A stretch of DNA of 64,000 nucleotides from the NCBI RefSeq assembly GCF_001886695.1, contig NZ_CP018097.1, positions 2,189,001-2,253,000 on the forward strand. The letters run 5' to 3'. Below the pieces are notes generated by a model that was given only the letters and a program-made list of their open reading frames with translations, had not been told where the DNA came from and did no database searches. The DNA comes from Aurantiacibacter gangjinensis (GTDB lineage: Bacteria > Pseudomonadota > Alphaproteobacteria > Sphingomonadales > Sphingomonadaceae). The position numbers were made by a program, and so were the translations under genes. This document shows, in pieces, positions 1 through 64,000 of this stretch (position 1 is the first letter of the stretch; each line of letters opens with the position of its first letter).

Positions 1-226
1 GGTCTGCGCCCTTGGCGGCATCGGCGATAGCCTTAACCTGGCTGCGATTGCGCTGGTCGGAATAGACTTCCCAATCCATCGCAAAATCCTCGTCAGGCCG
101 CACACTACCATCCTTGGGCGGCAGGTCTCGCACATGGCCGTAGGATGCGAGGACCTTGAAGTCTCCGCCCAGATATTTCTCGATGGTCTTCGCCTTTGCG
201 GGCGATTCTACGATGACAAGTTGCAT
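1..226 (-). CDS. topA: DNA topoisomerase I (type IA), N-terminal part, cut by the window edge
   Basis: Type IA topoisomerase, which relaxes negatively supercoiled DNA by single-strand passage. Only about the first 75 codons are inside the window; the gene runs off the left edge. The reverse strand reads [20 protein letters not shown], the typical start of the TOPRIM domain, with the catalytic-site glutamate in IVESPAKA, followed by the conserved SYGHVRDLP stretch. The ATG at 226 is the obvious start. It lies downstream of dprA on the same strand, a frequent bacterial order. The C-terminal zinc repeats cannot be judged. Confidence 0.95.
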
Positions 227-362
227 GGTGGTGTTGGTCGGTCCTGCCGGAGTAAAAGCCTTACACGTGTACGTACGCGCGAGGGTGATGGCGTTTGCGC
301 CGCTTCGTCAAGCGGACATAAGCATCGGGGATGAGGCGGCAAGCGAAAGCTCGCCAGCGCGG

Positions 363-1457
363 TTAGGTTAGCAGTGAAACGCGCCCGCCGGCATGGCGCT
401 GCAAGCGTCCGGCAATTTCCAGCTCCAGCAAGGCCATCTGCACGGCGCCCGTCGTGCTGCCGGTCTGGCGCACCAGTTCGTCCACCCCGACCGGTGCGAG
501 TGACAGCAGATCGGCCACATCGCCCGATGCGAGATCGTCATCGTCACTCTCATCGAATGCGAAACCGTTCGCCAGCTCGTTCACATGCGATCGCGGCTTG
601 CCATCAAAGCCGGACAGCAGTTCGACCACATCGGCAGCGTTCTGAACCAGCACCGCGCCTTCGCGGATCAGCTGGTTGCAGCCTTGTGCGCGGGCATCCG
701 CCGGATGGGCGGGCACCGCCATGACTTCGCGACCGGCCTCGCCAGCGAGCCGCGCTGTGATGAGAGAGCCCGACTTGGGCGCGGCTTCCACCACCAACGT
801 GCCGAGCGAAAGCCCGGCGATAATGCGGTTGCGTTTAGGAAATTGCTGGCCGCGCGGTTCGGTGCCGGGCGCTTCCTCAGCGATCAGCAGCCCCTCGCTC
901 GCGACCTGCTCCTGCAATTTCGCATGCTGCGCAGGATAAGCGATGTCGATGCCACTGGCGATAACACCGATGGTTGCAGGCAAAGCGCCTTCATGGCTCG
1001 CGCCGTCGATGCCCTTGGCAAGGCCCGAGACGATGGTGAACCCTTCGGCGACCAGATCGCGCGCCAGGTCTCGCGCCAGTTTCACCGCCGCGGCAGACGC
1101 ATTTCGCGCGCCCACCATGGCGACGCAGGGCTTGGCCGCCAGCGACAGGTCGCCCCGATAGGTCACGATGGGAGGCGCACCGTCCATGGCACGCAGCAGC
1201 GCCGGATAGTCCGCCATGTCGTGGAAGAGGTAGCGTGCGCCCGCTGCTCGCGTGGCTTCCACCTCCTGCTCGATGCGCCTGCGCTGCGCAGGCTTGTAAT
1301 TGCGCTTCGCACCGCGCGCCGCGAGATCGGGCAGCGCCTCGATCGCTTCGCGCGCCGTGCCGAACCGGCCCAGCAATTGCGCGTAGCTGACCGGCCCGAT
1401 ATTCGCGGATCGCAGAAGCTGGATGCGGGCGAACGCCTCCGCCTGGTCCAAGCTCAC
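363..1457 (-). CDS. dprA: DNA-processing protein DprA/Smf
   Basis: Loads RecA onto incoming single-stranded DNA during natural transformation. The product is 364 residues: an N-terminal helical part, a Rossmann-like DprA fold (GARNASAAAVKLARDLA, SGLAKGIDGASHEGA, EEAPGTEPRGQQFPKRNR, SGSLITARLAGEAGREV) and a C-terminal winged-helix domain (GVDELVRQTG). A much longer open frame continues upstream but reads through plsY out of frame. The GTG at 1457, which shares GTGA with the plsY stop, is the sensible start and indicates translational coupling. DprA is widespread in bacteria not known to be competent, so its presence alone does not prove competence. Confidence 0.93.
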   Translation of the reverse strand: MSLDQAEAFARIQLLRSANIGPVSYAQLLGRFGTAREAIEALPDLAARGAKRNYKPAQRRRIEQEVEATRAAGARYLFHDMADYPALLRAMDGAPPIVTYRGDLSLAAKPCVAMVGARNASAAAVKLARDLARDLVAEGFTIVSGLAKGIDGASHEGALPATIGVIASGIDIAYPAQHAKLQEQVASEGLLIAEEAPGTEPRGQQFPKRNRIIAGLSLGTLVVEAAPKSGSLITARLAGEAGREVMAVPAHPADARAQGCNQLIREGAVLVQNAADVVELLSGFDGKPRSHVNELANGFAFDESDDDDLASGDVADLLSLAPVGVDELVRQTGSTTGAVQMALLELEIAGRLQRHAGGRVSLLT

Positions 1458-2065
1458 TTGCCCTGCCCGATCTTCGGTTCCTCTCCGTGCGCCAGCCGCC
1501 CCAGATTGGCGCGGTGCAGCCAGATGATGAGCACGGCGATGGCGACCAGCGCCGGCACATAGCTCTCCATTGCAAGAACGGCGGCTGCCGCGGCGGCCGC
1601 GCAAACAGCGGCCATCCCAGCCAGCGAGCTGATGCGGAAAATCGCCGCGACCAGCAGCCACGTAACCGCGTAAGCAGCCCCGATAGGCCAAGCGAGACCG
1701 AAACTCACGCCAAGATTGGTCGCCACGCCCTTGCCGCCCTTGAAGCCGAGCCAGATCGGGAAACAGTGCCCAAGAACCGCGCCGAGCGCCGCCAGCGGCA
1801 CCGGACCGTAAGCTGCCTGCGGCATCGCATCGGACTGATCGAACATCGCCTTTGCCAGCAGGACAGGCACCAGCCCCTTCGCCAGATCGAGCAGCAGCGT
1901 CGCCGCCGCCAGCTTCTTCGATCCCGTCCGCAGCACGTTCGTGGCGCCGATATTGCCGCTGCCGATGGTGCGGATGTCGCCCATGCCGCCCGCTTTCGCC
2001 AGCAGCAGGCCGAAAGGGATGGAGCCGAAGCCGTAACCCAGCAGGAAGCCCAATACCTGTTCCAA
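1454..2065 (-). CDS. plsY: Glycerol-3-phosphate acyltransferase PlsY
   Basis: Inner-membrane acyltransferase that moves the acyl group from acyl-phosphate to glycerol-3-phosphate, giving lysophosphatidic acid, the first step of phospholipid synthesis. All three family motifs are present: GSIPFGLLLAK, GSGNIGATNVLRTG and FKGGKGVATNLGV, set in several hydrophobic helices. The start is uncertain because only TTG codons are available. TTG at 2065 sits 7 nt after a GAAGG Shine-Dalgarno; TTG at 2089 would add eight residues. The stop overlaps the dprA start, so the two genes form an operon. Confidence 0.92.
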   Translation of the reverse strand: MEQVLGFLLGYGFGSIPFGLLLAKAGGMGDIRTIGSGNIGATNVLRTGSKKLAAATLLLDLAKGLVPVLLAKAMFDQSDAMPQAAYGPVPLAALGAVLGHCFPIWLGFKGGKGVATNLGVSFGLAWPIGAAYAVTWLLVAAIFRISSLAGMAAVCAAAAAAAVLAMESYVPALVAIAVLIIWLHRANLGRLAHGEEPKIGQGK

Positions 2066-2175
2066 AACCGAACCTTCGCCTTCTCGCAAACTTGCCCAAC
2101 CGGCGCGTTTGCTTATAGCGCAGCGTCGAAGGGGAATGACAAGCCCCCGATCAGCGAGGATGTGCGAAAGCCCCC

Positions 2176-2970
2176 ATGAGTTCAGACCCTTCCTCTCCCA
2201 TCCTCGTCTTTGATTCCGGCCTTGGCGGGCTCACTGTGCTGGCTGCCATTCGCCGGGAGCTGCCCGATGCTCCGGTCGTCTACGCGGCCGATTTTGCGGG
2301 CCTGCCTTATGGCGAGAAGACCGAAGCCGAGGTCGCGGCACGGGTTGCCGGGCTGCTCGGTCGCATGGCGGAGCGATACGCGCCGCGCGCAATTTGCATC
2401 GCCTGCAATACGGCCAGCACCATTGCGCTTGGCATGGTGCGCGATGTGCTGGAGGTGCCGATCGTCGGCACCGTCCCAGCGATCAAGCCGGCGGCGGCTC
2501 TTACCAAGACCGGGACAATAGGGCTGCTGGGCACCGCGGCGACCATTCGCCAGGCCTATGTCGACAGGCTGGAAGCCGACTTTGCCGGAGACAAGCGGCT
2601 GCTCCGCCACGCCTCGCCGGTGCTTGTGCATCTGGCTGAAGACAAATTACGCAGGCGACCTATCAGCGTCGATCAGGTCGCGGATGCCGTGCTCGGCCTG
2701 AAGCGGCAAGCGGGTGGCGATGCGCTCGATACGATCGTCCTCGCCTGCACCCATTTCCCCTTGCTGAAAGACGAGCTGCGACAGGCTTTGGGTGATGACG
2801 TTACTTTCGTCCACGGTGCCGACGGAATCGCCCGGCAGATGGCGCGCGTGGTCGAAGGGCAGACCTTCAGGCACAGCGACGAGGATTACGCGGTCGTCAC
2901 CGGCCCGGTCGATGACAGCATCCTCCCCGCCCTCACCCCGTTTGGGATCACGCGCATCGAGCGGTTTTAG
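2176..2970 (+). CDS. murI: Glutamate racemase
   Basis: Cytoplasmic cofactor-independent racemase making D-glutamate for peptidoglycan. 264 residues, the normal length. The N-terminal FDSGLGGLTVL carries the catalytic aspartate, CNTAST the first catalytic cysteine and LACTHFPLL the second, so the two-base mechanism is intact. The ATG at 2176 is divergent from plsY, with about 110 nt between the two starts that must hold both promoters. It is followed by hemA after about 130 nt, probably a separate transcript. Confidence 0.96.
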   Translation: MSSDPSSPILVFDSGLGGLTVLAAIRRELPDAPVVYAADFAGLPYGEKTEAEVAARVAGLLGRMAERYAPRAICIACNTASTIALGMVRDVLEVPIVGTVPAIKPAAALTKTGTIGLLGTAATIRQAYVDRLEADFAGDKRLLRHASPVLVHLAEDKLRRRPISVDQVADAVLGLKRQAGGDALDTIVLACTHFPLLKDELRQALGDDVTFVHGADGIARQMARVVEGQTFRHSDEDYAVVTGPVDDSILPALTPFGITRIERF

Positions 2971-3097
2971 CGTTCAGCTTAATGCGAATGGCTCGCAAAC
3001 TTCGCCCTTCAAACTGCGACGGCATTTGACTAGATGGCTTTGACATTGCCCCGACCGCAATCGGAGCGATGTGGATACGGTGCAGCTTGGACGTGCG

Positions 3098-4318
3098 ATG
3101 AATTACGACCAGATCTTCGACAAGGCCATCGACCGCCTGCATTCCGAAGGCCGGTACCGCGTGTTCATCGATATCCTGCGCAACAAGGGCGCTTTTCCCA
3201 ATGCGCGCTGCTTTGCCGGGCACAACGGGCCCAAGCCGATCACCGTCTGGTGTTCCAACGACTACCTCGCCATGGGCCAGCATCCCAAGGTAATCGCGGC
3301 GATGGAAGAGGCGCTGCACGATGTGGGCGCAGGATCCGGCGGCACGCGCAATATCGGCGGCAACACGCACTACCATATTCAGCTGGAGCAGGAACTGGCG
3401 CAGCTGCACGGCAAGGAAGCGGCATTGCTGTTTACCAGCGGTTACGTGTCCAACGATGCGACGCTGTCCACGCTCGCCAAGCTGCTGCCCGGCTGCGTCA
3501 TCTTCTCCGACGAATTGAACCATGCCAGCATGATCGCCGGCATTCGCAATTCAGGCTGCGAGAAGCGCATTTTCCGCCATAATGATCTGGAACACCTCGA
3601 AGAACTGCTGGCCACCGAGGCGCATGACACGCCCAAGGTCATCGCCTTCGAAAGCGTGTATTCGATGGATGGCGACGTCGCGCCGATCCATGCGATTTGT
3701 GACCTTGCCGAAAAGTACAACGCCCTCACCTATATCGACGAAGTGCACGCCGTGGGCATGTATGGCGACCATGGCGGCGGTATTTCGGAGCGCGACGACG
3801 CAGCGCATCGCATCGATCTGATCGAAGGCACGCTGGGCAAGGCGTTTGGCGTGATGGGCGGCTATGTCGCTGCCAGCAAGAAGGTGGTGGACTGCATCCG
3901 GTCCTATGCGCCTGGCTTCATCTTCACCACTTCGCTCAGTCCCGTGCTGGCAGCGGGCGTGCTGGCGGCGGTCAAGCACCTCAAGGCCAGCAGCGTTGAG
4001 CGCGATGCGCAGCAGGCAAATGCCGCGATGCTGAAGGGGAAGCTGCGCGAGCGCGGCTTGCCGGTGATGGACAGCACGACCCATATCGTGCCGCTGATGG
4101 TGGGCGACCCCGTCCGCGCCAAGAAGATCAGCGACATCCTGCTGGCCGAATACGGCGTATATGTGCAGCCAATCAATTTCCCCACCGTGCCGCGGGGCAC
4201 GGAACGCCTGCGTTTCACGCCCGGCCCGGCCCACACTGAAACGATGATGGAAGAGCTGGCCGAAGCGCTGGTCGAGATCTGGGACCGGCTCGAGCTGGAA
4301 TTGCGGCAAGCCGCCTGA
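3098..4318 (+). CDS. hemA: 5-aminolevulinate synthase
   Basis: PLP-dependent condensation of glycine and succinyl-CoA to 5-aminolevulinate, the C4 entry into haem and (bacterio)chlorophyll synthesis typical of alphaproteobacteria. From the chosen ATG the protein is 406 residues, matching the family, and starts [15 protein letters not shown]. Visible motifs are [17 protein letters not shown], the cofactor aspartate in [13 protein letters not shown] and the PLP lysine in [14 protein letters not shown]. An in-frame GTG at 3071 would add nine residues with no family support. No FNR-type palindrome was seen upstream. Confidence 0.96.
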
Positions 4319-4344
4319 AATTAAGGGCGATCAGCCTTCGGATT

Positions 4345-4360
4345 TTTAAGGCAAATTAAC
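4345..4360 (+). promoter_or_regulatory. Possible CtrA-like site upstream of the PAS-GGDEF-EAL-PilZ gene
   Basis: The run TTTAAGGCAAATTAAC followed by CAT resembles the alphaproteobacterial CtrA box (TTAA-N7-TTAA, with TTAACCAT as the strong half). The right half is perfect and the left half has mismatches at the required 7-nt spacing. It lies about 70 nt before the start codon. This is a pattern match only. Confidence 0.3.
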
Positions 4361-4427
4361 CATTTCATCGCATATCTTTGGCGCAACAGCCGGAAAAAAC
4401 CGGCGCGTTTTTGGATAATGGATCGCA

Positions 4428-6596
4428 ATGGCAGTCAGCAGCCTTCTCAAAGGGTTCGGTTCGAGCGCGCCCAGCGCCCGCAAAGCCGACCCCTTGCGTG
4501 TGGAAGTGCTGGAGGATTTCGAACAGGCCGGCATGGGCTGGTTCTGGGCGAGCGACGCCGAAGGTCGCCTCTGCTATCTTTCCGACAAGGCGGTCGAAAC
4601 GCTTTGCGACTCAAGTGCTGCCATCATCGGCCAGCCCTTGGTCGAGCTGTTCGAGATCGACCGGACCAATCCTGACGAAAAATCGGACCGTCCGCTCAAT
4701 TTCCTCCTCTCTACGAAGGCAAAGCTGAAAGGGATCATAGTTCGCGTCACCGGTAAGGCAGGAACGCCCGCATGGTGGTCGCTCACCGGGTTTCCCAAAA
4801 CCGATGAGGATGGCGATTTTCGCGGCTACCGCGGCAGTGCGCGCGATGTGACGGCCGAATTCAAGAAAAAGCTCGAAGATTCGCGCATGGCGGAATTCGA
4901 CGCGCTGACGGGCCTGGCGAACCGGCACCGGATGGATCGCAAGCTCAATTCCACCCTTGCCGCCTACAAATCCGCCAAGCGGTCCTGCGCCCTCATGCTG
5001 CTGGACCTCGACAAGTTCAAATATGTTAACGACACCATGGGGCACCCGGCAGGCGACGATCTGCTGCGGCAGGTGGCGGAACGCCTTCGCGCGGTCGCGG
5101 GCGATAAAGCGGAAATCGGGCGGCTGGGCGGTGACGAATTCCAGCTGATCCTGCCCGATATCGACGATCGCGGCGAGTTGGGCGAACTGGCCGACAAGAT
5201 CATCCAGATGCTTTCCAGCCCCTATCAGGTCGAAGGCAAGCGCGCGATCATCGGCGCGTCGGTCGGCATTTCTATCGCGCCTTATGACGGGATCGAAAGC
5301 GACGAGCTGGTCCGCAGCGCCGACCTTGCGCTGTATGCTGCAAAGAACGGCGGCCGCGGCATGTACCGCTTCTATTCCGCCGAGCTGAAGGATGTGGAGC
5401 AGGAGCGCCAGATCATCTTGGACGATCTGCGCGACGCGCTGACCGACGGCCAGCTGAAGCTGCACTACCAGCCCGTGGTGCGCACGAAGGATCACACCGT
5501 GGTCGGGTTCGAGGCGCTGATGCGCTGGGAGCATCCGGACAAGGGCATGATCCCGCCCATGCACTTTATCCCGGTGGCGGAGGATAGCGACCTCATCAAC
5601 CGCCTTGGCGAATGGGCCATCCGCCGCGCCTGCGAGGATGCAATGGAGTGGCCGGATTCGATCCGCGTCGCCGTGAACGTCTCGGCCAAGCAGTTTGCTA
5701 ACAAGGGCTTCGCCGCCATCGTTACCCAGGTGCTGGCCGATACCGGAATAAAGCCGGACCGGCTCGAGCTGGAGATGACCGAGACGGTCTTCATGGGCGA
5801 TAGCGAGGCGACGGAGGCGACGTTCAACGCGCTGAAATCGCTTGGTGTGCGGCTGGCGTTGGACGATTTCGGAACCGGCTACTCCTCGCTCAGCTATCTG
5901 CGCTCGGCACCCTTCGACAAGTTGAAAGTCGACAAAAGCTTCGTCGATAGCTGCACGCAGAAAGACCAGAACAGCGCGAAGATCATTTCAGCGATCATCG
6001 GCCTGTCCAACGCGCTAGGGATGGATGTGACGGTCGAAGGCGTGGAAGCGTTCGACCAGTTCAACCTCGTCTGCGAAAAAGGCGCGAAATACATCCAGGG
6101 CTGGATCTATTCCAAAGCGCGGCCGCAGGACGAGATACTCGAAGAGATTGCCAGCGGGGGCTATCGCATCAAGCCATCCGGCCCGGACCAGTATCGCCCC
6201 GAACGGCGCAGCGTGTTTCGCCGCATCGGCATCATCCATGACGACCACCGCTACGACGCGGTGATGCGTGACCTTTCCAAGACCGGCTCTCGGATCGAGG
6301 GGCTAGTCGGCGTGCCCGAGGGCACAGGTCTGGTGCTCGACATGGGCGGCGGGCAACTCGCCGTGTGCAGCGTGGTACGCTCTGAGGATGCGACCATCGG
6401 TGTGGAGTTCGAAACCCCGCTTATCAGCGATGGTGCGGGCGGCCTTTGCACCCGCCATCGCATATCACCCTATGCGCTGGCCGCAGCCGGCATGCCGCTC
6501 GGCTCACTGCCGCCCGGCAATTATCCCGACCAGATGCTCGGCAGCGGACCGCGAAGCCAGCCGCAATTCATGCAGGTAAAGGTCTCGCGCAGCTAG
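4428..6596 (+). CDS. PAS-GGDEF-EAL-PilZ cyclic-di-GMP signalling protein
   Basis: 722-residue soluble protein with four modules. A PAS sensor covers about residues 25-150 (DFEQAGMGWFWASDAEG to GYRGSARDVTAEF). The diguanylate cyclase domain covers about 155-320, with an intact GGDEF at 234-238. The phosphodiesterase domain covers about 330-575, with EAL at 362-364 and the DDFGTGYSSLSYL loop. A C-terminal PilZ-like receptor from about 590 has RRSVFRR and DLSKTGSRIEG. Making, degrading and sensing c-di-GMP may therefore sit in one chain; which activity dominates cannot be read from sequence. No membrane segment is seen. It converges on the decarboxylase gene, sharing four bases at the stops. Confidence 0.9.
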   Translation: MAVSSLLKGFGSSAPSARKADPLRVEVLEDFEQAGMGWFWASDAEGRLCYLSDKAVETLCDSSAAIIGQPLVELFEIDRTNPDEKSDRPLNFLLSTKAKLKGIIVRVTGKAGTPAWWSLTGFPKTDEDGDFRGYRGSARDVTAEFKKKLEDSRMAEFDALTGLANRHRMDRKLNSTLAAYKSAKRSCALMLLDLDKFKYVNDTMGHPAGDDLLRQVAERLRAVAGDKAEIGRLGGDEFQLILPDIDDRGELGELADKIIQMLSSPYQVEGKRAIIGASVGISIAPYDGIESDELVRSADLALYAAKNGGRGMYRFYSAELKDVEQERQIILDDLRDALTDGQLKLHYQPVVRTKDHTVVGFEALMRWEHPDKGMIPPMHFIPVAEDSDLINRLGEWAIRRACEDAMEWPDSIRVAVNVSAKQFANKGFAAIVTQVLADTGIKPDRLELEMTETVFMGDSEATEATFNALKSLGVRLALDDFGTGYSSLSYLRSAPFDKLKVDKSFVDSCTQKDQNSAKIISAIIGLSNALGMDVTVEGVEAFDQFNLVCEKGAKYIQGWIYSKARPQDEILEEIASGGYRIKPSGPDQYRPERRSVFRRIGIIHDDHRYDAVMRDLSKTGSRIEGLVGVPEGTGLVLDMGGGQLAVCSVVRSEDATIGVEFETPLISDGAGGLCTRHRISPYALAAAGMPLGSLPPGNYPDQMLGSGPRSQPQFMQVKVSRS

Positions 6597-7798
6597 CGCA
6601 GGCTTACCACGTTGTCGCTCGCGCGCGGGTCCGGTCGATCTCCACGATACAGGCTCGCCATCGGCTCGTCATTGACGATGGCGCCTTCCACGGCGCCGAA
6701 GCCGTTGAACGCCGTCTTCATCGCCGCGCCATACGCGCCCAGCATGCCGATCTCGAAATAGTCGCCAGCCTGTATGTCGCCCGGCAGCATGAAGGGGCCC
6801 TTCATATAGTCGGCATCGTCACAGGTCGGGCCATAGAAAGCGAAGGGCTCAGGCGGTTCGCGCAAGTCGTCTTCCAAAGCGCGCACGGGGAAGCGCCAGT
6901 CGACATGCGCCGCATCGAACAGCGCGCCATAGGCGCCGTCATTGATGTAGAGCTCGTCGCCCCGCCGCTTTTCCACCTTCACGATGATGCTGGAATATTC
7001 CGCGCACAGCGCCCTGCCCGGCTCTGCCCATAACTCTGCCGAATAGGAGATCGGCATCGCTTCGAACGCACGGTGGATTTGCGCGAAGTAATCTTCGAGC
7101 GGTGGGGGGTCGAGATCCGGATAAATGCTGGGGAAACCTCCGCCCACATCGATGATGTCGACAGTCACCGCGGCTTCGGCAATCGCCGCGCGCACACGCT
7201 CCAGCGCCTGCACATAGGCAAACGGCGTCATCGCCTGGCTTCCGACGTGGAAGCAGATACCCAGCGCATCGCAATGCTGGCGCGTGGCCTGCAGCAGCGG
7301 AGCCGCATCGGCTAGATCGACACCGAACTTCGCGGCGAGTGAAAGCTGCGAATGCTCCGAAGACACGCGCATACGCACCAGCAGGCTCAGGTCTGCCGCC
7401 GCGACGCCATCCTCCGACGTCGTGGCCTCGACGATTTTCTGCAGCTCTTCCAGCGTATCGAGGCTGAATGTTCTAACGCCATGCTCGAAATAGGCTTCTC
7501 GAATGGCGCGCTTGGTCTTCACGGGATGCATGAAGCACAGCACGGCCTCGGGCAGGATGGAGCGCACCAAGCGAACCTCCGCAATCGAGGCGACATCGTA
7601 ATGCGTCACGCCCGCTTCCCACAGGATGCGGATCAGCTCGGGAGATGGGTTCGCCTTGACGGCATACATCGCCGTACCCGGAAACTTCTCGACGAAGAAA
7701 CGGGCCGCGCGCGATGCTGCGTGCGGTCGGGTGAGGATTACGGGATCGTCCGGCTCTAGGGCGCGAACTACAGCCTTGGCGTCGGGATATTCGTGCAA
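6593..7798 (-). CDS. PLP-dependent ornithine/lysine-type decarboxylase (fold III)
   Basis: 401-residue fold-III PLP decarboxylase, probably making putrescine from ornithine (or cadaverine from lysine). The PLP lysine is in MYAVKANPSPE, followed by HVGSQ, the phosphate-binding DVGGGFPSIYPD, EPGRAL and the catalytic cysteine region YGPTCDDADY. The start is TTG at 7798; no ATG is available nearby. A deoxyhypusine-synthase-like gene lies 1.7 kb away on the same strand, and together they suggest putrescine and homospermidine synthesis. Substrate choice between ornithine, lysine and diaminopimelate is not proven. Confidence 0.88.
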   Translation of the reverse strand: MHEYPDAKAVVRALEPDDPVILTRPHAASRAARFFVEKFPGTAMYAVKANPSPELIRILWEAGVTHYDVASIAEVRLVRSILPEAVLCFMHPVKTKRAIREAYFEHGVRTFSLDTLEELQKIVEATTSEDGVAAADLSLLVRMRVSSEHSQLSLAAKFGVDLADAAPLLQATRQHCDALGICFHVGSQAMTPFAYVQALERVRAAIAEAAVTVDIIDVGGGFPSIYPDLDPPPLEDYFAQIHRAFEAMPISYSAELWAEPGRALCAEYSSIIVKVEKRRGDELYINDGAYGALFDAAHVDWRFPVRALEDDLREPPEPFAFYGPTCDDADYMKGPFMLPGDIQAGDYFEIGMLGAYGAAMKTAFNGFGAVEGAIVNDEPMASLYRGDRPDPRASDNVVSLR

Positions 7799-7924
7799 TT
7801 CAAGGGACCCCCTAGCGTGTTACCGATCAAGCTGCCTTGCGGTGGAAGTCCCTTGGGGCAGCGGAGCCGCGCATATAAAGGCGGCCCGCTGAACATCAAG
7901 TGAAAATGCGCAACGTTGGTTCCC

Positions 7925-8482
7925 TTACGAGAACTGCACCTGCGGAACCTGGTCGACGACGCCCTTCTCACTGTCGTCGAGCCGATGAAAGTCCGCTTCC
8001 TGGAAACCGAGCATGCCGGCAAAAAGGATCGCCGGAAACGTCTCGCGGCCCGTATTGTAGCGCGACACGGCTGCATTGAGCGCGCGGCGTGCGGCGGCGA
8101 GCTTGTCTTCCACATCGGCCAGTTCGCGTTGCAGTTCCTGAAAATTGGCGCTTGCTTTCAGGTCCGGATAAGCCTCACCCAGCGCCAGCAATCGGTCCAA
8201 CGCCACGCGCAATTGCGCTTCGTCCGAAGAGTTGATGCTGCCCTGCGCCGCGGTATTCCGCGCGGAGATAACCTGATCCAGCGTATCCTGCTCGTGGCTG
8301 GCATAGCCTTTCACAGTGTTCACGAGGTTCGGGATCAGGTCGTGCCGCTGGCGCAGCTGCGCGTCGATATCGGCAACGCCCTGGTTCACATTCTGCCGCA
8401 GCGCGACAAGCTTGTTGTAGATCGCGACCAGGACAATGCCGACGATGCCCAGGACGATCAGAATGACGATGATTGTGCTCAT
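7925..8482 (-). CDS. lemA: LemA family protein
   Basis: 185-residue membrane-anchored protein of the LemA family, whose molecular role is poorly known. One N-terminal transmembrane helix (IIVILIVLGIVGIVLVAIY) is followed by a long helical domain with the family signature QGVADIDAQLRQRHDLIPNLV and GYASHEQ. A longer open frame extends upstream, but the ATG at 8482 puts the TM helix at the N-terminus as usual. It is divergent from a DUF3137 gene; LemA and DUF3137 genes often occur together, suggesting a joint envelope-related function. Confidence 0.92.
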   Translation of the reverse strand: MSTIIVILIVLGIVGIVLVAIYNKLVALRQNVNQGVADIDAQLRQRHDLIPNLVNTVKGYASHEQDTLDQVISARNTAAQGSINSSDEAQLRVALDRLLALGEAYPDLKASANFQELQRELADVEDKLAAARRALNAAVSRYNTGRETFPAILFAGMLGFQEADFHRLDDSEKGVVDQVPQVQFS

Positions 8483-8510
8483 AACTGTCTGACTACCCCT
8501 ATCCTTGTTA

Positions 8511-8533
8511 CGCTTTGGTGTGCCATCAAAGCG
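8511..8533. promoter_or_regulatory. Inverted repeat in the lemA/DUF3137 divergent promoter
   Basis: CGCTTTGGTG and CATCAAAGCG are inverted repeats with one mismatch around a 3-nt centre. They lie between the divergent lemA and DUF3137 starts and could be an operator for both genes. There is no direct evidence for a binding protein. Confidence 0.35.
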
Positions 8534-8561
8534 TGGGATCGGAAAGGGTTTGCGTACAGTT

Positions 8562-9500
8562 ATGATCGAGCGTCCCGATGTCGACGCATTGATGGCGGGC
8601 GAGCTGGGCCAGTTTCTAGGCCAGCAAGTGCAAGTTCGCGAAGATGCCAAAGCAAAACGAAGCAGCCGGTGGACCTGGTCTGCCGTCATCCTGCTTCCGA
8701 TACTCTCCTTCCTCTGGTTCGCGCCGATTGGCGATTTCCGTTTCTTCATCGCCTTTGCCTTCATCGCTGGCGCATATGGCTGGGGGCAACTGCCTGTCAT
8801 CCAGGCGAAGAACCAGACAAAGGAGGGGATCAACTCTGCCATCGCCGGCGCGCTCGGGCTTGATTATGCCCGCGAATGCGAGCCAGGGCACGGTTTCGAC
8901 CGGGCGAAGCGGCACAAGATGTTCCCAAGTTTCGACAAGTCCTCGGTCGAGGATCTGTGGTGCGGCGACATGGCAGGTCACGCCTTCACCTTGCGCGAAG
9001 TCCTGCTGGAAGAGCAGCGCGGCAGCGGCAAAAACCGGCGCTGGGTCAAGGTGTTCCGCGGCCCTGTCATCACCATCGGCGGGGCGCGCGACTTCCTTGG
9101 CACGCATTTGCTCGAACGGTCGGGCAAGCACCGCAAGTTCGGCTTCTTCGGCGAGAAAGACGAATTGAAGGTCGATGGCCAAGTCTTGCAGCGCGCCGAC
9201 ATGGTGCACCCTGATTTCGAGGACGCCTTCACGCTCTTCACTACCGACCAGGTCGAAGCGCGCTACATCGTCCACCCGACCTATATCGAAGAGCTGATCG
9301 CCATTGAAGTGGCTTTCAACGGGCAGGATATCGCCACCCTGTTCAAGGATAGCGAATTGACCATCATCCTCAAGACCGAAAACATGTTCGAAAGCGGCAA
9401 TCTCGACCACACACGCGACCGCGAAATGGTGGAGATGGCCACCAGCCAGTTCATGGCGATGGCCGATCTCTGCCGTGCGATTAACGCGCAGGGGCGTTAG
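8562..9500 (+). CDS. DUF3137 domain-containing membrane protein
   Basis: 312-residue protein of unknown function matching the DUF3137 family from memory of its features: two adjacent hydrophobic helices near residues 38-80, then a large soluble part with HAFTLREVLLEEQ, an FRGPV strand and VHPTYIEELIAIE. ATG at 8562 was chosen; upstream TTG codons would add up to 19 residues. It is divergent from lemA, its usual genomic partner. No catalytic residues can be named. Confidence 0.8.
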   Translation: MIERPDVDALMAGELGQFLGQQVQVREDAKAKRSSRWTWSAVILLPILSFLWFAPIGDFRFFIAFAFIAGAYGWGQLPVIQAKNQTKEGINSAIAGALGLDYARECEPGHGFDRAKRHKMFPSFDKSSVEDLWCGDMAGHAFTLREVLLEEQRGSGKNRRWVKVFRGPVITIGGARDFLGTHLLERSGKHRKFGFFGEKDELKVDGQVLQRADMVHPDFEDAFTLFTTDQVEARYIVHPTYIEELIAIEVAFNGQDIATLFKDSELTIILKTENMFESGNLDHTRDREMVEMATSQFMAMADLCRAINAQGR

Positions 9501-9526
9501 TCAGCGATTGACGCCGTAGGACAGCC

Positions 9527-10582
9527 CTATTTGTCGAACAGCTTGGCCCAGCGGCGCTTTTCGCGATCCTTCCAGTGGCCGCGGTGATAGGCATCGCTGG
9601 CGAGTAGCGGCATCACGCTGCCCGCTTCGGCAAACACCATCTGCTCGATCGCGGTGGAGACCTTGCCCCAGCTTGCGGCCTCTTGCAGCGTGGAAGACGA
9701 GCACGCCCCGTCGCGCACGTCGGCCACGGTGATCTGCACTGCATATTTGTGGACCGACACGTCCTCGTGACCGAGGATCTCGGCGCACACGACAGTGTCC
9801 TGGATGAAGTTCTTGGGCACGCCGCCGCCCACCATCAGCAGGCCGCTTTCGCCGCCCTTGATCTTGATGTCGGTCAATTCGCGGAAGTCCGCCACCGCGT
9901 CGATCATCAGATAGGGCTCGCCCTTCTCCATTTGATCGACCTGGTGCTTCACGAGGCCGAAACCGGCGGAGGAATCCACGAAGGCAGGGCAGAAGATCGG
10001 CACATCATGCTCGTAGGCGAGCTTGACCAAGCTGTTGTCCTTCTTGCCATGTTCGGCGAGGTACTTGCCCATTTCGCGGATGAAGGCGCGGCTGGAATAG
10101 GGACCCGGGGGCAGTTCGTTGGCGATGCGATTGATGGTGAAGTCGCAGTCCTGCAGCTGCTCTTCATCGATATAGGTATCGTAGATCCGGTCGATATAGA
10201 GCGAACGCAGCGTGTCGTCGTCGGGCACTTCGAGCGCTTGATAGTGCTTGTGTCCAAGCCCTTCGAAGAAGTCCATGTCCACGATGGTCGCGCCTGTCGC
10301 CACCACGCAATCGACCATGTTGTTGCGGATCAGCTCTGCATAGAGGTCCATGCATCCGCCTGCGCTTGTGCTGCCTGCGATGACGAGGAAGATGGTGCAA
10401 TCCTTGTCGGCCAGCATCTGGTTGTAGATCTCGGTCGCGCGGCCGAGATCGCGGCTGGTGAAGCTCATCTTCTTCATCTGGTCGACGATGGGTCGCGCAT
10501 CGAAGCTGGTGATGTCGATATGCTCGACCTTGGTCGAAAGCAGCTCCGCCTTGCGGGTGTCGTTGATGGTCGAATCGGTCAT
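9527..10582 (-). CDS. Deoxyhypusine synthase-like protein, probable homospermidine synthase
   Basis: 351-residue NAD-dependent enzyme of the deoxyhypusine synthase family. The active-site lysine lies in EAASWGKVSTAIEQ (compare EAVSWGKI in eukaryotes), and GSTSAGGCMDLYAELIRNN and GGGVPKNF are recognisable. Bacteria have no eIF5A to hypusinate, so bacterial members are thought to transfer the aminobutyl group to putrescine, giving homospermidine; this is inference here. The ATG at 10582 has an AGGAGA about 10 nt upstream. A long upstream extension of the frame is not coding. The decarboxylase at 6593 could supply the putrescine. Confidence 0.88.
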   Translation of the reverse strand: MTDSTINDTRKAELLSTKVEHIDITSFDARPIVDQMKKMSFTSRDLGRATEIYNQMLADKDCTIFLVIAGSTSAGGCMDLYAELIRNNMVDCVVATGATIVDMDFFEGLGHKHYQALEVPDDDTLRSLYIDRIYDTYIDEEQLQDCDFTINRIANELPPGPYSSRAFIREMGKYLAEHGKKDNSLVKLAYEHDVPIFCPAFVDSSAGFGLVKHQVDQMEKGEPYLMIDAVADFRELTDIKIKGGESGLLMVGGGVPKNFIQDTVVCAEILGHEDVSVHKYAVQITVADVRDGACSSSTLQEAASWGKVSTAIEQMVFAEAGSVMPLLASDAYHRGHWKDREKRRWAKLFDK

Positions 10583-10698
10583 TGCGGCGCGTCTCCTATC
10601 CGTATTGCCCGCCAAACGTCGGTTGCCCCGCCCCCGTTCCATCAAACGGCGCGAAAGGGAAGTGCGATCTAACCTGGAGCACCTGGAGCACTGTCCTG

Positions 10699-10791
10699 AT
10701 GGCAAAAAACCGGCCGGGCGCAATCCGTCTTGCGAGGCGCTTTCGAAAGATCGAGGAAGCAGATGACATGGCCCGCCTCTTCGCGCAGTAA
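10699..10791 (+). CDS. Possible 30-residue basic microprotein
   Basis: A short frame, MAKNRPGAIRLARRFRKIEE and ten further residues ending in FAQ, predicted to be one amphipathic helix. It begins about 10 nt after GGAG and stops 35 nt before the dehydratase gene. The GGAG lies in a tandem duplication of CCTGGAGCA (10674-10691). The branched-chain codon content is too low for a classical attenuator leader. It may be a real small protein or chance; I do not recognise it. Confidence 0.3.
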   Translation: MAKNRPGAIRLARRFRKIEEADDMARLFAQ

Positions 10792-10826
10792 GGCGGCTGT
10801 AGGACAGGGCGGAAAGAGCATCGGGA

Positions 10827-11801
10827 ATGAGCAAGACGACCCAACGAAACCCAACCCGCGAAGGCGTGCTGGCAGCAGCGCGCAAGATCGCCGCGATCCT
10901 TTCGCCAACCCCGCTGCTGCCTTTCGAGGTGCAGGGCAAAACCGCATGGGCCAAGGCGGAAAGCCTGCAACCCATGGGCGCCTTCAAGATCCGCGGTGCG
11001 TGGCACCGATTGAGCGATCTCTCCGAGGCCGAGAAAGCGAACGGAGTCGTCGCCGTGTCCAGCGGCAATCATGCGCAAGGCGTGGCATGGGCCGCGCGCA
11101 AGCTGGGCATTGCCGCCACCATCGTGATGCCGGAAGACGCGCCGCAGGTTAAGCTGCAGCGCACCAGGAGCTACGGCGCGAAAGTTATCACCTATGACCG
11201 GATGAGCGAGAACCGCGAAGCCATCGCTACGAGCCTCGCCGAGGAGCTGGGCGCGACATATGTGCACGCATTCGGCGACCCTTGGGTGATCGAAGGTCAA
11301 GGCACGGCGGGCATCGAGATCGCCGACCAAATGTTGGCGCTGACCGACAAGCCCGTTTCGCGCATCGTCGCGTGCTGCGGCGGCGGCGGGCTGACGGCAG
11401 GCCTCGCCCTCGCCTGCCCCGATGCCGACATCATTCCGGTCGAACCTGAAGGGTGGGACGACATTTGCCGAAGTCTGGAAACCGGCGAAATCCAGAATGT
11501 CGGCGACAATCCGCCACCGACGGCGTGCGACGCCTTGCAGACATTCGCCACGCAGCCAATCAATTTCGCCGTGCTGAAAGAGCGGTGCCATGAATGGGCG
11601 CGCGTCTCGGAAGACGAGATCAGGCAGGCGCAGGACTTCGCCTTTTCCAACCTGCGACTGGTTACAGAGCCGGGCGGCGCGGCGGCGCTGGCTGCGGTGC
11701 TTACTGGCAAGGTCGAGGTGGACGATGCCACCGCCGTGCTGATTACCGGCGGCAATATGGACATCGCCCGATGGTCCGAGCTTATCCGCGACATTAGATG
11801 A
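10827..11801 (+). CDS. Threonine dehydratase-like PLP enzyme (threonine/serine dehydratase or racemase)
   Basis: 324-residue fold-II PLP enzyme of the threonine/serine dehydratase group. The PLP lysine is in MGAFKIRGAWHRL, SSGNHAQGVA binds the substrate carboxylate, CCGGGGLTAGLAL is the glycine-rich phosphate loop and TEPGGAAALAAVL is the C-terminal motif. It lacks the C-terminal ACT regulatory domain of biosynthetic IlvA, so a catabolic dehydratase or serine racemase role is as likely. ATG at 10827. It is divergent from the deoxyhypusine synthase-like gene and the intergenic region carries a possible microprotein. Confidence 0.85.
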   Translation: MSKTTQRNPTREGVLAAARKIAAILSPTPLLPFEVQGKTAWAKAESLQPMGAFKIRGAWHRLSDLSEAEKANGVVAVSSGNHAQGVAWAARKLGIAATIVMPEDAPQVKLQRTRSYGAKVITYDRMSENREAIATSLAEELGATYVHAFGDPWVIEGQGTAGIEIADQMLALTDKPVSRIVACCGGGGLTAGLALACPDADIIPVEPEGWDDICRSLETGEIQNVGDNPPPTACDALQTFATQPINFAVLKERCHEWARVSEDEIRQAQDFAFSNLRLVTEPGGAAALAAVLTGKVEVDDATAVLITGGNMDIARWSELIRDIR

Positions 11802-11840
11802 GTTGCATTTGACAATCGAATAGCCGGGCAGCAGGCTCGC

Positions 11841-11859
11841 CTCCTCTTTCAGGGAGGAG
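11841..11859 (+). promoter_or_regulatory. Hairpin covering the Shine-Dalgarno of the first MAPEG gene
   Basis: CTCCTC at 11841-11846 can pair with GAGGAG at 11854-11859, which is the Shine-Dalgarno of the GTG start at 11868. The hairpin would hide the ribosome binding site in the folded mRNA. The stem is only six base pairs, so the effect is uncertain. Confidence 0.35.
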
Positions 11860-11867
11860 ATTGCACC

Positions 11868-12311
11868 GTGAACACCGCCATTCTCGCGCCGGCCACCGTA
11901 CTGGTCCTCTGGTCCATCGTCATGCTGTTCTGGATCGCCTTCACGCGCTTTCCAGCAATGAAGGCCATGCGTGCGGAGCGCGGCAAGAGCGGCGGCGTCA
12001 GCAAGGCGCGAGCAGGCGGTCGTGGGCAGGACCTCGAAGGGCTGATCCCCGACAAGGTGAACTGGAAAGCCCATAATTACACACACCTCATGGAGCAGCC
12101 GACGATCTTTTATGCGACAGTGCTGATCCTGGCGGTGGCGGGTGCCACATCGCTCGATGTGCTGCTGGCTTGGGGCTATGTGGCCCTGCGGATCGTGCAC
12201 TCGCTGTGGCAGGCTCTGGTGAACACAATTCCCATCCGAATGCTGATCTTCTTCACCGCCACCGGATTGCTGATTGTGCTGGCAGTGCGCGCGCTGCTGG
12301 TGACGCTGTGA
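11868..12311 (+). CDS. MAPEG family membrane protein
   Basis: 147-residue integral membrane protein of the MAPEG family (membrane-associated proteins in eicosanoid and glutathione metabolism). Four hydrophobic helices are visible, with the typical NWKAHNYTHLMEQPTIFYA segment between helices 1 and 2 and ALRIVHSLWQALVN after helix 3. Bacterial members have unknown substrates; a glutathione-linked reaction is only suggested by the family. GTG at 11868 follows a strong GGGAGGAGA. It overlaps the next MAPEG gene by GTGA, so the two are co-translated, perhaps as a hetero-oligomer. Confidence 0.87.
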   Translation: MNTAILAPATVLVLWSIVMLFWIAFTRFPAMKAMRAERGKSGGVSKARAGGRGQDLEGLIPDKVNWKAHNYTHLMEQPTIFYATVLILAVAGATSLDVLLAWGYVALRIVHSLWQALVNTIPIRMLIFFTATGLLIVLAVRALLVTL

Positions 12312-12736
12312 CGGACATGCTCCAGCCGGTCATCGCTCTGGCGGCGTGGACGTTCGTCATGTGGCTGTGGATGTACGCAACGCGCCTTCCCGCCATGAAA
12401 GCACATAGTGTCGATCCCGACGATCTGGCGAAAGACCCGACTATGTCGCTGGACGCGGCATTGCCGCCGCATGTCCAGTGGAAGGCGAAAAACTATAACC
12501 ACCTGCACGAAGCCCCCACCGTGTTTTACGCGGTCGCCATCAGCCTTGCAGTGGTAGGCGAGACAGGCTTCGCTGCCGTCGCACTGGCCTGGGCCTATGT
12601 GGCGTTTCGCATTGCCCATTCGTTAGCGCAGGCGACGGTGCCCAAGGTGGTGCTGCGCTTCCTGCTATTCACCGGATCGCAGCTTTGCCTGCTGGCCCTG
12701 GTGGTTATCGCGGCGGTAAGAATCCTTGCGAATTAG
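12308..12736 (+). CDS. Second MAPEG family membrane protein
   Basis: 142-residue paralogue-like neighbour of the preceding MAPEG protein, with the equivalent signature VQWKAKNYNHLHEAPTVFYA, FRIAHSLAQA and four hydrophobic helices. The GTG at 12308 shares GTGA with the upstream stop; an ATG three codons later is the alternative. The ORF extending further upstream is in another frame of the first gene. The tandem arrangement suggests an old duplication and subunits that assemble together, as MAPEG proteins form trimers. Confidence 0.87.
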   Translation: MTDMLQPVIALAAWTFVMWLWMYATRLPAMKAHSVDPDDLAKDPTMSLDAALPPHVQWKAKNYNHLHEAPTVFYAVAISLAVVGETGFAAVALAWAYVAFRIAHSLAQATVPKVVLRFLLFTGSQLCLLALVVIAAVRILAN

Positions 12737-12825
12737 GTAATATCCGCAATGCGCGGATTTACCGCATTCGGTAGGGCCAGCGGCCATGATGTGCCTGGAC
12801 GCGAAAAGGCCGAAAGGACCTGGCA

Positions 12826-13293
12826 ATGGCACACATCCTCGTTGTCGACGATGACGATATCCTGGCGGAGAACGCCGCGCGCATCCTGATCGATGCGGGC
12901 CATGCCTGCGGCTGGGTGAGCGATGCAAAATCCGCTTTCGAAGTGCTGGGCAAGCGCCGGCCCGACCTCGTTCTGCTCGACCAGAACATGCCGGGAGAAA
13001 GCGGCAATTCGCTGCTGCGCCGCCTGCGGAATTCGCCGCGCTTTTACGACCTGCCGATCGCCATGCTGACTGCGGTAACTGGGCTGAAGGAAGAGCAGAT
13101 CGCGCTTTATAACGGCGCGCAGGATTACATCCGCAAGCCGTTCAGCGAAAAGATGCTGGTGTTCCGCGTCAACCAAATCCTGAAGTCGCGCGCCGAGCGG
13201 GGTAAGCATCGCACGCTGGATGAGGAGGTCGGGGTTCACCGGTCGGCGAGCGATACGGACCGGATGAGCAGCGTATTGCAGCGCTTGCTCTAA
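12826..13293 (+). CDS. Stand-alone response regulator receiver protein
   Basis: 155-residue protein with one receiver domain (about residues 1-125) and no output domain. The acidic pocket VVDDDD, the phosphoacceptor aspartate in LVLLDQNMPGE, the switch threonine in AMLTAVTG and the lysine in YIRKPF are all present, so it should be phosphorylatable. A charged tail of about 30 residues follows. No histidine kinase is adjacent, so its partner and output are unknown. It converges on otsA with only a few bases between stops. Confidence 0.88.
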   Translation: MAHILVVDDDDILAENAARILIDAGHACGWVSDAKSAFEVLGKRRPDLVLLDQNMPGESGNSLLRRLRNSPRFYDLPIAMLTAVTGLKEEQIALYNGAQDYIRKPFSEKMLVFRVNQILKSRAERGKHRTLDEEVGVHRSASDTDRMSSVLQRLL

Positions 13294-13297
13294 TGGG

Positions 13298-14698
13298 TCA
13301 GGCGGCTTCCCCGCCAAGGTCTGCGATGAAATTCTCCGTCCAGCGCTGCACGTTGTCATCGCGCACGGTTGCGATCATGTTGGTGTAGCGCTCCTTGCGC
13401 TCATCCAGCTGCATATCCAGCGCCAGCTTGATATGATGCGAGATATCGTCGGGACTGTGCGGATTGATCAACAGCGCGCCTTTCCCGCCGCAATCGAGCT
13501 GCTGCGCAGCGCCTGCAAAGCGCGACAGGATCAGCACGCCGGGATCTTCCGGGTCTTGCGCGGCGACATATTCCTTGGCGACAAGGTTCATCCCGTCGCG
13601 CAAGGGCGTGACAAGGGCAATCTTCGCCGCGCGGTAATAGCCATACAGTTCCGCCTGGCTGTGGCCCTTGTTGACATAGCGGATCGGCACGAGATCGACT
13701 TCCGACCGCGCGCCGTTGATCTGTCCGGTCTTCTGTTCAAGGATCGCGCGGATTTTCTGGTAGCTGCCGATATCCTCGCGGCTGGGCGGCGCGATCTGGA
13801 TGTAGACGAAATCGCGCACATGCTCCGGATGGCGGTCGAAGAAGCGGCCGATGCCGTCGATCCGTTCGGGCAGGCCCTTGGAATAGTCCAGCCGGTCCAC
13901 CCCGATGGCGGCGATGCGGTGGCGAGTGGAGCTCATCAAGCGCTGCTGCGCCTGCCGCGCCTCGCCTTCCTCGCCCTTGGCCGTGAAGAAGTCGTAATCG
14001 ATGCCGATGGGATAGGCACGCGCGATGGTGCTGCGCCCATCCAGCGTGATCTCGCCCGTGTCGCGGTTCACATCGGCTTTCAGCTCTTTCTCGCAGTAAT
14101 GCAGGAAGCTTTCGAGCCACGTATCGTTCTGGAAGCCGAGCACATCGTAATGCAGCAGCGCTTGCACCAGCCGCTCGTGATAGGGCAGCGATACGAACAG
14201 ATTGGTGGGCGGCCAGGGCGTGTGGAGGAAGAAGCCCATGCGGTTTTTCACGCCCATGCTGCGCAAGCGCTCTCCCATCGGCATCAAGTGATAGTCGTGC
14301 ACCCACACAAGGTCGCCATCGTCGATCAGCGGCAGCGCGCTTTCGGCGAAGCGCTGGTTCACCCGCTCATACCCCTTGCCGAACTCCCGTTCGTACTGGG
14401 TCAGGTCGATGCGGTAGTGGAACAGCGGCCAGAGCGTGGAATTGGCGTAACCGTTGTAGTACTCGTCAACATCCTGTGTTTCGAGGTCGATCGTGGCGGT
14501 GGTGACTCCTTCGGCGGAGCGGACATAGTTGATGGAGCCGGTGAACTCCGCCGTCTCCTGCCCGGACCAGCCGAACCAGATGCCGCCATTGGCCTTCAGC
14601 GCGGAATTGAGCGCGCCTGCCAGCCCGCCCTGCGCGCCCGCCACCCCGCGCGCCTTGGGTACGGCAACGCGGTTCGAGATAACGACAAGACGTGGCAA
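13298..14698 (-). CDS. otsA: Trehalose-6-phosphate synthase (GT20)
   Basis: Forms trehalose-6-phosphate from a nucleotide-glucose and glucose-6-phosphate. 466 residues of family GT20: PRLVVISNRV at the N-terminus, the GLAGAL loop, VHDYHLMPMGERLR, DRLDYSKGLPERI and DGMNLVAKEYVAAQ are all canonical. The start is TTG at 14698, five bases after GGGAGG. Last gene of the otsB-GH15-otsA block on the minus strand, with a 25-nt gap to the GH15 gene. Trehalose made here would serve osmotic and desiccation protection. Confidence 0.95.
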   Translation of the reverse strand: MPRLVVISNRVAVPKARGVAGAQGGLAGALNSALKANGGIWFGWSGQETAEFTGSINYVRSAEGVTTATIDLETQDVDEYYNGYANSTLWPLFHYRIDLTQYEREFGKGYERVNQRFAESALPLIDDGDLVWVHDYHLMPMGERLRSMGVKNRMGFFLHTPWPPTNLFVSLPYHERLVQALLHYDVLGFQNDTWLESFLHYCEKELKADVNRDTGEITLDGRSTIARAYPIGIDYDFFTAKGEEGEARQAQQRLMSSTRHRIAAIGVDRLDYSKGLPERIDGIGRFFDRHPEHVRDFVYIQIAPPSREDIGSYQKIRAILEQKTGQINGARSEVDLVPIRYVNKGHSQAELYGYYRAAKIALVTPLRDGMNLVAKEYVAAQDPEDPGVLILSRFAGAAQQLDCGGKGALLINPHSPDDISHHIKLALDMQLDERKERYTNMIATVRDDNVQRWTENFIADLGGEAA

Positions 14699-14723
14699 GT
14701 GTGCCTCCCAGGGCTTTGATTTT

Positions 14724-16523
14724 CTAGCGGACGGTGTTCCAGCTTTTCGACAGCAGACCGGCGCAGTTGATGATACCAACCAGCGAGTAGGTTTGCGGGA
14801 AGTTCCCCCACAGCTCGCCCGTCTCGAAGTCCATATCTTCGCTCAGCAGGCCCGATCCGGTGCGGTGGGCCAGCATGGTGCAGAACAGTTCGCGCGCCTC
14901 GTCCTTGCGGCCCATCAGCGCCAGCGCCTCGATCAGCCAGAAGGTGCAGATGTTGAAGGCCGTTTCGGGCGCGCCGAAATCGTCTTCCGCCGCATAACGC
15001 AGCATGTGCTCTCCGCGCCTCAGGTCGCGCTCGACCATGGCGAAGGTCTGCTCGAAGCGCTCATCGTCAGGGGTGACGTAGCGCAGCTCCAGCAATTGCA
15101 GCAGGCTGGCATCGAGATAGTCGCTTTCGAAGCTGGCGCCGTAATGGCCGCCCTCCCCGTTTTCCTTCCATGCCCTGGCCTCGATCGTATCGCGGATCGT
15201 GTCGGCCCGATCCGACCAGAAATGCGCACGATCCTGCTTGCCGAGGTAATGCGCGGCCGTTGCCAGTCTGTCGCAGGCGGCCCAGCTCATTACGGCGGAA
15301 TAGGTGTGCACCTCTTGCCGCGTGCGGAATTCCCACAGGCCGGCATCGGGCTGGTCGTGCATGGACCACGCCATTTCGCCCACCTCTTCGAGGCTTTCGA
15401 AATCGCGATCATCCGCCATGCGCAGCAGGCGCCGGTCGAGAAAGCCCTGCACGGTCGGCAGCACGATCTGGCCATAGGCATCGTGCTGCACCTGCTTATA
15501 TGCTGCGTTACCGACGCGCACAGGCCCCATCCCGCGATAGCCGGCAAGACTGCCCGCCGTATTTTCAGTCAGCTCGGCGACGCCCATCACCGAATAAAGC
15601 GGCTGGATCTGCCCGCCCTTCGCATTGTCGACGAGATTGCGCAGGAAGCCGAGATATTTCTCCAGCACATCCAGCGCGCCAAGCCGGTTCAGCGCCTGCA
15701 CCGTGTAATAGGAATCCCGGATCCAGCAGTAGCGATAGTCCCAGTTTCGCTCGCTGCCCGGCGCTTCGGGGATGGAGGTCGTCAGCGCCGCGACGATGGC
15801 GCCCGTTTCCTCATGCTGGCACAGCTTGAGCGTGATGGCGGCGCGGATCACCTCCTGCTGCCATTCGAACGGCGTCGCCAGACTGCGCGCCCATAGCTGC
15901 CAATAGCGCCGCGTGCTCTGCTCCATGCGGCGCACCTGCTCTCGCAGATTGCCGACAAAGGGCTCGTCCGGCCCCAGGAAGAAATGCGTGTCCTCCTCGA
16001 TGCGGAAGGTGCGCCCTTCGAGGATGTAGCCCACCGCCGCATCGGTAGAGAGGCGCATGGACTGGCCCGACATCAGATAGCGGATGTGATTGGTGCCGTG
16101 CGTTGTTTCGGCTGCGGCCTGCCCCCAGTCGCGCATCGGCTTCAGCACAACGCGGATGCGCGGATTGCCCGCCACCGGGCGCACGATACGTGCAAAGGCG
16201 ACGGGGCGATACATGCGCCCGCTGCCCTCGAAGCGGGGGCAGAAATCCAGCACCTCCACCGCGCTGCCATCGGCCGCTTCCAGCCGGGTGACGAGGATGG
16301 GCGTATTGCGGATATATTCCTGGTGCGAGGCGGTCTGCCCTTCCAGCTCGAACCGCCAGACGCCGACATCTTGCGATGCGCCGTTCAGAAGCGCGCAAAA
16401 GGTCGGGTCGCCATCCACGCGCGGCACGCAGCCCCACACGATGGCTCCGCGCTTGTCGACAAGGCCCGATACCTGGCAATTGCCGATCGGCCAGAGCTCC
16501 AGATCGCTTTTATGTTCGCTCAC
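14724..16523 (-). CDS. Glycoside hydrolase family 15 protein (glucoamylase/trehalase-like)
   Basis: 599-residue (alpha/alpha)6-barrel enzyme of GH15. The N-terminal beta-sandwich part starts WPIGNCQVSGLVDKRGAIVW and the barrel carries the signature NWDYRYCWIRDSYYTVQAL with the substrate-binding arginine and aspartate. There is no signal peptide, so it acts in the cytoplasm. The GTG at 16523 overlaps the otsB stop (GTGA); TTG at 16535 is an alternative. Placement between otsB and otsA points to trehalose turnover, and some actinobacterial GH15 members are trehalases, but glucan hydrolysis is equally possible. Confidence 0.9.
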   Translation of the reverse strand: MSEHKSDLELWPIGNCQVSGLVDKRGAIVWGCVPRVDGDPTFCALLNGASQDVGVWRFELEGQTASHQEYIRNTPILVTRLEAADGSAVEVLDFCPRFEGSGRMYRPVAFARIVRPVAGNPRIRVVLKPMRDWGQAAAETTHGTNHIRYLMSGQSMRLSTDAAVGYILEGRTFRIEEDTHFFLGPDEPFVGNLREQVRRMEQSTRRYWQLWARSLATPFEWQQEVIRAAITLKLCQHEETGAIVAALTTSIPEAPGSERNWDYRYCWIRDSYYTVQALNRLGALDVLEKYLGFLRNLVDNAKGGQIQPLYSVMGVAELTENTAGSLAGYRGMGPVRVGNAAYKQVQHDAYGQIVLPTVQGFLDRRLLRMADDRDFESLEEVGEMAWSMHDQPDAGLWEFRTRQEVHTYSAVMSWAACDRLATAAHYLGKQDRAHFWSDRADTIRDTIEARAWKENGEGGHYGASFESDYLDASLLQLLELRYVTPDDERFEQTFAMVERDLRRGEHMLRYAAEDDFGAPETAFNICTFWLIEALALMGRKDEARELFCTMLAHRTGSGLLSEDMDFETGELWGNFPQTYSLVGIINCAGLLSKSWNTVR

Positions 16524-17254
16524 AGTCCCAACCAATGCTGCACTGCAGCAGGAGTTGCAAGGCCGTATTCGGCTACGCTCTCCTCACGCTCGCCCACCAG
16601 CACGCCAAAGCCGCCATGCTGCTTCGCTGCGCGCATCCCGTCTTCATCGGTTAGGTCGTCACCCACGAACACCGGCATAGCCCCCGCAAACGAGTCGGCT
16701 TCCATGAACGCGCGCAACGCCGAGCCCTTATTGGCGCCTTTCCCCACCAGCTCGATCACGCATTTGCCGCGCTTTACATCCAGTGCATTCTCGCCCGCCA
16801 ATTGCCGCGCAAAAGCCAGCCCGCGCCCTTCCAGCGAGGGGTTGGCGCGGTAATGCAGCGCCACGCCATGCGGCTTGTCTTCCAGGTCGAAACCATGATC
16901 GCCTGCAAAGCAGCGCACTTTGTGCAGCAGTTCAGGCGGCAAGCCTTCCGGCACCCGGCCAAGATTGTCGCCGGCTGCCGAGCGGCAATCGCCGCCATGC
17001 GAGCCCGACACGGCCAGTTTCAGCGAGCCTAAATGGCTTTCCAGATCGACAATCGCACGCCCGCTTACCAAGGCGAGCCGACCGTCTAGCCGATCGGACA
17101 ATTCATGCAGGCTATCTGCCAAGGACGGCGGCACGTGAATACTGTCAGGCGTTGGCGCCAGCTCGACCAGCGTTCCGTCGAAATCGAGAAACAGCGCCAG
17201 CGCCCTGTCGGCGCGCAGCTCGGCAAAATCGGGAGGATTGGGTCGACCGGCCAT
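16520..17254 (-). CDS. otsB: Trehalose-6-phosphate phosphatase
   Basis: HAD-superfamily phosphatase releasing trehalose from trehalose-6-phosphate. 244 residues. The nucleophile motif is FLDFDGTLVELAP, motif II is ALVSGRAI, the lysine lies in GANKGSALRAFM and the acidic motif is FVGDDLTDEDGM. First gene of a three-gene block read on the minus strand and translationally coupled to the GH15 gene. The otsA product is its substrate source. Confidence 0.95.
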   Translation of the reverse strand: MAGRPNPPDFAELRADRALALFLDFDGTLVELAPTPDSIHVPPSLADSLHELSDRLDGRLALVSGRAIVDLESHLGSLKLAVSGSHGGDCRSAAGDNLGRVPEGLPPELLHKVRCFAGDHGFDLEDKPHGVALHYRANPSLEGRGLAFARQLAGENALDVKRGKCVIELVGKGANKGSALRAFMEADSFAGAMPVFVGDDLTDEDGMRAAKQHGGFGVLVGEREESVAEYGLATPAAVQHWLGL

Positions 17255-17297
17255 GTGTGGCGGTCGATAACGGTCAGGTCCGGTCCGTCAAGCGGTC

Positions 17298-18005
17298 CTA
17301 AAGCTTCACCATCCCGTATTCGAGCGCGCGCAGCGTTGCCGTCATGCGGTTATTAACGCCCAGCTTGGCAAAGATGCGGCGCAAATGAGTGTCGACCGTC
17401 TCGGGCGAAATGCCGAGTATCGTACCGATGTCCGCGTTGGATTTGCCGCGGGCTACCCATTTCAAAACCTCGTTCTCGCGCACCGTCAGCCCGACCATGC
17501 CTTTCCACGATTGCTCAGTCAGCAGGATGACCTTCGTGTGAAAGGCAGCGAAATGGGCGTCGATCTCGGCGCGAAGGGCGGCGTCGTCTTCGGTAATCGC
17601 GCGTTTGAACGAATAGGTTGCGTAGGCGGCGCGGCCGCGCGGTCCATAGAGCGGTAAGGCCACGCCATCGACCATGCCCGCAGTTTCCATCTCGTCCACA
17701 AAGGCTTGCTGGCCCGGTGTCAGCTCGCGCGCCGTCAACACGTCGCGCCAAGTCATCGCATGGCCTACATCCATGATGTAATCCGCCATCGGATCGCGGC
17801 GACGGAACTCCATGTCGGTGAGATACCGGTCCCTGAATGCGTCGGGAAAGCCGAAATGGAACAGTTCGGCACTTTCATCCAGCTGCGACCGGAAGGCGGG
17901 GACGAGGCGATAACTGGCAGACGTAACGCCGCGCGCGATCAGGAACGCCCGGCATTCCTGCCGCAGTTCAGAGAACTCGGAATTGCTATGAGTCTCTTCA
18001 GACAT
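17298..18005 (-). CDS. LuxR-family transcriptional regulator with autoinducer-binding domain (LuxR solo)
   Basis: 235-residue regulator: N-terminal autoinducer-binding domain (about 15-160) and C-terminal LuxR-type helix-turn-helix (LTVRENEVLKWVARGKSN, ETVDTHLRRIFAKLGVNNR). Of the acyl-homoserine-lactone contact residues of TraR, the Tyr (RDRYL), Asp-Pro (RRDPM), Trp (MTWRDV) and Gly (MVDGVAL) are present, while the usual first Trp is Phe. It may thus bind an AHL or a related ligand. No luxI-type synthase lies in the window. ATG at 18005 or at 18017. Confidence 0.88.
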   Translation of the reverse strand: MSEETHSNSEFSELRQECRAFLIARGVTSASYRLVPAFRSQLDESAELFHFGFPDAFRDRYLTDMEFRRRDPMADYIMDVGHAMTWRDVLTARELTPGQQAFVDEMETAGMVDGVALPLYGPRGRAAYATYSFKRAITEDDAALRAEIDAHFAAFHTKVILLTEQSWKGMVGLTVRENEVLKWVARGKSNADIGTILGISPETVDTHLRRIFAKLGVNNRMTATLRALEYGMVKL

Positions 18006-18132
18006 AAGCCCCGCCATCCGTCCGCAATCGCAACCCGTGGCTGTTATTGACCCAACATATGCCAGATAGATTGGCCGATGAGAAGCGCGGGCGCGTTCAT
18101 GCACCGCGTCTACACCTGTCTGTAAAGAAATC

Positions 18133-18209
18133 TGGTAGCGGAGGAGGGACTCGAACCCCCGACACGCGGATTATGATTCCGCTGCTCTAACCACCTGAGC
18201 TACTCCGCC
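18133..18209 (-). tRNA. tRNA-Met (anticodon CAT), CCA encoded
   Basis: The reverse strand folds as a full cloverleaf: acceptor GGCGGAG with CTCCGCT, D arm GCTC/GAGC, anticodon stem GCGGA/TCCGC with loop ATCATAA giving CAT, T arm with GGTTCGAGTCC, and encoded CCA. The first pair is G-U, not the C-A mismatch of initiator tRNA, so it is elongator Met; an Ile2 tRNA with lysidine-modified CAT is the remaining alternative. Confidence 0.92.
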
Positions 18210-18279
18210 ATCCGGCATGCCTGCTGTGCCGCATCGGGCGGCAGGCGAGGCGCGCATTTAGGTCGAAGCTATCCTGCGG

Positions 18280-18801
18280 TCAACCGCGAAAACGCCACCG
18301 TTTGACAAGCTCCCACGGCCCGCCGCGATAGTAGTGCAGCGCAAGGCCTGCAAAGGCAAAGTCGCGCGGTTGCACTTGCGGGCCGAGGCGGGCTTGCAGC
18401 GCCTTCGCTTCCTCCAGGCTTACCTTGTTCTGGATAGTCACATGCAGGCGCGGCTTGTGCTCGTCCTGCGGGGTGAGGAGACCGTGGAAACGGTCGCGCA
18501 GCTCTTCCCAGATTGCGATCATTTCGCGGCTTTCCAGCTTCAGCGCGGTGCCCTTGCCCAGCTTCATGATGCCGCACAGCCGCGCTGGCACGGGCGGATT
18601 GTCACGTACGATGGCAGCGATGCAATCGCGCACCTCCGGCTCGCAGCTCGGCGGCAGGGCGTGGAACAGCGTGACATGCGCTTTCAGGTAATTGCGCTCT
18701 GGCGGGAAGTGCTCGGTGCGCAGCTGGTTCGCCCAGCTGAACAGGTCTTCGGGCAGTTCGGCCGTGACGATCAGGGGCGCCGGACCGCTTTCGCCCGTCA
18801 C
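18280..18801 (-). CDS. 2'-5' RNA ligase family protein (2H phosphoesterase)
   Basis: 173-residue protein of the 2H phosphoesterase superfamily, with the two HxT motifs AHVTLFH and LHVTIQN about 80 residues apart, which build the active site of LigT-like RNA ligases and cyclic phosphodiesterases. The real substrate is unknown. The GTG at 18801 overlaps the mltG stop (GTGA) and is preceded by a purine-rich GGGGCGAG; ATG at 18834 would create a 37-bp overlap. It is co-transcribed with mltG. Confidence 0.85.
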   Translation of the reverse strand: MTGESGPAPLIVTAELPEDLFSWANQLRTEHFPPERNYLKAHVTLFHALPPSCEPEVRDCIAAIVRDNPPVPARLCGIMKLGKGTALKLESREMIAIWEELRDRFHGLLTPQDEHKPRLHVTIQNKVSLEEAKALQARLGPQVQPRDFAFAGLALHYYRGGPWELVKRWRFRG

Positions 18802-19769
18802 ATCTCGCCCCGCTCGCGGCGCAAGGCGAACCATCGCTCGACCGCGGCATTATGCCCTTCAAGCGTCGCATTGAATTCGTGCCCGCCCGTGCCATCAGCA
18901 ACCATGAAGACAGCGTCCGTGTCTTCCGGGTTCAGCACCGCCTCGATACTGGCGCGGCCGGGATTGGTGATCGGCCCGGCAGGCAGCCCTTCCATGGAAT
19001 AGGTGTTGTAATCGTTGATCGCCTGGATTTCCGACTGGCGGATGCGACGCCCGAGCGGGCGGCCACGCGTAATCGGATAGATGATAGTCGGGTCGGCCTG
19101 CAGCCAGATCCCCTGCCGCAAGCGATTCGAATAAAGCCCTGCAACCATGCGCCGTTCTTCGGGAACGCCGGTTTCCTTCTCCACGATAGAAGCAAGCGTC
19201 ACGGCCTCTTCGGGCGAAGTCACAACCGTGTTCGGTCCACGCTGGGGCCAAAGTTCTGCAATGGTTTCGTCCATCGCGCGCTGCATGCGGGCGAGGACCG
19301 CGATCCGCTCTTCCCCGCGTTCGAAGTCGTAGCTTTCGGGCAGCACGCTCCCCTCTTCCGGCACGGGGATGTCGCCGACCAGCAGTTCTTCCGCCATCAG
19401 GATGTCGTGTACGATGACGGATGGCGTGCCCTCTGGAATAGTAACGAAGCGGCGGATCACGTCGCCATTCTGGAAGGTGTCGAGAATATCGGCCTGGCTC
19501 GCACCGGCGGGCAGCAGGAATTCGCCCGCCTTGATGGGTGCCTTGCCGCCAAGAACCTTGGCACGCAGCAGGAAGCTGTCGGCAGAGGCGATGTGACCTT
19601 CCTCCTCCAGCAATCCTGCAACCGAGGTGAGAGACGCGCCCGAAGGGACGATGAAGGCCGTCTCCTCGTCCACTTGCGCGCTGGAATACCACGGCATGGC
19701 CAGCCAGCCGCCGACGGCGACCACCACCAGCAGGCCCAGCACGGCCAGCGCCGCGATCGCCTTTTTCAT
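18798..19769 (-). CDS. mltG: Endolytic murein transglycosylase MltG
   Basis: Inner-membrane lytic transglycosylase that cuts nascent glycan strands and so helps set their length. 323 residues: a single N-terminal TM helix (IAALAVLGLLVVVAVGGWLA), a LysM-like segment (FIVPSGASLTSVAGLL) and the YceG domain with the catalytic glutamate in LASIVEKETGV and the conserved LQADPTIIYP and AINDYNTY motifs. It follows fabF by one base on the same strand; fabF-mltG neighbourhood is common in proteobacteria. Confidence 0.94.
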   Translation of the reverse strand: MKKAIAALAVLGLLVVVAVGGWLAMPWYSSAQVDEETAFIVPSGASLTSVAGLLEEEGHIASADSFLLRAKVLGGKAPIKAGEFLLPAGASQADILDTFQNGDVIRRFVTIPEGTPSVIVHDILMAEELLVGDIPVPEEGSVLPESYDFERGEERIAVLARMQRAMDETIAELWPQRGPNTVVTSPEEAVTLASIVEKETGVPEERRMVAGLYSNRLRQGIWLQADPTIIYPITRGRPLGRRIRQSEIQAINDYNTYSMEGLPAGPITNPGRASIEAVLNPEDTDAVFMVADGTGGHEFNATLEGHNAAVERWFALRRERGEM

Positions 19770-19770
19770 A

Positions 19771-21033
19771 TCAGTCCTTCACGCGCGTCATGATCAGCGA
19801 GGCATTGGTGCCACCGAAGCCGAAGCTGTTGTTGAGCACTGCGTTCACTTCCCGCTTTTTCGCGGTGAGCGGAACGAGATCGACACCTTCGGTGCCTTCA
19901 TCGGGCGTATGCAGGTTGAGCGTGGGCGGCACGACCTGGTCGCGCATGGCGAGGATGCAGAAAATGCTTTCCACCGCGCCCGCGCCGCCCAGCAGATGGC
20001 CGATGGCGGACTTGGTGCTGCTCATGCTGGCGCCGCCCAGATCGTCACCCAGCACGCGCTTTACCGCGGCGAGTTCGATCGTGTCGGCCATTGTGGAGGT
20101 ACCGTGGGCGTTGACGTAATCGATGTCCGAGGCGTCCAGACCGGCCTTGCGCAGCGCCATGCGCATGGCGTTCTCCGCCCCCTTGCCTTCTGGATGCGGC
20201 GCGGTGACGTGGTAGGCATCGCCGGAAAGGCCATAGCCGACCACTTCGGCATAGATCGTAGCGCCGCGCGCCTTGGCGTGTTCGTATTCCTCCAGCACGA
20301 CGACGCCTGCACCTTCGCCCATCACGAAGCCGTCACGATCCTTGTCGTAGGGGCGGCTGGCTTCGGTCGGACGGTCATTGAAGCTGGTGTTGAGCGCACG
20401 CGCCTGCGCGAAACCGGCAATGCCGATGGGGCAGATCGTCGCTTCAGCGCCGCCTGCCAGCATGATGTCCGCATCGTCGTCACGGATCATGCGCGCGGCA
20501 TCGCCGATGGAATGGGCGCCGGTCGAGCATGCTGTCACCACGGCATGGTTCGGGCCCATCAGGCCGTATTTGATGCTGACCTGGCCGCTGATGAGATTGA
20601 TGAGCCGCCCATGGACGAAGTGCGGGCTGACGCGGCCCGGCCCGCGATTGTGCAGATTGACCGCTTCCAGCTCGATGCCCGGCAGTCCGCCAATGCCCGA
20701 CCCGATGGAGCAGCCTGCGCGCAGCTTCATCGCCTCGTTCATATCGGTGAGCCCGGCATCTTCCAGCGCCTGTCCCGCGGCATCGATGCCAAATACGATG
20801 AAGGGATCGACCTGGCGTTGCACCTTGCTGTCGACCCGCTTGTCCGGATCGAAGCCCCATTCGTGGTCTGTCGGCTTTACCTCACCCGCGATGGTGGCCT
20901 TCTGCCCTTCCGTATCGAAGCGGGTGATTGTGCCGATGCCGCTCTCTCCGGCGATCAGGTTCTTCCAAGACGTTTCCACATCGCCGCCAAGAGGCGTGAC
21001 AAGGCCGAGGCCGGTTACGACAACGCGCCGCAT
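19771..21033 (-). CDS. fabF: 3-oxoacyl-[acyl-carrier-protein] synthase II
   Basis: Condensing enzyme of fatty acid elongation (KAS II). 420 residues. The Cys-His-His triad is visible in VTACSTGAHSIGD, NAHGTSTMADTIE and KSAIGHLLGGAGA, and the N-terminus MRRVVVTGLGLVTPLGG is typical. It lies downstream of acpP on the same strand, separated by about 150 nt that hold a degenerate inverted repeat. It works on acyl-ACP supplied by the neighbouring acpP product. Confidence 0.96.
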   Translation of the reverse strand: MRRVVVTGLGLVTPLGGDVETSWKNLIAGESGIGTITRFDTEGQKATIAGEVKPTDHEWGFDPDKRVDSKVQRQVDPFIVFGIDAAGQALEDAGLTDMNEAMKLRAGCSIGSGIGGLPGIELEAVNLHNRGPGRVSPHFVHGRLINLISGQVSIKYGLMGPNHAVVTACSTGAHSIGDAARMIRDDDADIMLAGGAEATICPIGIAGFAQARALNTSFNDRPTEASRPYDKDRDGFVMGEGAGVVVLEEYEHAKARGATIYAEVVGYGLSGDAYHVTAPHPEGKGAENAMRMALRKAGLDASDIDYVNAHGTSTMADTIELAAVKRVLGDDLGGASMSSTKSAIGHLLGGAGAVESIFCILAMRDQVVPPTLNLHTPDEGTEGVDLVPLTAKKREVNAVLNNSFGFGGTNASLIMTRVKD

Positions 21034-21079
21034 ATCATCTCTCCAAATGCCCTTTGCGGGCTAGAATCAAAACAGGCCC

Positions 21080-21182
21080 AACCCGATAGGGCTGAGCCTG
21101 TCGAAGCCCTGCATTTCAAACCTTTGGCGATTGTCCAAAAGGAAAAGCAACCCGTCGACAAGCTCAGGGCAATCGGGCTGAA
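21080..21182. repeat. Degenerate inverted repeat of the GAGCTTGTCGA type between acpP and fabF
   Basis: GGCTGAGCCTGTCGAAG near 21090 and GTCGACAAGCTCAGGGC near 21154 are diverged inverted arms, each flanked by an ACCCGAT/ATCGGGC word. It resembles the better conserved element at 37849-37941. It lies on the acpP-fabF transcript and would form a long hairpin between the two genes. Confidence 0.6.
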
Positions 21183-21185
21183 GGA

Positions 21186-21422
21186 TTAAGAGGTGTGCTC
21201 TTCGATATACTTGTTGGCGTCGCCGACCGTGTTGATCTTTTCCGCCGCATCGTCGGGGATTTCCACGCCGAACTCTTCTTCGAAAGCCATCACCAGCTCT
21301 ACGATGTCGAGGCTGTCTGCGCCCAGATCGTCGATAAAGCTCGCTTCGGGAGTAACCTTCTCTTCTTCGACGCCAAGATGTTCGACAACGATCTTCTTAA
21401 CGCGGTCAGCGGTATCGCTCAT
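21186..21422 (-). CDS. acpP: Acyl carrier protein
   Basis: 78-residue acidic four-helix carrier that bears the growing acyl chain on 4'-phosphopantetheine attached to the serine of [18 protein letters not shown]. Length and sequence ([20 protein letters not shown]) are those of the fatty-acid ACP. The ATG at 21422 is unambiguous. It precedes fabF, the usual pair, but the intervening palindromic repeat may separate or stabilise the two parts of the transcript. Confidence 0.97.
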
Positions 21423-21505
21423 GTATGCCCTCTCAGGATTGGGGTGTGAAACTGTCCTGTCGCCCTAATGAACGATGGCGGCGGGCGCAAGGGCCACGCG
21501 CGTTT

Positions 21506-22519
21506 TCAAGGCTGCGCTTCATCCCGTCGCCACGGCCGCAGGCCGACGGGGATTTGCGCATCGGGATCGACGGGATTCTCCGCGTAATAGCGCTCGATCA
21601 GGAAGGCGCGGCGACGGTCGACCTGCTGGCTGGCGCGGTGGCGCTGTTCCAGCCGCCGCAGCCCAGCCTCGGCTTCATCGTCGGAGCGGTCGTTCAGCAA
21701 AGCCTGCCGGTAATGCTCTTCAGCCAGCACGAAGGCGCCGCCCTGCTCTGCACACAGGCCCGTGTTGAAGCGCAACGAAGGCTGCTCGGGATGCGCTGCA
21801 TGGAGCTCTTCCATAGCCTCGCACGCGGCGCGCTCGTCCGTCTCGGTCAGCCGGATGGCGTCCCGGAACTGGCGGCGCATCGCACGCTCCAGCCCGCCCC
21901 GCCCTTCCATGATGCGGATGTCCTGCGAGCGGGCAACCGGCGCGAGTTCATGACGCAAATGCGCGGCAAGCTCGAGGATCCAGTTATCGACGATGGGTGC
22001 AAAATCGGGCGCGGCATCGTGATCGGGGCAGTAGGTAACATTGTGGGAGCGGCCCATATTGCTCGACCACAATTGGTCGCCATCGCGATCGATCAGGCGC
22101 AGGTCCGGACGAAAGGATGCGGTGATATCGACGCAGTCGACCTCCAGCATCTCTCGCGCCGTGCAATCGCCATCTTCGTCCTTTGCCACACAGACGGAGC
22201 GGCGGGCGCGAACTTCCCTCTCGGAGAATACAGGCTCGGCATGGCCGGTAAGGATGGAATCGGCCTCTCCCGCGAGGGCGGGCGGCAGGACGGAGAACCA
22301 CTCTTCACCCCCGATCTCTACACCGCGCAGCCGGTCGGCGATGACGGAAGCGAGCGCCAACCCGTCGGAGCCGGTGAAGGCATCGAGTGCGATACTTTCC
22401 ACCTCGATGGCCGCTTCGCTGCCTGCCGGATAGATGCCCTCTATCCGCAAGGTTTCCGCCTGCGCGGGAATTGCGATGGCAGACAAGACTGCCGCAATCG
22501 TGATGACGCCTTTGCGCAT
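21506..22519 (-). CDS. Secreted protein of unknown function with TPR-like C-terminal half
   Basis: 337-residue exported protein with a clear signal peptide (MRKGVITIAAVLSAIAIPAQA, cut after AQA). The mature part begins with beta-rich sequence containing paired cysteines (RRSVCVAKDEDGDCTAREMLEVDC). The C-terminal half has repeat-like helices (LRFNTGLCAEQGGAFVLAEE, HYRQALLNDRSDDEAEAGLRR) reminiscent of TPRs. I do not recognise the family. It is probably periplasmic or surface attached. ATG at 22519; it stands alone between acpP and the divergent DUF2383 gene. Confidence 0.75.
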   Translation of the reverse strand: MRKGVITIAAVLSAIAIPAQAETLRIEGIYPAGSEAAIEVESIALDAFTGSDGLALASVIADRLRGVEIGGEEWFSVLPPALAGEADSILTGHAEPVFSEREVRARRSVCVAKDEDGDCTAREMLEVDCVDITASFRPDLRLIDRDGDQLWSSNMGRSHNVTYCPDHDAAPDFAPIVDNWILELAAHLRHELAPVARSQDIRIMEGRGGLERAMRRQFRDAIRLTETDERAACEAMEELHAAHPEQPSLRFNTGLCAEQGGAFVLAEEHYRQALLNDRSDDEAEAGLRRLEQRHRASQQVDRRRAFLIERYYAENPVDPDAQIPVGLRPWRRDEAQP

Positions 22520-22703
22520 GGTGAGCCCCCTTTATCTCGGGCGGCCACTCTAAAGAGCTAAGATGAACGTCTGCAAACCGGCGAGTGCAGCTGCCTGTGG
22601 CTTTCTTCATGCGACGAATTGCAAGTCTCGCGCGACAAATCTCGGACCCATCGCGCCCTGCAGCCATTATGTAGGTAAATCCCTATTCTGAAAGGCAGAA
22701 ATC

Positions 22704-23141
22704 ATGAACAACAACCAGAGCACTCTCAATTCGCTTGCAACCACCACTTTCGATTCGGTGCGTGGCTACCGCAAGGCCGCAGAGATCGCCGACAACCCGC
22801 AGCTCTCGCAGCAGCTGGAGCAGCGCGCCAACAGCCGCGAGCAGACTTTGGGCACGCTGAATGCAGAGCTGTCGCGTCTCGGCTGCGAGCAGGTGAACGA
22901 GCAGAGCTTCAGCGGCCAGGCACACCAGATGTTCGCCAGCATCTCGGACGCATTCGAGAATGGTGACGAAGCTGCCGCAGAGCGTGTCGAAGAAGGCGAA
23001 GACTATATCGCCGGCCAGTTCCGCGATGCGCTTGACGGATCGGACCTCGAAGGTTCCAGCCGCCAGGTGGTCGAGCAGGCCTATCAGGAAATTCAGAGCG
23101 GTGAACAGTTTGGTGATCGTATTGAAAACCAATACGACTGA
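22704..23141 (+). CDS. DUF2383 / PA2169-type four-helix-bundle protein
   Basis: 145-residue helical protein resembling the DUF2383 (PA2169 family), a ferritin-like four-helix bundle often linked to general stress. The core is LATTTFDSVRGYRKAAEIAD, a basic helix with ANSREQTLGTLNAEL, and an acidic helix AAAERVEEGEDYIAGQFRDAL. There is no clear metal-ligand set and no signal peptide. Followed after 20 nt by a strong terminator, so it is a single-gene transcript. Confidence 0.75.
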   Translation: MNNNQSTLNSLATTTFDSVRGYRKAAEIADNPQLSQQLEQRANSREQTLGTLNAELSRLGCEQVNEQSFSGQAHQMFASISDAFENGDEAAAERVEEGEDYIAGQFRDALDGSDLEGSSRQVVEQAYQEIQSGEQFGDRIENQYD

Positions 23142-23162
23142 TCAAACTTTCCGGTAACAGAG

Positions 23163-23196
23163 AAGGGCGCGAGGCTAGAAACCTCGCGCCCTTTTT
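23163..23196 (+). terminator. Rho-independent terminator after the DUF2383 gene
   Basis: GGGCGCGAGG and CCTCGCGCCC form a perfect 10-bp stem with a 7-nt loop, followed by a T run on the plus strand. It lies between two convergent genes and may also weakly stop aspS transcription from the other side. Confidence 0.92.
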
Positions 23197-23217
23197 ATTG
23201 CATCGCGTACGAACGAC

Positions 23218-25071
23218 TTACGCAGGCGGTGCGTCCCGCGTGGCGGCGTTGCTATTCATGTCGGCCTTTTCTGCGTCGCTGGCGCTTTTCTGCGTTTCCA
23301 GCGCTTCGCCGGACAGGCGGATATGCACATCGCGCAGCTGTTTTGCACTCACTACGCTCGGCGCACCCATCATCAGGTCCTGTGCCTTCTGGTTGAGCGG
23401 GAAGGCGATCACTTCGCGGATATTCGGCTCGTCCGCCAGCAGCATGACGATGCGGTCGATGCCGGGCGCGGAACCGCCGTGTGGCGGCGCGCCCAGCTTG
23501 AAAGCCTCGATCATGCCGGAGAAGTTGGCGTCCACTTCTTCCTGCGAATAGCCGGCGATCTCGAAGGCCTTGTACATGATGTCCGGCCGGTGGTTACGAA
23601 TGGCGCCGGAGCTGAGTTCATAGCCGTTGCAAACGATGTCGTATTGCCACGCCTTGATCTCCAGCGGGTCGGTGTTTTCCAGCGCGTCCATCTCGCCCTG
23701 CGGCATGGAGAATGGGTTGTGGCTGAAATCGACCTTTTTCAGCTCCTCATCCCACTCGAACATCGGGAAATCGACGATCCAGCAGAATTTGAAACAGCCC
23801 TGCTCGATCAGGTCGAGGTTTTCGGCCGTGCGCGTGCGGGCGAGCCCCGCAAGCTTTGCCGCGTCCTTTTCCTTGCCGGCTGCGAAGAACAGCCCGTCAT
23901 TTTCGCCGAGGCCCAGCTCGTCATAGATGCGCTGCATGTTGTCCGGGCCGTGGTTCTTGGCAATCGGACCGCCGAATTCGCCCTGCTTGCGGGTGACGTA
24001 GCCGAGGCCTGAGAAGCCTTCCTTGCGCGCCCAGTCATTCATCTCGTCGAAGAACTTGCGGCTCTTTTCGTTCGTGCCCGGCGCGGGGATGGCCCGCACC
24101 ACGCCGCCGCTGCCGACGATTTTTTCAAAGATGCCAAAGCCGCTCTTTTCGAAGTGGCTCGATACGTCGGCGATTTCGATGGGATTGCGCAGGTCCGGCT
24201 TGTCGGTGCCGTATTTCAGCATCGCCTCGGCATAGGGAATGCGCGGGAACTCGCCCGCAGGCGTCACAGTCTTGCCGTTTGCAAACTCCTCGAACACGCC
24301 GGCGAGCACAGGCTCGATGGCCTGGAACACATCTTCTTGCGTTACGAAGCTCATTTCGAAATCGAGCTGGTAGAATTCCGGCGACCGGTCGGCGCGCAGG
24401 TCTTCGTCGCGGAAGCACGGTGCGATCTGGAAATAGCGGTCGAAGCCCGCCACCATGAGCAGCTGCTTGAACATTTGCGGCGCCTGCGGCAGCGCGTAGA
24501 ACTTGCCGGGATGCAGGCGGCTGGGCACCAAATAGTCGCGCGCGCCCTCCGGGCTGGACGCGCCGAGGATCGGCGTCTGGAATTCGGAGAAGCCCTGGTC
24601 GGTCATGCGGCGGCGCAGGCTGGTGATGACCTTGTTGCGCAGCATGATATTGTTGTGAATGCGCTCGCGCCGCAGGTCGACGAAGCGGTATTTAAGGCGG
24701 ATGTCCTCCGGGTAGTCCTCCGCCGAATTGACGATCAGCGGCAGCTCCTCCGCGCGGCTCTGCACGGTAATCGAGCGGGCGAACACCTCGATCTCGCCGG
24801 TGGGCAGGTTGGCGTTCACCGCCTCTGCATCGCGCGCCTTCACATCGCCGTCGATGGTGACGACGCTTTCCAGCTTCAGCTTTTCCAGCACCGGCAGCGC
24901 TTCGCTGTCGCTATCGGCCACGATCTGCGTGATGCCGTAGTGGTCGCGCAGGTCGACGAACAGCACTCCGCCGTGGTCGCGCTTGTTGTGCACCCATCCC
25001 GACAGGCGGACGCTGTCCCCGACATTGGCCTTGGTCAAAGCTGCGCAGTTGTGGGTACGATAGGCGTGCAT
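23218..25071 (-). CDS. aspS: Aspartate--tRNA ligase
   Basis: Class II aminoacyl-tRNA synthetase charging tRNA-Asp. 617 residues in bacterial layout: N-terminal OB-fold ([22 protein letters not shown]), motif 2 in [18 protein letters not shown], the GAD insertion domain, and motif 3 [25 protein letters not shown] at 25071. Whether it is discriminating or also charges tRNA-Asn cannot be told from sequence alone without the rest of the genome (gatCAB, asnS). It is divergent from rnd. Confidence 0.97.
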
Positions 25072-25250
25072 GGGGACTCTTTTCTTTTCGCAGGTTATGG
25101 CGCTAAGGGCGCGCGGAAGGCGCGGCGGCGAAACGCCAGTTTCACGCGCGCGCTAACAGGCCAAGCACGCGCCTTTGTCAAGGATGGCGTGCGAGTGGGC
25201 CCCTTGGGCCGCAGGCACGGTGAACCGGCCAGACGAGAAAAGACACACGA

Positions 25251-26462
25251 ATGCAAATCCATCCCCTGATTACAGATACCGAAACGCTGGCCGCCCTGTG
25301 CGAGCGGCTGGCCCGGCACGATGCCGTGTGCGTCGATACCGAATTCATGCGCGAGAACACCTATTACCCGCTGCTCTGCCTCATTCAGATCGGAAACGAG
25401 GAAGAAGCAGCTGCAGTCGATCCGCTGGCGGACGGCATCGACCTGTCGCCATTGCTGGAACTGCTCACCGACAATGACGAGGTTCTCAAGGTCTTCCATG
25501 CCGGCGGGCAGGATGTAGAGATCATCTACAACCTTACCGGAAAAACGCCCTTCCCCATCTTCGACACGCAAATCGCGATGATGGCAATCAGCCAGTCCGA
25601 ACAGATCGGCTACGCCAATCTGGTCGAGAGCTGGCTGGGCAAGACGATCGACAAGGGCGCGCGCTTCACCGATTGGAGCCGCCGCCCGTTGACCGATCGG
25701 CAGATCGAATATGCCATTGGCGACGTCACCTACCTTGCGCAGATTTTTCCGAAAATCCTTAAGCGGCTGGTGAAGACCGATCGCGGCCACTGGCTGGATG
25801 CGGAAATGGAGAAGCTGGCCGACCCGGCCAATTACGCCAACGATCTTGATATGGCATGGCACCGTATCCGCGCACCCGGTCGCAACCCCGCAGTGCTGGG
25901 CCGGCTGAAAGCGCTGGCCGCATGGCGAGAGACCGAGGCGCAGAGCAAGGACATTCCGCGCGGTCGCATCATCCGCGACGAGACGATGGCCGATATTGCC
26001 AGCCATCCGCCGAAGAAGCAGGCCGATCTTGCAAAGGTGCGCGGACTTTCCAATGCATGGAAAGAGAACGATATCGGCAAACGCCTGATGCGCGTCGTCA
26101 AGAATGCGGAAGCCTTGCCCGACGAGGAAATGCCGACCAAGCCCAAACGCGGTGCACCGCTGGGCAAGGAAGGCGCGCTGGTGGCGGACCTTTTGAAGCT
26201 CCTCCTGAAAATCCGCGCCCGCGAAATCGACGTAGCCAGTCGCCTGCTGACCAAGTCAGACGAGCTGGAAGCGCTGGCTGCCGGTGTTCGCAAGCTGCCG
26301 ATCCTCGATGGCTGGCGGTATGAGATTTTCGGCAGGGACGCGCTCGATCTGGTGGAAGGCAAGCTGGCTTTCGCCGTTGAAAAGGGTCGGCTGAAAATGA
26401 CCCACATCGACGATGTGACAAGCGGCGATGCGACCGTCCATGCCGAGGCGGAAGAGGCTTGA
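25251..26462 (+). CDS. rnd: Ribonuclease D
   Basis: 3'-5' exoribonuclease trimming tRNA and other stable RNA 3' ends. 403 residues. The DEDDy exonuclease site is complete: VDTEFMRE, VFHAGGQDVEI, FDTQIA and YAIGDVTYL. HRDC-type helical domains follow (LKALAAWRETEAQSKDIPRGRIIRDE region and a C-terminal one). ATG at 25251. Its stop TGA overlaps the TTG start of the following oxyR gene, so the two are coupled. Confidence 0.95.
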   Translation: MQIHPLITDTETLAALCERLARHDAVCVDTEFMRENTYYPLLCLIQIGNEEEAAAVDPLADGIDLSPLLELLTDNDEVLKVFHAGGQDVEIIYNLTGKTPFPIFDTQIAMMAISQSEQIGYANLVESWLGKTIDKGARFTDWSRRPLTDRQIEYAIGDVTYLAQIFPKILKRLVKTDRGHWLDAEMEKLADPANYANDLDMAWHRIRAPGRNPAVLGRLKALAAWRETEAQSKDIPRGRIIRDETMADIASHPPKKQADLAKVRGLSNAWKENDIGKRLMRVVKNAEALPDEEMPTKPKRGAPLGKEGALVADLLKLLLKIRAREIDVASRLLTKSDELEALAAGVRKLPILDGWRYEIFGRDALDLVEGKLAFAVEKGRLKMTHIDDVTSGDATVHAEAEEA

Positions 26463-27355
26463 GCACTTACCTCCCCACCATCAAGCAGTTGCAATATCTC
26501 GTCGCGCTGCATGAGAACCAGCATTTCGGCCGTGCGGCTGAGGCAAGTTTCGTATCGCAGTCGACCCTGTCTGCCGGCATTCGCGAGCTGGAGTCGCTGC
26601 TGGGCGTGACGCTGGTGGAGCGCAGCCGCCGTGTCGTGCGCTTTACGCCGCTGGGCAATTCGGTCGTGGCCAAGGCGCACCGCGTGCTGCGCGAGACCGA
26701 AGAACTGGCCGAGATCGTGCAAGCGGCGGGCCAGCCTCTGTCGGGCGAATTGCGCATGAGCGTCATCCCCACCATCGCGCCTTTCCTGCTGCCGCAAATC
26801 CTGCCGCGCCTGCGCAAGGAGCGCCCGCAACTGAAGCTGTTCCTGCGCGAGGAGACCTCCGACCACGCCATTGAATCGCTGCATCATGGCCGCGCCGATT
26901 GCGTGCTGCTGGCCCTGCCCTTCGCCACGGGCGATGTGGAGAAAGCCACGATCAGCCAGGACGAACTCTTCGTCGCCTTTCCCGAAGGCGAGCCGGTCGA
27001 TCCGCCAGCCGAAATCCCGCCCAGCATGATCGATGAAGGCCGTTTGCTGCTGCTGGAGGACGGGCATTGCCTGAAAGAGCACGCCCTTGCGGCCTGCAAC
27101 CGGCCAGAGCTGCGCGCCAGTGCCACCATGATCGGCACGAGCCTGCACACGCTGGTGCAGATGGTGGATAACGGACTCGGCGTAACCATGCTGCCGAAAA
27201 TGGCGATCGATGCCGGCATATTGCAGGGCACCGATATCGCCGCCCGCCCGCTGAAAGGCGCGAACACCACGCGCGAAATCGCGCTGGTCTGGCGCGCCAA
27301 TTCACCGCGCGCGGACGAATTCAGGCTCCTCGCCGAGGAATTGCGCGCAGGCTGA
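26459..27355 (+). CDS. oxyR: Hydrogen peroxide-sensing LysR regulator OxyR
   Basis: 298-residue LysR-type regulator. N-terminal winged helix (IKQLQYLVALHENQHFGRAA, VSQSTLSAGIRELE) and a substrate-binding-like domain holding Cys204 and Cys213 in LEDGHCLKEHALAAC. The nine-residue spacing equals that of E. coli Cys199-Cys208, so the thiol-disulfide switch should be intact. The start is TTG at 26459, overlapping the rnd stop (TTGA). No catalase or ahpC gene is adjacent; the targets lie elsewhere. Confidence 0.92.
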   Translation: MSTYLPTIKQLQYLVALHENQHFGRAAEASFVSQSTLSAGIRELESLLGVTLVERSRRVVRFTPLGNSVVAKAHRVLRETEELAEIVQAAGQPLSGELRMSVIPTIAPFLLPQILPRLRKERPQLKLFLREETSDHAIESLHHGRADCVLLALPFATGDVEKATISQDELFVAFPEGEPVDPPAEIPPSMIDEGRLLLLEDGHCLKEHALAACNRPELRASATMIGTSLHTLVQMVDNGLGVTMLPKMAIDAGILQGTDIAARPLKGANTTREIALVWRANSPRADEFRLLAEELRAG

Positions 27356-27417
27356 CGCGCAGCGCGACTGGTCGCGCCTTTTTCGGATAGATTGCGGGAC
27401 TTGCGCATTATTCGGGT

Positions 27418-28581
27418 GTGAAGCCAATAAGATACATTCTTCCCCTCAGCGCCGCCCTCGCCCTCGCCGCCTGCGGTGAAGCGGAGAACTTCCAGCCGCC
27501 CGCCGGTGTCGCGTCGGACAATGGCGATGTCGCGGCAGCGGTCGACCCCGTGACCGAGGAAGAGCCTGCCGTGCCACTCGATGCGCAGATCGTTGCAGCG
27601 CGCGAGGAGCTGGAAGCCACATTGCAGGACATCGGCAAGGATTTCGGCGGATCGCTGGGCATTGCCGTCGTCGACGTGGAGCAGGACTGGCAGGCAGGCT
27701 TTAATGCCGACACTGTATTGCCACAGCAAAGCGTCAGCAAGACATGGGTCGCGCTGACCGCCATGGTGATGGCCGAGGCGGGCGAGCTCGACCTGGATGC
27801 ACCGATCCGCGTGACGCGCGAGGATTTGACGCTGTTCCACCAGCCGATCCGCAAAGAAATCTTGCGCGATGGCGCCGTCATCACCGATCATGCCGACCTG
27901 ATCGAGCGGGCCATCCAGCAAAGCGACAACACGGCCAACAACGCGCTGCTTCAGCGCGTGGGCGGGCCAGAAGCGATCCGCGCCATGCTGGCGGAGCAGG
28001 GGCTGGAGGGGATCCGCTTCGGTCCGGGCGAAAAGCCTATGCAGGCGGCGATTGCCGGTATGGAATGGCGCGATGCCTATTCCTACGGCAGCACCTTCTT
28101 CGATGCGCGCGACCAGGTGCCCGACAGCGTGCGCAAACGCGCGTTCGAAAGCTACTTGGCCGACCCGGTGGACGGCGCATCCGCCGCCGCCATCGCGCAG
28201 GCCTTTGCCGCCATCGTGCGCGGCGATGTGCTGTCGGAAGAGGGCGCGGACACTTTCCTCACCATCATGGCCAATACGCGCAGCGGGCCGCGCCGGTTGA
28301 AAGGCGGCCGGGAAGACGGCTGGGTCGTGTCGCACAAGACCGGCACCGGCCAGTTCTGGAACGGTATGCAGTCAGGCTATAACGATGTCGGCGTGCTCTT
28401 CGCGCCTGACAGCACGCCTTATGCCGTTGCGGTGATGATCGGCGTGACCGAGCGACCTACGCCGGAGCGCATGGAGATGATGCAATCGGTCACCCGCGCG
28501 GTGATCGCCTATCACGAGGCGTCACGCAGCGAGAGCGCCGCGGATGCGCCAGGTTCGGGCGATGAGGAAGAGGCCGGCTAG
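27418..28581 (+). CDS. Class A beta-lactamase-like lipoprotein
   Basis: 387-residue serine hydrolase with a lipoprotein signal (LALAACG). Active-site motifs in class A order: SVSK at 105-108, SDN at 169-171, a glutamate at 205 at exactly the Glu166 spacing (GPGEKPMQ, with Gln where Asn170 is usual), and KTG at 307-309. From SDN to KTG there are 138 residues, against about 104 in TEM-type enzymes, so about 34 residues are inserted after the omega loop (region of EWRDAYSYGSTFFDARD). GTG start. The 3' end overlaps the convergent gene by 60 bp. Beta-lactam hydrolysis is likely but untested. Confidence 0.85.
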   Translation: MKPIRYILPLSAALALAACGEAENFQPPAGVASDNGDVAAAVDPVTEEEPAVPLDAQIVAAREELEATLQDIGKDFGGSLGIAVVDVEQDWQAGFNADTVLPQQSVSKTWVALTAMVMAEAGELDLDAPIRVTREDLTLFHQPIRKEILRDGAVITDHADLIERAIQQSDNTANNALLQRVGGPEAIRAMLAEQGLEGIRFGPGEKPMQAAIAGMEWRDAYSYGSTFFDARDQVPDSVRKRAFESYLADPVDGASAAAIAQAFAAIVRGDVLSEEGADTFLTIMANTRSGPRRLKGGREDGWVVSHKTGTGQFWNGMQSGYNDVGVLFAPDSTPYAVAVMIGVTERPTPERMEMMQSVTRAVIAYHEASRSESAADAPGSGDEEEAG

Positions 28582-29034
28582 GCCGCCTACAACGTAGCTG
28601 GCTGTGTGGGCCCACGCCACGATTACGAAACGCTGGTGCCGTCCGGGCGCGATTTCCTCTGCCCAATACGGGCTGATATCGATTGCGCCGAGCGCGTAAA
28701 GCCCGCCCGCTGCCGCTCCCGCCAAAACCGCCCCGATGGCCGCGACCAGCATCACGCCAGCGACAGGCTTTCGCAGCTCGGATGCCGGGATCGGCGGCCT
28801 GCCGAAAGACCGCGCAGCTAAGGCCAGCATGATGCCAAGTATCAGCCCCACCCACCATGTCGCCAGCACGCCCCAGATAAGCGCCATCTGCACCGCTGTC
28901 GGGTCGGGCAGGATGGGGGCATGGGCGATTGTGAAATATTCAAGCGCGATATGGGCCGTCACCATGTCGTGCGCGATGCCGTAGAGAATGGCTGCCAGCA
29001 CGCAGAGCGCCACGATCTTCAAGGCTTCTTTCAT
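28522..29034 (-). CDS. Four-helix integral membrane protein of unknown function
   Basis: 170-residue membrane protein with about four hydrophobic helices (IVALCVLAAILYGIAHDMV, ALIWGVLATWWVGLILGIML, VAGVMLVAAIGAVLAGAAAG and a C-terminal AHTASYVVGGLAGLFLIAR). A histidine in each of the first, second and last helices may be notable. I do not recognise the family. It follows pgsA by 11 bases, so it is likely co-transcribed. Its last 20 codons are antisense to the beta-lactamase 3' end. An alternative TTG start at 29049 overlaps the pgsA stop. Confidence 0.75.
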   Translation of the reverse strand: MKEALKIVALCVLAAILYGIAHDMVTAHIALEYFTIAHAPILPDPTAVQMALIWGVLATWWVGLILGIMLALAARSFGRPPIPASELRKPVAGVMLVAAIGAVLAGAAAGGLYALGAIDISPYWAEEIAPGRHQRFVIVAWAHTASYVVGGLAGLFLIARTWRIRGALAA

Positions 29035-29045
29035 CGCGCTGGCGA

Positions 29046-29663
29046 TCAATCCATGTGCTTCAGGCCGACACGCAGGTAATCCCAGCCGGTGATGACCGTG
29101 AGCGCCGCCGCTGCCCACAGGCTGATGAGGCCGACTGTGCGCACCCATTGTTCGGCTGCCGTCCGGCAGTCTTCCGCCAGCGACGCGCAAGGCGGGCCAT
29201 GCACCGCCGCGCCCAAGATCAGCGCGCCCAATGCGACCAGCTGGAAAGTGGTCTTCCATTTGGCCAGTTTCGATACCGGCACGCTTACCTGCAATCCGCC
29301 GAGAAATTCGCGCAGGCCCGATACGGCGATCTCGCGAATGAGGATGATGAGGCCCGCAATCACATGGAGGTCTCCCACCACCGGCCCGCGCAACAGGCCT
29401 TGCGCCGCTAGCACCAGGATCACGGTCGCCACCATGATCTTGTCGGCAATGGGATCGAGGAAGATGCCCAGCTTGCTCACTGCGCCGCTCGACCTTGCCA
29501 GCATCCCGTCGAAATAGTCGGTAATGCCCATCAGGCAGTAAAGCGCGAAGGCAAGGTAATAGCCCAGCGCCCAGCCCGGCCACCAGAGCAGGAAGCCTAG
29601 CAAGGGCAGTGCCAGGATACGGCTGAGCGTGAGGATATTGGGCAGTGTCCACATCGTGCGCAT
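29046..29663 (-). CDS. pgsA: CDP-diacylglycerol--glycerol-3-phosphate 3-phosphatidyltransferase
   Basis: Makes phosphatidylglycerol phosphate, the committed step to phosphatidylglycerol and cardiolipin. 205 residues with several TM helices and the CDP-alcohol phosphotransferase signature in DYFDGMLARSSGAVSK through LGIFLDPIADK (D-x2-D-G-x2-A-R-x8-G-x3-D-x3-D). ATG at 29663, or ATG at 29654 three codons later. It is divergent from the LplT-like MFS gene and leads a small operon with the membrane protein gene downstream. Confidence 0.95.
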   Translation of the reverse strand: MRTMWTLPNILTLSRILALPLLGFLLWWPGWALGYYLAFALYCLMGITDYFDGMLARSSGAVSKLGIFLDPIADKIMVATVILVLAAQGLLRGPVVGDLHVIAGLIILIREIAVSGLREFLGGLQVSVPVSKLAKWKTTFQLVALGALILGAAVHGPPCASLAEDCRTAAEQWVRTVGLISLWAAAALTVITGWDYLRVGLKHMD

Positions 29664-29775
29664 CGCCCTAGCCGCAATTGCCCGCAGGAAAAAGCGCAAG
29701 ACTTGCTGCCATTTGGGACAAATGCCGCTAGGGAGGGTGCCGGACAGCCCGGACGGGCGCTCTTACGAAGGCCCG

Positions 29776-31092
29776 ATGTTCACCTCCATTCACTTGCTGA
29801 AGCGTCGACGCTTCCTGCCGCTTTTCTGCACCCAGTTGCTGAATGCCTTCAACGATAATCTCTACAAAACGACGATGGTGCTGTTCGTTGTCTACACGGT
29901 CTACAGCTCTGCCGACACGGAACTGATGTTTTCCAGCCTCGCCTCGGGCGTGTTCATCCTGCCGTTCTTCCTGTTGTCGGCGATTGCCGGGCAATTGGCG
30001 GATATGCGCGACAAGGCAAAGTTGATCCGGCGGATCAAGGCGGCGGAAATCGGCTTGATGTGCGTTGGCGCTGCCGGCCTGATGATGGCGTGGTACGATA
30101 TCGCGGTCGATACGGTTGCCATCCCGCTGCTTATGCTGACCCTCTTCGGCACCGGCATCCAATCCGCTTTCTTCGGGCCAATCAAATACGCGATCCTGCC
30201 GCAGCATCTTCGCAAGGACGAGGTGCTGGCGGGCACGGGCCTTGTGGAAGCGGGCACGTACATCGCGATCATGACAGGGGTCATCCTGGCCGGACTGCTG
30301 GCGGAGCGCGTGGAAATCGCCGCCATCGGCATCATCGTGTTCTCGCTGATCGGCTATGCCGTGTCGCGGCAAGTGCCCCCGGCCCCGCCCGTCGCGGTGA
30401 AAGAGCCGATCGATTTCAATCCCGTCACATCCTCATGGACGATCATCAAGGCCGTGGCGGGCAATCGCGAGATTTTTCTCGCCATCATCGCCATCAGCTT
30501 TTTCTGGACCATCGGATCCGTGCTGTTCATCCAGTTCCCCCCGCTCGCCAAGAATGTGCTGATGGCCGATCCTGCGGTCGCCAGCCTGTTTCTCGTCTTC
30601 TTCTCGATAGGCGTCGCCATCGGTTCCGTGGCGGTGAACATGCTGCTGAAGGGCCGCGTGTCGGCACGCTATTCACCGCTCAGCGTAACCGTGATGGGCG
30701 TGATGGTCGTCGTGTTCTACTTCGTCTGCCGCGCCTGGAACGCCATGCTGGTGGACGAGCAGCTGATGGATGTGGGCGAGTTCCTCTCTTACCCGCTTGC
30801 CTGGGCCGTTCTGGGCAGCTTGCTGCTGGTGGCGATCTTCGGCGGCATGTTCGTGGTGCCGCTCTATGCTTTCCTCACCACCAAGGTGCCCGCCTCGCAG
30901 ACCAGCCGCGCGGTAGCAGCGAACAATATCCTCAATTCCGGCGCAATGGTGGTGGGCGCATTGCTAGCGCTGGGCCTCAGCGAAGCGGGCGTGCCGCTTG
31001 CCGAGCAGTTGCTGCTGAGTGCTGCGATGTGTGTGGTGTCCGCGTGGCTGGGCATGAAGCTCTACCGCGCGGAAACGGAAGAACTGGCCTAA
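29776..31092 (+). CDS. MFS transporter, lysophospholipid transporter LplT-like
   Basis: 438-residue major facilitator protein with about 12 TM helices. The N-terminal FCTQLLNAFNDNLYKTTMV is the signature of the LplT/Aas transporter group that flips lysophospholipids inward for re-acylation, and FFGPIKYAILPQHLRKDEVLAGTGLVEAGT fits too. No fused acyltransferase or acyl-ACP synthetase follows. ATG at 29776 was chosen; a longer frame extends upstream without support. It sits back to back with pgsA, consistent with phospholipid traffic. Confidence 0.82.
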   Translation: MFTSIHLLKRRRFLPLFCTQLLNAFNDNLYKTTMVLFVVYTVYSSADTELMFSSLASGVFILPFFLLSAIAGQLADMRDKAKLIRRIKAAEIGLMCVGAAGLMMAWYDIAVDTVAIPLLMLTLFGTGIQSAFFGPIKYAILPQHLRKDEVLAGTGLVEAGTYIAIMTGVILAGLLAERVEIAAIGIIVFSLIGYAVSRQVPPAPPVAVKEPIDFNPVTSSWTIIKAVAGNREIFLAIIAISFFWTIGSVLFIQFPPLAKNVLMADPAVASLFLVFFSIGVAIGSVAVNMLLKGRVSARYSPLSVTVMGVMVVVFYFVCRAWNAMLVDEQLMDVGEFLSYPLAWAVLGSLLLVAIFGGMFVVPLYAFLTTKVPASQTSRAVAANNILNSGAMVVGALLALGLSEAGVPLAEQLLLSAAMCVVSAWLGMKLYRAETEELA

Positions 31093-31123
31093 AACTGCGC
31101 CTGAAGCGGCGCAGCGACAGTGG

Positions 31124-31333
31124 TCAGGCGATGAAGGTCATGGTGGCGAGAAAGCCCGCCGTGTAGGTCGCGGCGACCGTTTCCAGATCCTTGCGCGTGA
31201 TGCCGAGCGACAGGCGCTCGCGCCACGGAGCCATCGGCTCGATCTCGTTGGCACGGGCCAGAACGTGCGGTGGAAGCGAAGCCCGGTACGGGTGGCGGGC
31301 GGACTCGGTTGTGAGGACAAGTGAGCGTCTCAT
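31124..31333 (-). CDS. Small hypothetical protein, 69 residues
   Basis: Predicted protein beginning MRRSLVLTTESARHPYRASL and ending in a hydrophobic GFLATMTFIA. The middle has PPHVLARANEIEPMAPWRER. I do not recognise it. Third-codon-position G/C and the defined ends look gene-like. No strong Shine-Dalgarno is visible, but a near-CtrA site lies just upstream. It converges on the MFS gene. It could be a cell-cycle or stress microprotein; function unknown. Confidence 0.5.
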   Translation of the reverse strand: MRRSLVLTTESARHPYRASLPPHVLARANEIEPMAPWRERLSLGITRKDLETVAATYTAGFLATMTFIA

Positions 31334-31342
31334 GATGCCGGG

Positions 31343-31358
31343 TTAACGATTTGCTAAC
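31343..31358. promoter_or_regulatory. Near-consensus CtrA box
   Basis: TTAACGATTTGCTAAC, which in reverse reads TTAG-N7-TTAA, differs by one base from TTAA-N7-TTAA. It sits about 10-25 nt upstream of the 69-residue gene start at 31333. Followed by CAT to give the frequent TAACCAT word. Confidence 0.4.
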
Positions 31359-31434
31359 CATTTGGCTCCCCGTCGGGACGGACTGTCCACACCCGGGACG
31401 GTTGATAGGTAGTCTTGCGTGCGTCTTCCCCACG

Positions 31435-31470
31435 CAAAAACGGCGCCACCCGCAAAGGCAGCGCCGCTTT
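31435..31470 (-). terminator. Terminator after the SDR gene
   Basis: On the minus strand a CGGCGC/GCGCCG stem extended by AA-TT pairs, with a 14-nt loop, is followed by TTTTTG. It lies about 35 nt beyond the SDR stop codon. Confidence 0.75.
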
Positions 31471-31503
31471 GTAATGTGGGAAGAATCTGCCGATCTACGC
31501 CGA

Positions 31504-32253
31504 TCAACGCATGGTCATGCCGCCATCGACGAAATACTCCGAACCGGTCACGTAGCTCGCGTGATCGCTGAGCAGGAAGAGGGCGACCTGCGCCACTTCC
31601 TTTGCTTCTCCCATCCGGCCCAGCGCGACGGAGCTTTTGATGCGGTCGATCATGTCCTCCTTCTCGTCCTCGTCGAGGCCCATGCCTTCGAAGAAGTTGG
31701 TGTCGATGGGCCCTGGCGCCACGGCGTTCACGCGAACATTGCGCGGCGCGAGGGCGCGGGCATAGGAGCGCGACAGAGCGAGATCGGCCGCTTTCGTCGC
31801 CGCATATACTGCGCCCTGAGGCTGGCCGAGATAAGGCGCGACCGAGCTGGTAAAGAGCACGGACCCGCCATCCTTCACCTCGTCCATCAGCGCGGCCATC
31901 TGCAACACCGGCCCGCGCACATTCACATTCATCATGTGATCGAACATTTCGGCATCGTTCTCGGATGGTTCGGCAAATTTGCCGTAACCGGCATTAAGCC
32001 AAAGCCCGTCGAGACCGTCCATCTGGTCTTTCACCTTTGCGGCAAGGTCTTTCGCCGCCTCGGGATCGCTCGCATCGTTGCGCAGCACCAGCGAGCCCTT
32101 GGGCAGGGAGCGGCCCGCTTCGTCGAGGTGGTCCTGGCTCGTGCCGGTCACGGCGACCTCGCCGCCTTCCTCGACGATCATCTTGGCCGCTTCGAGGCCG
32201 AAGCCGCTTGTGCCGCCGGTAATGAGGATGCGCTTGCCGTCGAACCTGTTCAT
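31504..32253 (-). CDS. Short-chain dehydrogenase/reductase (SDR), classical type
   Basis: 249-residue NAD(P)-dependent oxidoreductase. Cofactor loop TGGTSGFGLEAA, catalytic serine in LFTSSVAPYLG and the catalytic pair YAATK are present; LNAGYG stabilises the core and the C-terminal TGSEYFVDGGMTMR is typical. Residues VTGTSQ after the second strand suggest NADP(H) preference, but the substrate is unknown. ATG at 32253. It is a single-gene transcript closed by its own terminator. Confidence 0.9.
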   Translation of the reverse strand: MNRFDGKRILITGGTSGFGLEAAKMIVEEGGEVAVTGTSQDHLDEAGRSLPKGSLVLRNDASDPEAAKDLAAKVKDQMDGLDGLWLNAGYGKFAEPSENDAEMFDHMMNVNVRGPVLQMAALMDEVKDGGSVLFTSSVAPYLGQPQGAVYAATKAADLALSRSYARALAPRNVRVNAVAPGPIDTNFFEGMGLDEDEKEDMIDRIKSSVALGRMGEAKEVAQVALFLLSDHASYVTGSEYFVDGGMTMR

Positions 32254-32312
32254 GATTGTCTCCTGGTGGGGGTATGCCTCTCACAACCGAGCGGCCCGGC
32301 GCGATGTTCCAG

Positions 32313-32350
32313 CAAAAAGGCCGCCCCTCGGTGAGAGGAGCGGCCTTTTG
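32313..32350 (-). terminator. Terminator after the CsbD gene
   Basis: On the minus strand AAAGGCCGC pairs with GCGGCCTTT, with additional GAGG/CCTC pairs around a short loop and a T run. It lies 20 nt past the csbD-like stop. Confidence 0.88.
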
Positions 32351-32370
32351 TAAGGCGCAATGAGCGCCGG

Positions 32371-32541
32371 TTAGATGTCGTTACCCATCTTACCCTGCAT
32401 TTCGCCCTTGAACTGCTGGGCTTCGCCCTTGGCTTCCTGTTTCTTGCCTTCGGCGCGCGTTTCAGGATCGTCCGACTTCTGCTTCAGATTGCCCGTGGCT
32501 TCGTTGGCGTTGCCTTTGATCTTTTCGGTAAGTTCACCCAT
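32371..32541 (-). CDS. CsbD family stress protein
   Basis: 56-residue very hydrophilic protein: MGELTEKIKGNANEATGNLK, then lysine- and glutamate-rich repeats (KKQEAKGEAQQFKGEMQGK). This is the CsbD family, induced by general stress in many bacteria and of unknown mechanism. ATG at 32541 follows AGGAG by about 7 nt; upstream frame codons lack support. It is monocistronic, ended by a strong hairpin. Confidence 0.88.
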   Translation of the reverse strand: MGELTEKIKGNANEATGNLKQKSDDPETRAEGKKQEAKGEAQQFKGEMQGKMGNDI

Positions 32542-32623
32542 GATGATGCTCCTGTCGGTTGTATTGGCGCGAATGCCGCGCCGCAATACACAACCAACGG
32601 ATCGCCATGCGCGAAGTTCCGAT

Positions 32624-33034
32624 TTAGCCCTCTGACATCTTTATGATTTTGGCCCATTCGTCCGGTCTTATTTCCGCCACAGACAGGCGTGACAAGCGAA
32701 CCAGTTCGATGCCTTCTAGATCGGGATTGGCCTTGATCGCCTTCAGCGTCACGAAGTTCTCCAGAGGCCGCACGGGCTTCACCTTCACGGTAGGCCACTT
32801 GCCCTCGGGGTCGGTGGGATCGACCAGCCCTGCCTCGCTCACTTCGGCGATGCCGACAATCTCCAGCCCCTTGTTGGAATGGTAGAAGAAGCACTGGTCT
32901 CCCTTCTCCATGGCCTTCAGATTGTTCGCCGCGCGGTGGTTGCGCACACCGTCCCAGATCGTCTCGCCGTCCTTGACCAGCTGGTCCCACGAATACTTGA
33001 ACGGTTCGGATTTTATCAGCCAGTGATTTGGCAA
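32624..33034 (-). CDS. EVE domain-containing protein
   Basis: 136-residue PUA-like EVE domain protein that probably binds modified nucleotides in nucleic acid. Family marks: WLIKSEPFKYSWDQL, WDGVRNHRAANNLKAMEKGD, CFFYHSNKGLEIVGIAEV and VKPVRPLENFVTLKAIK. The start is TTG at 33034, six bases after AGGAG. No restriction-modification genes are adjacent. It is divergent from the second GGDEF-EAL gene. Confidence 0.9.
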   Translation of the reverse strand: MPNHWLIKSEPFKYSWDQLVKDGETIWDGVRNHRAANNLKAMEKGDQCFFYHSNKGLEIVGIAEVSEAGLVDPTDPEGKWPTVKVKPVRPLENFVTLKAIKANPDLEGIELVRLSRLSVAEIRPDEWAKIIKMSEG

Positions 33035-33149
33035 AGGGCACTCCTGTTTCTGTCGGCTTTCGCCTAGCGCGCTGCCGCAATTCGGGCAATTAACACAATG
33101 TTGAACTTGTTGACGGAAAAGACCCTATCGGAAATGGGGGCTTCATTCT

Positions 33150-34802
33150 TTGAAGCAGGACATGGACAGCGCTGATGGCCTCAAGGGCCGGGGATTGGAC
33201 GCCGCCGAACGCGATGTGATCGCGCTGGGCATTGCCATTGCGGCTATCATCCTTTTCATCGGAACAGGCGGCTCCGCATTGCCGCAGGCTGTCGGTGCGC
33301 TGCTCAATGGCGGGAAAGCGCCCGACCTCTTTCTTACCAACGCCCTTCTCCTCAACATCGCCCTGCTGATTTTTGGCTGGCGCCGTTACAACGATCTGCG
33401 CCGCGAAATCAGGGAGCGCTTCGCTGCCGAACAGCAGGCGCGCGAACTGGCGGAGCGTGATGCGCTGACCGGTTGCCTCAATCGCCGCAGCGGCCCTGCC
33501 GCTATCGAAGCGCTGCGCCAGCGCCTTGCCACGCGCGGGCAGGAACTGGTCGTGCTGATGATCGACCTCGACAATTTCAAACAGATCAATGATGTGCACG
33601 GACACAAGGTCGGCGACCTCGTGCTGTCCACCATCGGCCGCAGGCTGGAAACGGCCCTGCCCGCCGACAGTGTGATCGTGCGCGTTGGCGGCGACGAGTT
33701 CGTATGCGCCTTTGCCGGTCCGCAAAATTCTCTCGAGCATATCGACAACCGCGTCGCCGCTATGATCGCGCAGGCATCGCGGCCCGTTCTTACCGACAAT
33801 ACCAGTGTCGAAGCGACCGTTTCTATCGGTATCACACGGAGCGACGCAGACAGGGCCGACGACAACGATGTGACGCCGGAGACGCTGATCCACCGCGCCG
33901 ATATCGCCATGTATCATGCGAAGAAGCAGGGCCGTAACCGCGCGCACTGGTTCGCCGCCGAAATGGAAGACGAGCTGCGCTATCGCAACGAGCTGGAAGC
34001 GAATATCCGCGCCGCCGTCGCGAATGATGAATTCGTGCCCTTCTATGAACAGCAGGTCGATATCGGCACAGGCGAGCTGGCCGGTTTCGAAATGCTCGCC
34101 CGCTGGGACAGCCCGCGATACGGCATGGTCAGCCCGGACATTTTCATCCCGGTGGCCGAGGAAATCGACCTTATCAGCGAGCTTTCCGAAAAGCTCATGC
34201 GCAAGGCGCTGCTCGACGCTGTCGATTGGGATGCCAGCCTTACTCTCTCGGTCAACGTCTCGCCGGTACAGCTGCGCGATCCATGGTTTGCGCAAAAGCT
34301 GCTGCAACTGCTGGTGGAAACCGGATTCCCGCCCGCAAGGCTGGAAATCGAGATTACCGAAAGCTGCCTGCACGAGAATGTGAGCACCGTGCGCTCCATC
34401 GTTACCAGCCTCAAGAACCAGGGCATCCGCATTGCGCTCGATGATTTCGGCACGGGCTATTCCAGCCTGTCGCAACTGCGCACGCTGCCTTTCGACCGCA
34501 TGAAGATCGATCGCAGCTTCGTATCCGAACTCGCCACCGATGGCCGTGGGCGGGAACTGGTGGAAGCCATCGTGTCGCTGGGCAAGAGCCTTGCCCTGCC
34601 GGTGACGGCGGAAGGCGTGGTGAGCAATGAAATCCTTTCCTACCTGCAATCGCTAGGTGAGATGAAAGGCCAGGGCTTTCTGTATGGCGAGCCCGCGGAT
34701 GTCAAGGCCACACGCGCTTTGCTCGCATCCCTGGGCCTGCTGCGCAGTTCGCAGGACGAGGAACTGGCCTTTGAGGAATTGCCGCGCGTGAGCGTGGGCT
34801 AG
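33150..34802 (+). CDS. Membrane-anchored GGDEF-EAL protein
   Basis: 550-residue c-di-GMP enzyme. Two N-terminal TM helices (IALGIAIAAIILFIG and LFLTNALLLNIALLIFGW) precede the GGDEF domain (motif at 180-184, RVGGDEF intact) and an EAL domain in which the signature reads EML at 314-316. The remaining catalytic loops NVSP, EITES, DDFGTGYSSLSQL and EGV are present, so phosphodiesterase activity is likely. TTG at 33150 has GGGGG upstream; ATG at 33162 is the alternative. It is divergent from the EVE gene and followed by dapF. Confidence 0.9.
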   Translation: MKQDMDSADGLKGRGLDAAERDVIALGIAIAAIILFIGTGGSALPQAVGALLNGGKAPDLFLTNALLLNIALLIFGWRRYNDLRREIRERFAAEQQARELAERDALTGCLNRRSGPAAIEALRQRLATRGQELVVLMIDLDNFKQINDVHGHKVGDLVLSTIGRRLETALPADSVIVRVGGDEFVCAFAGPQNSLEHIDNRVAAMIAQASRPVLTDNTSVEATVSIGITRSDADRADDNDVTPETLIHRADIAMYHAKKQGRNRAHWFAAEMEDELRYRNELEANIRAAVANDEFVPFYEQQVDIGTGELAGFEMLARWDSPRYGMVSPDIFIPVAEEIDLISELSEKLMRKALLDAVDWDASLTLSVNVSPVQLRDPWFAQKLLQLLVETGFPPARLEIEITESCLHENVSTVRSIVTSLKNQGIRIALDDFGTGYSSLSQLRTLPFDRMKIDRSFVSELATDGRGRELVEAIVSLGKSLALPVTAEGVVSNEILSYLQSLGEMKGQGFLYGEPADVKATRALLASLGLLRSSQDEELAFEELPRVSVG

Positions 34803-34857
34803 GCTGCCTGCCCCGCTGACCATTGCGGTGCGCCCGCAACGCCCCTAAGTCGCCGCC

Positions 34858-35670
34858 ATGCGGACCGATTTCATCAAGATGCACGGGCTTGGCAACGATT
34901 TCGTCGTGCTGGACGCGCGCGAAACCGCCCTGCCCGCTGCGATGACGCCCATCATTGCAGCTAAGCTGGCTGATCGGCGCGAGGGTATTGGCTGCGATCA
35001 ACTGATCCTGCTCGAACCGAGCGACCAGGCCGATTTCACCATGCGCATATTCAATCACGATGGCGGCGAAGTGGGAGCGTGCGGTAACGCCGCTCGCGCG
35101 GTCGGTCTTCTGGCGGGCGGCGACGCGACTATCGCCACGGCGGGCGGCACAATTCAGACGCGCGCCAACGACGCCGGGATAGCGGTTGATATGGGAGAGC
35201 CGCGCTTCGACTGGGAAGCCATCCCGTTGGCCTATGCGATGGATACATTGTCCTTGCCGCTGGCTTGGCACGGATTGGCGAACCCGGTCGCTGTAAATGT
35301 AGGCAACCCGCACGTCGTTTTCTTCGTCGACGAGAAAGACGCTGTGGGCCTGTACTCGATCGGTCCGGACATCGAAAACGACCCGGTGTTTCCCGAACGC
35401 ATCAACGTAAATGTCGCCAAGGTGTTGGACCGGCAGACCATCAAGCTGCAAGTGTGGGAGCGCGGCGCCGGCCTCACCCGCGCCTGCGGCACCGGCGCCT
35501 GCGCCACCGCGGTCGCCGCCATGCGCCGCGGGCTGACGGACCGCGATGTCACCGTTCACCTGCCAGGCGGCCCGCTGTCGATTGCCTGGAGCGACGACAA
35601 TCGCATCACCATGACCGGCCCCGCGACCGAAGCCTTTCGCGGGTCTTTCCTCTGGGACGATTACGCATGA
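34858..35670 (+). CDS. dapF: Diaminopimelate epimerase
   Basis: Converts LL- to meso-diaminopimelate for lysine and peptidoglycan. 270 residues. N-terminal FIKMHGLGNDFVVLD, first catalytic cysteine in VGACGNAARAV and second in TRACGTGACATAV; the two-fold pseudo-symmetric fold should be complete. The stop overlaps the mtaB start (ATGA). It begins a dapF-mtaB-ftsY operon found in several alphaproteobacteria. Confidence 0.96.
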   Translation: MRTDFIKMHGLGNDFVVLDARETALPAAMTPIIAAKLADRREGIGCDQLILLEPSDQADFTMRIFNHDGGEVGACGNAARAVGLLAGGDATIATAGGTIQTRANDAGIAVDMGEPRFDWEAIPLAYAMDTLSLPLAWHGLANPVAVNVGNPHVVFFVDEKDAVGLYSIGPDIENDPVFPERINVNVAKVLDRQTIKLQVWERGAGLTRACGTGACATAVAAMRRGLTDRDVTVHLPGGPLSIAWSDDNRITMTGPATEAFRGSFLWDDYA

Positions 35671-36884
35671 GCGGCGCGCAGGTCATCTCGCTCGGCTGCC
35701 GTCTCAACATCGCCGAAAGCGAAGGGATAGCTGCGCTGGTGGCGGGCGAGGATGATGTCGTCGTCATCAATAGTTGCGCGGTCACCACGGAAGCCGTGCG
35801 CCAGACGCGGCAGGCGATCCGTCGCGCGCGCAAGGACCGCCCCGACGCGCGTCTGCTCGTTACTGGATGCGCTGCCGATATCGAGCGCGACCAGCTGGCT
35901 GCCATGCCCGAAGTGGACGGGCTGGTGCCCAATACGCAAAAGCTGGATGCGCGTCGCTACAATCTGAGTCCCAGCGAAGGCTGGGACCTCGTTCAAACTG
36001 GCGGAAGGTCCCAGCCTGCGCTGGGACTCGCAACCGCACATACCCGCGCTTTCGTCGCCGTGCAGAATGGCTGCGACCATGCCTGCACCTTCTGCGTCAT
36101 CCCGCAGGGCCGAGGGACCAGTCGCTCGCTGAGCATTGCGCAGGTGCTGCGCGAGGTGGAGCGGCATCTGGGTCAAGGCGCGCCCGAAGTCGTGCTGACC
36201 GGCGTCGACGTCACCAGCTGGGGGCACGACCTGCCCGGCTCGCCGCCGCTGGGCGAACTGGTGCGCGCCGTGCTGGACGCTTTCCCGCAATTGCAGCGCC
36301 TGCGCATGTCCTCGCTCGACGGGGTGGAAATCGACCCGCTGCTGTTCGAGCTGTTCGCTTCGGAAGAGCGGGTAATGCCGCACCTCCACCTCTCCATGCA
36401 GCATGGCAGCGACCTGATCCTGAAGCGCATGAAGCGCCGCCACCTCCGCGCTGATGCCATCGACCTTGTGCAGAGGCTGAAAGCGCGCCGCACCGATATC
36501 GCCATCGGGGCCGACCTCATCGCCGGTTTTCCGACCGAAACCTGCGCGCATCATGCCGATAATCTCTCGATCATCGACGAGCTGCAAATCGTGCACGGCC
36601 ATATCTTCCCATACTCGCCGCGCCCGAACACGCCCGCCGCGCGGATGCCGCAGCTGGACAAGCCGCTGATCAAGGCGCGTGCGGCCGAATTGCGCGCCGC
36701 CGTTGCGCGCGTTCGCAGCGAATGGCTCGACACACTTGTGGGCACGCCGCAACGCGTGCTTACGGAAAAGGATGGCACCGGCTATTCACCAGCTTTCGCC
36801 CGCGTAGACGTGCCCGAAGGCACGCCCGCCGGCACCATCGTTACCGTCACGCCCAGCCGCGTCGAGGAAGGCCTACTCAAGTGA
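35667..36884 (+). CDS. mtaB: tRNA t6A37 methylthiotransferase MtaB, with an in-frame palindromic insertion
   Basis: Radical-SAM enzyme adding a methylthio group to t6A37 of tRNA. 405 residues: N-terminal MTTase domain with Cys11, Cys37 and Cys68 for the auxiliary cluster, then the radical SAM motif NGCDHACTFC (Cys136, 140, 143), and a C-terminal TRAM-like end. Residues about 100-121 are encoded by a 64-bp palindromic element (35966-36029) sitting in the linker between the two domains, without a frame change. ATG at 35667 overlaps dapF; the stop overlaps ftsY (GTGA). Confidence 0.93.
   Translation: MSGAQVISLGCRLNIAESEGIAALVAGEDDVVVINSCAVTTEAVRQTRQAIRRARKDRPDARLLVTGCAADIERDQLAAMPEVDGLVPNTQKLDARRYNLSPSEGWDLVQTGGRSQPALGLATAHTRAFVAVQNGCDHACTFCVIPQGRGTSRSLSIAQVLREVERHLGQGAPEVVLTGVDVTSWGHDLPGSPPLGELVRAVLDAFPQLQRLRMSSLDGVEIDPLLFELFASEERVMPHLHLSMQHGSDLILKRMKRRHLRADAIDLVQRLKARRTDIAIGADLIAGFPTETCAHHADNLSIIDELQIVHGHIFPYSPRPNTPAARMPQLDKPLIKARAAELRAAVARVRSEWLDTLVGTPQRVLTEKDGTGYSPAFARVDVPEGTPAGTIVTVTPSRVEEGLLK
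35966..36029. repeat. 64-bp palindromic element inside mtaB
   Basis: Two 24-nt arms, beginning GAGTCCCAGCG and ending CGCTGGGACTC, are inverted copies with a single mismatch around a 16-nt centre. A second copy of the same 64-bp length lies at 60152-60215. The element is read in frame as part of MtaB. Confidence 0.92.
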
Positions 36885-37801
36885 GCGAACCCAGCTGGTC
36901 CGACAAGCTCTTCGGCGGTTTCCGCAAGACATCGGACCGCCTGTCCGAAAACCTCAGCGTCGTCTCCACCGCCAAGCTGGACGATGCGACGCTCGACGAT
37001 GTCGAAGATGCGCTCATTATGTCGGACCTCGGCCCGTCGGCAGCGGCCCGAATCCGCGCCAAGCTGGCGGAAAAGCGCTTCGGCCTGACCATTACCGAGC
37101 GTGAGCTGAAGGAAGCGGTGGCCGAAGAAATCGCCGCCATCCTGCGCCCCGTTGCCGTGCCGCTGGACATCGTCGCCTTCCCGCGCCCGCAGGTCATCCT
37201 GGTAATCGGCGTGAATGGCAGCGGCAAGACCACCACCATCGCCAAGCTCGGCCATTGGCTGCAGGAAGACGATTACGAGGTCATGCTGGCCGCGGGCGAC
37301 ACGTTCCGCGCGGCGGCCATCGGCCAGCTGAAAATCTGGGCCGAGCGTATCGGCGCGCCCATCATCACCGGACCCGAAGGAGGCGACCCGTCCGCCATCG
37401 TCTTCGACGGGGTGAAGAAGGCGACCGAGATCGGCACAGATGCGCTGATCGTGGACACGGCGGGGCGCCTGCAGAACAAGCGCGAGCTGATGGACGAGCT
37501 TGCCAAGATCCGGAAGGTCCTGGGCCGCCTCAACCCGGAAGCGCCGCACGATGTGATCCTGGTGCTCGACGCGACCAATGGCCAGAACGCGCTGAGCCAG
37601 ATCGAAATCTTCAAGGAAGTGGCGGGCGTCACGGGCCTGATCATGACGAAGCTCGATGGCACTGCGCGCGGGGGCGTACTGGTGGCGGCGGCGGAGCAAT
37701 ACGGCCTGCCGATCCACGCGATCGGCGTGGGCGAAACGCTGGACGACCTGCGACCCTTCGACCCCGACCTTGTGGCGCGGGTGATTGCAGGGGTGGCGTA
37801 A
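36881..37801 (+). CDS. ftsY: Signal recognition particle receptor FtsY
   Basis: SRP-type GTPase that docks ribosome-SRP complexes at the membrane. 306 residues: a short N domain (TLDDVEDALIMSDLG) and a G domain with P-loop GVNGSGKTTTIAKLG, the DTFRAAAIGQLKIW box, DTAGRLQNKRELMDEL, TKLDGTARGG and a C-terminal GVGETLDDLRPFDP. The acidic A domain is nearly absent, as is common in alphaproteobacteria. GTG at 36881 overlaps the mtaB stop (GTGA); the longer upstream frame is not coding. Confidence 0.95.
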   Translation: MSEPSWSDKLFGGFRKTSDRLSENLSVVSTAKLDDATLDDVEDALIMSDLGPSAAARIRAKLAEKRFGLTITERELKEAVAEEIAAILRPVAVPLDIVAFPRPQVILVIGVNGSGKTTTIAKLGHWLQEDDYEVMLAAGDTFRAAAIGQLKIWAERIGAPIITGPEGGDPSAIVFDGVKKATEIGTDALIVDTAGRLQNKRELMDELAKIRKVLGRLNPEAPHDVILVLDATNGQNALSQIEIFKEVAGVTGLIMTKLDGTARGGVLVAAAEQYGLPIHAIGVGETLDDLRPFDPDLVARVIAGVA

Positions 37802-37848
37802 GCTGCGAGTGGTGCCTCTCTTCCCGCTCATCCTCAGCTATCGGCATC

Positions 37849-37941
37849 CGCTCATCCTGAGCTTGTCGAAGGATCGTTTTTACTTTTGACCCGGCGCTTG
37901 CCAGAAGGAAAGACAGCCCTTCGACAAGCTCAGGACGAGCG
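37849..37941. repeat. Inverted repeat pair (CCTGAGCTTGTCGAAGG type) between ftsY and yciB
   Basis: Arms at 37849-37872 and 37918-37941 contain CATCCTGAGCTTGTCGAAGG and its inverted copy CCTTCGACAAGCTCAGGACG, with one mismatch over 24 nt and a 45-nt centre. It resembles the diverged element before fabF. It lies between ftsY and yciB, so it may form an mRNA hairpin there. Confidence 0.88.
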
Positions 37942-37958
37942 GAGTTCTTCTTTCAAAA

Positions 37959-38624
37959 ATGACATCACAATCCGAAACCAAACCGAAGTCCGGCTGGCTG
38001 AACGTCGCGGTAGATTACGGGCCGCTGCTCATCTTCTTTCTCGTTTACAAGCTGTATTCGCCGGAGAGTCCGGGCGAAGACACGGCGGGCGAAATTCTCG
38101 CCGTCATTCGCGGCACGGGCGCGTTCATTGTCGCGGCGCTTATCGCGCTTGCAATCAGCAAGTTCCGGCTAGGCAAGGTCAGCCCGATGTTGTGGCTTTC
38201 GACCGCAATGATCGTGGGGTTTGGCGCGCTGACGATCTATTTCCAGGATGAACGTTTCATCCAGTGGAAGCCGACCATCATCTATGTTCTCTTCGCCGCC
38301 GTGCTGCTGGGCGGATATGCCAGAGGCAAGTCGCTGCTGAAAATCCTGCTGGAAGCCGCGTTCGAGGGGCTGGACGATGAGGGCTGGCTAAAGCTCTCGC
38401 GCAATTGGGGTGTGTTCTTCATCGCGCTTGCCGCGCTTAACACCGCGCTGGTTTTCACCGTCAGTTTCGAGACGTGGCTTGGCGCGAAGCTGTGGCTATT
38501 CCTGCCGCTCACCTTCATTTTCACGTTCACGCAAGTGCCAATGCTGATGCGGCATGGCCTTGTCGTCGCCGATGACGAAGACGCGGCCGAAGAAGCCATC
38601 AAGGACGAGCCGCCGACCGCATGA
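37959..38624 (+). CDS. yciB: Inner membrane-spanning protein YciB (septation protein IspZ family)
   Basis: 221-residue membrane protein with about five or six TM helices. Family marks: DYGPLLIFFLVYKLYSPES at the start, FQDERFIQWKPTIIYVLFA and LSRNWGVFFIALAALNTALVF. YciB/IspZ proteins take part in envelope and septum homeostasis. ATG at 37959 lies just after the inverted repeat. The stop overlaps the next gene by ATGA, so they are co-translated. Confidence 0.92.
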   Translation: MTSQSETKPKSGWLNVAVDYGPLLIFFLVYKLYSPESPGEDTAGEILAVIRGTGAFIVAALIALAISKFRLGKVSPMLWLSTAMIVGFGALTIYFQDERFIQWKPTIIYVLFAAVLLGGYARGKSLLKILLEAAFEGLDDEGWLKLSRNWGVFFIALAALNTALVFTVSFETWLGAKLWLFLPLTFIFTFTQVPMLMRHGLVVADDEDAAEEAIKDEPPTA

Positions 38625-39028
38625 GCGCAGAAGATTTGTCCGGCCAGTGGAGCGGTGAATATGCCTATCCGCAAGGGTTCGGCCCGGTCACGCCCTTTCT
38701 CGCGATTATCGAGGACAAGGGCGGCTACATCTCTGGTACGATTGTGGAACCGGACATGATCGGCGGCGAGACATTGGAAGCCCTCATCGTTGGCACACGC
38801 GGCGGGACAGGCGTGGATTTCACGAAGGTCTATGCGCCCAGCTTTTCGGCTCGTTACAGCAACCCGGTGGATTACGTCGGCAGCGTGCAGGATGATGGCA
38901 TGACAATCCGAGGCATGTGGAGCCTGCTGGATCTGGATGGCAGGTTTGAAATGCGCCGCGAGTTTACACGCGAGGAATTGCTGGAGCGAGAGGCGGAAGC
39001 GAAAGTCCCGACTACGATCAGCCCCTAA
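38621..39028 (+). CDS. Conserved-looking hypothetical protein coupled to yciB
   Basis: 135-residue soluble protein, rich in beta strands by eye: LSGQWSGEYAYPQGFGPVTP, FLAIIEDKGGYISGTIVEPD, then alternating strands and a charged tail (REFTREELLEREAEAK). It looks like a small beta-barrel of the calycin kind, but I do not recognise the family. ATG at 38621 overlaps the yciB stop. No signal peptide. Confidence 0.75.
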   Translation: MSAEDLSGQWSGEYAYPQGFGPVTPFLAIIEDKGGYISGTIVEPDMIGGETLEALIVGTRGGTGVDFTKVYAPSFSARYSNPVDYVGSVQDDGMTIRGMWSLLDLDGRFEMRREFTREELLEREAEAKVPTTISP

Positions 39029-39058
39029 ATCGCTGTCCTACATAGCTGGGGAGCGACC

Positions 39059-39259
39059 ATGGCTGCGCGCATGGATCACTTTCGGCAGTTCAAATTTCTC
39101 GGCAAAGTGTCAACTTCGCTTTCGGCGTTTAACCTGCTGGCGAAGAACGCTTTTGCGGCGAAATACGGCATCGTCACGATGTCAACTTTGTCAAGCGGCA
39201 GACGCGTGGGATCAGATTTCCACCTGGCTGCCCAGCTCGACCACGCGGTTGGTGGGTAG
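39059..39259 (+). CDS. Doubtful 66-residue ORF overlapping the kup 3' end
   Basis: The frame starts [20 protein letters not shown] after a good GGGAG at 5-nt spacing, but its last 16 codons are antisense to kup. It contains two copies of a TGTCAACTT word (39108 and 39180) that also appear near 60 kb. It may be a small protein, a remnant, or chance; I do not recognise it. Confidence 0.3.
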
Positions 39260-41104
39260 GCGGAAGAACTCCATCGGCGTCGCCGCGTTGCGCATCATCC
39301 ACGCAAACAGCTTCTCGCGCCATACGGCCATGCCGGGATTGTCCGCTGCCAGCAGCGTCTGCCGGCTGAGGAAGAAGCTGGTCTGCATCATGTCGAACGG
39401 ACCGCCGCACATTTCGCGGCGTTGCAGTGCGGCAGGCACATCGGTTTCCTGCATGAAGCCATAGTTCAGGATCACGCGGAAGAAGCCGTCCCCAAGCTCT
39501 TCGATGCTACATCGGTCGACCTCGTCGACATAGGGCACATCGCGGATGTTGACCGTCAGCACGACGACCCGTTCATGCAGAACCTTGTTGTGCTTGATAT
39601 TGTGCAGCAGCGCGGAGGGCGTACCCTTGCTGCCGGAGTTCATGAAAATCGCCGTGCCCGGCACGCGCGCCGTGCTGGACCTGGCGGATTTGGCAAAGAT
39701 ATCGAGCGGCAGCCCCGCTTCCGTCATCCGCCCGCGCATCAGCTTTCGCCCGCGCGCCCATGTCGTCAGCAGAGTGAACGCGATGGCGCCCACCATCAGC
39801 GGGAACCATCCCCCATCGGGCACCTTGGTCAGGTTCGCCGCGAAATAGGCACCATCCACGATCAGGAAGACCAGCACCACAGGAATGGCGATCCATCGCG
39901 GCCATTTCCACACGCCGATGAACAGCACCGCCATCAGCAGCGTGTCGATGGTAACGGCGCCCGTCACCGCGATGCCATAGGCCGATGCGAGGTTCGACGA
40001 GTTCTGGAAGGTCAGCACGAGGATGATGACCGCCACCATCAGCGCCCAGTTGATGCTGGGAATGTAGATCTGGCCGGAATGTTCGTCCGATGTGTGGCGG
40101 ATCGACAGGCGCGGCACGAAGCCGAGCTGGATTGCCTGGTGGGTGATGCTGAACGCGCCGGAGATCACTGCCTGGCTGGCGATGAAGGTGGCGCAAGTGG
40201 CAAGGATAACCAGCGGCAAGCGATAGGCTTCATCCGCGAGGAAGAAGAACGGGCTCATGATCGCTTCTTCGGCCAGCGGCTCGGGCAGGCCCATAATCAT
40301 GGCGCCTTGGCCGAAGTAGTTCAGCACCAAGCACGGCATCACGAAGCCGAACCAGCTCAACCGCATCGGGCCGCGACCGAAATGGCCCATGTCCGAATAA
40401 AGGGCCTCTGCTCCGGTCACCGCCAGGACGACCGAGCCGAGGGCAAGGAAGGCGAACCAGCCATCGGTGATGAAGAACTGCACGGCGTACCACGGGTTCA
40501 GCGCCCACAGAATTTCCGGCGTGTTCCAGATCTGCCCGATGCCCAGCACCGCGATCACAGTGAAGTAGATCATCATCACTGGCGCAAACATCGCGCCAAC
40601 TTTCGCCGTACCGCGCTGTTGCAGCACAAACAGGCCGACCAGCAGCACCAATGCGATGGGGATGACGTAGGGCTGCAATCCGCGGTCCACCACGGTCAGC
40701 CCCTCCACTGCCGAGAGCACGGAAATGGCGGGCGTGATCATGCTGTCGCCGTAGAACAGCGCCGTTGCGAAAACGCCCAGCAGCACGACCAGCCAGCCGA
40801 ACTTGCTCTTGTCCAGCGTGCGCGAAAGCAGCGCGACCAGCGCCAGGCTGCCGCCCTGCCCGTTATTGTCCGCCCGCATCAGGATGGTGACATACTGGAT
40901 CGCGACGACCAGCGTCATCGACCAGAAGATCAGGCTGACCACGCCGAGAATGTGCAAATCGTCGATCGGCAGCGTGTGCGCACCGCGAAAGGTTTCGCGA
41001 AAGGCGTAAAGCGGGGACGTGCCGATATCGCCGAACACGATGCCGATGGCACCTGCGGCGAGTTTCAGCTTGGCGGAGTCCCGATCCTGTGCGGCTGCAC
41101 TCAT
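39212..41104 (-). CDS. kup: Potassium uptake transporter Kup
   Basis: 630-residue low-affinity K+/H+ symporter of the KUP/HAK family. About 12 TM helices, with the signature [20 protein letters not shown] at the N-terminus, [31 protein letters not shown] and NYFGQGAMI; a cytoplasmic C-terminal domain follows ([20 protein letters not shown]). ATG at 41104. Monocistronic by position. A long antisense frame on the other strand is only a codon-bias shadow. Confidence 0.95.
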
Positions 41105-41195
41105 ATGGATTTAAAGCCCATGTGGCCCGTTTGAAACGGCGAAGCGCGCGCGGTAGCAGTCCTTGTCGCGCGCCGCAACATTGTGCGGCGCAGCA

Positions 41196-41879
41196 TCAGG
41201 GGGTGTCTGCGAATTGTTCAGGTGCGGCATTTGTTTGCGGCGGCATCTGGCCGCTCGTGGCAGCGATGGCCGCGTCGATCCGCTGGAGCTGGAAAACGAA
41301 CAGATCGCGACCCGCGGCGTCGCCTGCGCCCTGCTCCAGCGCGTCCGCCCATGTCTCGCGCGCGTCCATCAGCCTGCCCTGCCGTGCCAGTGACAGGCCA
41401 ATGAAGTAACCGGGGGCCAGATTGTCCGGCTTTGCCATGGCAGCGCGCTGGAAGGCATGCAGCGATGCGCGCGACAGCGTTCCGTCGGCATGTTCGGTGA
41501 GCGCGATGCCCTGCGCCAGCCATGCCTCGAAATCCTGCGGGTCTTCGCGGGTGACACGGGTCAACAATTGCGCCGCCTCGGCATAGCGACCGCGCCGCGC
41601 CATGGCATCGGAGGTGACGAGAATATCGGCGCGCGAGGCTTCGCCCTCGCTCACGAATTCGCGCCTCGCCTCGACGACATCGAAAAGCTGGTCTTCGCTG
41701 GCAGTGGCGGCGGATTTGGGAGCGGCGGGGAGATCCGGATTGGCCTGCAGCGCATAGCCTGCAAGCCCGAAGGCGAGGATTGCGCCGAGGCTGGTCCATA
41801 CCGCGCGCGGCAGGTCGAACAAAAACACGGCGAGCGCGAATGCGCCCAGCGCCAAGGCGATAACCAGCAGCCAGGTCAT
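41196..41879 (-). CDS. ccmI: Cytochrome c maturation TPR protein CcmI (CycH)
   Basis: 227-residue last gene of the ccm operon. Two TM helices at the N-terminus (WLLVIALALGAFALAVFLF, AVWTSLGAILAFGLAGYAL) and a periplasmic TPR part (RRGRYAEAAQLLTRVTREDP, DFEAWLAQGIALTEHADG). CcmI brings apocytochrome c to the haem ligation complex. It is shorter than enterobacterial-type fusions but ordinary for alphaproteobacteria. ATG at 41879 overlaps the ccmH stop (ATGA). Confidence 0.88.
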   Translation of the reverse strand: MTWLLVIALALGAFALAVFLFDLPRAVWTSLGAILAFGLAGYALQANPDLPAAPKSAATASEDQLFDVVEARREFVSEGEASRADILVTSDAMARRGRYAEAAQLLTRVTREDPQDFEAWLAQGIALTEHADGTLSRASLHAFQRAAMAKPDNLAPGYFIGLSLARQGRLMDARETWADALEQGAGDAAGRDLFVFQLQRIDAAIAATSGQMPPQTNAAPEQFADTP

Positions 41880-42295
41880 GCGGTATCGCTCGACCGGTGG
41901 CGCTTGAAGCGGCGCAGCATGATGCCGCCTGCCAGCAGCAGCACCAGCACCGGCAGCACGAAAAGCGGCCATGTGGTCGCGCTGATTTGCGGCTCGAAGG
42001 TCACATAATCACCGTAGCGGCTGACCAGCCAGTCGCGCACTTCGTCGGGACTCTCGCCCGCGGCGATGCGGCTGCGGACCTGGTGGCGCATGTCACCCGC
42101 CATGGGCGCATCGCTATCGGCGATGGACTGGCTCTGGCATTCGAGGCAACGCAGCTCGTACATCAGCTCTCGCGCTTCGGCTTCCAGCGCGGGGTCTTCA
42201 AGCTGGGTGTAGGCATAGGGCGCGGGCGGCACGCGGTCCTGCGCTGCAACTGGCATCGCGATCAATGCCAACGCTATCAAGGCAACCCAGCGCAT
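41876..42295 (-). CDS. ccmH: Cytochrome c maturation protein CcmH (CycL)
   Basis: About 139-residue membrane-anchored thiol-disulfide protein that reduces apocytochrome c before haem attachment. Signal peptide (ALIALALIAMPVAAQ), the redox motif ELRCLECQSQSIADS with Cys-x-x-Cys, MRHQVRSRIAAGES and a C-terminal TM helix. ATG at 42295 shares TGATG with the ccmG stop; GTG one codon upstream is an alternative. Confidence 0.93.
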   Translation of the reverse strand: MRWVALIALALIAMPVAAQDRVPPAPYAYTQLEDPALEAEARELMYELRCLECQSQSIADSDAPMAGDMRHQVRSRIAAGESPDEVRDWLVSRYGDYVTFEPQISATTWPLFVLPVLVLLLAGGIMLRRFKRHRSSDTA

Positions 42296-42831
42296 CACCC
42301 GCCCGCCTTTCGCAATTCTTCGAGCAGCACCGGCACATCGCTGTCGCGTATATCGCCGATATGCTGGTAGGTGATCACGCCATTGCCATCGACCACGAAA
42401 GTCTCCGGCACGCCGGAGGAGCCGAGCGCGAGCTGCACTTCGGAGATATCGTCGCGCCCGATGCGGGTGAAGGGATTGCCGTAATTCTGCAGGAAGCGCT
42501 CGACGTCCTCGGGCCGGTCACGGATGGCGACGGCGACGATCTGCGCGCCCTGCCGCTCCAGCGCTTCCAGCTGCGGTGCTTCTGCCGCGCACGGAATGCA
42601 CCAGCTGGCGAAGACATTCAGCAGCTTGGGCGTGCCATCGGCCAAGTCCGCGCTGGAAAGGCCCGGCCGACTATCGACCATCGCGTCCAGTGCGAAAGCA
42701 GGTATCGCTTCACCCACCATCGCGCTTTGCACGAAGTCGTTTTTCGGCTGAGACAGTTGGTAGGCGAAAAGGCCGAAGACCAGTGCGACCACGCCGACAA
42801 TGGACCAGAGCGTATAGCGAAGCCGCCTCAC
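42295..42831 (-). CDS. ccmG: Thiol:disulfide interchange protein CcmG/DsbE
   Basis: 178-residue periplasmic thioredoxin-like protein tethered by one TM helix (LWSIVGVVALVFGLFAYQL). Active site ASWCIPCAAEAPQ with reducing Cys-Ile-Pro-Cys, and the cis-proline in SSGVPETFVVDGNG. It keeps CcmH and apocytochrome c reduced. GTG at 42831 overlaps the ccmF stop (GTGA); the longer upstream frame is a shadow of ccmF. Confidence 0.93.
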   Translation of the reverse strand: MRRLRYTLWSIVGVVALVFGLFAYQLSQPKNDFVQSAMVGEAIPAFALDAMVDSRPGLSSADLADGTPKLLNVFASWCIPCAAEAPQLEALERQGAQIVAVAIRDRPEDVERFLQNYGNPFTRIGRDDISEVQLALGSSGVPETFVVDGNGVITYQHIGDIRDSDVPVLLEELRKAGG

Positions 42832-44777
42832 AGCGCGGCCTCCTCTGCCCGGCGCGCGGCGATGCGGCGCGTGGCCGTGCGGCGGCGCACATCGCCGGTC
42901 ACGCGGCCCAGCAGCGACAGCACACCGCCCAGCGCAATCAGCAGGCCGCCATACCAAATGAAGGTCACAAAGGGCTTCCACCACAGGCGCAGCTGCCAAC
43001 GTCCGTCATCCGCCTGATTGCCGATGGCGACATACAGCTGCCCGTTCCAGCGCGTGACGAGCGCCACTTCGCTGGTTTCCATCACCGGCGTCCAGAAACT
43101 GCGTGATTGCGGCTGGGCCGGGACAGGCTCGGCGCCTCGGTAGGACACCAGAAGATCGCCCTGCATCGCTGTCCAGTTCGGCCCGGCGACCGGGCTGACC
43201 GCGGCGAGTGTCGCATTCCATGGGCCGACTTCGACCGTCTGCCCGGGGCGCGCCGCGACCAGACGCTCCTGCTGGAAGGCGGTGTCGGATGCCATGCCGA
43301 AGAGCGCCACGGCGATTCCGAAATGGGCAATACACATGCCCCATACGGGTAATGGCAGGCGGCGCAGGTTGCGGCCCCGCAAAGGCATGACGCTTGCGAT
43401 TGCCACGCCGGCCGCCAGCGCAAGGCCCAGCAATGGCAGGATGCCGATATCGCTCAACAACCACGCAAGCAGTAGCGCCGCGAGCGCGGCTACGACTGCG
43501 ATCATGACGGGCAGGCGGATGCGCGTAAAACTGTCCTTCCGCCAACGCAGCAGTGGGCCAACCATCAGCACCACCAGCATGGGCAGGAAGAACACCGCGC
43601 TGACGGGATTGAAGTATGGCGGCCCCACAGAGACGCGCACATTGAAGGCTTCGGTCAGCAGGGGATACAGCGTGCCGAGCAGTACGATACCGAGAATGGC
43701 GGACAGGCCGACATTGTTCACCACCAGCGCGCCTTCGCGGCTGAGCAGGGCGAAGCGCTTGCCCTCCGCAATCGTATTGGCGCGCAGGGCGAAAATCACC
43801 AGCGCGCCGCCGATATACAGGATGAGCAGGCCAAGGATGAAGCTACCGCGCTCCGGATCGACGGCAAATGCGTGCACCGATGTCAGAATGCCCGATCGCA
43901 CCAGGAAGGTGCCGAGCATACTCATCGAAAAGGCGACGACGCCAAGCATGATGGTCCATGTCCGCAAGGCATCGCGCGCGGCAAGCACGCTGACCGAATG
44001 CAGCAATGCCGTCGCCGCCAGCCATGGCATAAGCGAGGCGTTCTCAACAGGATCCCAGAACCACCAGCCGCCCCAGCCCAGCTCGTAATACGCCCAGTAG
44101 GAGCCGGCTACGATGCCCACGGTCAAGAACACCCACGCGCCGAGCACCCATGGCCGCATCACCTTGGCGAAATCGGGCGTGACATTGCGCGTCAGCAGCG
44201 CGCCCACGGCAAAGCTGAAGGCCACCGACAGGCCGACATAGCCGATGTATAGCGTGGGCGGATGGAAGGCGAGACCGATATCCTGCAGGAGCGGGTTGAG
44301 GCCATTCCCCTCGACCGGCGCGGGGTCGAGCCGCTCGAACGGGTTGGAAGACAGCAGCAGGAAGGCGAAAAAGCCGAGCGCCACGAATGCCTGCGCACTC
44401 AATGTCGCCATCATGGTGCGTTCGGGCAGGCGACGCTCGACATTGGCGATCAGCCCGCCTGCCATGGCCATGACCGTGACCCACAAAAGCATGGAACCTT
44501 CGTGATTGCCCCACGCGCCCGACAGCTTGAAGATCATCGGCTTGAGCGAATGGGAATTGGACGCGACCAGTTTTACCGAAAGGTCGGTAATGGCGAAGAC
44601 CCACAGCAGCGCGCCGAAGGCTGTCATGCAAAGCAGCGCCTGCAAGATCGCCGCCGGGCGCACCAAGGCCACTAGCTGCGCATCCTCGCGCCGCGCGCCG
44701 ATGAAACCGCCCAGCAGTTGCAGCACGGCAAGGGCGGCAGCCAGCCAGAGCGCAGCGAGGCCGATCTCGGCGATCAC
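42828..44777 (-). CDS. ccmF: Haem lyase CcmF
   Basis: 649-residue polytopic core of cytochrome c haem lyase. Contains the tryptophan-rich WGGWWFWDPVENASLMPWL motif and histidine-bearing segments (GNHEGSMLLW, AFHPPTLYIGYVG, LLHSVSVLA), with about 15 TM helices. GTG at 44777 overlaps the ccmE stop and its own stop overlaps ccmG, so the whole block is translationally coupled. Confidence 0.95.
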   Translation of the reverse strand: MIAEIGLAALWLAAALAVLQLLGGFIGARREDAQLVALVRPAAILQALLCMTAFGALLWVFAITDLSVKLVASNSHSLKPMIFKLSGAWGNHEGSMLLWVTVMAMAGGLIANVERRLPERTMMATLSAQAFVALGFFAFLLLSSNPFERLDPAPVEGNGLNPLLQDIGLAFHPPTLYIGYVGLSVAFSFAVGALLTRNVTPDFAKVMRPWVLGAWVFLTVGIVAGSYWAYYELGWGGWWFWDPVENASLMPWLAATALLHSVSVLAARDALRTWTIMLGVVAFSMSMLGTFLVRSGILTSVHAFAVDPERGSFILGLLILYIGGALVIFALRANTIAEGKRFALLSREGALVVNNVGLSAILGIVLLGTLYPLLTEAFNVRVSVGPPYFNPVSAVFFLPMLVVLMVGPLLRWRKDSFTRIRLPVMIAVVAALAALLLAWLLSDIGILPLLGLALAAGVAIASVMPLRGRNLRRLPLPVWGMCIAHFGIAVALFGMASDTAFQQERLVAARPGQTVEVGPWNATLAAVSPVAGPNWTAMQGDLLVSYRGAEPVPAQPQSRSFWTPVMETSEVALVTRWNGQLYVAIGNQADDGRWQLRLWWKPFVTFIWYGGLLIALGGVLSLLGRVTGDVRRRTATRRIAARRAEEAAL

Positions 44778-45229
44778 TCGACCGTTTCCTGCACTTCTTC
44801 GCGGATTTGCTCTGTCGTCATGCCTTCCAGCTCGCGCGGCATGTAATTCTCGTCATGCCGGGCAAGAAGATTGTCAGCGACGAACGTGCCGCTGGCATTC
44901 ATGCTGCCATCGGCGACAACGCCGCTGCCTTCCACGAACAGGTCGGGCAGTATGCCGGTATAGGTGACAGGCACGCGCGCCTCGCCGTCCTGCACCACGA
45001 ATTGCACCGTTACCCCGTCTTCCTGCGTGGCGATGGAGCCGTGCTCCACCATCCCGCCAAGGCGAATGGCGCGCCCTGCCTCTGGCGGGTCGGCTGCGAT
45101 GTCTGCGGGCACGTAGAAATAGCTCGCCTGGTCACGCAAGGCGACGGTCGCGAGCAGCCCGGCACAGATAATGGCCACCAGTGCAAGGCTCAGCAGCACG
45201 AGCCGCTGGTGTTTCGGTTTCAGACCCAT
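44774..45229 (-). CDS. ccmE: Cytochrome c haem chaperone CcmE
   Basis: 151-residue membrane-anchored periplasmic haem chaperone. TM helix near the N-terminus (LVLLSLALVAIICAGLLA) and an OB-fold. The covalent haem-binding histidine is His125 in LLARHDENYMP, with Tyr129 as the axial ligand. ATG at 45229 follows the ccmD stop directly. It hands haem to CcmF. Confidence 0.95.
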   Translation of the reverse strand: MGLKPKHQRLVLLSLALVAIICAGLLATVALRDQASYFYVPADIAADPPEAGRAIRLGGMVEHGSIATQEDGVTVQFVVQDGEARVPVTYTGILPDLFVEGSGVVADGSMNASGTFVADNLLARHDENYMPRELEGMTTEQIREEVQETVE

Positions 45230-45231
45230 GC

Positions 45232-45387
45232 TCACTTGCCACGTGCCTTGCTGCCCTTTGCGCGGTCCCGGCGGGTCTCCGCGCGCCGCATGGCGATCCA
45301 GCTGCCGATGACCAGGGCCAGCATCGCTACGATCGTCACCGCGTAGGACGCGTTTACGAATAGCATGTGATCCAGCGATTCCCTCAC
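45232..45387 (-). CDS. ccmD: Haem exporter protein CcmD
   Basis: 51-residue single-TM protein (AVTIVAMLALVIGSWIAM) with a basic cytoplasmic tail (RRAETRRDRAKGSKARGK), the normal CcmD form, which helps release haem-loaded CcmE. GTG at 45387 overlaps the ccmC stop (GTGA). The longer frame upstream is inside ccmC. Confidence 0.9.
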   Translation of the reverse strand: MRESLDHMLFVNASYAVTIVAMLALVIGSWIAMRRAETRRDRAKGSKARGK

Positions 45388-46127
45388 GACGCGGCCTGCG
45401 TTCGCATCGTCGCCTGCTGGGCCTTGCGCCGCAAACGCGCTTCGGCCTGCATGTCGGCAAGGATGGCGCGCATCCGCGCCAGCACCACGCCGCCGAACAG
45501 CAGCGAGAAGCCGATTACAGCCGCCAGCAGGGGCCAAAGATAGACAGCGTCAATCGCGCTGCCGCCCGCAGTAATGCTGGGCGGCTGGTGCAGCGAATTC
45601 CACCACACGACAGAGCGGTTGATGATCGGGATGTTGATCGCGCCCACCAGTCCGAAGATCGCGGCAATCCGGCTCGGCTGACCTTCACGGGCCAGCGCGT
45701 TCGACAGCGCCATGTAGCCGAAATAGAGGAACAGCAGCACCAGCATGGATGTAAGACGACCGTCCCACTCCCACCACGTGCCCCAGGCAGGCCGCCCCCA
45801 GATGGAGCCGGTGGCAAGACAAATCGCCGCAAACACCGCGCCCGGCAGGGCGGCCGCGCGCGCGGCGATGGCCGCCAGCGGGTGCCGCCAGACCAGTTCC
45901 ACGAGGCTGGCGATGGCGATGGCCATCCACCCGCCCATGCCCAGCCATGCCGCTGGCACATGCACGAACAAGATACGCACCAGATCGCCCTGCAAGGCGT
46001 CTGGTGGCACCTGTGTATAGCCCCACAGCAGCGCCGCACCGGTCACCAGAAAGCCGCCCACCAGCAAGAGCGGGGTCAGCCACTTGGCGATCCTCAGAAA
46101 GCGGGCAGGATTGGCGAAGCCGTGCAT
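45384..46127 (-). CDS. ccmC: Haem exporter/CcmE-loading protein CcmC
   Basis: 247-residue six-TM protein with the haem-handling motif AWGTWWEWDGRLTSML and flanking histidines (FVHVPAAWLGM, SLHQPPS). It attaches haem to CcmE. First gene of ccmCDEFGHI in this window; the ABC subunits ccmA and ccmB are not adjacent and must be elsewhere. ATG at 46127. Confidence 0.94.
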   Translation of the reverse strand: MHGFANPARFLRIAKWLTPLLLVGGFLVTGAALLWGYTQVPPDALQGDLVRILFVHVPAAWLGMGGWMAIAIASLVELVWRHPLAAIAARAAALPGAVFAAICLATGSIWGRPAWGTWWEWDGRLTSMLVLLFLYFGYMALSNALAREGQPSRIAAIFGLVGAINIPIINRSVVWWNSLHQPPSITAGGSAIDAVYLWPLLAAVIGFSLLFGGVVLARMRAILADMQAEARLRRKAQQATMRTQAAS

Positions 46128-46206
46128 AATTCGTCGGAAAACTCGTCACGCAGCATGTAGGGAAGCGGCGCGGCGGGAACAAGCAAAACCGACCGTTTCG
46201 CGCGGC

Positions 46207-47271
46207 TCAGTTTCGCCCGATGAGCGCCTGCGCCATCGCATCGGCCACTTCGTTGGAAGGCCGTCCGCCCGCAGCGCTTTCTTCCCAGATGGCATTCAGG
46301 CGACCCGGGATCTGGGCGATGCGCTTGCGCACTTCGTTGATATCACAAGGCTCGCCATGCTGGCGGCACAGATATTCGAGGCTGACATTGATGATGCCGC
46401 CTGCATTGATGACATAGTCCGGCGCATAGAGAATGCCGCGATCGTGCAGCAGCCGGCCATGTTCGGGCCGCGCCAGTTGGTTGTTCGCGCCGCCTGCCAC
46501 CACTTGGCAGTCAAGCCGTGCAATGCCCTCATCGTCGAGGATGGCGCCCAGGGCATTGGGGCTGAACACATCGCAAGTGGTCGACATGATCTGGTCGGCA
46601 GCGACGGCCTCGCCATCCAGCTCGTCGGCCAGCGCCTTCGCGCGCTTGTCATCGACATCGGCCATCGTCAGGCGCGCGCCGTCCTTTGCCAGCAGGCGAG
46701 CCACGCCGCCGCCGACAGAACCTACGCCCTGGATGGCGACATGCACGCCGTCCATGCTGTCCTTGCCGATCTTGTGCGCCACGGCGGCCTTGATGCCGTG
46801 ATAGATGCCCATGGCGGTGAACGGGCCCGGATCGCCGCCCGCGTCGTCTTCATCCACGGGCAGGCCGCACACATGCTGCGTGCGCGTGGCCACCGCCACC
46901 ATATCGTCCACCGTCGCGCCGACATCTTCGGCGGTGACATATTGCCCGCCCATCGCTTCCACCGCATCGCCGAAAGCATGAAGCATGGCAGTCGTCTTTT
47001 TGCCGCCTGCATCCAGCAGCACGACGGCCTTGCCGCCGCCCATGGGCAGGCCGGCCATCGCGTTTTTGTAGCTCATACCGCGCGACAGGCGAAGCGCATC
47101 GCGCATGCCGTTCGCGGGGTCGGCATAATGCCAGAACCGCGTGCCGCCAGCGCCGGGGCCGAGATGGGTGGAATGCAGCGCGATAATGGCGGTGAGGCCC
47201 GATGCGCGATCATGCACGACCTCGACCCGCTCATGCTCGTCAAAATCCGCTTCTGTCCAGAATGCCGGCAT
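46207..47271 (-). CDS. Leucine/glutamate-type amino acid dehydrogenase
   Basis: 354-residue NAD-dependent Glu/Leu/Phe/Val dehydrogenase. Substrate domain with GPGAGGTRFW, catalytic lysine in NAMAGLPMGGGKAVV and TAEDVGATVDDM; Rossmann loop VAIQGVGSVGGGVARLL; and PDYVINAGGIINVS at the C-terminus. The length fits leucine or phenylalanine dehydrogenase rather than glutamate dehydrogenase. ATG at 47271 follows GGGCGGGA; an ATG five codons upstream lacks an RBS. It converts branched-chain amino acids to oxo acids, linking to branched-chain catabolism. Confidence 0.87.
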   Translation of the reverse strand: MPAFWTEADFDEHERVEVVHDRASGLTAIIALHSTHLGPGAGGTRFWHYADPANGMRDALRLSRGMSYKNAMAGLPMGGGKAVVLLDAGGKKTTAMLHAFGDAVEAMGGQYVTAEDVGATVDDMVAVATRTQHVCGLPVDEDDAGGDPGPFTAMGIYHGIKAAVAHKIGKDSMDGVHVAIQGVGSVGGGVARLLAKDGARLTMADVDDKRAKALADELDGEAVAADQIMSTTCDVFSPNALGAILDDEGIARLDCQVVAGGANNQLARPEHGRLLHDRGILYAPDYVINAGGIINVSLEYLCRQHGEPCDINEVRKRIAQIPGRLNAIWEESAAGGRPSNEVADAMAQALIGRN

Positions 47272-47322
47272 CGTATTCCCGCCCATATCAGCTGCATTAT
47301 TGGCAGGGATGCTGGGGAGAAA

Positions 47323-47400
47323 TGGGGCGATCGAGGGGTCTCGAACCCCCGACCTCCGGTACCACAAACCGGCGCTCTAACCAACTGAGCTACGATCGCC
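47323..47400 (-). tRNA. tRNA-His (anticodon GTG), CCA encoded
   Basis: Complete cloverleaf on the reverse strand: acceptor GCGATCG/CGATCGC, D arm GCTC/GAGC, anticodon loop TTTGTGG giving GTG, T arm GGGGG-TTCGAGA-CCCCT, and CCA. The extra 5' G pairs with C73, the identity mark of tRNA-His. This strongly supports the assignment. Confidence 0.97.
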
Positions 47401-47593
47401 ACATCGCACAGCACGCATGCCGAGATGCGCGGCTGTAGTGCCCTCGCCCCGCCGGTCAAGCGGCTTTCGGGGCGGGCGCTGGCCTGTTGCACAAGTGGCC
47501 GCTCGAGCAAAGCGAAAAGTGCGCTGACAGCCTCATAACGCAAGAAAATTACATCACTTGGAGAGCGCCGCGCCCTCGCCTATCAGCGTGCCG

Positions 47594-48226
47594 ATGACGA
47601 ATCCGGGCGAAACCACCGTCGAGCACCTGATGGCGAACGGCAATATGCGCCGCGTGCCGAGCGAGCGGCTGGTCTTGCTCGACCATCCAGACTTCCTGCC
47701 CGCGGATCTCTGCACAGACCTCATCGCCCTGATCGACAAGGATCGCCGCCCCTCCACCATCGCCGATGCCAATGGCGACAACTATTTCCGCACTAGCGAA
47801 ACCTGCGACCTCTCGCCGGATGAGCCTGCCGTTAAACACCTTGAAAAGCGGCTATTCGCATTGAACGGCATCGATCCTGCCCATGGCGAACCGGTGCAGG
47901 GACAGCGCTATGCCGTGGGGCAGGAGTTCAAGGGCCACACCGATTTTTTCGAACCGAACGGCCCGGATTTCGACAAGTTCTGCAGCGTTGCCGGCAATCG
48001 CACCTGGACCTTCATGATCTATCTGAACGACGTGGAAGCTGGCGGCGGTACGCGGTTCAAGGTCATCAAAAAGACCTTCCAGCCTGAAACCGGCAAGCTG
48101 GTATGCTGGGACAATCACCGCGCAGACGGCTCGCTCAACACCGCGACACTCCATCACGGGATGAAAGTGCGCAAGGGCGTGAAATACGTGATCACCAAAT
48201 GGTATCGGGAAAAGCCGTGGGGATAG
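47594..48226 (+). CDS. Prolyl 4-hydroxylase-like 2-oxoglutarate/Fe(II) oxygenase
   Basis: 210-residue dioxygenase of the prolyl 4-hydroxylase alpha-subunit type. The iron site His-x-Asp is in FKGHTDFFEPN, the second His in TLHHGMKVRKG and the 2-oxoglutarate lysine in GVKYVITKWYRE. No signal peptide, so it acts in the cytoplasm; bacterial homologues hydroxylate proteins such as EF-Tu or unknown targets. The start is uncertain: ATG at 47594, GTG at 47588 or TTG at 47558. Confidence 0.87.
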   Translation: MTNPGETTVEHLMANGNMRRVPSERLVLLDHPDFLPADLCTDLIALIDKDRRPSTIADANGDNYFRTSETCDLSPDEPAVKHLEKRLFALNGIDPAHGEPVQGQRYAVGQEFKGHTDFFEPNGPDFDKFCSVAGNRTWTFMIYLNDVEAGGGTRFKVIKKTFQPETGKLVCWDNHRADGSLNTATLHHGMKVRKGVKYVITKWYREKPWG

Positions 48227-48238
48227 AGGAGATAAGCG

Positions 48239-48571
48239 TTGAGAGGACTTTTTGATATCCAACGAGCAATGTTTCCATACGGTATGGCGAGAAACCGCGA
48301 CGGAAGCTGGACATTTTTTAATCGGAACTACAAGTGTTTAGGAACAATTACCGACGAATGGTCGGAGTGGGATGATCCAAAGCACAAAATGAATATCAAA
48401 GGCCTTGGCCCAGCAAATCTCGCAAAGCTCGATGTTCATGGCGAGGGTTCAGGGAAAACGATATATTTCTACAATGACGGCTGCGTGCCGACCGCTTCAA
48501 AAGCAAATATGGACGCTTACCTCTCAAAATTAAAACTTTTGATGTCGTTGAAAGCTGAGCCGACAGGATGA
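48239..48571 (+). CDS. AT-rich orphan protein, 110 residues
   Basis: I do not recognise this protein (start MRGLFDIQRAMFPYGMARNR; core WTFFNRNYKCLGTITDEWSE, WDDPKHKMNIKGLGPANLAK, YFYNDGCVPT). TTG at 48239 lies 8 nt after AGAGGAG. Counted by eye its GC is about 46%, well below flanking genes, and it uses TTT, AAA and AAT codons its neighbours avoid, which suggests recent acquisition. It sits 12 nt after the hydroxylase gene, so the two may be co-transcribed. It is soluble and rich in aromatic residues. Confidence 0.65.
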   Translation: MRGLFDIQRAMFPYGMARNRDGSWTFFNRNYKCLGTITDEWSEWDDPKHKMNIKGLGPANLAKLDVHGEGSGKTIYFYNDGCVPTASKANMDAYLSKLKLLMSLKAEPTG

Positions 48572-48692
48572 AATGATCCGGTCGCGGTCGTGGTAGCAGT
48601 TACTGCTCCTACTCGGGCCGCCTGAAGATACGTCGCTTAATGGGTGGGATTTCAGATTAGCCACCGGCACACCAATCGTCACCAATTGAAAC

Positions 48693-48722
48693 AAAAAGGG
48701 CGCCCCGCCGGGACGCCCTTTG
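48693..48722 (-). terminator. Terminator after rpmE
   Basis: On the minus strand AAAGGGCG pairs with CGCCCTTT, further stabilised by GG/CC pairs, and ends in a T run (CCCTTTTTG). It lies about 22 nt past the rpmE stop codon. Confidence 0.9.
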
Positions 48723-48743
48723 GAAACGCGAAAGCGAAGCCGG

Positions 48744-48974
48744 TTAGCCGGACTTCTTCAGCGACAGACCGCCGAAACGCTTGTTGAACTTTGCCACACG
48801 GCCGCCATCTTGGATACGCTGCGGACCGCCGGTCCATGCCGGGTGGCTGGTGGGGTCGATTTCGAGGTTCATCGTATCGCCCTCTTTGCCCCAGGTGCTC
48901 TTCGTCTGGAACTCGGTGCCGTCGGTCATCTTGACCGTAATCATGTGGTAATCGGGATGCGTATCGGCCTTCAT
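48744..48974 (-). CDS. rpmE: 50S ribosomal protein L31 (bL31), zinc-free form
   Basis: 76-residue bL31: [20 protein letters not shown], the conserved [12 protein letters not shown] and [14 protein letters not shown]. It lacks the CxxC pair of zinc-binding L31, so it is the C-minus form typical of alphaproteobacteria. ATG at 48974. It is a separate transcript closed by a strong terminator. Confidence 0.96.
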
Positions 48975-49085
48975 GGCGTAGTGTCCTTTATGGTGCGAAC
49001 CGGTTCCGACCGGCTCTCCAATTTCAGAAAGAGCGCGCCTTACATAAGCGCCGCCCGATTAGCAAGCGAAGTCCGGCCCGCGCTG

Positions 49086-49670
49086 TCAGTCGGCCATCAG
49101 CGCGTCGATCCGCGCCTGTATCGCTTCCAGAGCAGCGTCCTGTTCTTCAAGCGAAGGCACGCTGGCGCCCGCGCGAAGGCCATCGGTCAACAGTTCGCGA
49201 TCGTAAGGCTCACGCGTCACCGGTTCGCCCTGACGCGAAATCGACTGCGTGCCGTAAATCTGTTCGGCACCGGTGGCCTGCAAATATCGGTCGAGCGTGG
49301 CTGCGGCGATCCAGCTGGCGCGTTAATGGCCTAGCCCGATGGCATGAACCGCCAGAGCATGGGCTAGCAGGTAGTCACGCGGCTCCGAACCATGCTGGAA
49401 GATGAAAGCGGCGTGCCAATAATCCTGCCCGGTGCGCAATTCGCCTGCATCGAGCAATTCGCGGGTTCGCGCCCGGCGCTGTGCGTTTTCCTGCGCGACC
49501 ACGGTCCAATCCACGCCCGGCGTGCTGCGCGCGCTTTGGTCCTGGGCGAACATCTCCGCCATTTCGGCGTTATCAGCAGTCTGCTCGACAGCAACGGTGT
49601 CTTCTTGCGCAAGCGCGATGACAGGACAGCACAATGCCGCAGCGGCGAGGATCGCGGCTCCTTTAAGCAT
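49086..49670 (-). pseudogene. Secreted DUF6624-like gene interrupted by an in-frame TAA
   Basis: One reading frame covers 195 codons but has a TAA at 49323-49325 (codon 116). Before it: signal peptide [40 protein letters not shown] and FIFQHGSEPRDYLLAHALA. Directly after it, in the same frame: RASWIAAATLDRYLQATGAE, QIYGTQSISRQGEPVTREP. These two halves match a single family (DUF6624 as I recall it), so this is a nonsense mutation, a sequencing error or recoding. GAA to TAA would be one base change. The start overlaps the fabZ stop by 8 bp. Confidence 0.8.
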
Positions 49671-50112
49671 CCGCGATCATCGCCGTGATGCTGACTTCGC
49701 AGGTCACCTTGCCATCGACGCTGGCGCGGCAATCGAACTTGCACACCTTGCTGCGCTGCTGGGTGAACTTGCTTTCCAACGTCAACAGGCAGCCCGGCTC
49801 TACCGGCGCGCGGAACTTGGCGTTCTCGATCGCCATGAAATAGACGAGCTTGCCCGTGCCGGCCAATTCCAGCGTCTCGATGCCGAGGATGCCGCTGGCC
49901 TGCGCCAGCGCCTCCACCTGCAACACGCCGGGCATGATCGGGCGACCGGGGAAATGCCCCTGGAAGAATTGCTCGTTCATGGTCACGCCCTTGATCGCGG
50001 TGATGCTCTCACCCTTCACAAGATGGCTGACCCTGTCGACCAGCAGCAGCGGATAACGATGCGGCAGGGCCTCGAGGATTTTTACGACGTCGTAGTCAGG
50101 CGTCTCGCTCAT
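49663..50112 (-). CDS. fabZ: 3-hydroxyacyl-[acyl-carrier-protein] dehydratase FabZ
   Basis: Hot-dog-fold dehydratase of fatty acid elongation. 149 residues. Motif [12 protein letters not shown], the catalytic histidine in [16 protein letters not shown] and the glutamate in [10 protein letters not shown] are intact. ATG at 50112. It lies directly downstream of ompH. In most proteobacteria lpxD lies between ompH and fabZ, and lpxA follows; both are missing here. Confidence 0.96.
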
Positions 50113-50137
50113 GGCCCTGCCCCATTTCCCTTACGTT

Positions 50138-50824
50138 TTAGCGACCGGTTTCGGCAGGCTGGGCCTGCTGCTGCTGAGCCTGCTGCTGCATCGCGCTGAG
50201 CACGAGGATCTGCTGCACCTGCTGGTACAGGCCGACCAGCGCTTCTGTCGGCTGGAAGTCGGCCGGCGGCGTGATCGCGGCAGCGGGCAGGCGGGTGTTG
50301 ATCTGGTCCGTCACGGCCGCAGTCACGTCGGCAGCGGGCGCGTTATATACAACTGCATCGGGCGCGATCACGAACTGGATGTTGTTTGCCGAGATCACAG
50401 CTTGGAGCGAGGGTTGGTATTGCTGCGCAACCTGCTGCAGCACATAGAGACGCGCCAGCTCGATCGGGCGCTGCAATTGGGCGATTTCACGGTCGATCGC
50501 TTGGATCTGCTGCACGGTCGTGTTGCTGGCATCCTGCGTAACGGCCTGCTCGGTCTGGTCCAGCTGGCCGTCGCCATTGGTGTCGAAGCTCTGCACCAGC
50601 TGCTGGCGCTGCTGCTGGCGCTGATTGATCGTGGTCAGCTGCGTCTGATACTGCGTGTTGACCTGCTGATAGCCGGTCTGGAAAGCCTGCGAACGGATGA
50701 CCGCTGCAACGATGTCGGCGGTAGCCATTCCGTTAACCTGAGCCACCGCGGGCGCGGTCATGACAGGCATGGCAGCCGTGGTGGCGAGAACGGCGAGAGC
50801 TGCCGATTTCACGAGAGTTTTCAT
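50138..50824 (-). CDS. OmpH/Skp-like periplasmic chaperone with an EF-hand loop
   Basis: 228-residue exported helical protein of the OmpH/Skp family, which holds outer membrane proteins for BamA. Signal peptide (AVLATTAAMPVMTAPAVAQ), long glutamine-rich helices (TTINQRQQQRQQLVQ) and a glutamine-rich tail. Residues 81-92, DTNGDGQLDQTE, form a canonical 12-residue EF-hand calcium loop between the helices, unlike E. coli Skp. ATG at 50824 overlaps the bamA stop (TAATG), so the pair is coupled. Confidence 0.88.
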   Translation of the reverse strand: MKTLVKSAALAVLATTAAMPVMTAPAVAQVNGMATADIVAAVIRSQAFQTGYQQVNTQYQTQLTTINQRQQQRQQLVQSFDTNGDGQLDQTEQAVTQDASNTTVQQIQAIDREIAQLQRPIELARLYVLQQVAQQYQPSLQAVISANNIQFVIAPDAVVYNAPAADVTAAVTDQINTRLPAAAITPPADFQPTEALVGLYQQVQQILVLSAMQQQAQQQQAQPAETGR

Positions 50825-53541
50825 TAGAATTGCGTTCCTACATTGAATGTGAATGTTTTGGTTTCGTCGCCGCGCTGCGATAGCACATCGTAAGCGATAT
50901 CGATCCTGAACGGACCGAAGGGCGAGTTCCAGTTGACGCCGATACCGGCGGTCACACGCGGCGAAGCGGTGTCGCCGACGAATTCCTCCACGAATGGCGG
51001 CAATTGCGTGCCGACAGGCGAGTTGGTGCGGCCATCGGGCGCGATGGGATTGATCGTGAGGATGCTGTCCACAACAGCGCCCGTGTCATCCAGCACGAAT
51101 TGCTGGAACAGCGGGTTGCCCTCGCCATCGCGCTGCGGGATGAACAGGCCATCGGGCAGCGGACTATTGGTGAGCTGCGGCGTCTCGACATTGAAAACCG
51201 AGCCGACATCGACGAACACAGACGGGCGCAGGCCCAGCTCGCGCGCGCCGGAGCCGAGCGGGATCTCCAGCTCTGCCCGGGCGAGGTAATAGGCGTTGCC
51301 GCCCAGCGCATCGTCCTGGTTACGTTCGTCGCCGATCGGCAGCAGATCGTCCTCGTCCAGTCCGTCGCCATTTTCATCGAGATAGAAACGGCGAACAGCG
51401 CGCGGGCCGACGCCGCGAATGTCGAAGCCGCGGATCTGGCCTTCGCCGAGGAAGAAGCGGTCCACCAACAGCACATCGTCGCCGAGGCCGTTGATATAGC
51501 CGCCTTCAAGCGAGAGCGAGCCGACAAAACCGCTACCAAGCGGCCAGAACCGCGCGGCATTGGCGCGGATGCGAAGATAGCGCGTATCGCCGCCCAGTCC
51601 GGCAAACTGCACGGTCGCAGAGGCATTGGTGCCGCGCGTCGGGCGAATTCGGCTATTCAATGTGGAATAGTTGAGCGAGACGCCGAGGATCGACTGCAAG
51701 CGGTCACCAATGGCATCGCACAGGTAACGGCCTGCCAGCAGCGGCTCGCAGGTCGCTTCGCCATCGCCGTCGAAATCGGCGAAGAACTGCTGCTCCGAAA
51801 TGGAGACTTCCTGATAGTTGAGCGTGTAGGTGCCCAGCAGGCTCATATATTCGGTCAGCGGCACGCCGGTGCGCAGCGAGAAACCGGTGGTCGCCTGCTC
51901 GAAGGTCGCGCGGTCGCGATCGAAGAAGCCGTTATTATAGTCCTGCCGGTAAATGTCGAAGCCCAGCGCGATATCGCGGTCGAACACTTTGGGTTCGGTG
52001 AAGCTGATATTGCCCGAGCGCGAGAAGCGCGAATAGTTGACGCCGATCCCGACCGTCTGGCCGCGACCGCGGAAATTGTTCTGTCGGATCGAACCGTTGA
52101 AGATGAAGCTTTCGAGCGAGGAGAAACCGGCGGACAGCGAAAGTTCGCCGGTCGGGTTTTCCTGCACGTTGGCCTGCAGGATGATGCGGTCGGGCGAAGA
52201 GCCTTCGACCTGCTCGACCTCGAAGTTTTCCTGGAAATAGCCTAGCGAGTTGATGCGTGCGGTAGTCCGCGCGACCTGCAGGCTGGAGAAAGCGTCGCCT
52301 TCCGCAATACGGAATTCGCGGCGGATCACCTTGTCCTGCGTCAGCGTGTTGCCGTTGATTTCCACCGCCTCGACATAGACGCGCGGCGCATCGGCCACGG
52401 TGAAGGTCACGTCCATGGTGAGGGTTTCGGGATTACGGACAATGCGCGGGCGCACATCGGCAAAGGCATAGCCGAATGCGCCGGCGGTCTCGGTCAGGCC
52501 TTCCACCACCTCGTCCACCAGTTCGGCATTGTACCAATCGCCTTCGGAGATGCGCAGCTGGCTGGTAAGCTGTTCGCTGGAGAAGTCGCGCAGCTGGCTA
52601 ACTACTTCGACATCGCCGAACCGGTAGCGCTCACCCTCTTCCACCACATAGGTGATGATGAAGTCGCGGCGGTCGGGCGTCAGCTCGGCCACGGCGGAGA
52701 CGACGCGGAAATCGGAATAGCCTTCGGTCAGGTAGAACTGCCGCAGGCGCTGCTGATCGACTGCCAGCCGGTCCGGGTCGTAGCTGGTGTTGGAACTGAA
52801 AATTGCGAGCAGGCCCGCCTCGCGCGTGAACATCTGGTCGCGCAGCTCGCCATCGGAATACACTTCATTGCCGATGATGTTGATCTGGCGGACCTTGGAC
52901 TTCGGACCTTCCGAAATCTCGAAAATCACATCGACGCGGTTCTGGTCGAGCATGACCATTTGCGGTTCCACCGTCGCAGCGAAACGGCCCTGCCGCTTGT
53001 ACAGCTCGATGATGCGGGCGACATCGGCGCGCACGCGCGAACGGGTGAAGATCTGGCGCGGCGCCAAGTTGATCTCGGGGACGATTTCATCCGCATCGAG
53101 GCGGTTGTTGCCCTCGAGAATAATGCGGTTGATGATCGGGTTTTCCTCGACCTCGATCACCAGATTGCCGTTGTTGAAACTGATCTGGTAGTCGGCGAAG
53201 AGTTCCGTGCGGGCAAGGTCGAGCAGCGCCTGGTCACCGGCGGCTGCGGTGTAGGTCATGCCGGGGCGCAGGCTGATATAGGAGACGATGGTTTCCGCCT
53301 CCAGACGCTGGGCGCCCACCACCGAAATCTGGCGGATCAGGTTTTCTTCGGCTTGCGGAGCCGGAGCGGCCTCTACAGGCTGCTGGGTCTGGGCATCACC
53401 CTGCTGCGGCAGGGTCGCGGGATCGAGCGGATCGCCCTCCTCCTGCGCGGCGACCTGCATCGGCAGTCCGGCCAGCATGGTGCAGCCCAGCAGGGCCACG
53501 GAAAACTTGCGAGAAATGATCGTGTTGATCTTGGAACTCAT
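50824..53541 (-). CDS. bamA: Outer membrane protein assembly factor BamA
   Basis: 905-residue Omp85 protein that inserts beta-barrel proteins. Signal peptide, a proline/glutamine-rich linker (about 35-65), five POTRA domains (about 70-425) and a 16-strand barrel ending in TFTFNVGTQF with the C-terminal phenylalanine. The lid-loop motif appears as GQIRGFDIRG (VRGF/Y type). Two extracellular-loop insertions contain calcium-like DFDGDGE (about 589) and DENGDGLDEDD (about 722), and the first also has a Cys pair. ATG at 53541; the longer frame to 53610 is unlikely. Confidence 0.95.
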   Translation of the reverse strand: MSSKINTIISRKFSVALLGCTMLAGLPMQVAAQEEGDPLDPATLPQQGDAQTQQPVEAAPAPQAEENLIRQISVVGAQRLEAETIVSYISLRPGMTYTAAAGDQALLDLARTELFADYQISFNNGNLVIEVEENPIINRIILEGNNRLDADEIVPEINLAPRQIFTRSRVRADVARIIELYKRQGRFAATVEPQMVMLDQNRVDVIFEISEGPKSKVRQINIIGNEVYSDGELRDQMFTREAGLLAIFSSNTSYDPDRLAVDQQRLRQFYLTEGYSDFRVVSAVAELTPDRRDFIITYVVEEGERYRFGDVEVVSQLRDFSSEQLTSQLRISEGDWYNAELVDEVVEGLTETAGAFGYAFADVRPRIVRNPETLTMDVTFTVADAPRVYVEAVEINGNTLTQDKVIRREFRIAEGDAFSSLQVARTTARINSLGYFQENFEVEQVEGSSPDRIILQANVQENPTGELSLSAGFSSLESFIFNGSIRQNNFRGRGQTVGIGVNYSRFSRSGNISFTEPKVFDRDIALGFDIYRQDYNNGFFDRDRATFEQATTGFSLRTGVPLTEYMSLLGTYTLNYQEVSISEQQFFADFDGDGEATCEPLLAGRYLCDAIGDRLQSILGVSLNYSTLNSRIRPTRGTNASATVQFAGLGGDTRYLRIRANAARFWPLGSGFVGSLSLEGGYINGLGDDVLLVDRFFLGEGQIRGFDIRGVGPRAVRRFYLDENGDGLDEDDLLPIGDERNQDDALGGNAYYLARAELEIPLGSGARELGLRPSVFVDVGSVFNVETPQLTNSPLPDGLFIPQRDGEGNPLFQQFVLDDTGAVVDSILTINPIAPDGRTNSPVGTQLPPFVEEFVGDTASPRVTAGIGVNWNSPFGPFRIDIAYDVLSQRGDETKTFTFNVGTQF

Positions 53542-53730
53542 TATCCGTCCACTCTTGTCGACACCCAAACCCGGCAATCCCATAAACCGCTTTCGACCCC
53601 CAGCGGTCATTCATGGTCCGGCGATCCGGGCGAACAGCGCCCTTGCCCGATGCCACACTGGCAATCAAGCGAACTTGCCGAAAATGGTGCCGAAATGACT
53701 GTCCTTTCCCCACGAAAGGGTTTTTACCGC

Positions 53731-54834
53731 CTAGCTGCCGAACATCGGCAGTTTGGCGATATCGATCACTGTCACGAACAGCATCAACGCCAGCACCACT
53801 GCGATACCGGCCCTCATGGCCCATTCCTGACTGCGCGCGCTGGCCGGTTTTCCACGGATGGCTTCCGCCGCGTAGAAAGCCAGATGGCCACCGTCGAGAG
53901 CGGGGATTGGCAGCAGGTTGATGAACGCCAAATTAAGTGAAATGAGCGCGGCGAAGAAGGCGAATTCCACCCAGCCGAGCGACAGCCGCTCGCCCGAAAG
54001 CTTGGCGATGGTGATGGGTCCGCCCAGTTCTTTCACGCTGCGCTTGCCGGTAATGATCTGGCCGATTCCGGTGACCATCATGTCGGTTATCCGCACGATC
54101 TCGACACCGGCTTCGCCCAGCCCTTCTATCGGCCCAACGTCCACGCGCTCGCCCGCTGCGGCGTAAACGCCGAGCATACCCAGCCGGGATTCGTTGCCGA
54201 AGCGGTCGACCATATCGATGGAGGCGATCTGCACCGGCACGCTGCGCTCCAAGCCGTTTCGCTCCACGCGGATGTCGATCGTTTCACCCGGATAGGGCGC
54301 GACCAGACCTTGCACGTCGCTGAAATCGTCAATCGGCTCGCCATCGATGGCGACAATCCTGTCACCGGCAAGAAGACCTGCCTCCTGCGCCACCGATTCC
54401 TCGGCGAAGCTCTCAATCACCGGAGGGGTGACGGCCTTGCCGAAGGCCATGACAAAAGCGAAGAGGATAAGGAAAGCGATCAGCAGATTGGCGGCCGGGC
54501 CAGCACCGACAATCAGCGCCTTCTGCCACAGTTTCGCGTGCTGGAACGCGCCGTCTTCCTTCGGTGCGGCGGGGTCCGGCATACTGGCCGGGTTCATGTC
54601 GCCCTTGAACTGCACATAGCCTCCCAGCGGCAATGCCGAGAGCTTCCAGCGCGTGCCGCGACTGTCGGTATAGCCCGCAATTTCGCGCCCGAAGCCGACG
54701 GAAAAGGCTTCCGCCCCCACACCGAACCAGCGACCTACCAGATAGTGGCCCAGCTCGTGCAGCACGACCAGCGGCCCCAGCATCAGCAGGAAGCCGACAG
54801 GGTACAGCCAGAACGGAATACTTTCAAAATCCAC
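53731..54834 (-). CDS. rseP: Site-2 zinc metalloprotease RseP
   Basis: 367-residue intramembrane protease. First helix with VVLHELGHYLVGRWFGVGAE (zinc ligands HELGH), one PDZ domain (LLAGDRIVAIDGEPIDDFSD) instead of the two of E. coli RseP, and the third ligand in INLLPIPALDGGHLAFY. It presumably processes an anti-sigma factor or signal-peptide remnants. ATG at 54834, immediately after the dxr stop. It is followed by bamA after about 190 nt in which no gene is seen. Confidence 0.95.
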   Translation of the reverse strand: MDFESIPFWLYPVGFLLMLGPLVVLHELGHYLVGRWFGVGAEAFSVGFGREIAGYTDSRGTRWKLSALPLGGYVQFKGDMNPASMPDPAAPKEDGAFQHAKLWQKALIVGAGPAANLLIAFLILFAFVMAFGKAVTPPVIESFAEESVAQEAGLLAGDRIVAIDGEPIDDFSDVQGLVAPYPGETIDIRVERNGLERSVPVQIASIDMVDRFGNESRLGMLGVYAAAGERVDVGPIEGLGEAGVEIVRITDMMVTGIGQIITGKRSVKELGGPITIAKLSGERLSLGWVEFAFFAALISLNLAFINLLPIPALDGGHLAFYAAEAIRGKPASARSQEWAMRAGIAVVLALMLFVTVIDIAKLPMFGS

Positions 54835-55989
54835 CTAGGCGGGCTCCATCATCTCAGCCGCACATGCCCTCGCCTCGGCATCGACGGCGAGGACATCGTC
54901 GAGGCTGGCGGGCGCTGGCGGCGCGTAATTGTCGAGAGTTCTAGCCACTATTGCCGAAATTTGCGTGAACCTGATCTGACCGTCGAGGAAAGCCGCGACG
55001 GCCACCTCGTTCGCGGCATTGAGCACTGCCGGCGCCGCACCGCCAGCATGGGCCGCTTCTCGTGCCAGTTTCGTTGCGGGAAAGCGCTCTTCATCGGGTG
55101 CAAAAAACGTCAGCTCGCCAATGTTGGCTAGGTCCAGCGGCTTTAGATCGGTGTCCATGCGCGCCGGATAGGCCAGCGCGCTGGCGATGGGCACGCGCAT
55201 GTCGCTCGGCCCCAGCTGCGCCAGCGTAGATCCGTCGCGATACTCGACCATCGAGTGGATCACGCTTTGCGGGTGGACGATGATGCGCAAGGCATCCAGC
55301 CCGATTGGGAAGAGGTGGTAAGCCTCGATAAATTCCAGCCCCTTGTTGAACATGGTGGCACTATCGACGCTGATCTTGGCGCCCATGTCCCAATTCGGGT
55401 GCGCGACAGCCTGCTCGGGCGTGACCGCTTCAAGTTCGGCCAGCGATTTGGTGCGCAGCGGACCGCCACTGGCTGTGAGCGTGATCCAGCGCACATCGGC
55501 AAGGTCGTTTCCTTCCAGGCACTGGAAGATGGCATTGTGCTCGCTATCGACCGGCAGCAGCGTTGTGCCATGCTCGGCAACCTTGGCGGTCATTACCTCG
55601 CCAGCCGAAACCAGCGCTTCCTTGTTGGCGAGCGCGACGGTGTGGCCCTGCTCTATCGCGGCCATGGTCGGGCCAAGCCCTGCGCAGCCGACGATGGCGG
55701 CCACGCTGATATCGACCGGCATGGCAGCCGCATCGCACAGCGCCTGCTTGCCCCCGGTCGCCTCGATACCTGATCCGTCCAAATGTTGCCGCAATTCCGG
55801 CAGGCAGCTTTCATCCCCTACCACCGCCAGTTTTGCGCCGAATTCGCGCGCCAAAGTCGCCAGCTTCTCCGCCGAGCAATTGGCGCTGAGCGCGGCGACA
55901 TCCCACGCATCGCGATCGCTCCGCAGCAGGTCGAGCGTGGAATCGCCGATAGAGCCGGTGGCCCCGAAGATGGAAATGGAGCGGGTCAT
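54835..55989 (-). CDS. dxr: 1-deoxy-D-xylulose-5-phosphate reductoisomerase
   Basis: NADPH-dependent second step of the MEP isoprenoid pathway. 384 residues. Cofactor loop SIFGATGSIGDSTLDLL, VALANKEALVSAGE, metal-binding VDSEHNAIFQCLEG and the active-site loop TASGGPLR are all present. ATG at 55989 shares TGATG with the cdsA stop; the longer frame upstream lies in cdsA. The isoprenoid feeds UppS, encoded two genes upstream. Confidence 0.96.
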   Translation of the reverse strand: MTRSISIFGATGSIGDSTLDLLRSDRDAWDVAALSANCSAEKLATLAREFGAKLAVVGDESCLPELRQHLDGSGIEATGGKQALCDAAAMPVDISVAAIVGCAGLGPTMAAIEQGHTVALANKEALVSAGEVMTAKVAEHGTTLLPVDSEHNAIFQCLEGNDLADVRWITLTASGGPLRTKSLAELEAVTPEQAVAHPNWDMGAKISVDSATMFNKGLEFIEAYHLFPIGLDALRIIVHPQSVIHSMVEYRDGSTLAQLGPSDMRVPIASALAYPARMDTDLKPLDLANIGELTFFAPDEERFPATKLAREAAHAGGAAPAVLNAANEVAVAAFLDGQIRFTQISAIVARTLDNYAPPAPASLDDVLAVDAEARACAAEMMEPA

Positions 55990-56825
55990 CAAATCTCGAG
56001 ATTGAATAGAGCAAACAGGATGATGATGCCAACCACCCAAGATACAGCGATCAACCCGTCCACCCGGTCGAAGAAGCCGCCATGGCCGGGAATGAGATTG
56101 CCCGAATCCTTGAGCGCCGCGCGGCGTTTCATCCCGCTTTCGAGGAAATCGCCCGCTTGGGCGATCACGGCAGCCCCGGCGCCCACGACCGCAGCCAGTA
56201 GGACGGAGCGATCGGTGGCATAACCGGCGATGACCGCCATAACCGCGCCAGAAGCGATCATGCCGCCAGCCAGCCCGGCCCATGTCTTGGAGGGACTGAT
56301 TTTCGGTGCGATCTTAGGCCCGCCAATTGTCCTGCCGGAAAAGTACGCTCCGGTATCGGTGGCAATGACGGCGGCGATGATGGCGATTACGGGCCAGGCC
56401 GGCATTCCCTCCGGCATGCCCAGGACTTGCGCATTGCCGAGCACAGCCAACACATATGCGCCGAAACCGACATAGATTACGCCCAACGCAACACCCAGCA
56501 CACGGCGTAGTGGCTGTTTCGTCATGCGCCAGATGATGCGCACCCATTCGCCCAGCGTCACCAGCCCCACCAGCATGGCGAAGGCCGACCACCAATAGTC
56601 CCCCGCCCACAGCGCTGCCGCGGTAATGGCGACCATGACCAGCCCGCTCGCGGCGCGGACGGGCAAGTCGCCGGTCCGCACCCATAGCGGCACGGGCATG
56701 ACTTTGACCGCCAGCGCCTTGATCTTGTCGCGTCGCCGTTCCCCCTTGGGGCGTTTGCGGCGCTTCTTCTTCTGCGCCGGCTCTACCGGATGCGGCGTTG
56801 CGCCGGTATCGTCACCTGCCGCCAT
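55989..56825 (-). CDS. cdsA: Phosphatidate cytidylyltransferase
   Basis: Makes CDP-diacylglycerol, the precursor for PgsA and PssA, both also in this window. 278 residues, with a basic N-terminal tail (KKKRRKRPKGERRRDKIKAL) not seen in E. coli and then about seven TM helices. The C-terminal signature runs from SPSKTWAG through DFLESGMKRRAALKDSG to GHGGFFDRVDGL. ATG at 56825 overlaps the uppS stop by 14 bases. Confidence 0.94.
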   Translation of the reverse strand: MAAGDDTGATPHPVEPAQKKKRRKRPKGERRRDKIKALAVKVMPVPLWVRTGDLPVRAASGLVMVAITAAALWAGDYWWSAFAMLVGLVTLGEWVRIIWRMTKQPLRRVLGVALGVIYVGFGAYVLAVLGNAQVLGMPEGMPAWPVIAIIAAVIATDTGAYFSGRTIGGPKIAPKISPSKTWAGLAGGMIASGAVMAVIAGYATDRSVLLAAVVGAGAAVIAQAGDFLESGMKRRAALKDSGNLIPGHGGFFDRVDGLIAVSWVVGIIILFALFNLEI

Positions 56826-57495
56826 AGCGTCGCTCCCGCGTCACGAACTCTTCGCAGGCATCGCGCAGATGATCTTCGGTGAAGTCGGGCCACAGCACAT
56901 CGAGAAACAGCATCTCGGCATAGGCGGCCTGCCACAAGAGGAAGTTCGACAGGCGGACCTCGCCGCTGGTGCGGATCAGCAGGTCGAGCGGCGGCAGATC
57001 GGCAGTGTAGAGATGCTTTTCCACCGTCTCCAGGTCGATAGAGCCCTCTTCTGACGCCTTTTGCGCCGCGCGCACGATTTCCTGCTGCGCGCCGTAATTC
57101 AGCGCCACGGCCAGCGTGCGCTCGCCGTCCTTCGTGCGCTCCAGCGCATCTTCCAGCCGCTCGACAATATCAGGCGCGAAAGCGCTGTAATCGCCGATGA
57201 TTTTCAGTCGCACCTTGCGCTCGACCATGTCGGCCAAATTGGCTTCGATGAAGCGGCGCATCAGGTTCATCAGGTCGGAGATTTCGCTGTCGTCACGCTT
57301 CCAGTTCTCGCTGGAGAACGCGTACAACGTCAGGCATTCCAGCCCGAGATTTTCCGCCGCCTGCACCGTACGACGCACAGCCTCGCCGCCCTGCTTGTGG
57401 CCCAGCGCCCGCGGCAGCCCGCGGCGTTTGGCCCAGCGGCCATTGCCATCCATGATGATGGCGACATGGCGGGGGTAGTTAGATGGGGCGCTCAA
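56812..57495 (-). CDS. uppS: Isoprenyl transferase (undecaprenyl diphosphate synthase)
   Basis: Builds the C55 lipid carrier for peptidoglycan. 227 residues from TTG at 57495: HVAIIMDGNGRWAKRRG, the FSSENWKR loop and LLIRTSGEVRLSNFLLWQ are canonical. The TTG lies about 5 nt after GGAGG, and that purine run is the arm of a palindromic repeat (57498-57597). The frame stays open upstream through the repeat, but that extension only encodes repeat sequence. It overlaps cdsA downstream. Confidence 0.94.
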   Translation of the reverse strand: MSAPSNYPRHVAIIMDGNGRWAKRRGLPRALGHKQGGEAVRRTVQAAENLGLECLTLYAFSSENWKRDDSEISDLMNLMRRFIEANLADMVERKVRLKIIGDYSAFAPDIVERLEDALERTKDGERTLAVALNYGAQQEIVRAAQKASEEGSIDLETVEKHLYTADLPPLDLLIRTSGEVRLSNFLLWQAAYAEMLFLDVLWPDFTEDHLRDACEEFVTRERRYGGR

Positions 57496-57497
57496 AG

Positions 57498-57597
57498 CCC
57501 CCTCCTCTTCAGAGGAGGGGGTTGGGGGTGGTGCCCCATGCATGCGACACTTGCGTGTCGAAACCACCCCTCGATCCCCTCCTTTGAAAAGGAGGGG
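57498..57597. repeat. 100-bp nested palindromic element between frr and uppS
   Basis: Outer hairpins CCCCCTCCTCT/AGAGGAGGGGG (57498-57521) and CCCCTCCTT/AAGGAGGGG (57576-57597) flank an inverted GGGGTGGT/ACCACCCC pair and a central CGACAC/GTGTCG hairpin. The left hairpin touches the uppS start and provides its Shine-Dalgarno. Confidence 0.9.
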
Positions 57598-57616
57598 AGG
57601 ACGGAAATCGCACCAA

Positions 57617-58171
57617 TCACTGCGTCAGGATTTCCTGCACCTTCTTGTCGACCGCGCTGTCCACGTCGCTCACATGGCTGTCGGTCAGCTTCTGCACCTC
57701 GTCTTCCAGACGCTTGCGGTCGTCTTCGGAGATTTCCTTCTTCTTCTCGTCTTCCTTCAGCGCCTCGTTCGCGTCGCGGCGAACATTGCGGATGGCGATC
57801 TTCGCCTTCTCGCCATATTCGCCTGCCAGCTTGGCCAGTTCCTTGCGGCGTTCTTCGTTGAGGTCGGGCATGGGCAAACGCACGGTCTGGCCATCGGTCA
57901 TCGGATTGAGGCCGAGATTGGCCTTGGTGATGCCCTTCTCCACGGCAGAGACATTGGTCTTGTCCCACACCTGCACGGCCAGCATGCGTGGCTCCGGCGC
58001 GGAGACGGTGGCGACTTGGTTCAGCGGCATCATCGCGCCATATACTTCCACCACGACCGGATCGAGCAGGCTGGTATTGGCGCGGCCGGTGCGCAGGCCG
58101 GACAAATCGCCCTTCAGGCTTTCGACCGCACCATCCATGCGGCGCTCGACGTCGCTCTTTTCGTATTTCAT
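57617..58171 (-). CDS. frr: Ribosome recycling factor
   Basis: 184-residue two-domain factor that splits post-termination ribosomes with EF-G. LSGLRTGRANTSLLDPVVVE, YGAMMPLNQVATVSAPEPRM and RRDANEALKEDEKKKEISED are typical. ATG at 58171, four bases after the pyrH stop. It is followed by the palindromic element and uppS. Confidence 0.96.
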   Translation of the reverse strand: MKYEKSDVERRMDGAVESLKGDLSGLRTGRANTSLLDPVVVEVYGAMMPLNQVATVSAPEPRMLAVQVWDKTNVSAVEKGITKANLGLNPMTDGQTVRLPMPDLNEERRKELAKLAGEYGEKAKIAIRNVRRDANEALKEDEKKKEISEDDRKRLEDEVQKLTDSHVSDVDSAVDKKVQEILTQ

Positions 58172-58174
58172 GGC

Positions 58175-58897
58175 TTACTGGTCCTTCTTCACGATTGTCT
58201 GCACGCCCTCGCCCGCCAGCACGCGCGCGACATTGCCCCGTTCGCGGATCGAGAAGACCACGATGGGGATGGCATTGTCGCGGCACAGCGCCACGGCAGA
58301 AGCGTCCATGACTTTGAGATTGTCCGCCAGCACCTTGTCATAGGTGACTGTATCGAAACGGGTGGCATCGGGATTGCGCTTGGGATCGGCGTCATACACG
58401 CCATCCACACTGGTGCCTTTCAACAGCGCATCGCAGCGCATTTCCGCAGCGCGCAGGGCCGCGCCGGAATCGGTAGTAAAATAGGGCGCGCCCACACCGG
58501 CGGCGAAAATCACGATGCGCCCTTTTTCAAGGTGCCGCTCCGCCCGGCGACGGATCACAGGCTCGCACACCTGGTCCATCTGGATGGCGCTCTGCACGCG
58601 GGTATCGACGCCCAGCTGTTCCAGCGCGCTCTGCATGGCGAGCGCGTTCATCACGGTGGCCAGCATGCCCATGTAATCGGCCTGCGCGCGGTCCATGCCC
58701 TGCGCTGCGCCTGCCATACCGCGAAAGATATTGCCGCCGCCGATGACGAGGCAGATTTCCAGCCCCGTTTCCTTTGCCGCCTTCACCTCTTCGGCCAGCC
58801 GCAACACATAGGCAGGATCGATGCCGAACTCCTGCTCCCCCATCAGCACTTCGCCCGACAGCTTCAGCAGGATGCGTTTGGTGTCGGGGAGGAGCAT
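58175..58897 (-). CDS. pyrH: Uridylate kinase
   Basis: Phosphorylates UMP to UDP. 240 residues of the amino-acid-kinase fold: [50 protein letters not shown] and [19 protein letters not shown] at 58897; a longer upstream frame is antisense to the metallophosphoesterase region and unlikely. It is co-transcribed with frr and divergent from the phosphoesterase gene, which interrupts the usual tsf-pyrH link. Confidence 0.95.
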
Positions 58898-59030
58898 TTG
58901 GTGAAGTATCCCTTGAAAAGGCGCGCGGTTTCGCGAGGCTGTAGAGGGAGCGGTCCGCCCTGCCAAGTGTTCCCCGGCGGTTTTGGCCAACAGGCTTGTG
59001 CGAAAGAGCGGCACGCTTAAGCAGGCAGTT

Positions 59031-59885
59031 ATGGTCCGATGGCTTTCCCCGATATTGCGCCGCTGGAAGTTGTGGCTGCTGGTCGCAGTCCTGATCGCTT
59101 TTGCGCTGGGCGCGAAGGCCTGTGCGGACACGATGGCCGATCCCGAAATCCTCCGCACCGAAGTGGCCTTGAAAGGCATGGCACCGGGCGCAGAGCCGGT
59201 GACGGTGGCATTGCTTTCCGACATTCATGTGGCGGGGCCTGACATGCCGCCATCGCGGCTGGCGGAGATCGTCGAACAGGTCAACGCGCTGGGCGCGGAT
59301 GCCGTGTTCATCGCTGGCGACCTGGTCAGCGAGAAGCGTACGGCGACGCATATCTATACCGCCGAAGAGGTCGTCGCTCCGCTTGCCGGGCTGGACGCGC
59401 CGCTGGGCGTGGTGGTGGTGCCGGGCAATCACGATCACTGGTTCGATTGGGATGGTCTGCAGGCAGGGCTGCGCAGCCACGGCATCCGCGTGCTGCAAAA
59501 CGAGGCGGCGCAGATCGGGCCGCTGGTGGTGGGCGGCGTGGACGATGCCTATACGCGGCGGGACGATCTTTCCGAAGTGTTGCGCCAGATGGAAGGATTG
59601 GAAGGCGGACGGCTGATCCTCACCCACAGCCCCGATGTCTCGCCGCAGGTGCCGGGCGATATCTCGCTGGTGCTGGCCGGGCATACGCATTGCGGCCAGA
59701 TCGAAGTGCCTTTCATCGACGCAGTCCGCAGCATCTCGGCCTATGGCGACCGGTATGCCTGCGGCGAAGTGGTAGAGGGCGGTCGCACCACCATCGTCGG
59801 CGCGGGTCTGGGCACCAGCCTGCTACCCCTGCGCTTCGGCACCCGGCCCCAGGTGTGGCTGGTTACACTGCGGGGCGTGGATTAG
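59031..59885 (+). CDS. Metallophosphoesterase (calcineurin-like, YaeI type)
   Basis: 284-residue membrane-anchored phosphoesterase. One N-terminal TM helix ([18 protein letters not shown]) then the five metal motifs: [35 protein letters not shown] and [10 protein letters not shown]. The domain lies outside the cytoplasm. YaeI-like members act on phosphodiesters, but the substrate is unknown. It is inserted, in opposite orientation, between pyrH and tsf, breaking the normally continuous rpsB-tsf-pyrH-frr order. Confidence 0.9.
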
Positions 59886-60045
59886 TCTTTCCTACACGCT
59901 GTCGTCTGTCGCAGCTTCGCGGCGGCTCTTTTCCATCGTCGGTCTTGCCTTAGCCTCTCCGGAAGACGCGTTTCGCGCCTCTCCGGTCTGAGTGTCAACT
60001 TTGCCCGAGCATAAAGTCCAATCTTTACAGGTAAATAGTCGATTG

Positions 60046-60070
60046 ACGAAGTTGACAGTGTCAACTTCGT
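60046..60070. promoter_or_regulatory. Perfect 25-bp palindrome, operator-like
   Basis: ACGAAGTTGACA and TGTCAACTTCGT are exact reverse complements around a single G. Single copies of TGTCAACTTYG occur at 59993, 39108 and 39180. The symmetry and short centre fit a dimeric repressor site, but no regulator is linked. Confidence 0.55.
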
Positions 60071-60101
60071 AACATGCCCAACTCATCCGTTCCGAACGCA
60101 C

Positions 60102-60141
60102 GAAAAAGGCCGCCGAAGCGCGAACTCCGGCGGCCTTTTTG
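60102..60141 (-). terminator. Bidirectional terminator downstream of tsf
   Basis: AAAAAGGCCGCCG pairs with CGGCGGCCTTTTT with an 11-nt loop, giving T runs on both strands. It lies about 90 nt past tsf, with the 64-bp repeat in between. Confidence 0.9.
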
Positions 60142-60151
60142 TCTTAATCGC

Positions 60152-60215
60152 GAGTCCCAGCGAAGGCTGGAATCTCTCGCCACAATTCGCGAGGTCCCAG
60201 CCTACGCCGGGACTC
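60152..60215. repeat. 64-bp palindromic element, intergenic copy
   Basis: The ends GAGTCCCAGCG and GCCGGGACTC are inverted, the left arm AGCGAAGGCTGG and right arm CCCAGCCTACGC match the mtaB copy, and the total length is the same 64 bp. The centre differs. It lies between the tsf stop and its terminator. Confidence 0.88.
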
Positions 60216-60228
60216 TCCGCTTGATCAG

Positions 60229-61155
60229 TTACCGTCCGGCCAAGGCCGCGACTTCGGCGCCGAAGTCGCCCTCGTCCTTCTCGATGCCTTCACCCAGCTG
60301 GTAACGGACGTAATCGACCAGTTTGATCGACGCGCCGGCTTCCTTGGCGGTGCGAGCGACGTGCTCTTCGACAGTCGCCTTGCCGTCCTTCACGAAGATT
60401 TGGCTGAGCAGCGCGTTTTCCTTGGCGTATTTCTTCACCGCGCCTTCGACCATCTTTTCCTGCACGTTCTCAGGCTTGCCGCTTTCGGCAGCCTTTTCCT
60501 GTGCGATGGCACGTTCACGCTCGATCACGGCCTGGTCGAGGCCATCGGCATCCAGCGCCTGCGGGAACATGGCAGCCGCGTGCTGGGCAACGTCCTTGCC
60601 CAATGCCTGCAGCACATCGTTGCTGGCATCGCCTTCCAGCGCCACCAGCACGCCGATCTTGCCGAGGCCATCAGCAGCGGCATTGTGCACGTAAGGCACC
60701 ACGGCGCCCTGCGAGACGGAGATGGTCTTCATGCGGCGCAGCTGCTGGTTCTCGCCGATGGTAGCCACGTTGTCGGTCAGCTTGTCGCCCACCGTGCCGC
60801 CATCGGGATAGGATGCAGCCTTCAGCGCTTCGACATCGTCGCTTTCGAGGCCGAGTGCGACGTCGGTCGTCTTACGCACGAAATCCTGGAACTTGTCGTT
60901 CTTGGCGACGAAGTCCGTTTCCGAGTTCACTTCCACGGCCACGCCGCGAATGCCATCGGTGGCCACGCCCACAAGGCCCTCTGCCGCGGTGCGGCTGGAC
61001 TTCTTCTGCGCGGTTGCCAGGCCCTTGGCGCGCAGCGCGTCGACGGCAGCTTCGATATCGCCATTGCTGGCTTCCAGCGCCTTCTTGGCGTCCATCATGC
61101 CCGCGCCGGTCTTTTCGCGCAGGGCCTTCACATCGGATGCGGTAAATGCAGCCAT
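60229..61155 (-). CDS. tsf: Elongation factor Ts
   Basis: Guanine nucleotide exchange factor for EF-Tu. 308 residues: N-terminal [20 protein letters not shown], the TDFVAKN contact loop with EF-Tu, then the dimerisation and C-terminal modules ([20 protein letters not shown]). ATG at 61155. It is read after rpsB with a gap of 118 nt. pyrH does not follow directly because a reversed phosphoesterase gene intervenes. Confidence 0.97.
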
Positions 61156-61273
61156 GGTTCGTATCCTCTAATTGGAATGGGGCCGGTCCGCCCATGGGGA
61201 CGAACCGGCGCATTGTCGCTGAAATGTGACGCGCGGGCGTCAAATCAAGCCGCGTGCGCGCATCACCGGAAGA

Positions 61274-62059
61274 TCAGGCGTCGGCCTTGGCCTCTTCCGC
61301 CTTGGGTTCCTCGGCAGCCGCTTCGGCGGGCGGTGCGTCCATGGCGCCGATGTCGGCACCTGAATCCACCACGCCTTCGGTCGAGCCGGTCGAGGCGGCT
61401 GCTGCGATCGCATCGCAATACAGGCGCACGGCGCGGCTGGCGTCGTCATTACCCGGGATCGGGAAAGCGATGCCGCTAGGATCGACATTGGTGTCGAGCA
61501 CGCCGATCACCGGGATGCCGAGCACGCCTGCTTCCTTGATGGCGAGGTCTTCCTTGTTGGCGTCGATCACGAACATCACGTCCGGAATGCCGCCCATGTC
61601 GCGAATGCCGCCCAGCGACATTTCCAGCTTGTCCTTCTTGCGCGTCAGCTGGAGGACTTCCTTCTTGGTCAGCAGGCTGGTGTCGCCGGCCAGCTTTTCC
61701 TCGAGGTTCTTCAGCTCGCGGATGGAGCCGGAGATCGTCTTCCAGTTGGTGAGCATGCCGCCCAGCCAGCGGTGGTTGACGAAGTGCTGGCCGCACGAAC
61801 GCGCTGCCTCGGCAATCGGCTCCTGCGCCTGGCGCTTCGTGCCGACGAACAGCACCTTGCCGCCTGCGCGCACGGTGGAGGACACGAAGTCGAGTGCGCG
61901 CGCCATCAGGGGCACGGTCTGCGACAGGTCGATGATGTGAACGCCGTTGCGCGCGCCGAAGATATACGGCTTCATGCGCGGGTTCCAACGGTGGGTCTGG
62001 TGGCCGAAATGTGCGCCGGCCTCGATCAATTGCTGCATCGTGACGGTAGGAGCCGCCAT
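61274..62059 (-). CDS. rpsB: 30S ribosomal protein S2
   Basis: 261-residue uS2: [43 protein letters not shown] and [11 protein letters not shown] are canonical. A low-complexity alanine/glutamate tail ([15 protein letters not shown]) extends the C-terminus. ATG at 62059. The roughly 260 nt upstream on this strand is non-coding and may hold an S2 autoregulatory leader; I see no defined structure with certainty. Confidence 0.97.
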
Positions 62060-62320
62060 AGATAATTCCTTTCCGGTTTAACCTCTGGAAGGCAGGGAAC
62101 CGACCCTTGGGAGAAGACCCGCGGGCAGCACCGGTATGTCAGCGCCTTCCATGTGAATTTGCCGAACGATGGCACGTGCGTTGATTCGCAAACGCCTGCT
62201 CGACGGCGCGCCCTTTAGCTGTGCTTCAACATAAAAGCCACCCTCAAACGACACCGACCGGAAAAAATCGCGGTATTCTGCCGATTTTTGCTTCTACGCG
62301 GTTTTACGGATGCAAGCCTG

Positions 62321-62335
62321 GAACAGACGTGGAAC
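62321..62335 (+). promoter_or_regulatory. LexA (SOS) box 1, GAAC-N7-GAAC
   Basis: GAACAGACGTGGAAC matches the alphaproteobacterial LexA operator (GTTC-N7-GTTC on the other strand) exactly. It is the upstream of two sites, 34 bp apart, in front of the 66-residue gene at 62457. Confidence 0.7.
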
Positions 62336-62354
62336 AAAATTGCTTGACCAGCTG

Positions 62355-62369
62355 GAACATAGGTGGAAC
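62355..62369 (+). promoter_or_regulatory. LexA (SOS) box 2, GAAC-N7-GAAC
   Basis: GAACATAGGTGGAAC, a second exact match. A possible -35 element TTGACC (62344) precedes it, so LexA binding here would cover the probable -10 region. Paired sites are rare by chance and suggest tight repression. Confidence 0.7.
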
Positions 62370-62456
62370 AAAGGGTGCATGAACGGGGCGCAGCGGAACC
62401 GCGAAGTCACCCCGCAGGTTAATGCAGCGACCTCCGGGTCACGGAAAGGACATATA

Positions 62457-62657
62457 ATGGCTCTGGCATTTGCGATCTCGGTGTTCGTCGGCTTCGTGGC
62501 CGCGCTCGCCCTTGCTGTTTGCGCCGCGTCGCTGCGCTTCGCCCTTGCGCGTGGCCGTGAAGCTTATGCCGAATTGCAGGCGATCAATCGCGCTTCTTCG
62601 CCAAAGCCTGTTCGACTTCGTCGACCGCAAGAGGCTTTTGCGATGGCGGCGGTGTAG
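62457..62657 (+). CDS. Small single-TM protein under tandem SOS boxes
   Basis: 66-residue protein: one TM helix (LAFAISVFVGFVAALALAVCA, residues 3-23), then a basic amphipathic part ([20 protein letters not shown]) and a proline/arginine-rich tail. ATG at 62457 follows GGAAAGGA by 7 nt. It resembles in size and plan the SOS-induced division inhibitor SidA of Caulobacter, but no homology is claimed. The last 24 codons are antisense to the 3' end of pssA. Two LexA boxes lie 88-136 nt upstream of the start, a long leader. Other possibilities are a stress membrane peptide or a toxin. Confidence 0.6.
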   Translation: MALAFAISVFVGFVAALALAVCAASLRFALARGREAYAELQAINRASSPKPVRLRRPQEAFAMAAV

Positions 62658-63543
62658 CGCTCCCGTCGGCAGCAGCAGCCCGCGCGTTAGCCCGCCTTAT
62701 GCGGCCATAACCGATCGCCGCCCACGCAATCAGCGCCATATAGACGACTCCGATCAGGATCAGCGTCCACCACGTCTCCAACAACAGGCCGCCGACCATC
62801 AGGCCAGCCAAGGCAATCAGAGCCAGCTTCGCATCGCCCTTGGGCCGCAGCGATTTCCAACTTGGTGTGGCAATGCTCGATACCATCAGCAAGGCAATGA
62901 AGATGACCCAGGGCCCCACCAGCAATGGATCACGGAAAATATCTTGGCCGGTCGCCAGCCAGAGATACATGGGCATGAAAGCAAAACCCGCTCCCATCGG
63001 TGCAGGCACTCCGGTGAGATATCCGGCTTTCTTGCGCGGCCCGTCGTCAGCATCGATCTGCGCGTTGAAGCGCGCGAGGCGCAGCGCGCAGCAAATAGCG
63101 TAAGCCAGCGCCGCCAACCAGCCGAAGCGCGGCGCCTCGACCAGCGCCCAGAGATAGAGCACCAGCGCAGGCGCGATGCCGAACCCGGCGGAATCGGCGA
63201 GGCTGTCCAGCTCCGCCCCGAAGCGCGACTGCGCCTTCAGCAGCCGCGCAACACGCCCATCCATCGTGTCGAGAATGCCGGCAATAATCATGGCGAACAC
63301 GGCCTGCGGCCATTGCTCCGCCACGGCAAAAAGGATGCTGGTCAGCCCCGATGCAAGCGCAGCGGTCGTAATGGCATTGGGCAGCACGGCCCGCATCGAA
63401 AGCCCACGACCTCCGCGCGAACGGGTCACAAACTCGCCCTCGCTTGCCCGCGGACCGAGCCATGCAGGCCCCGGCGGTGCTGTGTCGTCCTGGTCGAAAT
63501 CGTCGGAAGGGTCGCCCCGGCCATCGTTTATATCGCCGCTCAT
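62584..63543 (-). CDS. pssA: CDP-diacylglycerol--serine O-phosphatidyltransferase
   Basis: Makes phosphatidylserine, the precursor of phosphatidylethanolamine. 319 residues, eight or so TM helices, with the CDP-alcohol signature in [14 protein letters not shown] through [14 protein letters not shown] 45-residue hydrophilic N-terminus and a C-terminal tail ([14 protein letters not shown]) extend the core. ATG at 63543 overlaps the psd stop (ATGA). Its 3' end is antisense to the SOS-box gene over 74 bp. Confidence 0.94.
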
Positions 63544-64000
63544 TGATTGACCCCTTCCAGCAGGCCCGTCGTGCCGATCTCGGCAAGGATAGTCTCGCCT
63601 GCAATCACGCGCTGGCCCAGCAACACCTTGGCGTCCGTGCCAGCAGGCAGATATATATCAACCCTGCTGCCAAAACGGATCAGCCCGATGCGCTGGCCAG
63701 CCGCCACAATGTCGCCCGGCTTCACGAAAGGCACGATCCGCCGCGCCACGAGCCCCGCGATCTGGGTGAAGGCGATGCGCGTGCCATCGGCCCGCTCCAC
63801 CAGCATGTGCTGGCGCTCATTATCGTCACTCGCCTTGTCGAGATCGGCATTCATGAAGCGGCCCGGCACATAGATGATACGCCGGATCGTACCGGCAATC
63901 GGAGAGCGATTGATGTGCACATCGAAGACCGACATGAAAATGGAGATGCGCGTCACCGGGTCGCTGCCGAGGCCCGGACTGCCATCTTCTGCAGCATTCT
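63540..64000 (-). CDS. psd: Phosphatidylserine decarboxylase, C-terminal part, cut by the window edge
   Basis: Pyruvoyl enzyme converting phosphatidylserine to phosphatidylethanolamine. The frame continues past 63956 to the right edge. The short (alpha-proteobacterial) type is indicated by [47 protein letters not shown] and the autocleavage site [12 protein letters not shown], where the serine of Gly-Ser becomes the pyruvoyl group. It is coupled to pssA, so the two enzymes act in sequence. Confidence 0.95.

What the first reader, a model, noticed from the sequence alone, without database searches (positions are those of the whole stretch)
62321..62657. Candidate SOS-induced small membrane protein behind two LexA boxes
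Two exact GAAC-N7-GAAC sites lie 34 bp apart (about three helical turns) upstream of a 66-residue single-TM gene with a good Shine-Dalgarno. Alphaproteobacterial LexA binds GTTC-N7-GTTC. In Caulobacter the SOS-induced SidA is a tiny TM protein that blocks division; here a protein of similar design, unrelated in sequence as far as I can see, sits under a double box. A new SOS checkpoint effector (division inhibitor, toxin or membrane stress peptide) is a reasonable hypothesis.
Basis: partly seen in the sequence, partly recalled or inferred. Interest (0 to 1): 0.82.

Follow-up and report, generated by a model that had tools for sequence, protein, structure and literature searches.

The report
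SOS-controlled small membrane protein family
Behind the switch of the DNA-damage (SOS) response, most genera examined in one bacterial family carry a tiny one-helix membrane protein that the papers searched do not describe; it most likely stops cells from dividing while damaged DNA is repaired.

Summary
Two exact GAAC-N7-GAAC boxes (62321-62335, 62355-62369) precede a 66-residue single-TM ORF (62457-62657) between rpsB and pssA; no other two of the genome's 51 exact sites lie within 1 kb of each other. Box and ORF are conserved together: in 36 of 36 genus genomes with a complete flank, 20 of 20 fetched profile hits outside the genus, and 20 of 25 loci from 24 further genera (ORF in 22; a 23rd genome has it elsewhere). 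None of 15 pssA flanks from other families of the order has an exact box. The frame is under purifying selection (pN/pS 0.29). In 71 of 79 distinct loci a box lies 10-12 nt after a -35-like TTGAC, i.e. inside the promoter. The protein is predicted to be one long helix, N-out/C-in, with a basic tail ending in -Ala-Ala in 21 of 23 representatives of 22 genera, like the genome's ssrA tag; but the window's copy ends -AAV and only 19 of 36 genus members end -AA. It is a real, probably SOS-controlled gene. Best mechanism, inferred without experiment: a SidA-like division inhibitor removed by proteolysis. Length and locus differ from SidA: a new variant of a known kind.

The parts
62321..62335 (+). 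distal LexA box GAACAGACGTGGAAC
   Evidence: exact match; 3rd of 45 scored genome sites
62344..62349 (+). putative -35 element TTGACC, 11 nt before the proximal box
   Evidence: TTGAC 10-12 nt before an exact box in 71 of 79 distinct loci
62355..62369 (+). proximal LexA box GAACATAGGTGGAAC, inside the promoter spacer
   Evidence: exact match; 1st of 45 scored genome sites
62367..62372 (+). putative -10 element AACAAA (17-bp spacer), overlapping the box; inferred and weak
   Evidence: read from the sequence
62443..62450 (+). Shine-Dalgarno-like GGAAAGGA
   Evidence: SD-like motif at this place in 63 of 79 distinct loci against 4-18 of 79 at four shifted control places
62457..62657 (+). 66-aa small membrane protein gene, stop included
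   Evidence: coding selection in relatives
62460..62528 (+). codons of the hydrophobic transmembrane segment (about residues 2-24)
   Evidence: hydropathy; within helix 2-47 of the model
62529..62597 (+). codons of the predicted cytoplasmic, charged part of the helix (residues 25-47)
   Evidence: Glu39 invariant in the 33-row alignment
62598..62654 (+). codons of the flexible basic tail (residues 48-66); ends AAV here, -AA in many relatives
62584..63543 (-). pssA-like CDP-alcohol phosphatidyltransferase, convergent, 74-nt antisense overlap
   Evidence: Pfam PF01066 9.4e-23; overlap
61274..62059 (-). rpsB (ribosomal protein S2), divergent neighbour
   Evidence: Pfam PF00318 1.1e-91

Best explanation
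It is a LexA-repressed gene for a small bitopic inner-membrane protein. In undamaged cells LexA on the box inside the promoter (and on the extra box) keeps it off. After DNA damage RecA-triggered LexA cleavage frees a promoter with a good -35. The protein enters the membrane as one long helix, N-terminus out and basic tail in the cytoplasm, and by helix-helix contact blocks a division protein, most likely the FtsW/FtsI/FtsN septal synthase as SidA does in Caulobacter, so that cells do not septate over broken DNA. When LexA returns, the protein is cleared; in relatives with an -Ala-Ala end ClpXP would do this. Shown by computation: boxes, their place relative to TTGAC, conservation, coding selection, single predicted helix, frequent -AA end. 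Inferred: LexA binding, induction, -10, topology, target, proteolysis.
For: Exact box and N-terminal-TM ORF together in 36 of 36 genus genomes with a complete flank; in 20 of 20 fetched profile hits outside the genus, all between rpsB and pssA (20 of the 32 hit genomes outside the genus, the 12 weaker not fetched; L107 and L108 carry the same proteins as profile rows); in 20 of 25 pssA loci of 24 further genera, ORF in 22 and exact box in 21. Negative side: 0 of 15 pssA flanks from five other families of the order have an exact box (one, L159, cut short). Coding: pooled pN/pS 0.29 in frame (26 pairs) against 1.29 and 2.19 in the other two frames (27 pairs each), pairs not independent, region outside the pssA overlap. 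SD-like motif in 63 of 79 against 4-18 of 79 at shifted places. TTGAC 10-12 nt before an exact box in 71 of 79. N-terminus uncharged in 78 of 79, the 20 residues after the TM net positive in 70 of 79, no second hydrophobic peak in any of 79. -AA end in 57 of 79 distinct proteins and 21 of 23 representatives of 22 genera, against 5 of 128 mechanically called ORFs of 250 aa or more of this genome; own tmRNA tag ANDNEALAIAA. The gene also exists away from pssA (L191) with TTGAC, exact box and -AA end. Precedents: SidA, 29-aa SOS membrane protein acting on FtsW, and DidA, 71 aa, on FtsN (passages of PMC4211646); YneA and FtsW in Bacillus (title and start of abstract of PMC13396833); C-terminal Ala-Ala of CdnL as a ClpXP degron in Caulobacter (passage of PMC10769358).
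Against: No expression, binding or phenotype data were found for this gene. The target is inferred from architecture alone; the sequence diverges fast and no motif points to FtsW. The window's protein ends -AAV and only 19 of 36 genus members end -AA, so the degron may not hold in this species. TTGAC at the right distance was seen in 15 of 21 representative loci outside the genus, not in all. The N-terminal TM was a condition of my ORF filter, so its universality is partly by construction. SOS-induced one-helix peptides can also be toxins (DinQ, start of abstract; TisB, recalled).
Confidence: 0.55

Rival explanations
1. An SOS-induced membrane-active peptide of the TisB/DinQ kind: it lowers the proton-motive force and slows the cell (tolerance) rather than acting on the divisome.
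For: Small, one hydrophobic helix, often several boxes. DinQ of E. coli is an SOS-regulated toxic single-TM peptide (start of abstract of PMC3567139).
Against: 55-94 aa in the 79 distinct proteins (two further copies of 52 and 108 aa) with a charged cytoplasmic helix and tail, longer than the peptides of that kind that I recall. No antisense RNA gene was sought, so its absence is not shown.
Confidence: 0.2
2. An SOS-induced membrane adaptor or regulator that acts on another envelope process (lipid synthesis, transport, protease) and not primarily on division.
For: Lies at pssA in nearly all copies found, though the loci were mostly chosen by pssA; Glu39 invariant in 33 rows could be part of a docking site.
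Against: The gene exists away from pssA in L191.
Confidence: 0.18
3. The transcript matters, not the protein: SOS-driven antisense transcription over the pssA 3' end lowers pssA expression.
For: 78 of 79 distinct ORFs overlap the pssA tail antisense, and 77 of those 78 overlaps keep the same relative frame.
Against: Purifying selection on the protein outside the overlap; SD-like site; no overlap in L141 or L191; the overlap may be as short as 17 nt.
Confidence: 0.05
4. Chance: boxes unrelated to the ORF, or the ORF not translated.
For: Single exact boxes occur at chance frequency in the genome.
Against: Conservation of box, TTGAC spacing and frame across genera.
Confidence: 0.02

Closest known systems
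SidA (Caulobacter crescentus, CCNA_02004)
   Same: SOS-controlled small inner-membrane protein. It seems to lie near the same landmark: dnaE is CC1926 (table passage of PMC1839093); that sidA is CC1927 beside it is recalled. SidA-like ORFs behind exact LexA boxes were found here just upstream of dnaE, dnaE being next to rpsB, in 4 of 20 other alphaproteobacterial loci.
   Different: 29 aa against 55-94 aa; the SidA-like ORFs run in the same direction as rpsB, this gene is divergent and directly at rpsB; the SidA-like ORFs seen lack such a long charged tail. No comparison with the SidA sequence itself was run.
DidA (Caulobacter)
   Same: 71 aa, one TM helix, DNA-damage-induced division inhibitor acting on FtsN (PMC4211646, passages)
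   Different: DidA is SOS-independent (DriD); this gene is under LexA boxes. No sequence comparison was made.
YneA / SosA / ChiZ / DivS of Gram-positive bacteria
   Same: SOS-induced one-TM division inhibitors; YneA interacts with FtsW (PMC13396833, title and start of abstract)
   Different: Recalled: the larger part of those proteins lies outside the membrane on the outer side; here it is predicted inside. None of their families appeared among the matches.
DinQ and TisB of E. coli
   Same: SOS-induced hydrophobic one-helix peptides
   Different: Shorter (recalled); dinQ has antisense small RNAs (start of abstract of PMC3567139); here a roughly 40-residue mostly charged part follows the TM.

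Membership tests
LexA (SOS) regulon gene | GAAC/GTTC-N7 box overlapping the promoter | tested here: met
   (promoter by consensus only)
LexA (SOS) regulon gene | box conserved with the gene in relatives | tested here: met
   77 of 79 distinct loci with an exact box
LexA (SOS) regulon gene | RecA-dependent induction by damage, LexA bound in vivo | not testable with these tools
   needs RNA-seq and ChIP
SidA | small single-TM protein under LexA boxes | tested here: met
   (control by sequence only)
SidA | about 29 aa | tested here: not met
   55-94 aa in 79 distinct proteins; window 66 aa
SidA | gene just upstream of dnaE | tested here: not met
   window gene lies between rpsB and pssA; dnaE of this genome is 128 kb away
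SidA | sequence similarity to SidA | not tested
   no SidA sequence was obtained
SidA | binds FtsW and blocks division | not testable with these tools
   needs two-hybrid and microscopy
Any Pfam or NCBIfam family (SulA included) | a convincing family match | tested here: not met
   33 members scanned: 14 Pfam and 8 NCBIfam families at E up to 0.1, best 4.6e-4, none in more than 6 of 33; SulA not among them; member 1 (window) only VTT_dom at 14.5 bits, cut-off 33.9. Cut-offs were not shown for the other members. No PDB sequence match up to E 1
ClpXP substrate with ssrA-like end | C-terminal Ala-Ala | tested here: inconclusive
   21 of 23 representatives of 22 genera, 57 of 79 distinct proteins, 19 of 36 in the genus; the window's own protein ends AAV

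The most novel reading that the evidence does not exclude
Sphingomonadaceae have a family-wide, undescribed SOS division checkpoint protein that took the place of SidA beside rpsB, is held by LexA boxes inside a strong promoter, and in most genera carries its own off-switch, a built-in ssrA-like Ala-Ala end, so that division resumes by ClpXP as soon as LexA is restored.
Probability: 0.3. Interest if true: 0.82.

Novelty: new variant of a known kind. Interest (0 to 1): 0.68.

Why it matters
[quoted passage not shown] A small gene kept under LexA boxes in most genera examined of one family (Novosphingobium and Sphingobium records among those seen) makes the question testable with one deletion and one expression strain. 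Its sequence diverges so fast that a profile of 33 members finds it in 42 of 297 genomes of the order, whereas position plus box finds it in 22 of 25 loci of 24 further genera: sequence search misses such effectors, and the combination is a way to find others.

Tried and rejected
Out-of-frame start: (protein 1) and 7 I gave the small ORF as 62458-62654, one base out of frame, so those results concern a wrong peptide. They are superseded (correct frame 62457-62657), the alignment searches and the positional analysis. The hits are not used as evidence.

Sequence families: Pfam, PHROGs and NCBIfam over 33 members and PDB sequences gave nothing consistent. Pfam DUF6187 (6 of 33, best 0.0018) and Bestrophin-like (4 of 33, best 4.6e-4) look like generic hydrophobic matches; rejected.

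Antisense-only function: rejected, see rivals. Single-box frequency as evidence: rejected, since exact boxes are no commoner than the reversed pattern.

The -AA end as a by-product of the pssA overlap: considered; the two copies found without overlap (L141, L191) also end in -AA, which speaks against it, but two copies are few.

Exceptions, told in full. Of the 25 Sphingomonadaceae loci: L137 and L141 have the ORF with one-mismatch boxes only; L138 has a box and a 52-aa ORF that my first filter missed; L140 has nothing at pssA, but the gene lies 3.9 kb from rpsB in the same genome, L191; L149 (AT-rich) has a box at the start of an RmuC-like gene (my reading) and no small TM ORF; L152 ends with its contig. 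In the genus, L083 is cut by the contig end, G005 and G006 gave no pssA match and G028 only a weak one. The 79 distinct loci are 86 loci with an ORF, of 90 given, with identical proteins collapsed (pairs of records of one genome); the four without were L138, L140, L149 and L152.

Positional kinship with SidA: suggestive only. Of 17 rpsB regions from other families of the order, 15 include dnaE sequence; none has an exact box in the 600 bp before dnaE (L196 cut there) and no SidA-like ORF was found. Of 20 class loci, 14 include dnaE sequence (in L178 and L180 its upstream end seems to lie outside the stretch); four have box plus SidA-like ORF, two (L169, L175) a box at the dnaE start without such an ORF. 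Orientation differs from the window gene.

Literature: searches gave no description of this gene in the listings; only passages of a few papers were read, and most subscription papers are not held (e.g. the SidA paper). PMC6472365 (Sphingopyxis RNA-seq, passages only) names lexA, recA, radA, dinG, imuAB-dnaE2 and others as SOS genes; no such small gene appeared in the passages seen.

Full report
What is there. The window belongs to a 2.72-Mb genome. Its genus in this collection includes Aurantiacibacter rhizosphaerae: locus L010 (named record) and L051 (unnamed G030, same genus) have the same contig coordinates. Its family includes records named Sphingomonadaceae and Sphingobium (L009 and L016; their proteins recur in L049 and L108), so I call it Sphingomonadaceae; the species is not known to me. 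Between rpsB (61274-62059, minus) and a pssA-like gene (62584-63543, minus; Pfam) lie two exact GAAC-N7-GAAC boxes, a TTGACC 11 nt before the second, a good Shine-Dalgarno and a 66-codon ORF (62457-62657). The last 74 nt of the ORF overlap the pssA end antisense.

Is it more than chance? Single boxes are not: 51 exact sites in the genome, 51 for the reversed control pattern. But no other two of the 51 lie within 1 kb. With a matrix of 118 boxes from relatives' loci (this genome left out, boxes unfiltered) the two sites rank 1st and 3rd of the 45 of 51 sites scored. Among the other high sites are boxes before genes that I read as lexA (a Peptidase_S24 match lies there), recA, uvrA, radA, mmcB and two radical-SAM genes.

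Conservation. I located pssA in relatives and read its 3' flank. In the genus, 38 of 40 genomes gave a pssA match; 36, own genome included, have a complete flank, and all 36 have at least one exact box (35 at least two) followed by an ORF with an N-terminal TM segment. A profile of 33 such proteins found 42 of 297 genomes of the order, 32 of them outside the genus. I had the loci of 20 of those 32; all 20 lie between rpsB and pssA with an exact box within 140 bp upstream (two, L107 and L108, carry the same proteins as profile rows; 12 weaker hits not examined). I then took 40 further pssA flanks. Of 25 from Sphingomonadaceae (24 genera other than the window's), 21 have an exact box, 22 the ORF and 20 both; a 23rd genome has the gene elsewhere (L191). 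One (L149) has a box at an RmuC-like gene and no ORF; one contig ends too early (L152). Of 15 from five other families of the order, none has an exact box (one cut short). The TM segment was part of my ORF filter; the flanks themselves were chosen by pssA alone.

Is it translated? Outside the pssA overlap, 26 pairs of close relatives give a pooled pN/pS of 0.29 in frame; the other frames give 1.29 and 2.19 (27 pairs each; pairs are not independent). An SD-like motif stands before the start in 63 of 79 distinct loci, against 14, 4, 14 and 18 of 79 at four upstream control places.

Promoter anatomy. In 71 of 79 distinct loci TTGAC stands 10-12 nt before an exact box, 60 of them at exactly 11: 36 of 36 in the genus, 15 of 21 among the other representatives. 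The box thus fills the spacer between -35 and the inferred -10, where bound LexA would exclude RNA polymerase. In this genome the uvrA box has the same spacing; those of lexA, recA, radA and mmcB do not. Boxes per distinct locus: one in 29, two in 35, three in 12, four in one, none in 2; neighbour spacings 33-35 bp in 26 of 62, 17-29 in 35, 58 once.

Protein anatomy. The 79 distinct proteins (55-94 aa) have a hydrophobic segment that begins at residues 1-7 and no second one; the N-terminus is uncharged in 78, and the 20 residues after the segment are net positive in 70, zero in 6, negative in 3, which by the positive-inside rule suggests N-out/C-in. AlphaFold2 on seven sequences gives one helix 2-47 (mean pLDDT 82.6; residues 1-40 above 90 by blocks of ten) and a flexible tail with a short helix 57-65. 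Tails end in -Ala-Ala in 57 of 79 distinct proteins and in 21 of 23 representatives of 22 genera, against 5 of 128 mechanically called ORFs of at least 250 aa in this genome. The genome's tmRNA tag is ANDNEALAIAA. In Caulobacter a C-terminal Ala-Ala of CdnL is described as a common ClpXP degron (PMC10769358, passage). The window's own protein ends -AAV and only 19 of 36 genus members end -AA, so the degron idea is stronger for the family than for this copy.

How it most likely works. LexA boxes inside a promoter with a good -35, a one-helix membrane protein, and in many relatives a likely removal signal are what one expects of a transient inhibitor. [quoted passage not shown] I put division inhibition at about 0.55, with a membrane-depolarising peptide and another envelope regulator as the main rivals.

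Relation to SidA. sidA is CCNA_02004 (PMC10769358, passage) and dnaE is CC1926 (PMC1839093, table passage); that sidA is CC1927 beside dnaE is recalled. In 20 rpsB regions from other alphaproteobacteria, 14 include dnaE sequence, and four (L172, L176, L182, L183) have a short ORF of 32-47 aa with a hydrophobic segment behind an exact LexA box just upstream of dnaE. In this genome dnaE lies 128 kb away and the present gene lies directly at rpsB, but divergent. In other families of the order 15 of 17 rpsB regions include dnaE, with no exact box or such ORF before it. Replacement of, or descent from, a SidA-like gene is possible, not shown.

Errors and limits. Searches used the small ORF one base out of frame and are not used (except for rpsB and pssA). 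Counts are not corrected for relatedness. No experiment on this gene was found in the searches listed under Tried and rejected.

Noticed in passing
L172, L176, L182, L183 (just upstream of dnaE): SidA-like TM ORFs of 32-47 aa behind exact LexA boxes before dnaE, in 4 of 20 class loci (14 of which include dnaE sequence): SidA-type genes may be wider than Caulobacter. A lolD-like ABC gene (my reading) lies upstream in L172, L176 and L183.
   Followed up: partly
L191:4686-5181: In genome G164 the small SOS gene lies away from pssA, beside an adk-like gene and 3.9 kb from rpsB, keeping TTGAC, an exact box and an -AA end; restriction-modification-like genes (my reading) lie between it and rpsB.
   Followed up: partly
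L149:973-987: In an AT-rich genome (42% G+C) the box at pssA stands at the start of an RmuC-like gene (my reading), with no small TM ORF.
   Followed up: no
window 62584-62657 and relatives: Antisense overlap with pssA ranges from 17 to 224 nt as computed; 77 of 78 overlaps leave remainder 2 on division by three, so the relative frame of the two genes is kept.
   Followed up: partly
G000:C1:2346361-2346708 (L190, L092): A second Peptidase_S24 match besides LexA, with an exact box about 550 bp away.
   Followed up: no
window 31957-31971: A third exact GAAC-N7-GAAC in the window scores low (2.6 bits) and probably lies inside a gene; taken as chance.
   Followed up: partly
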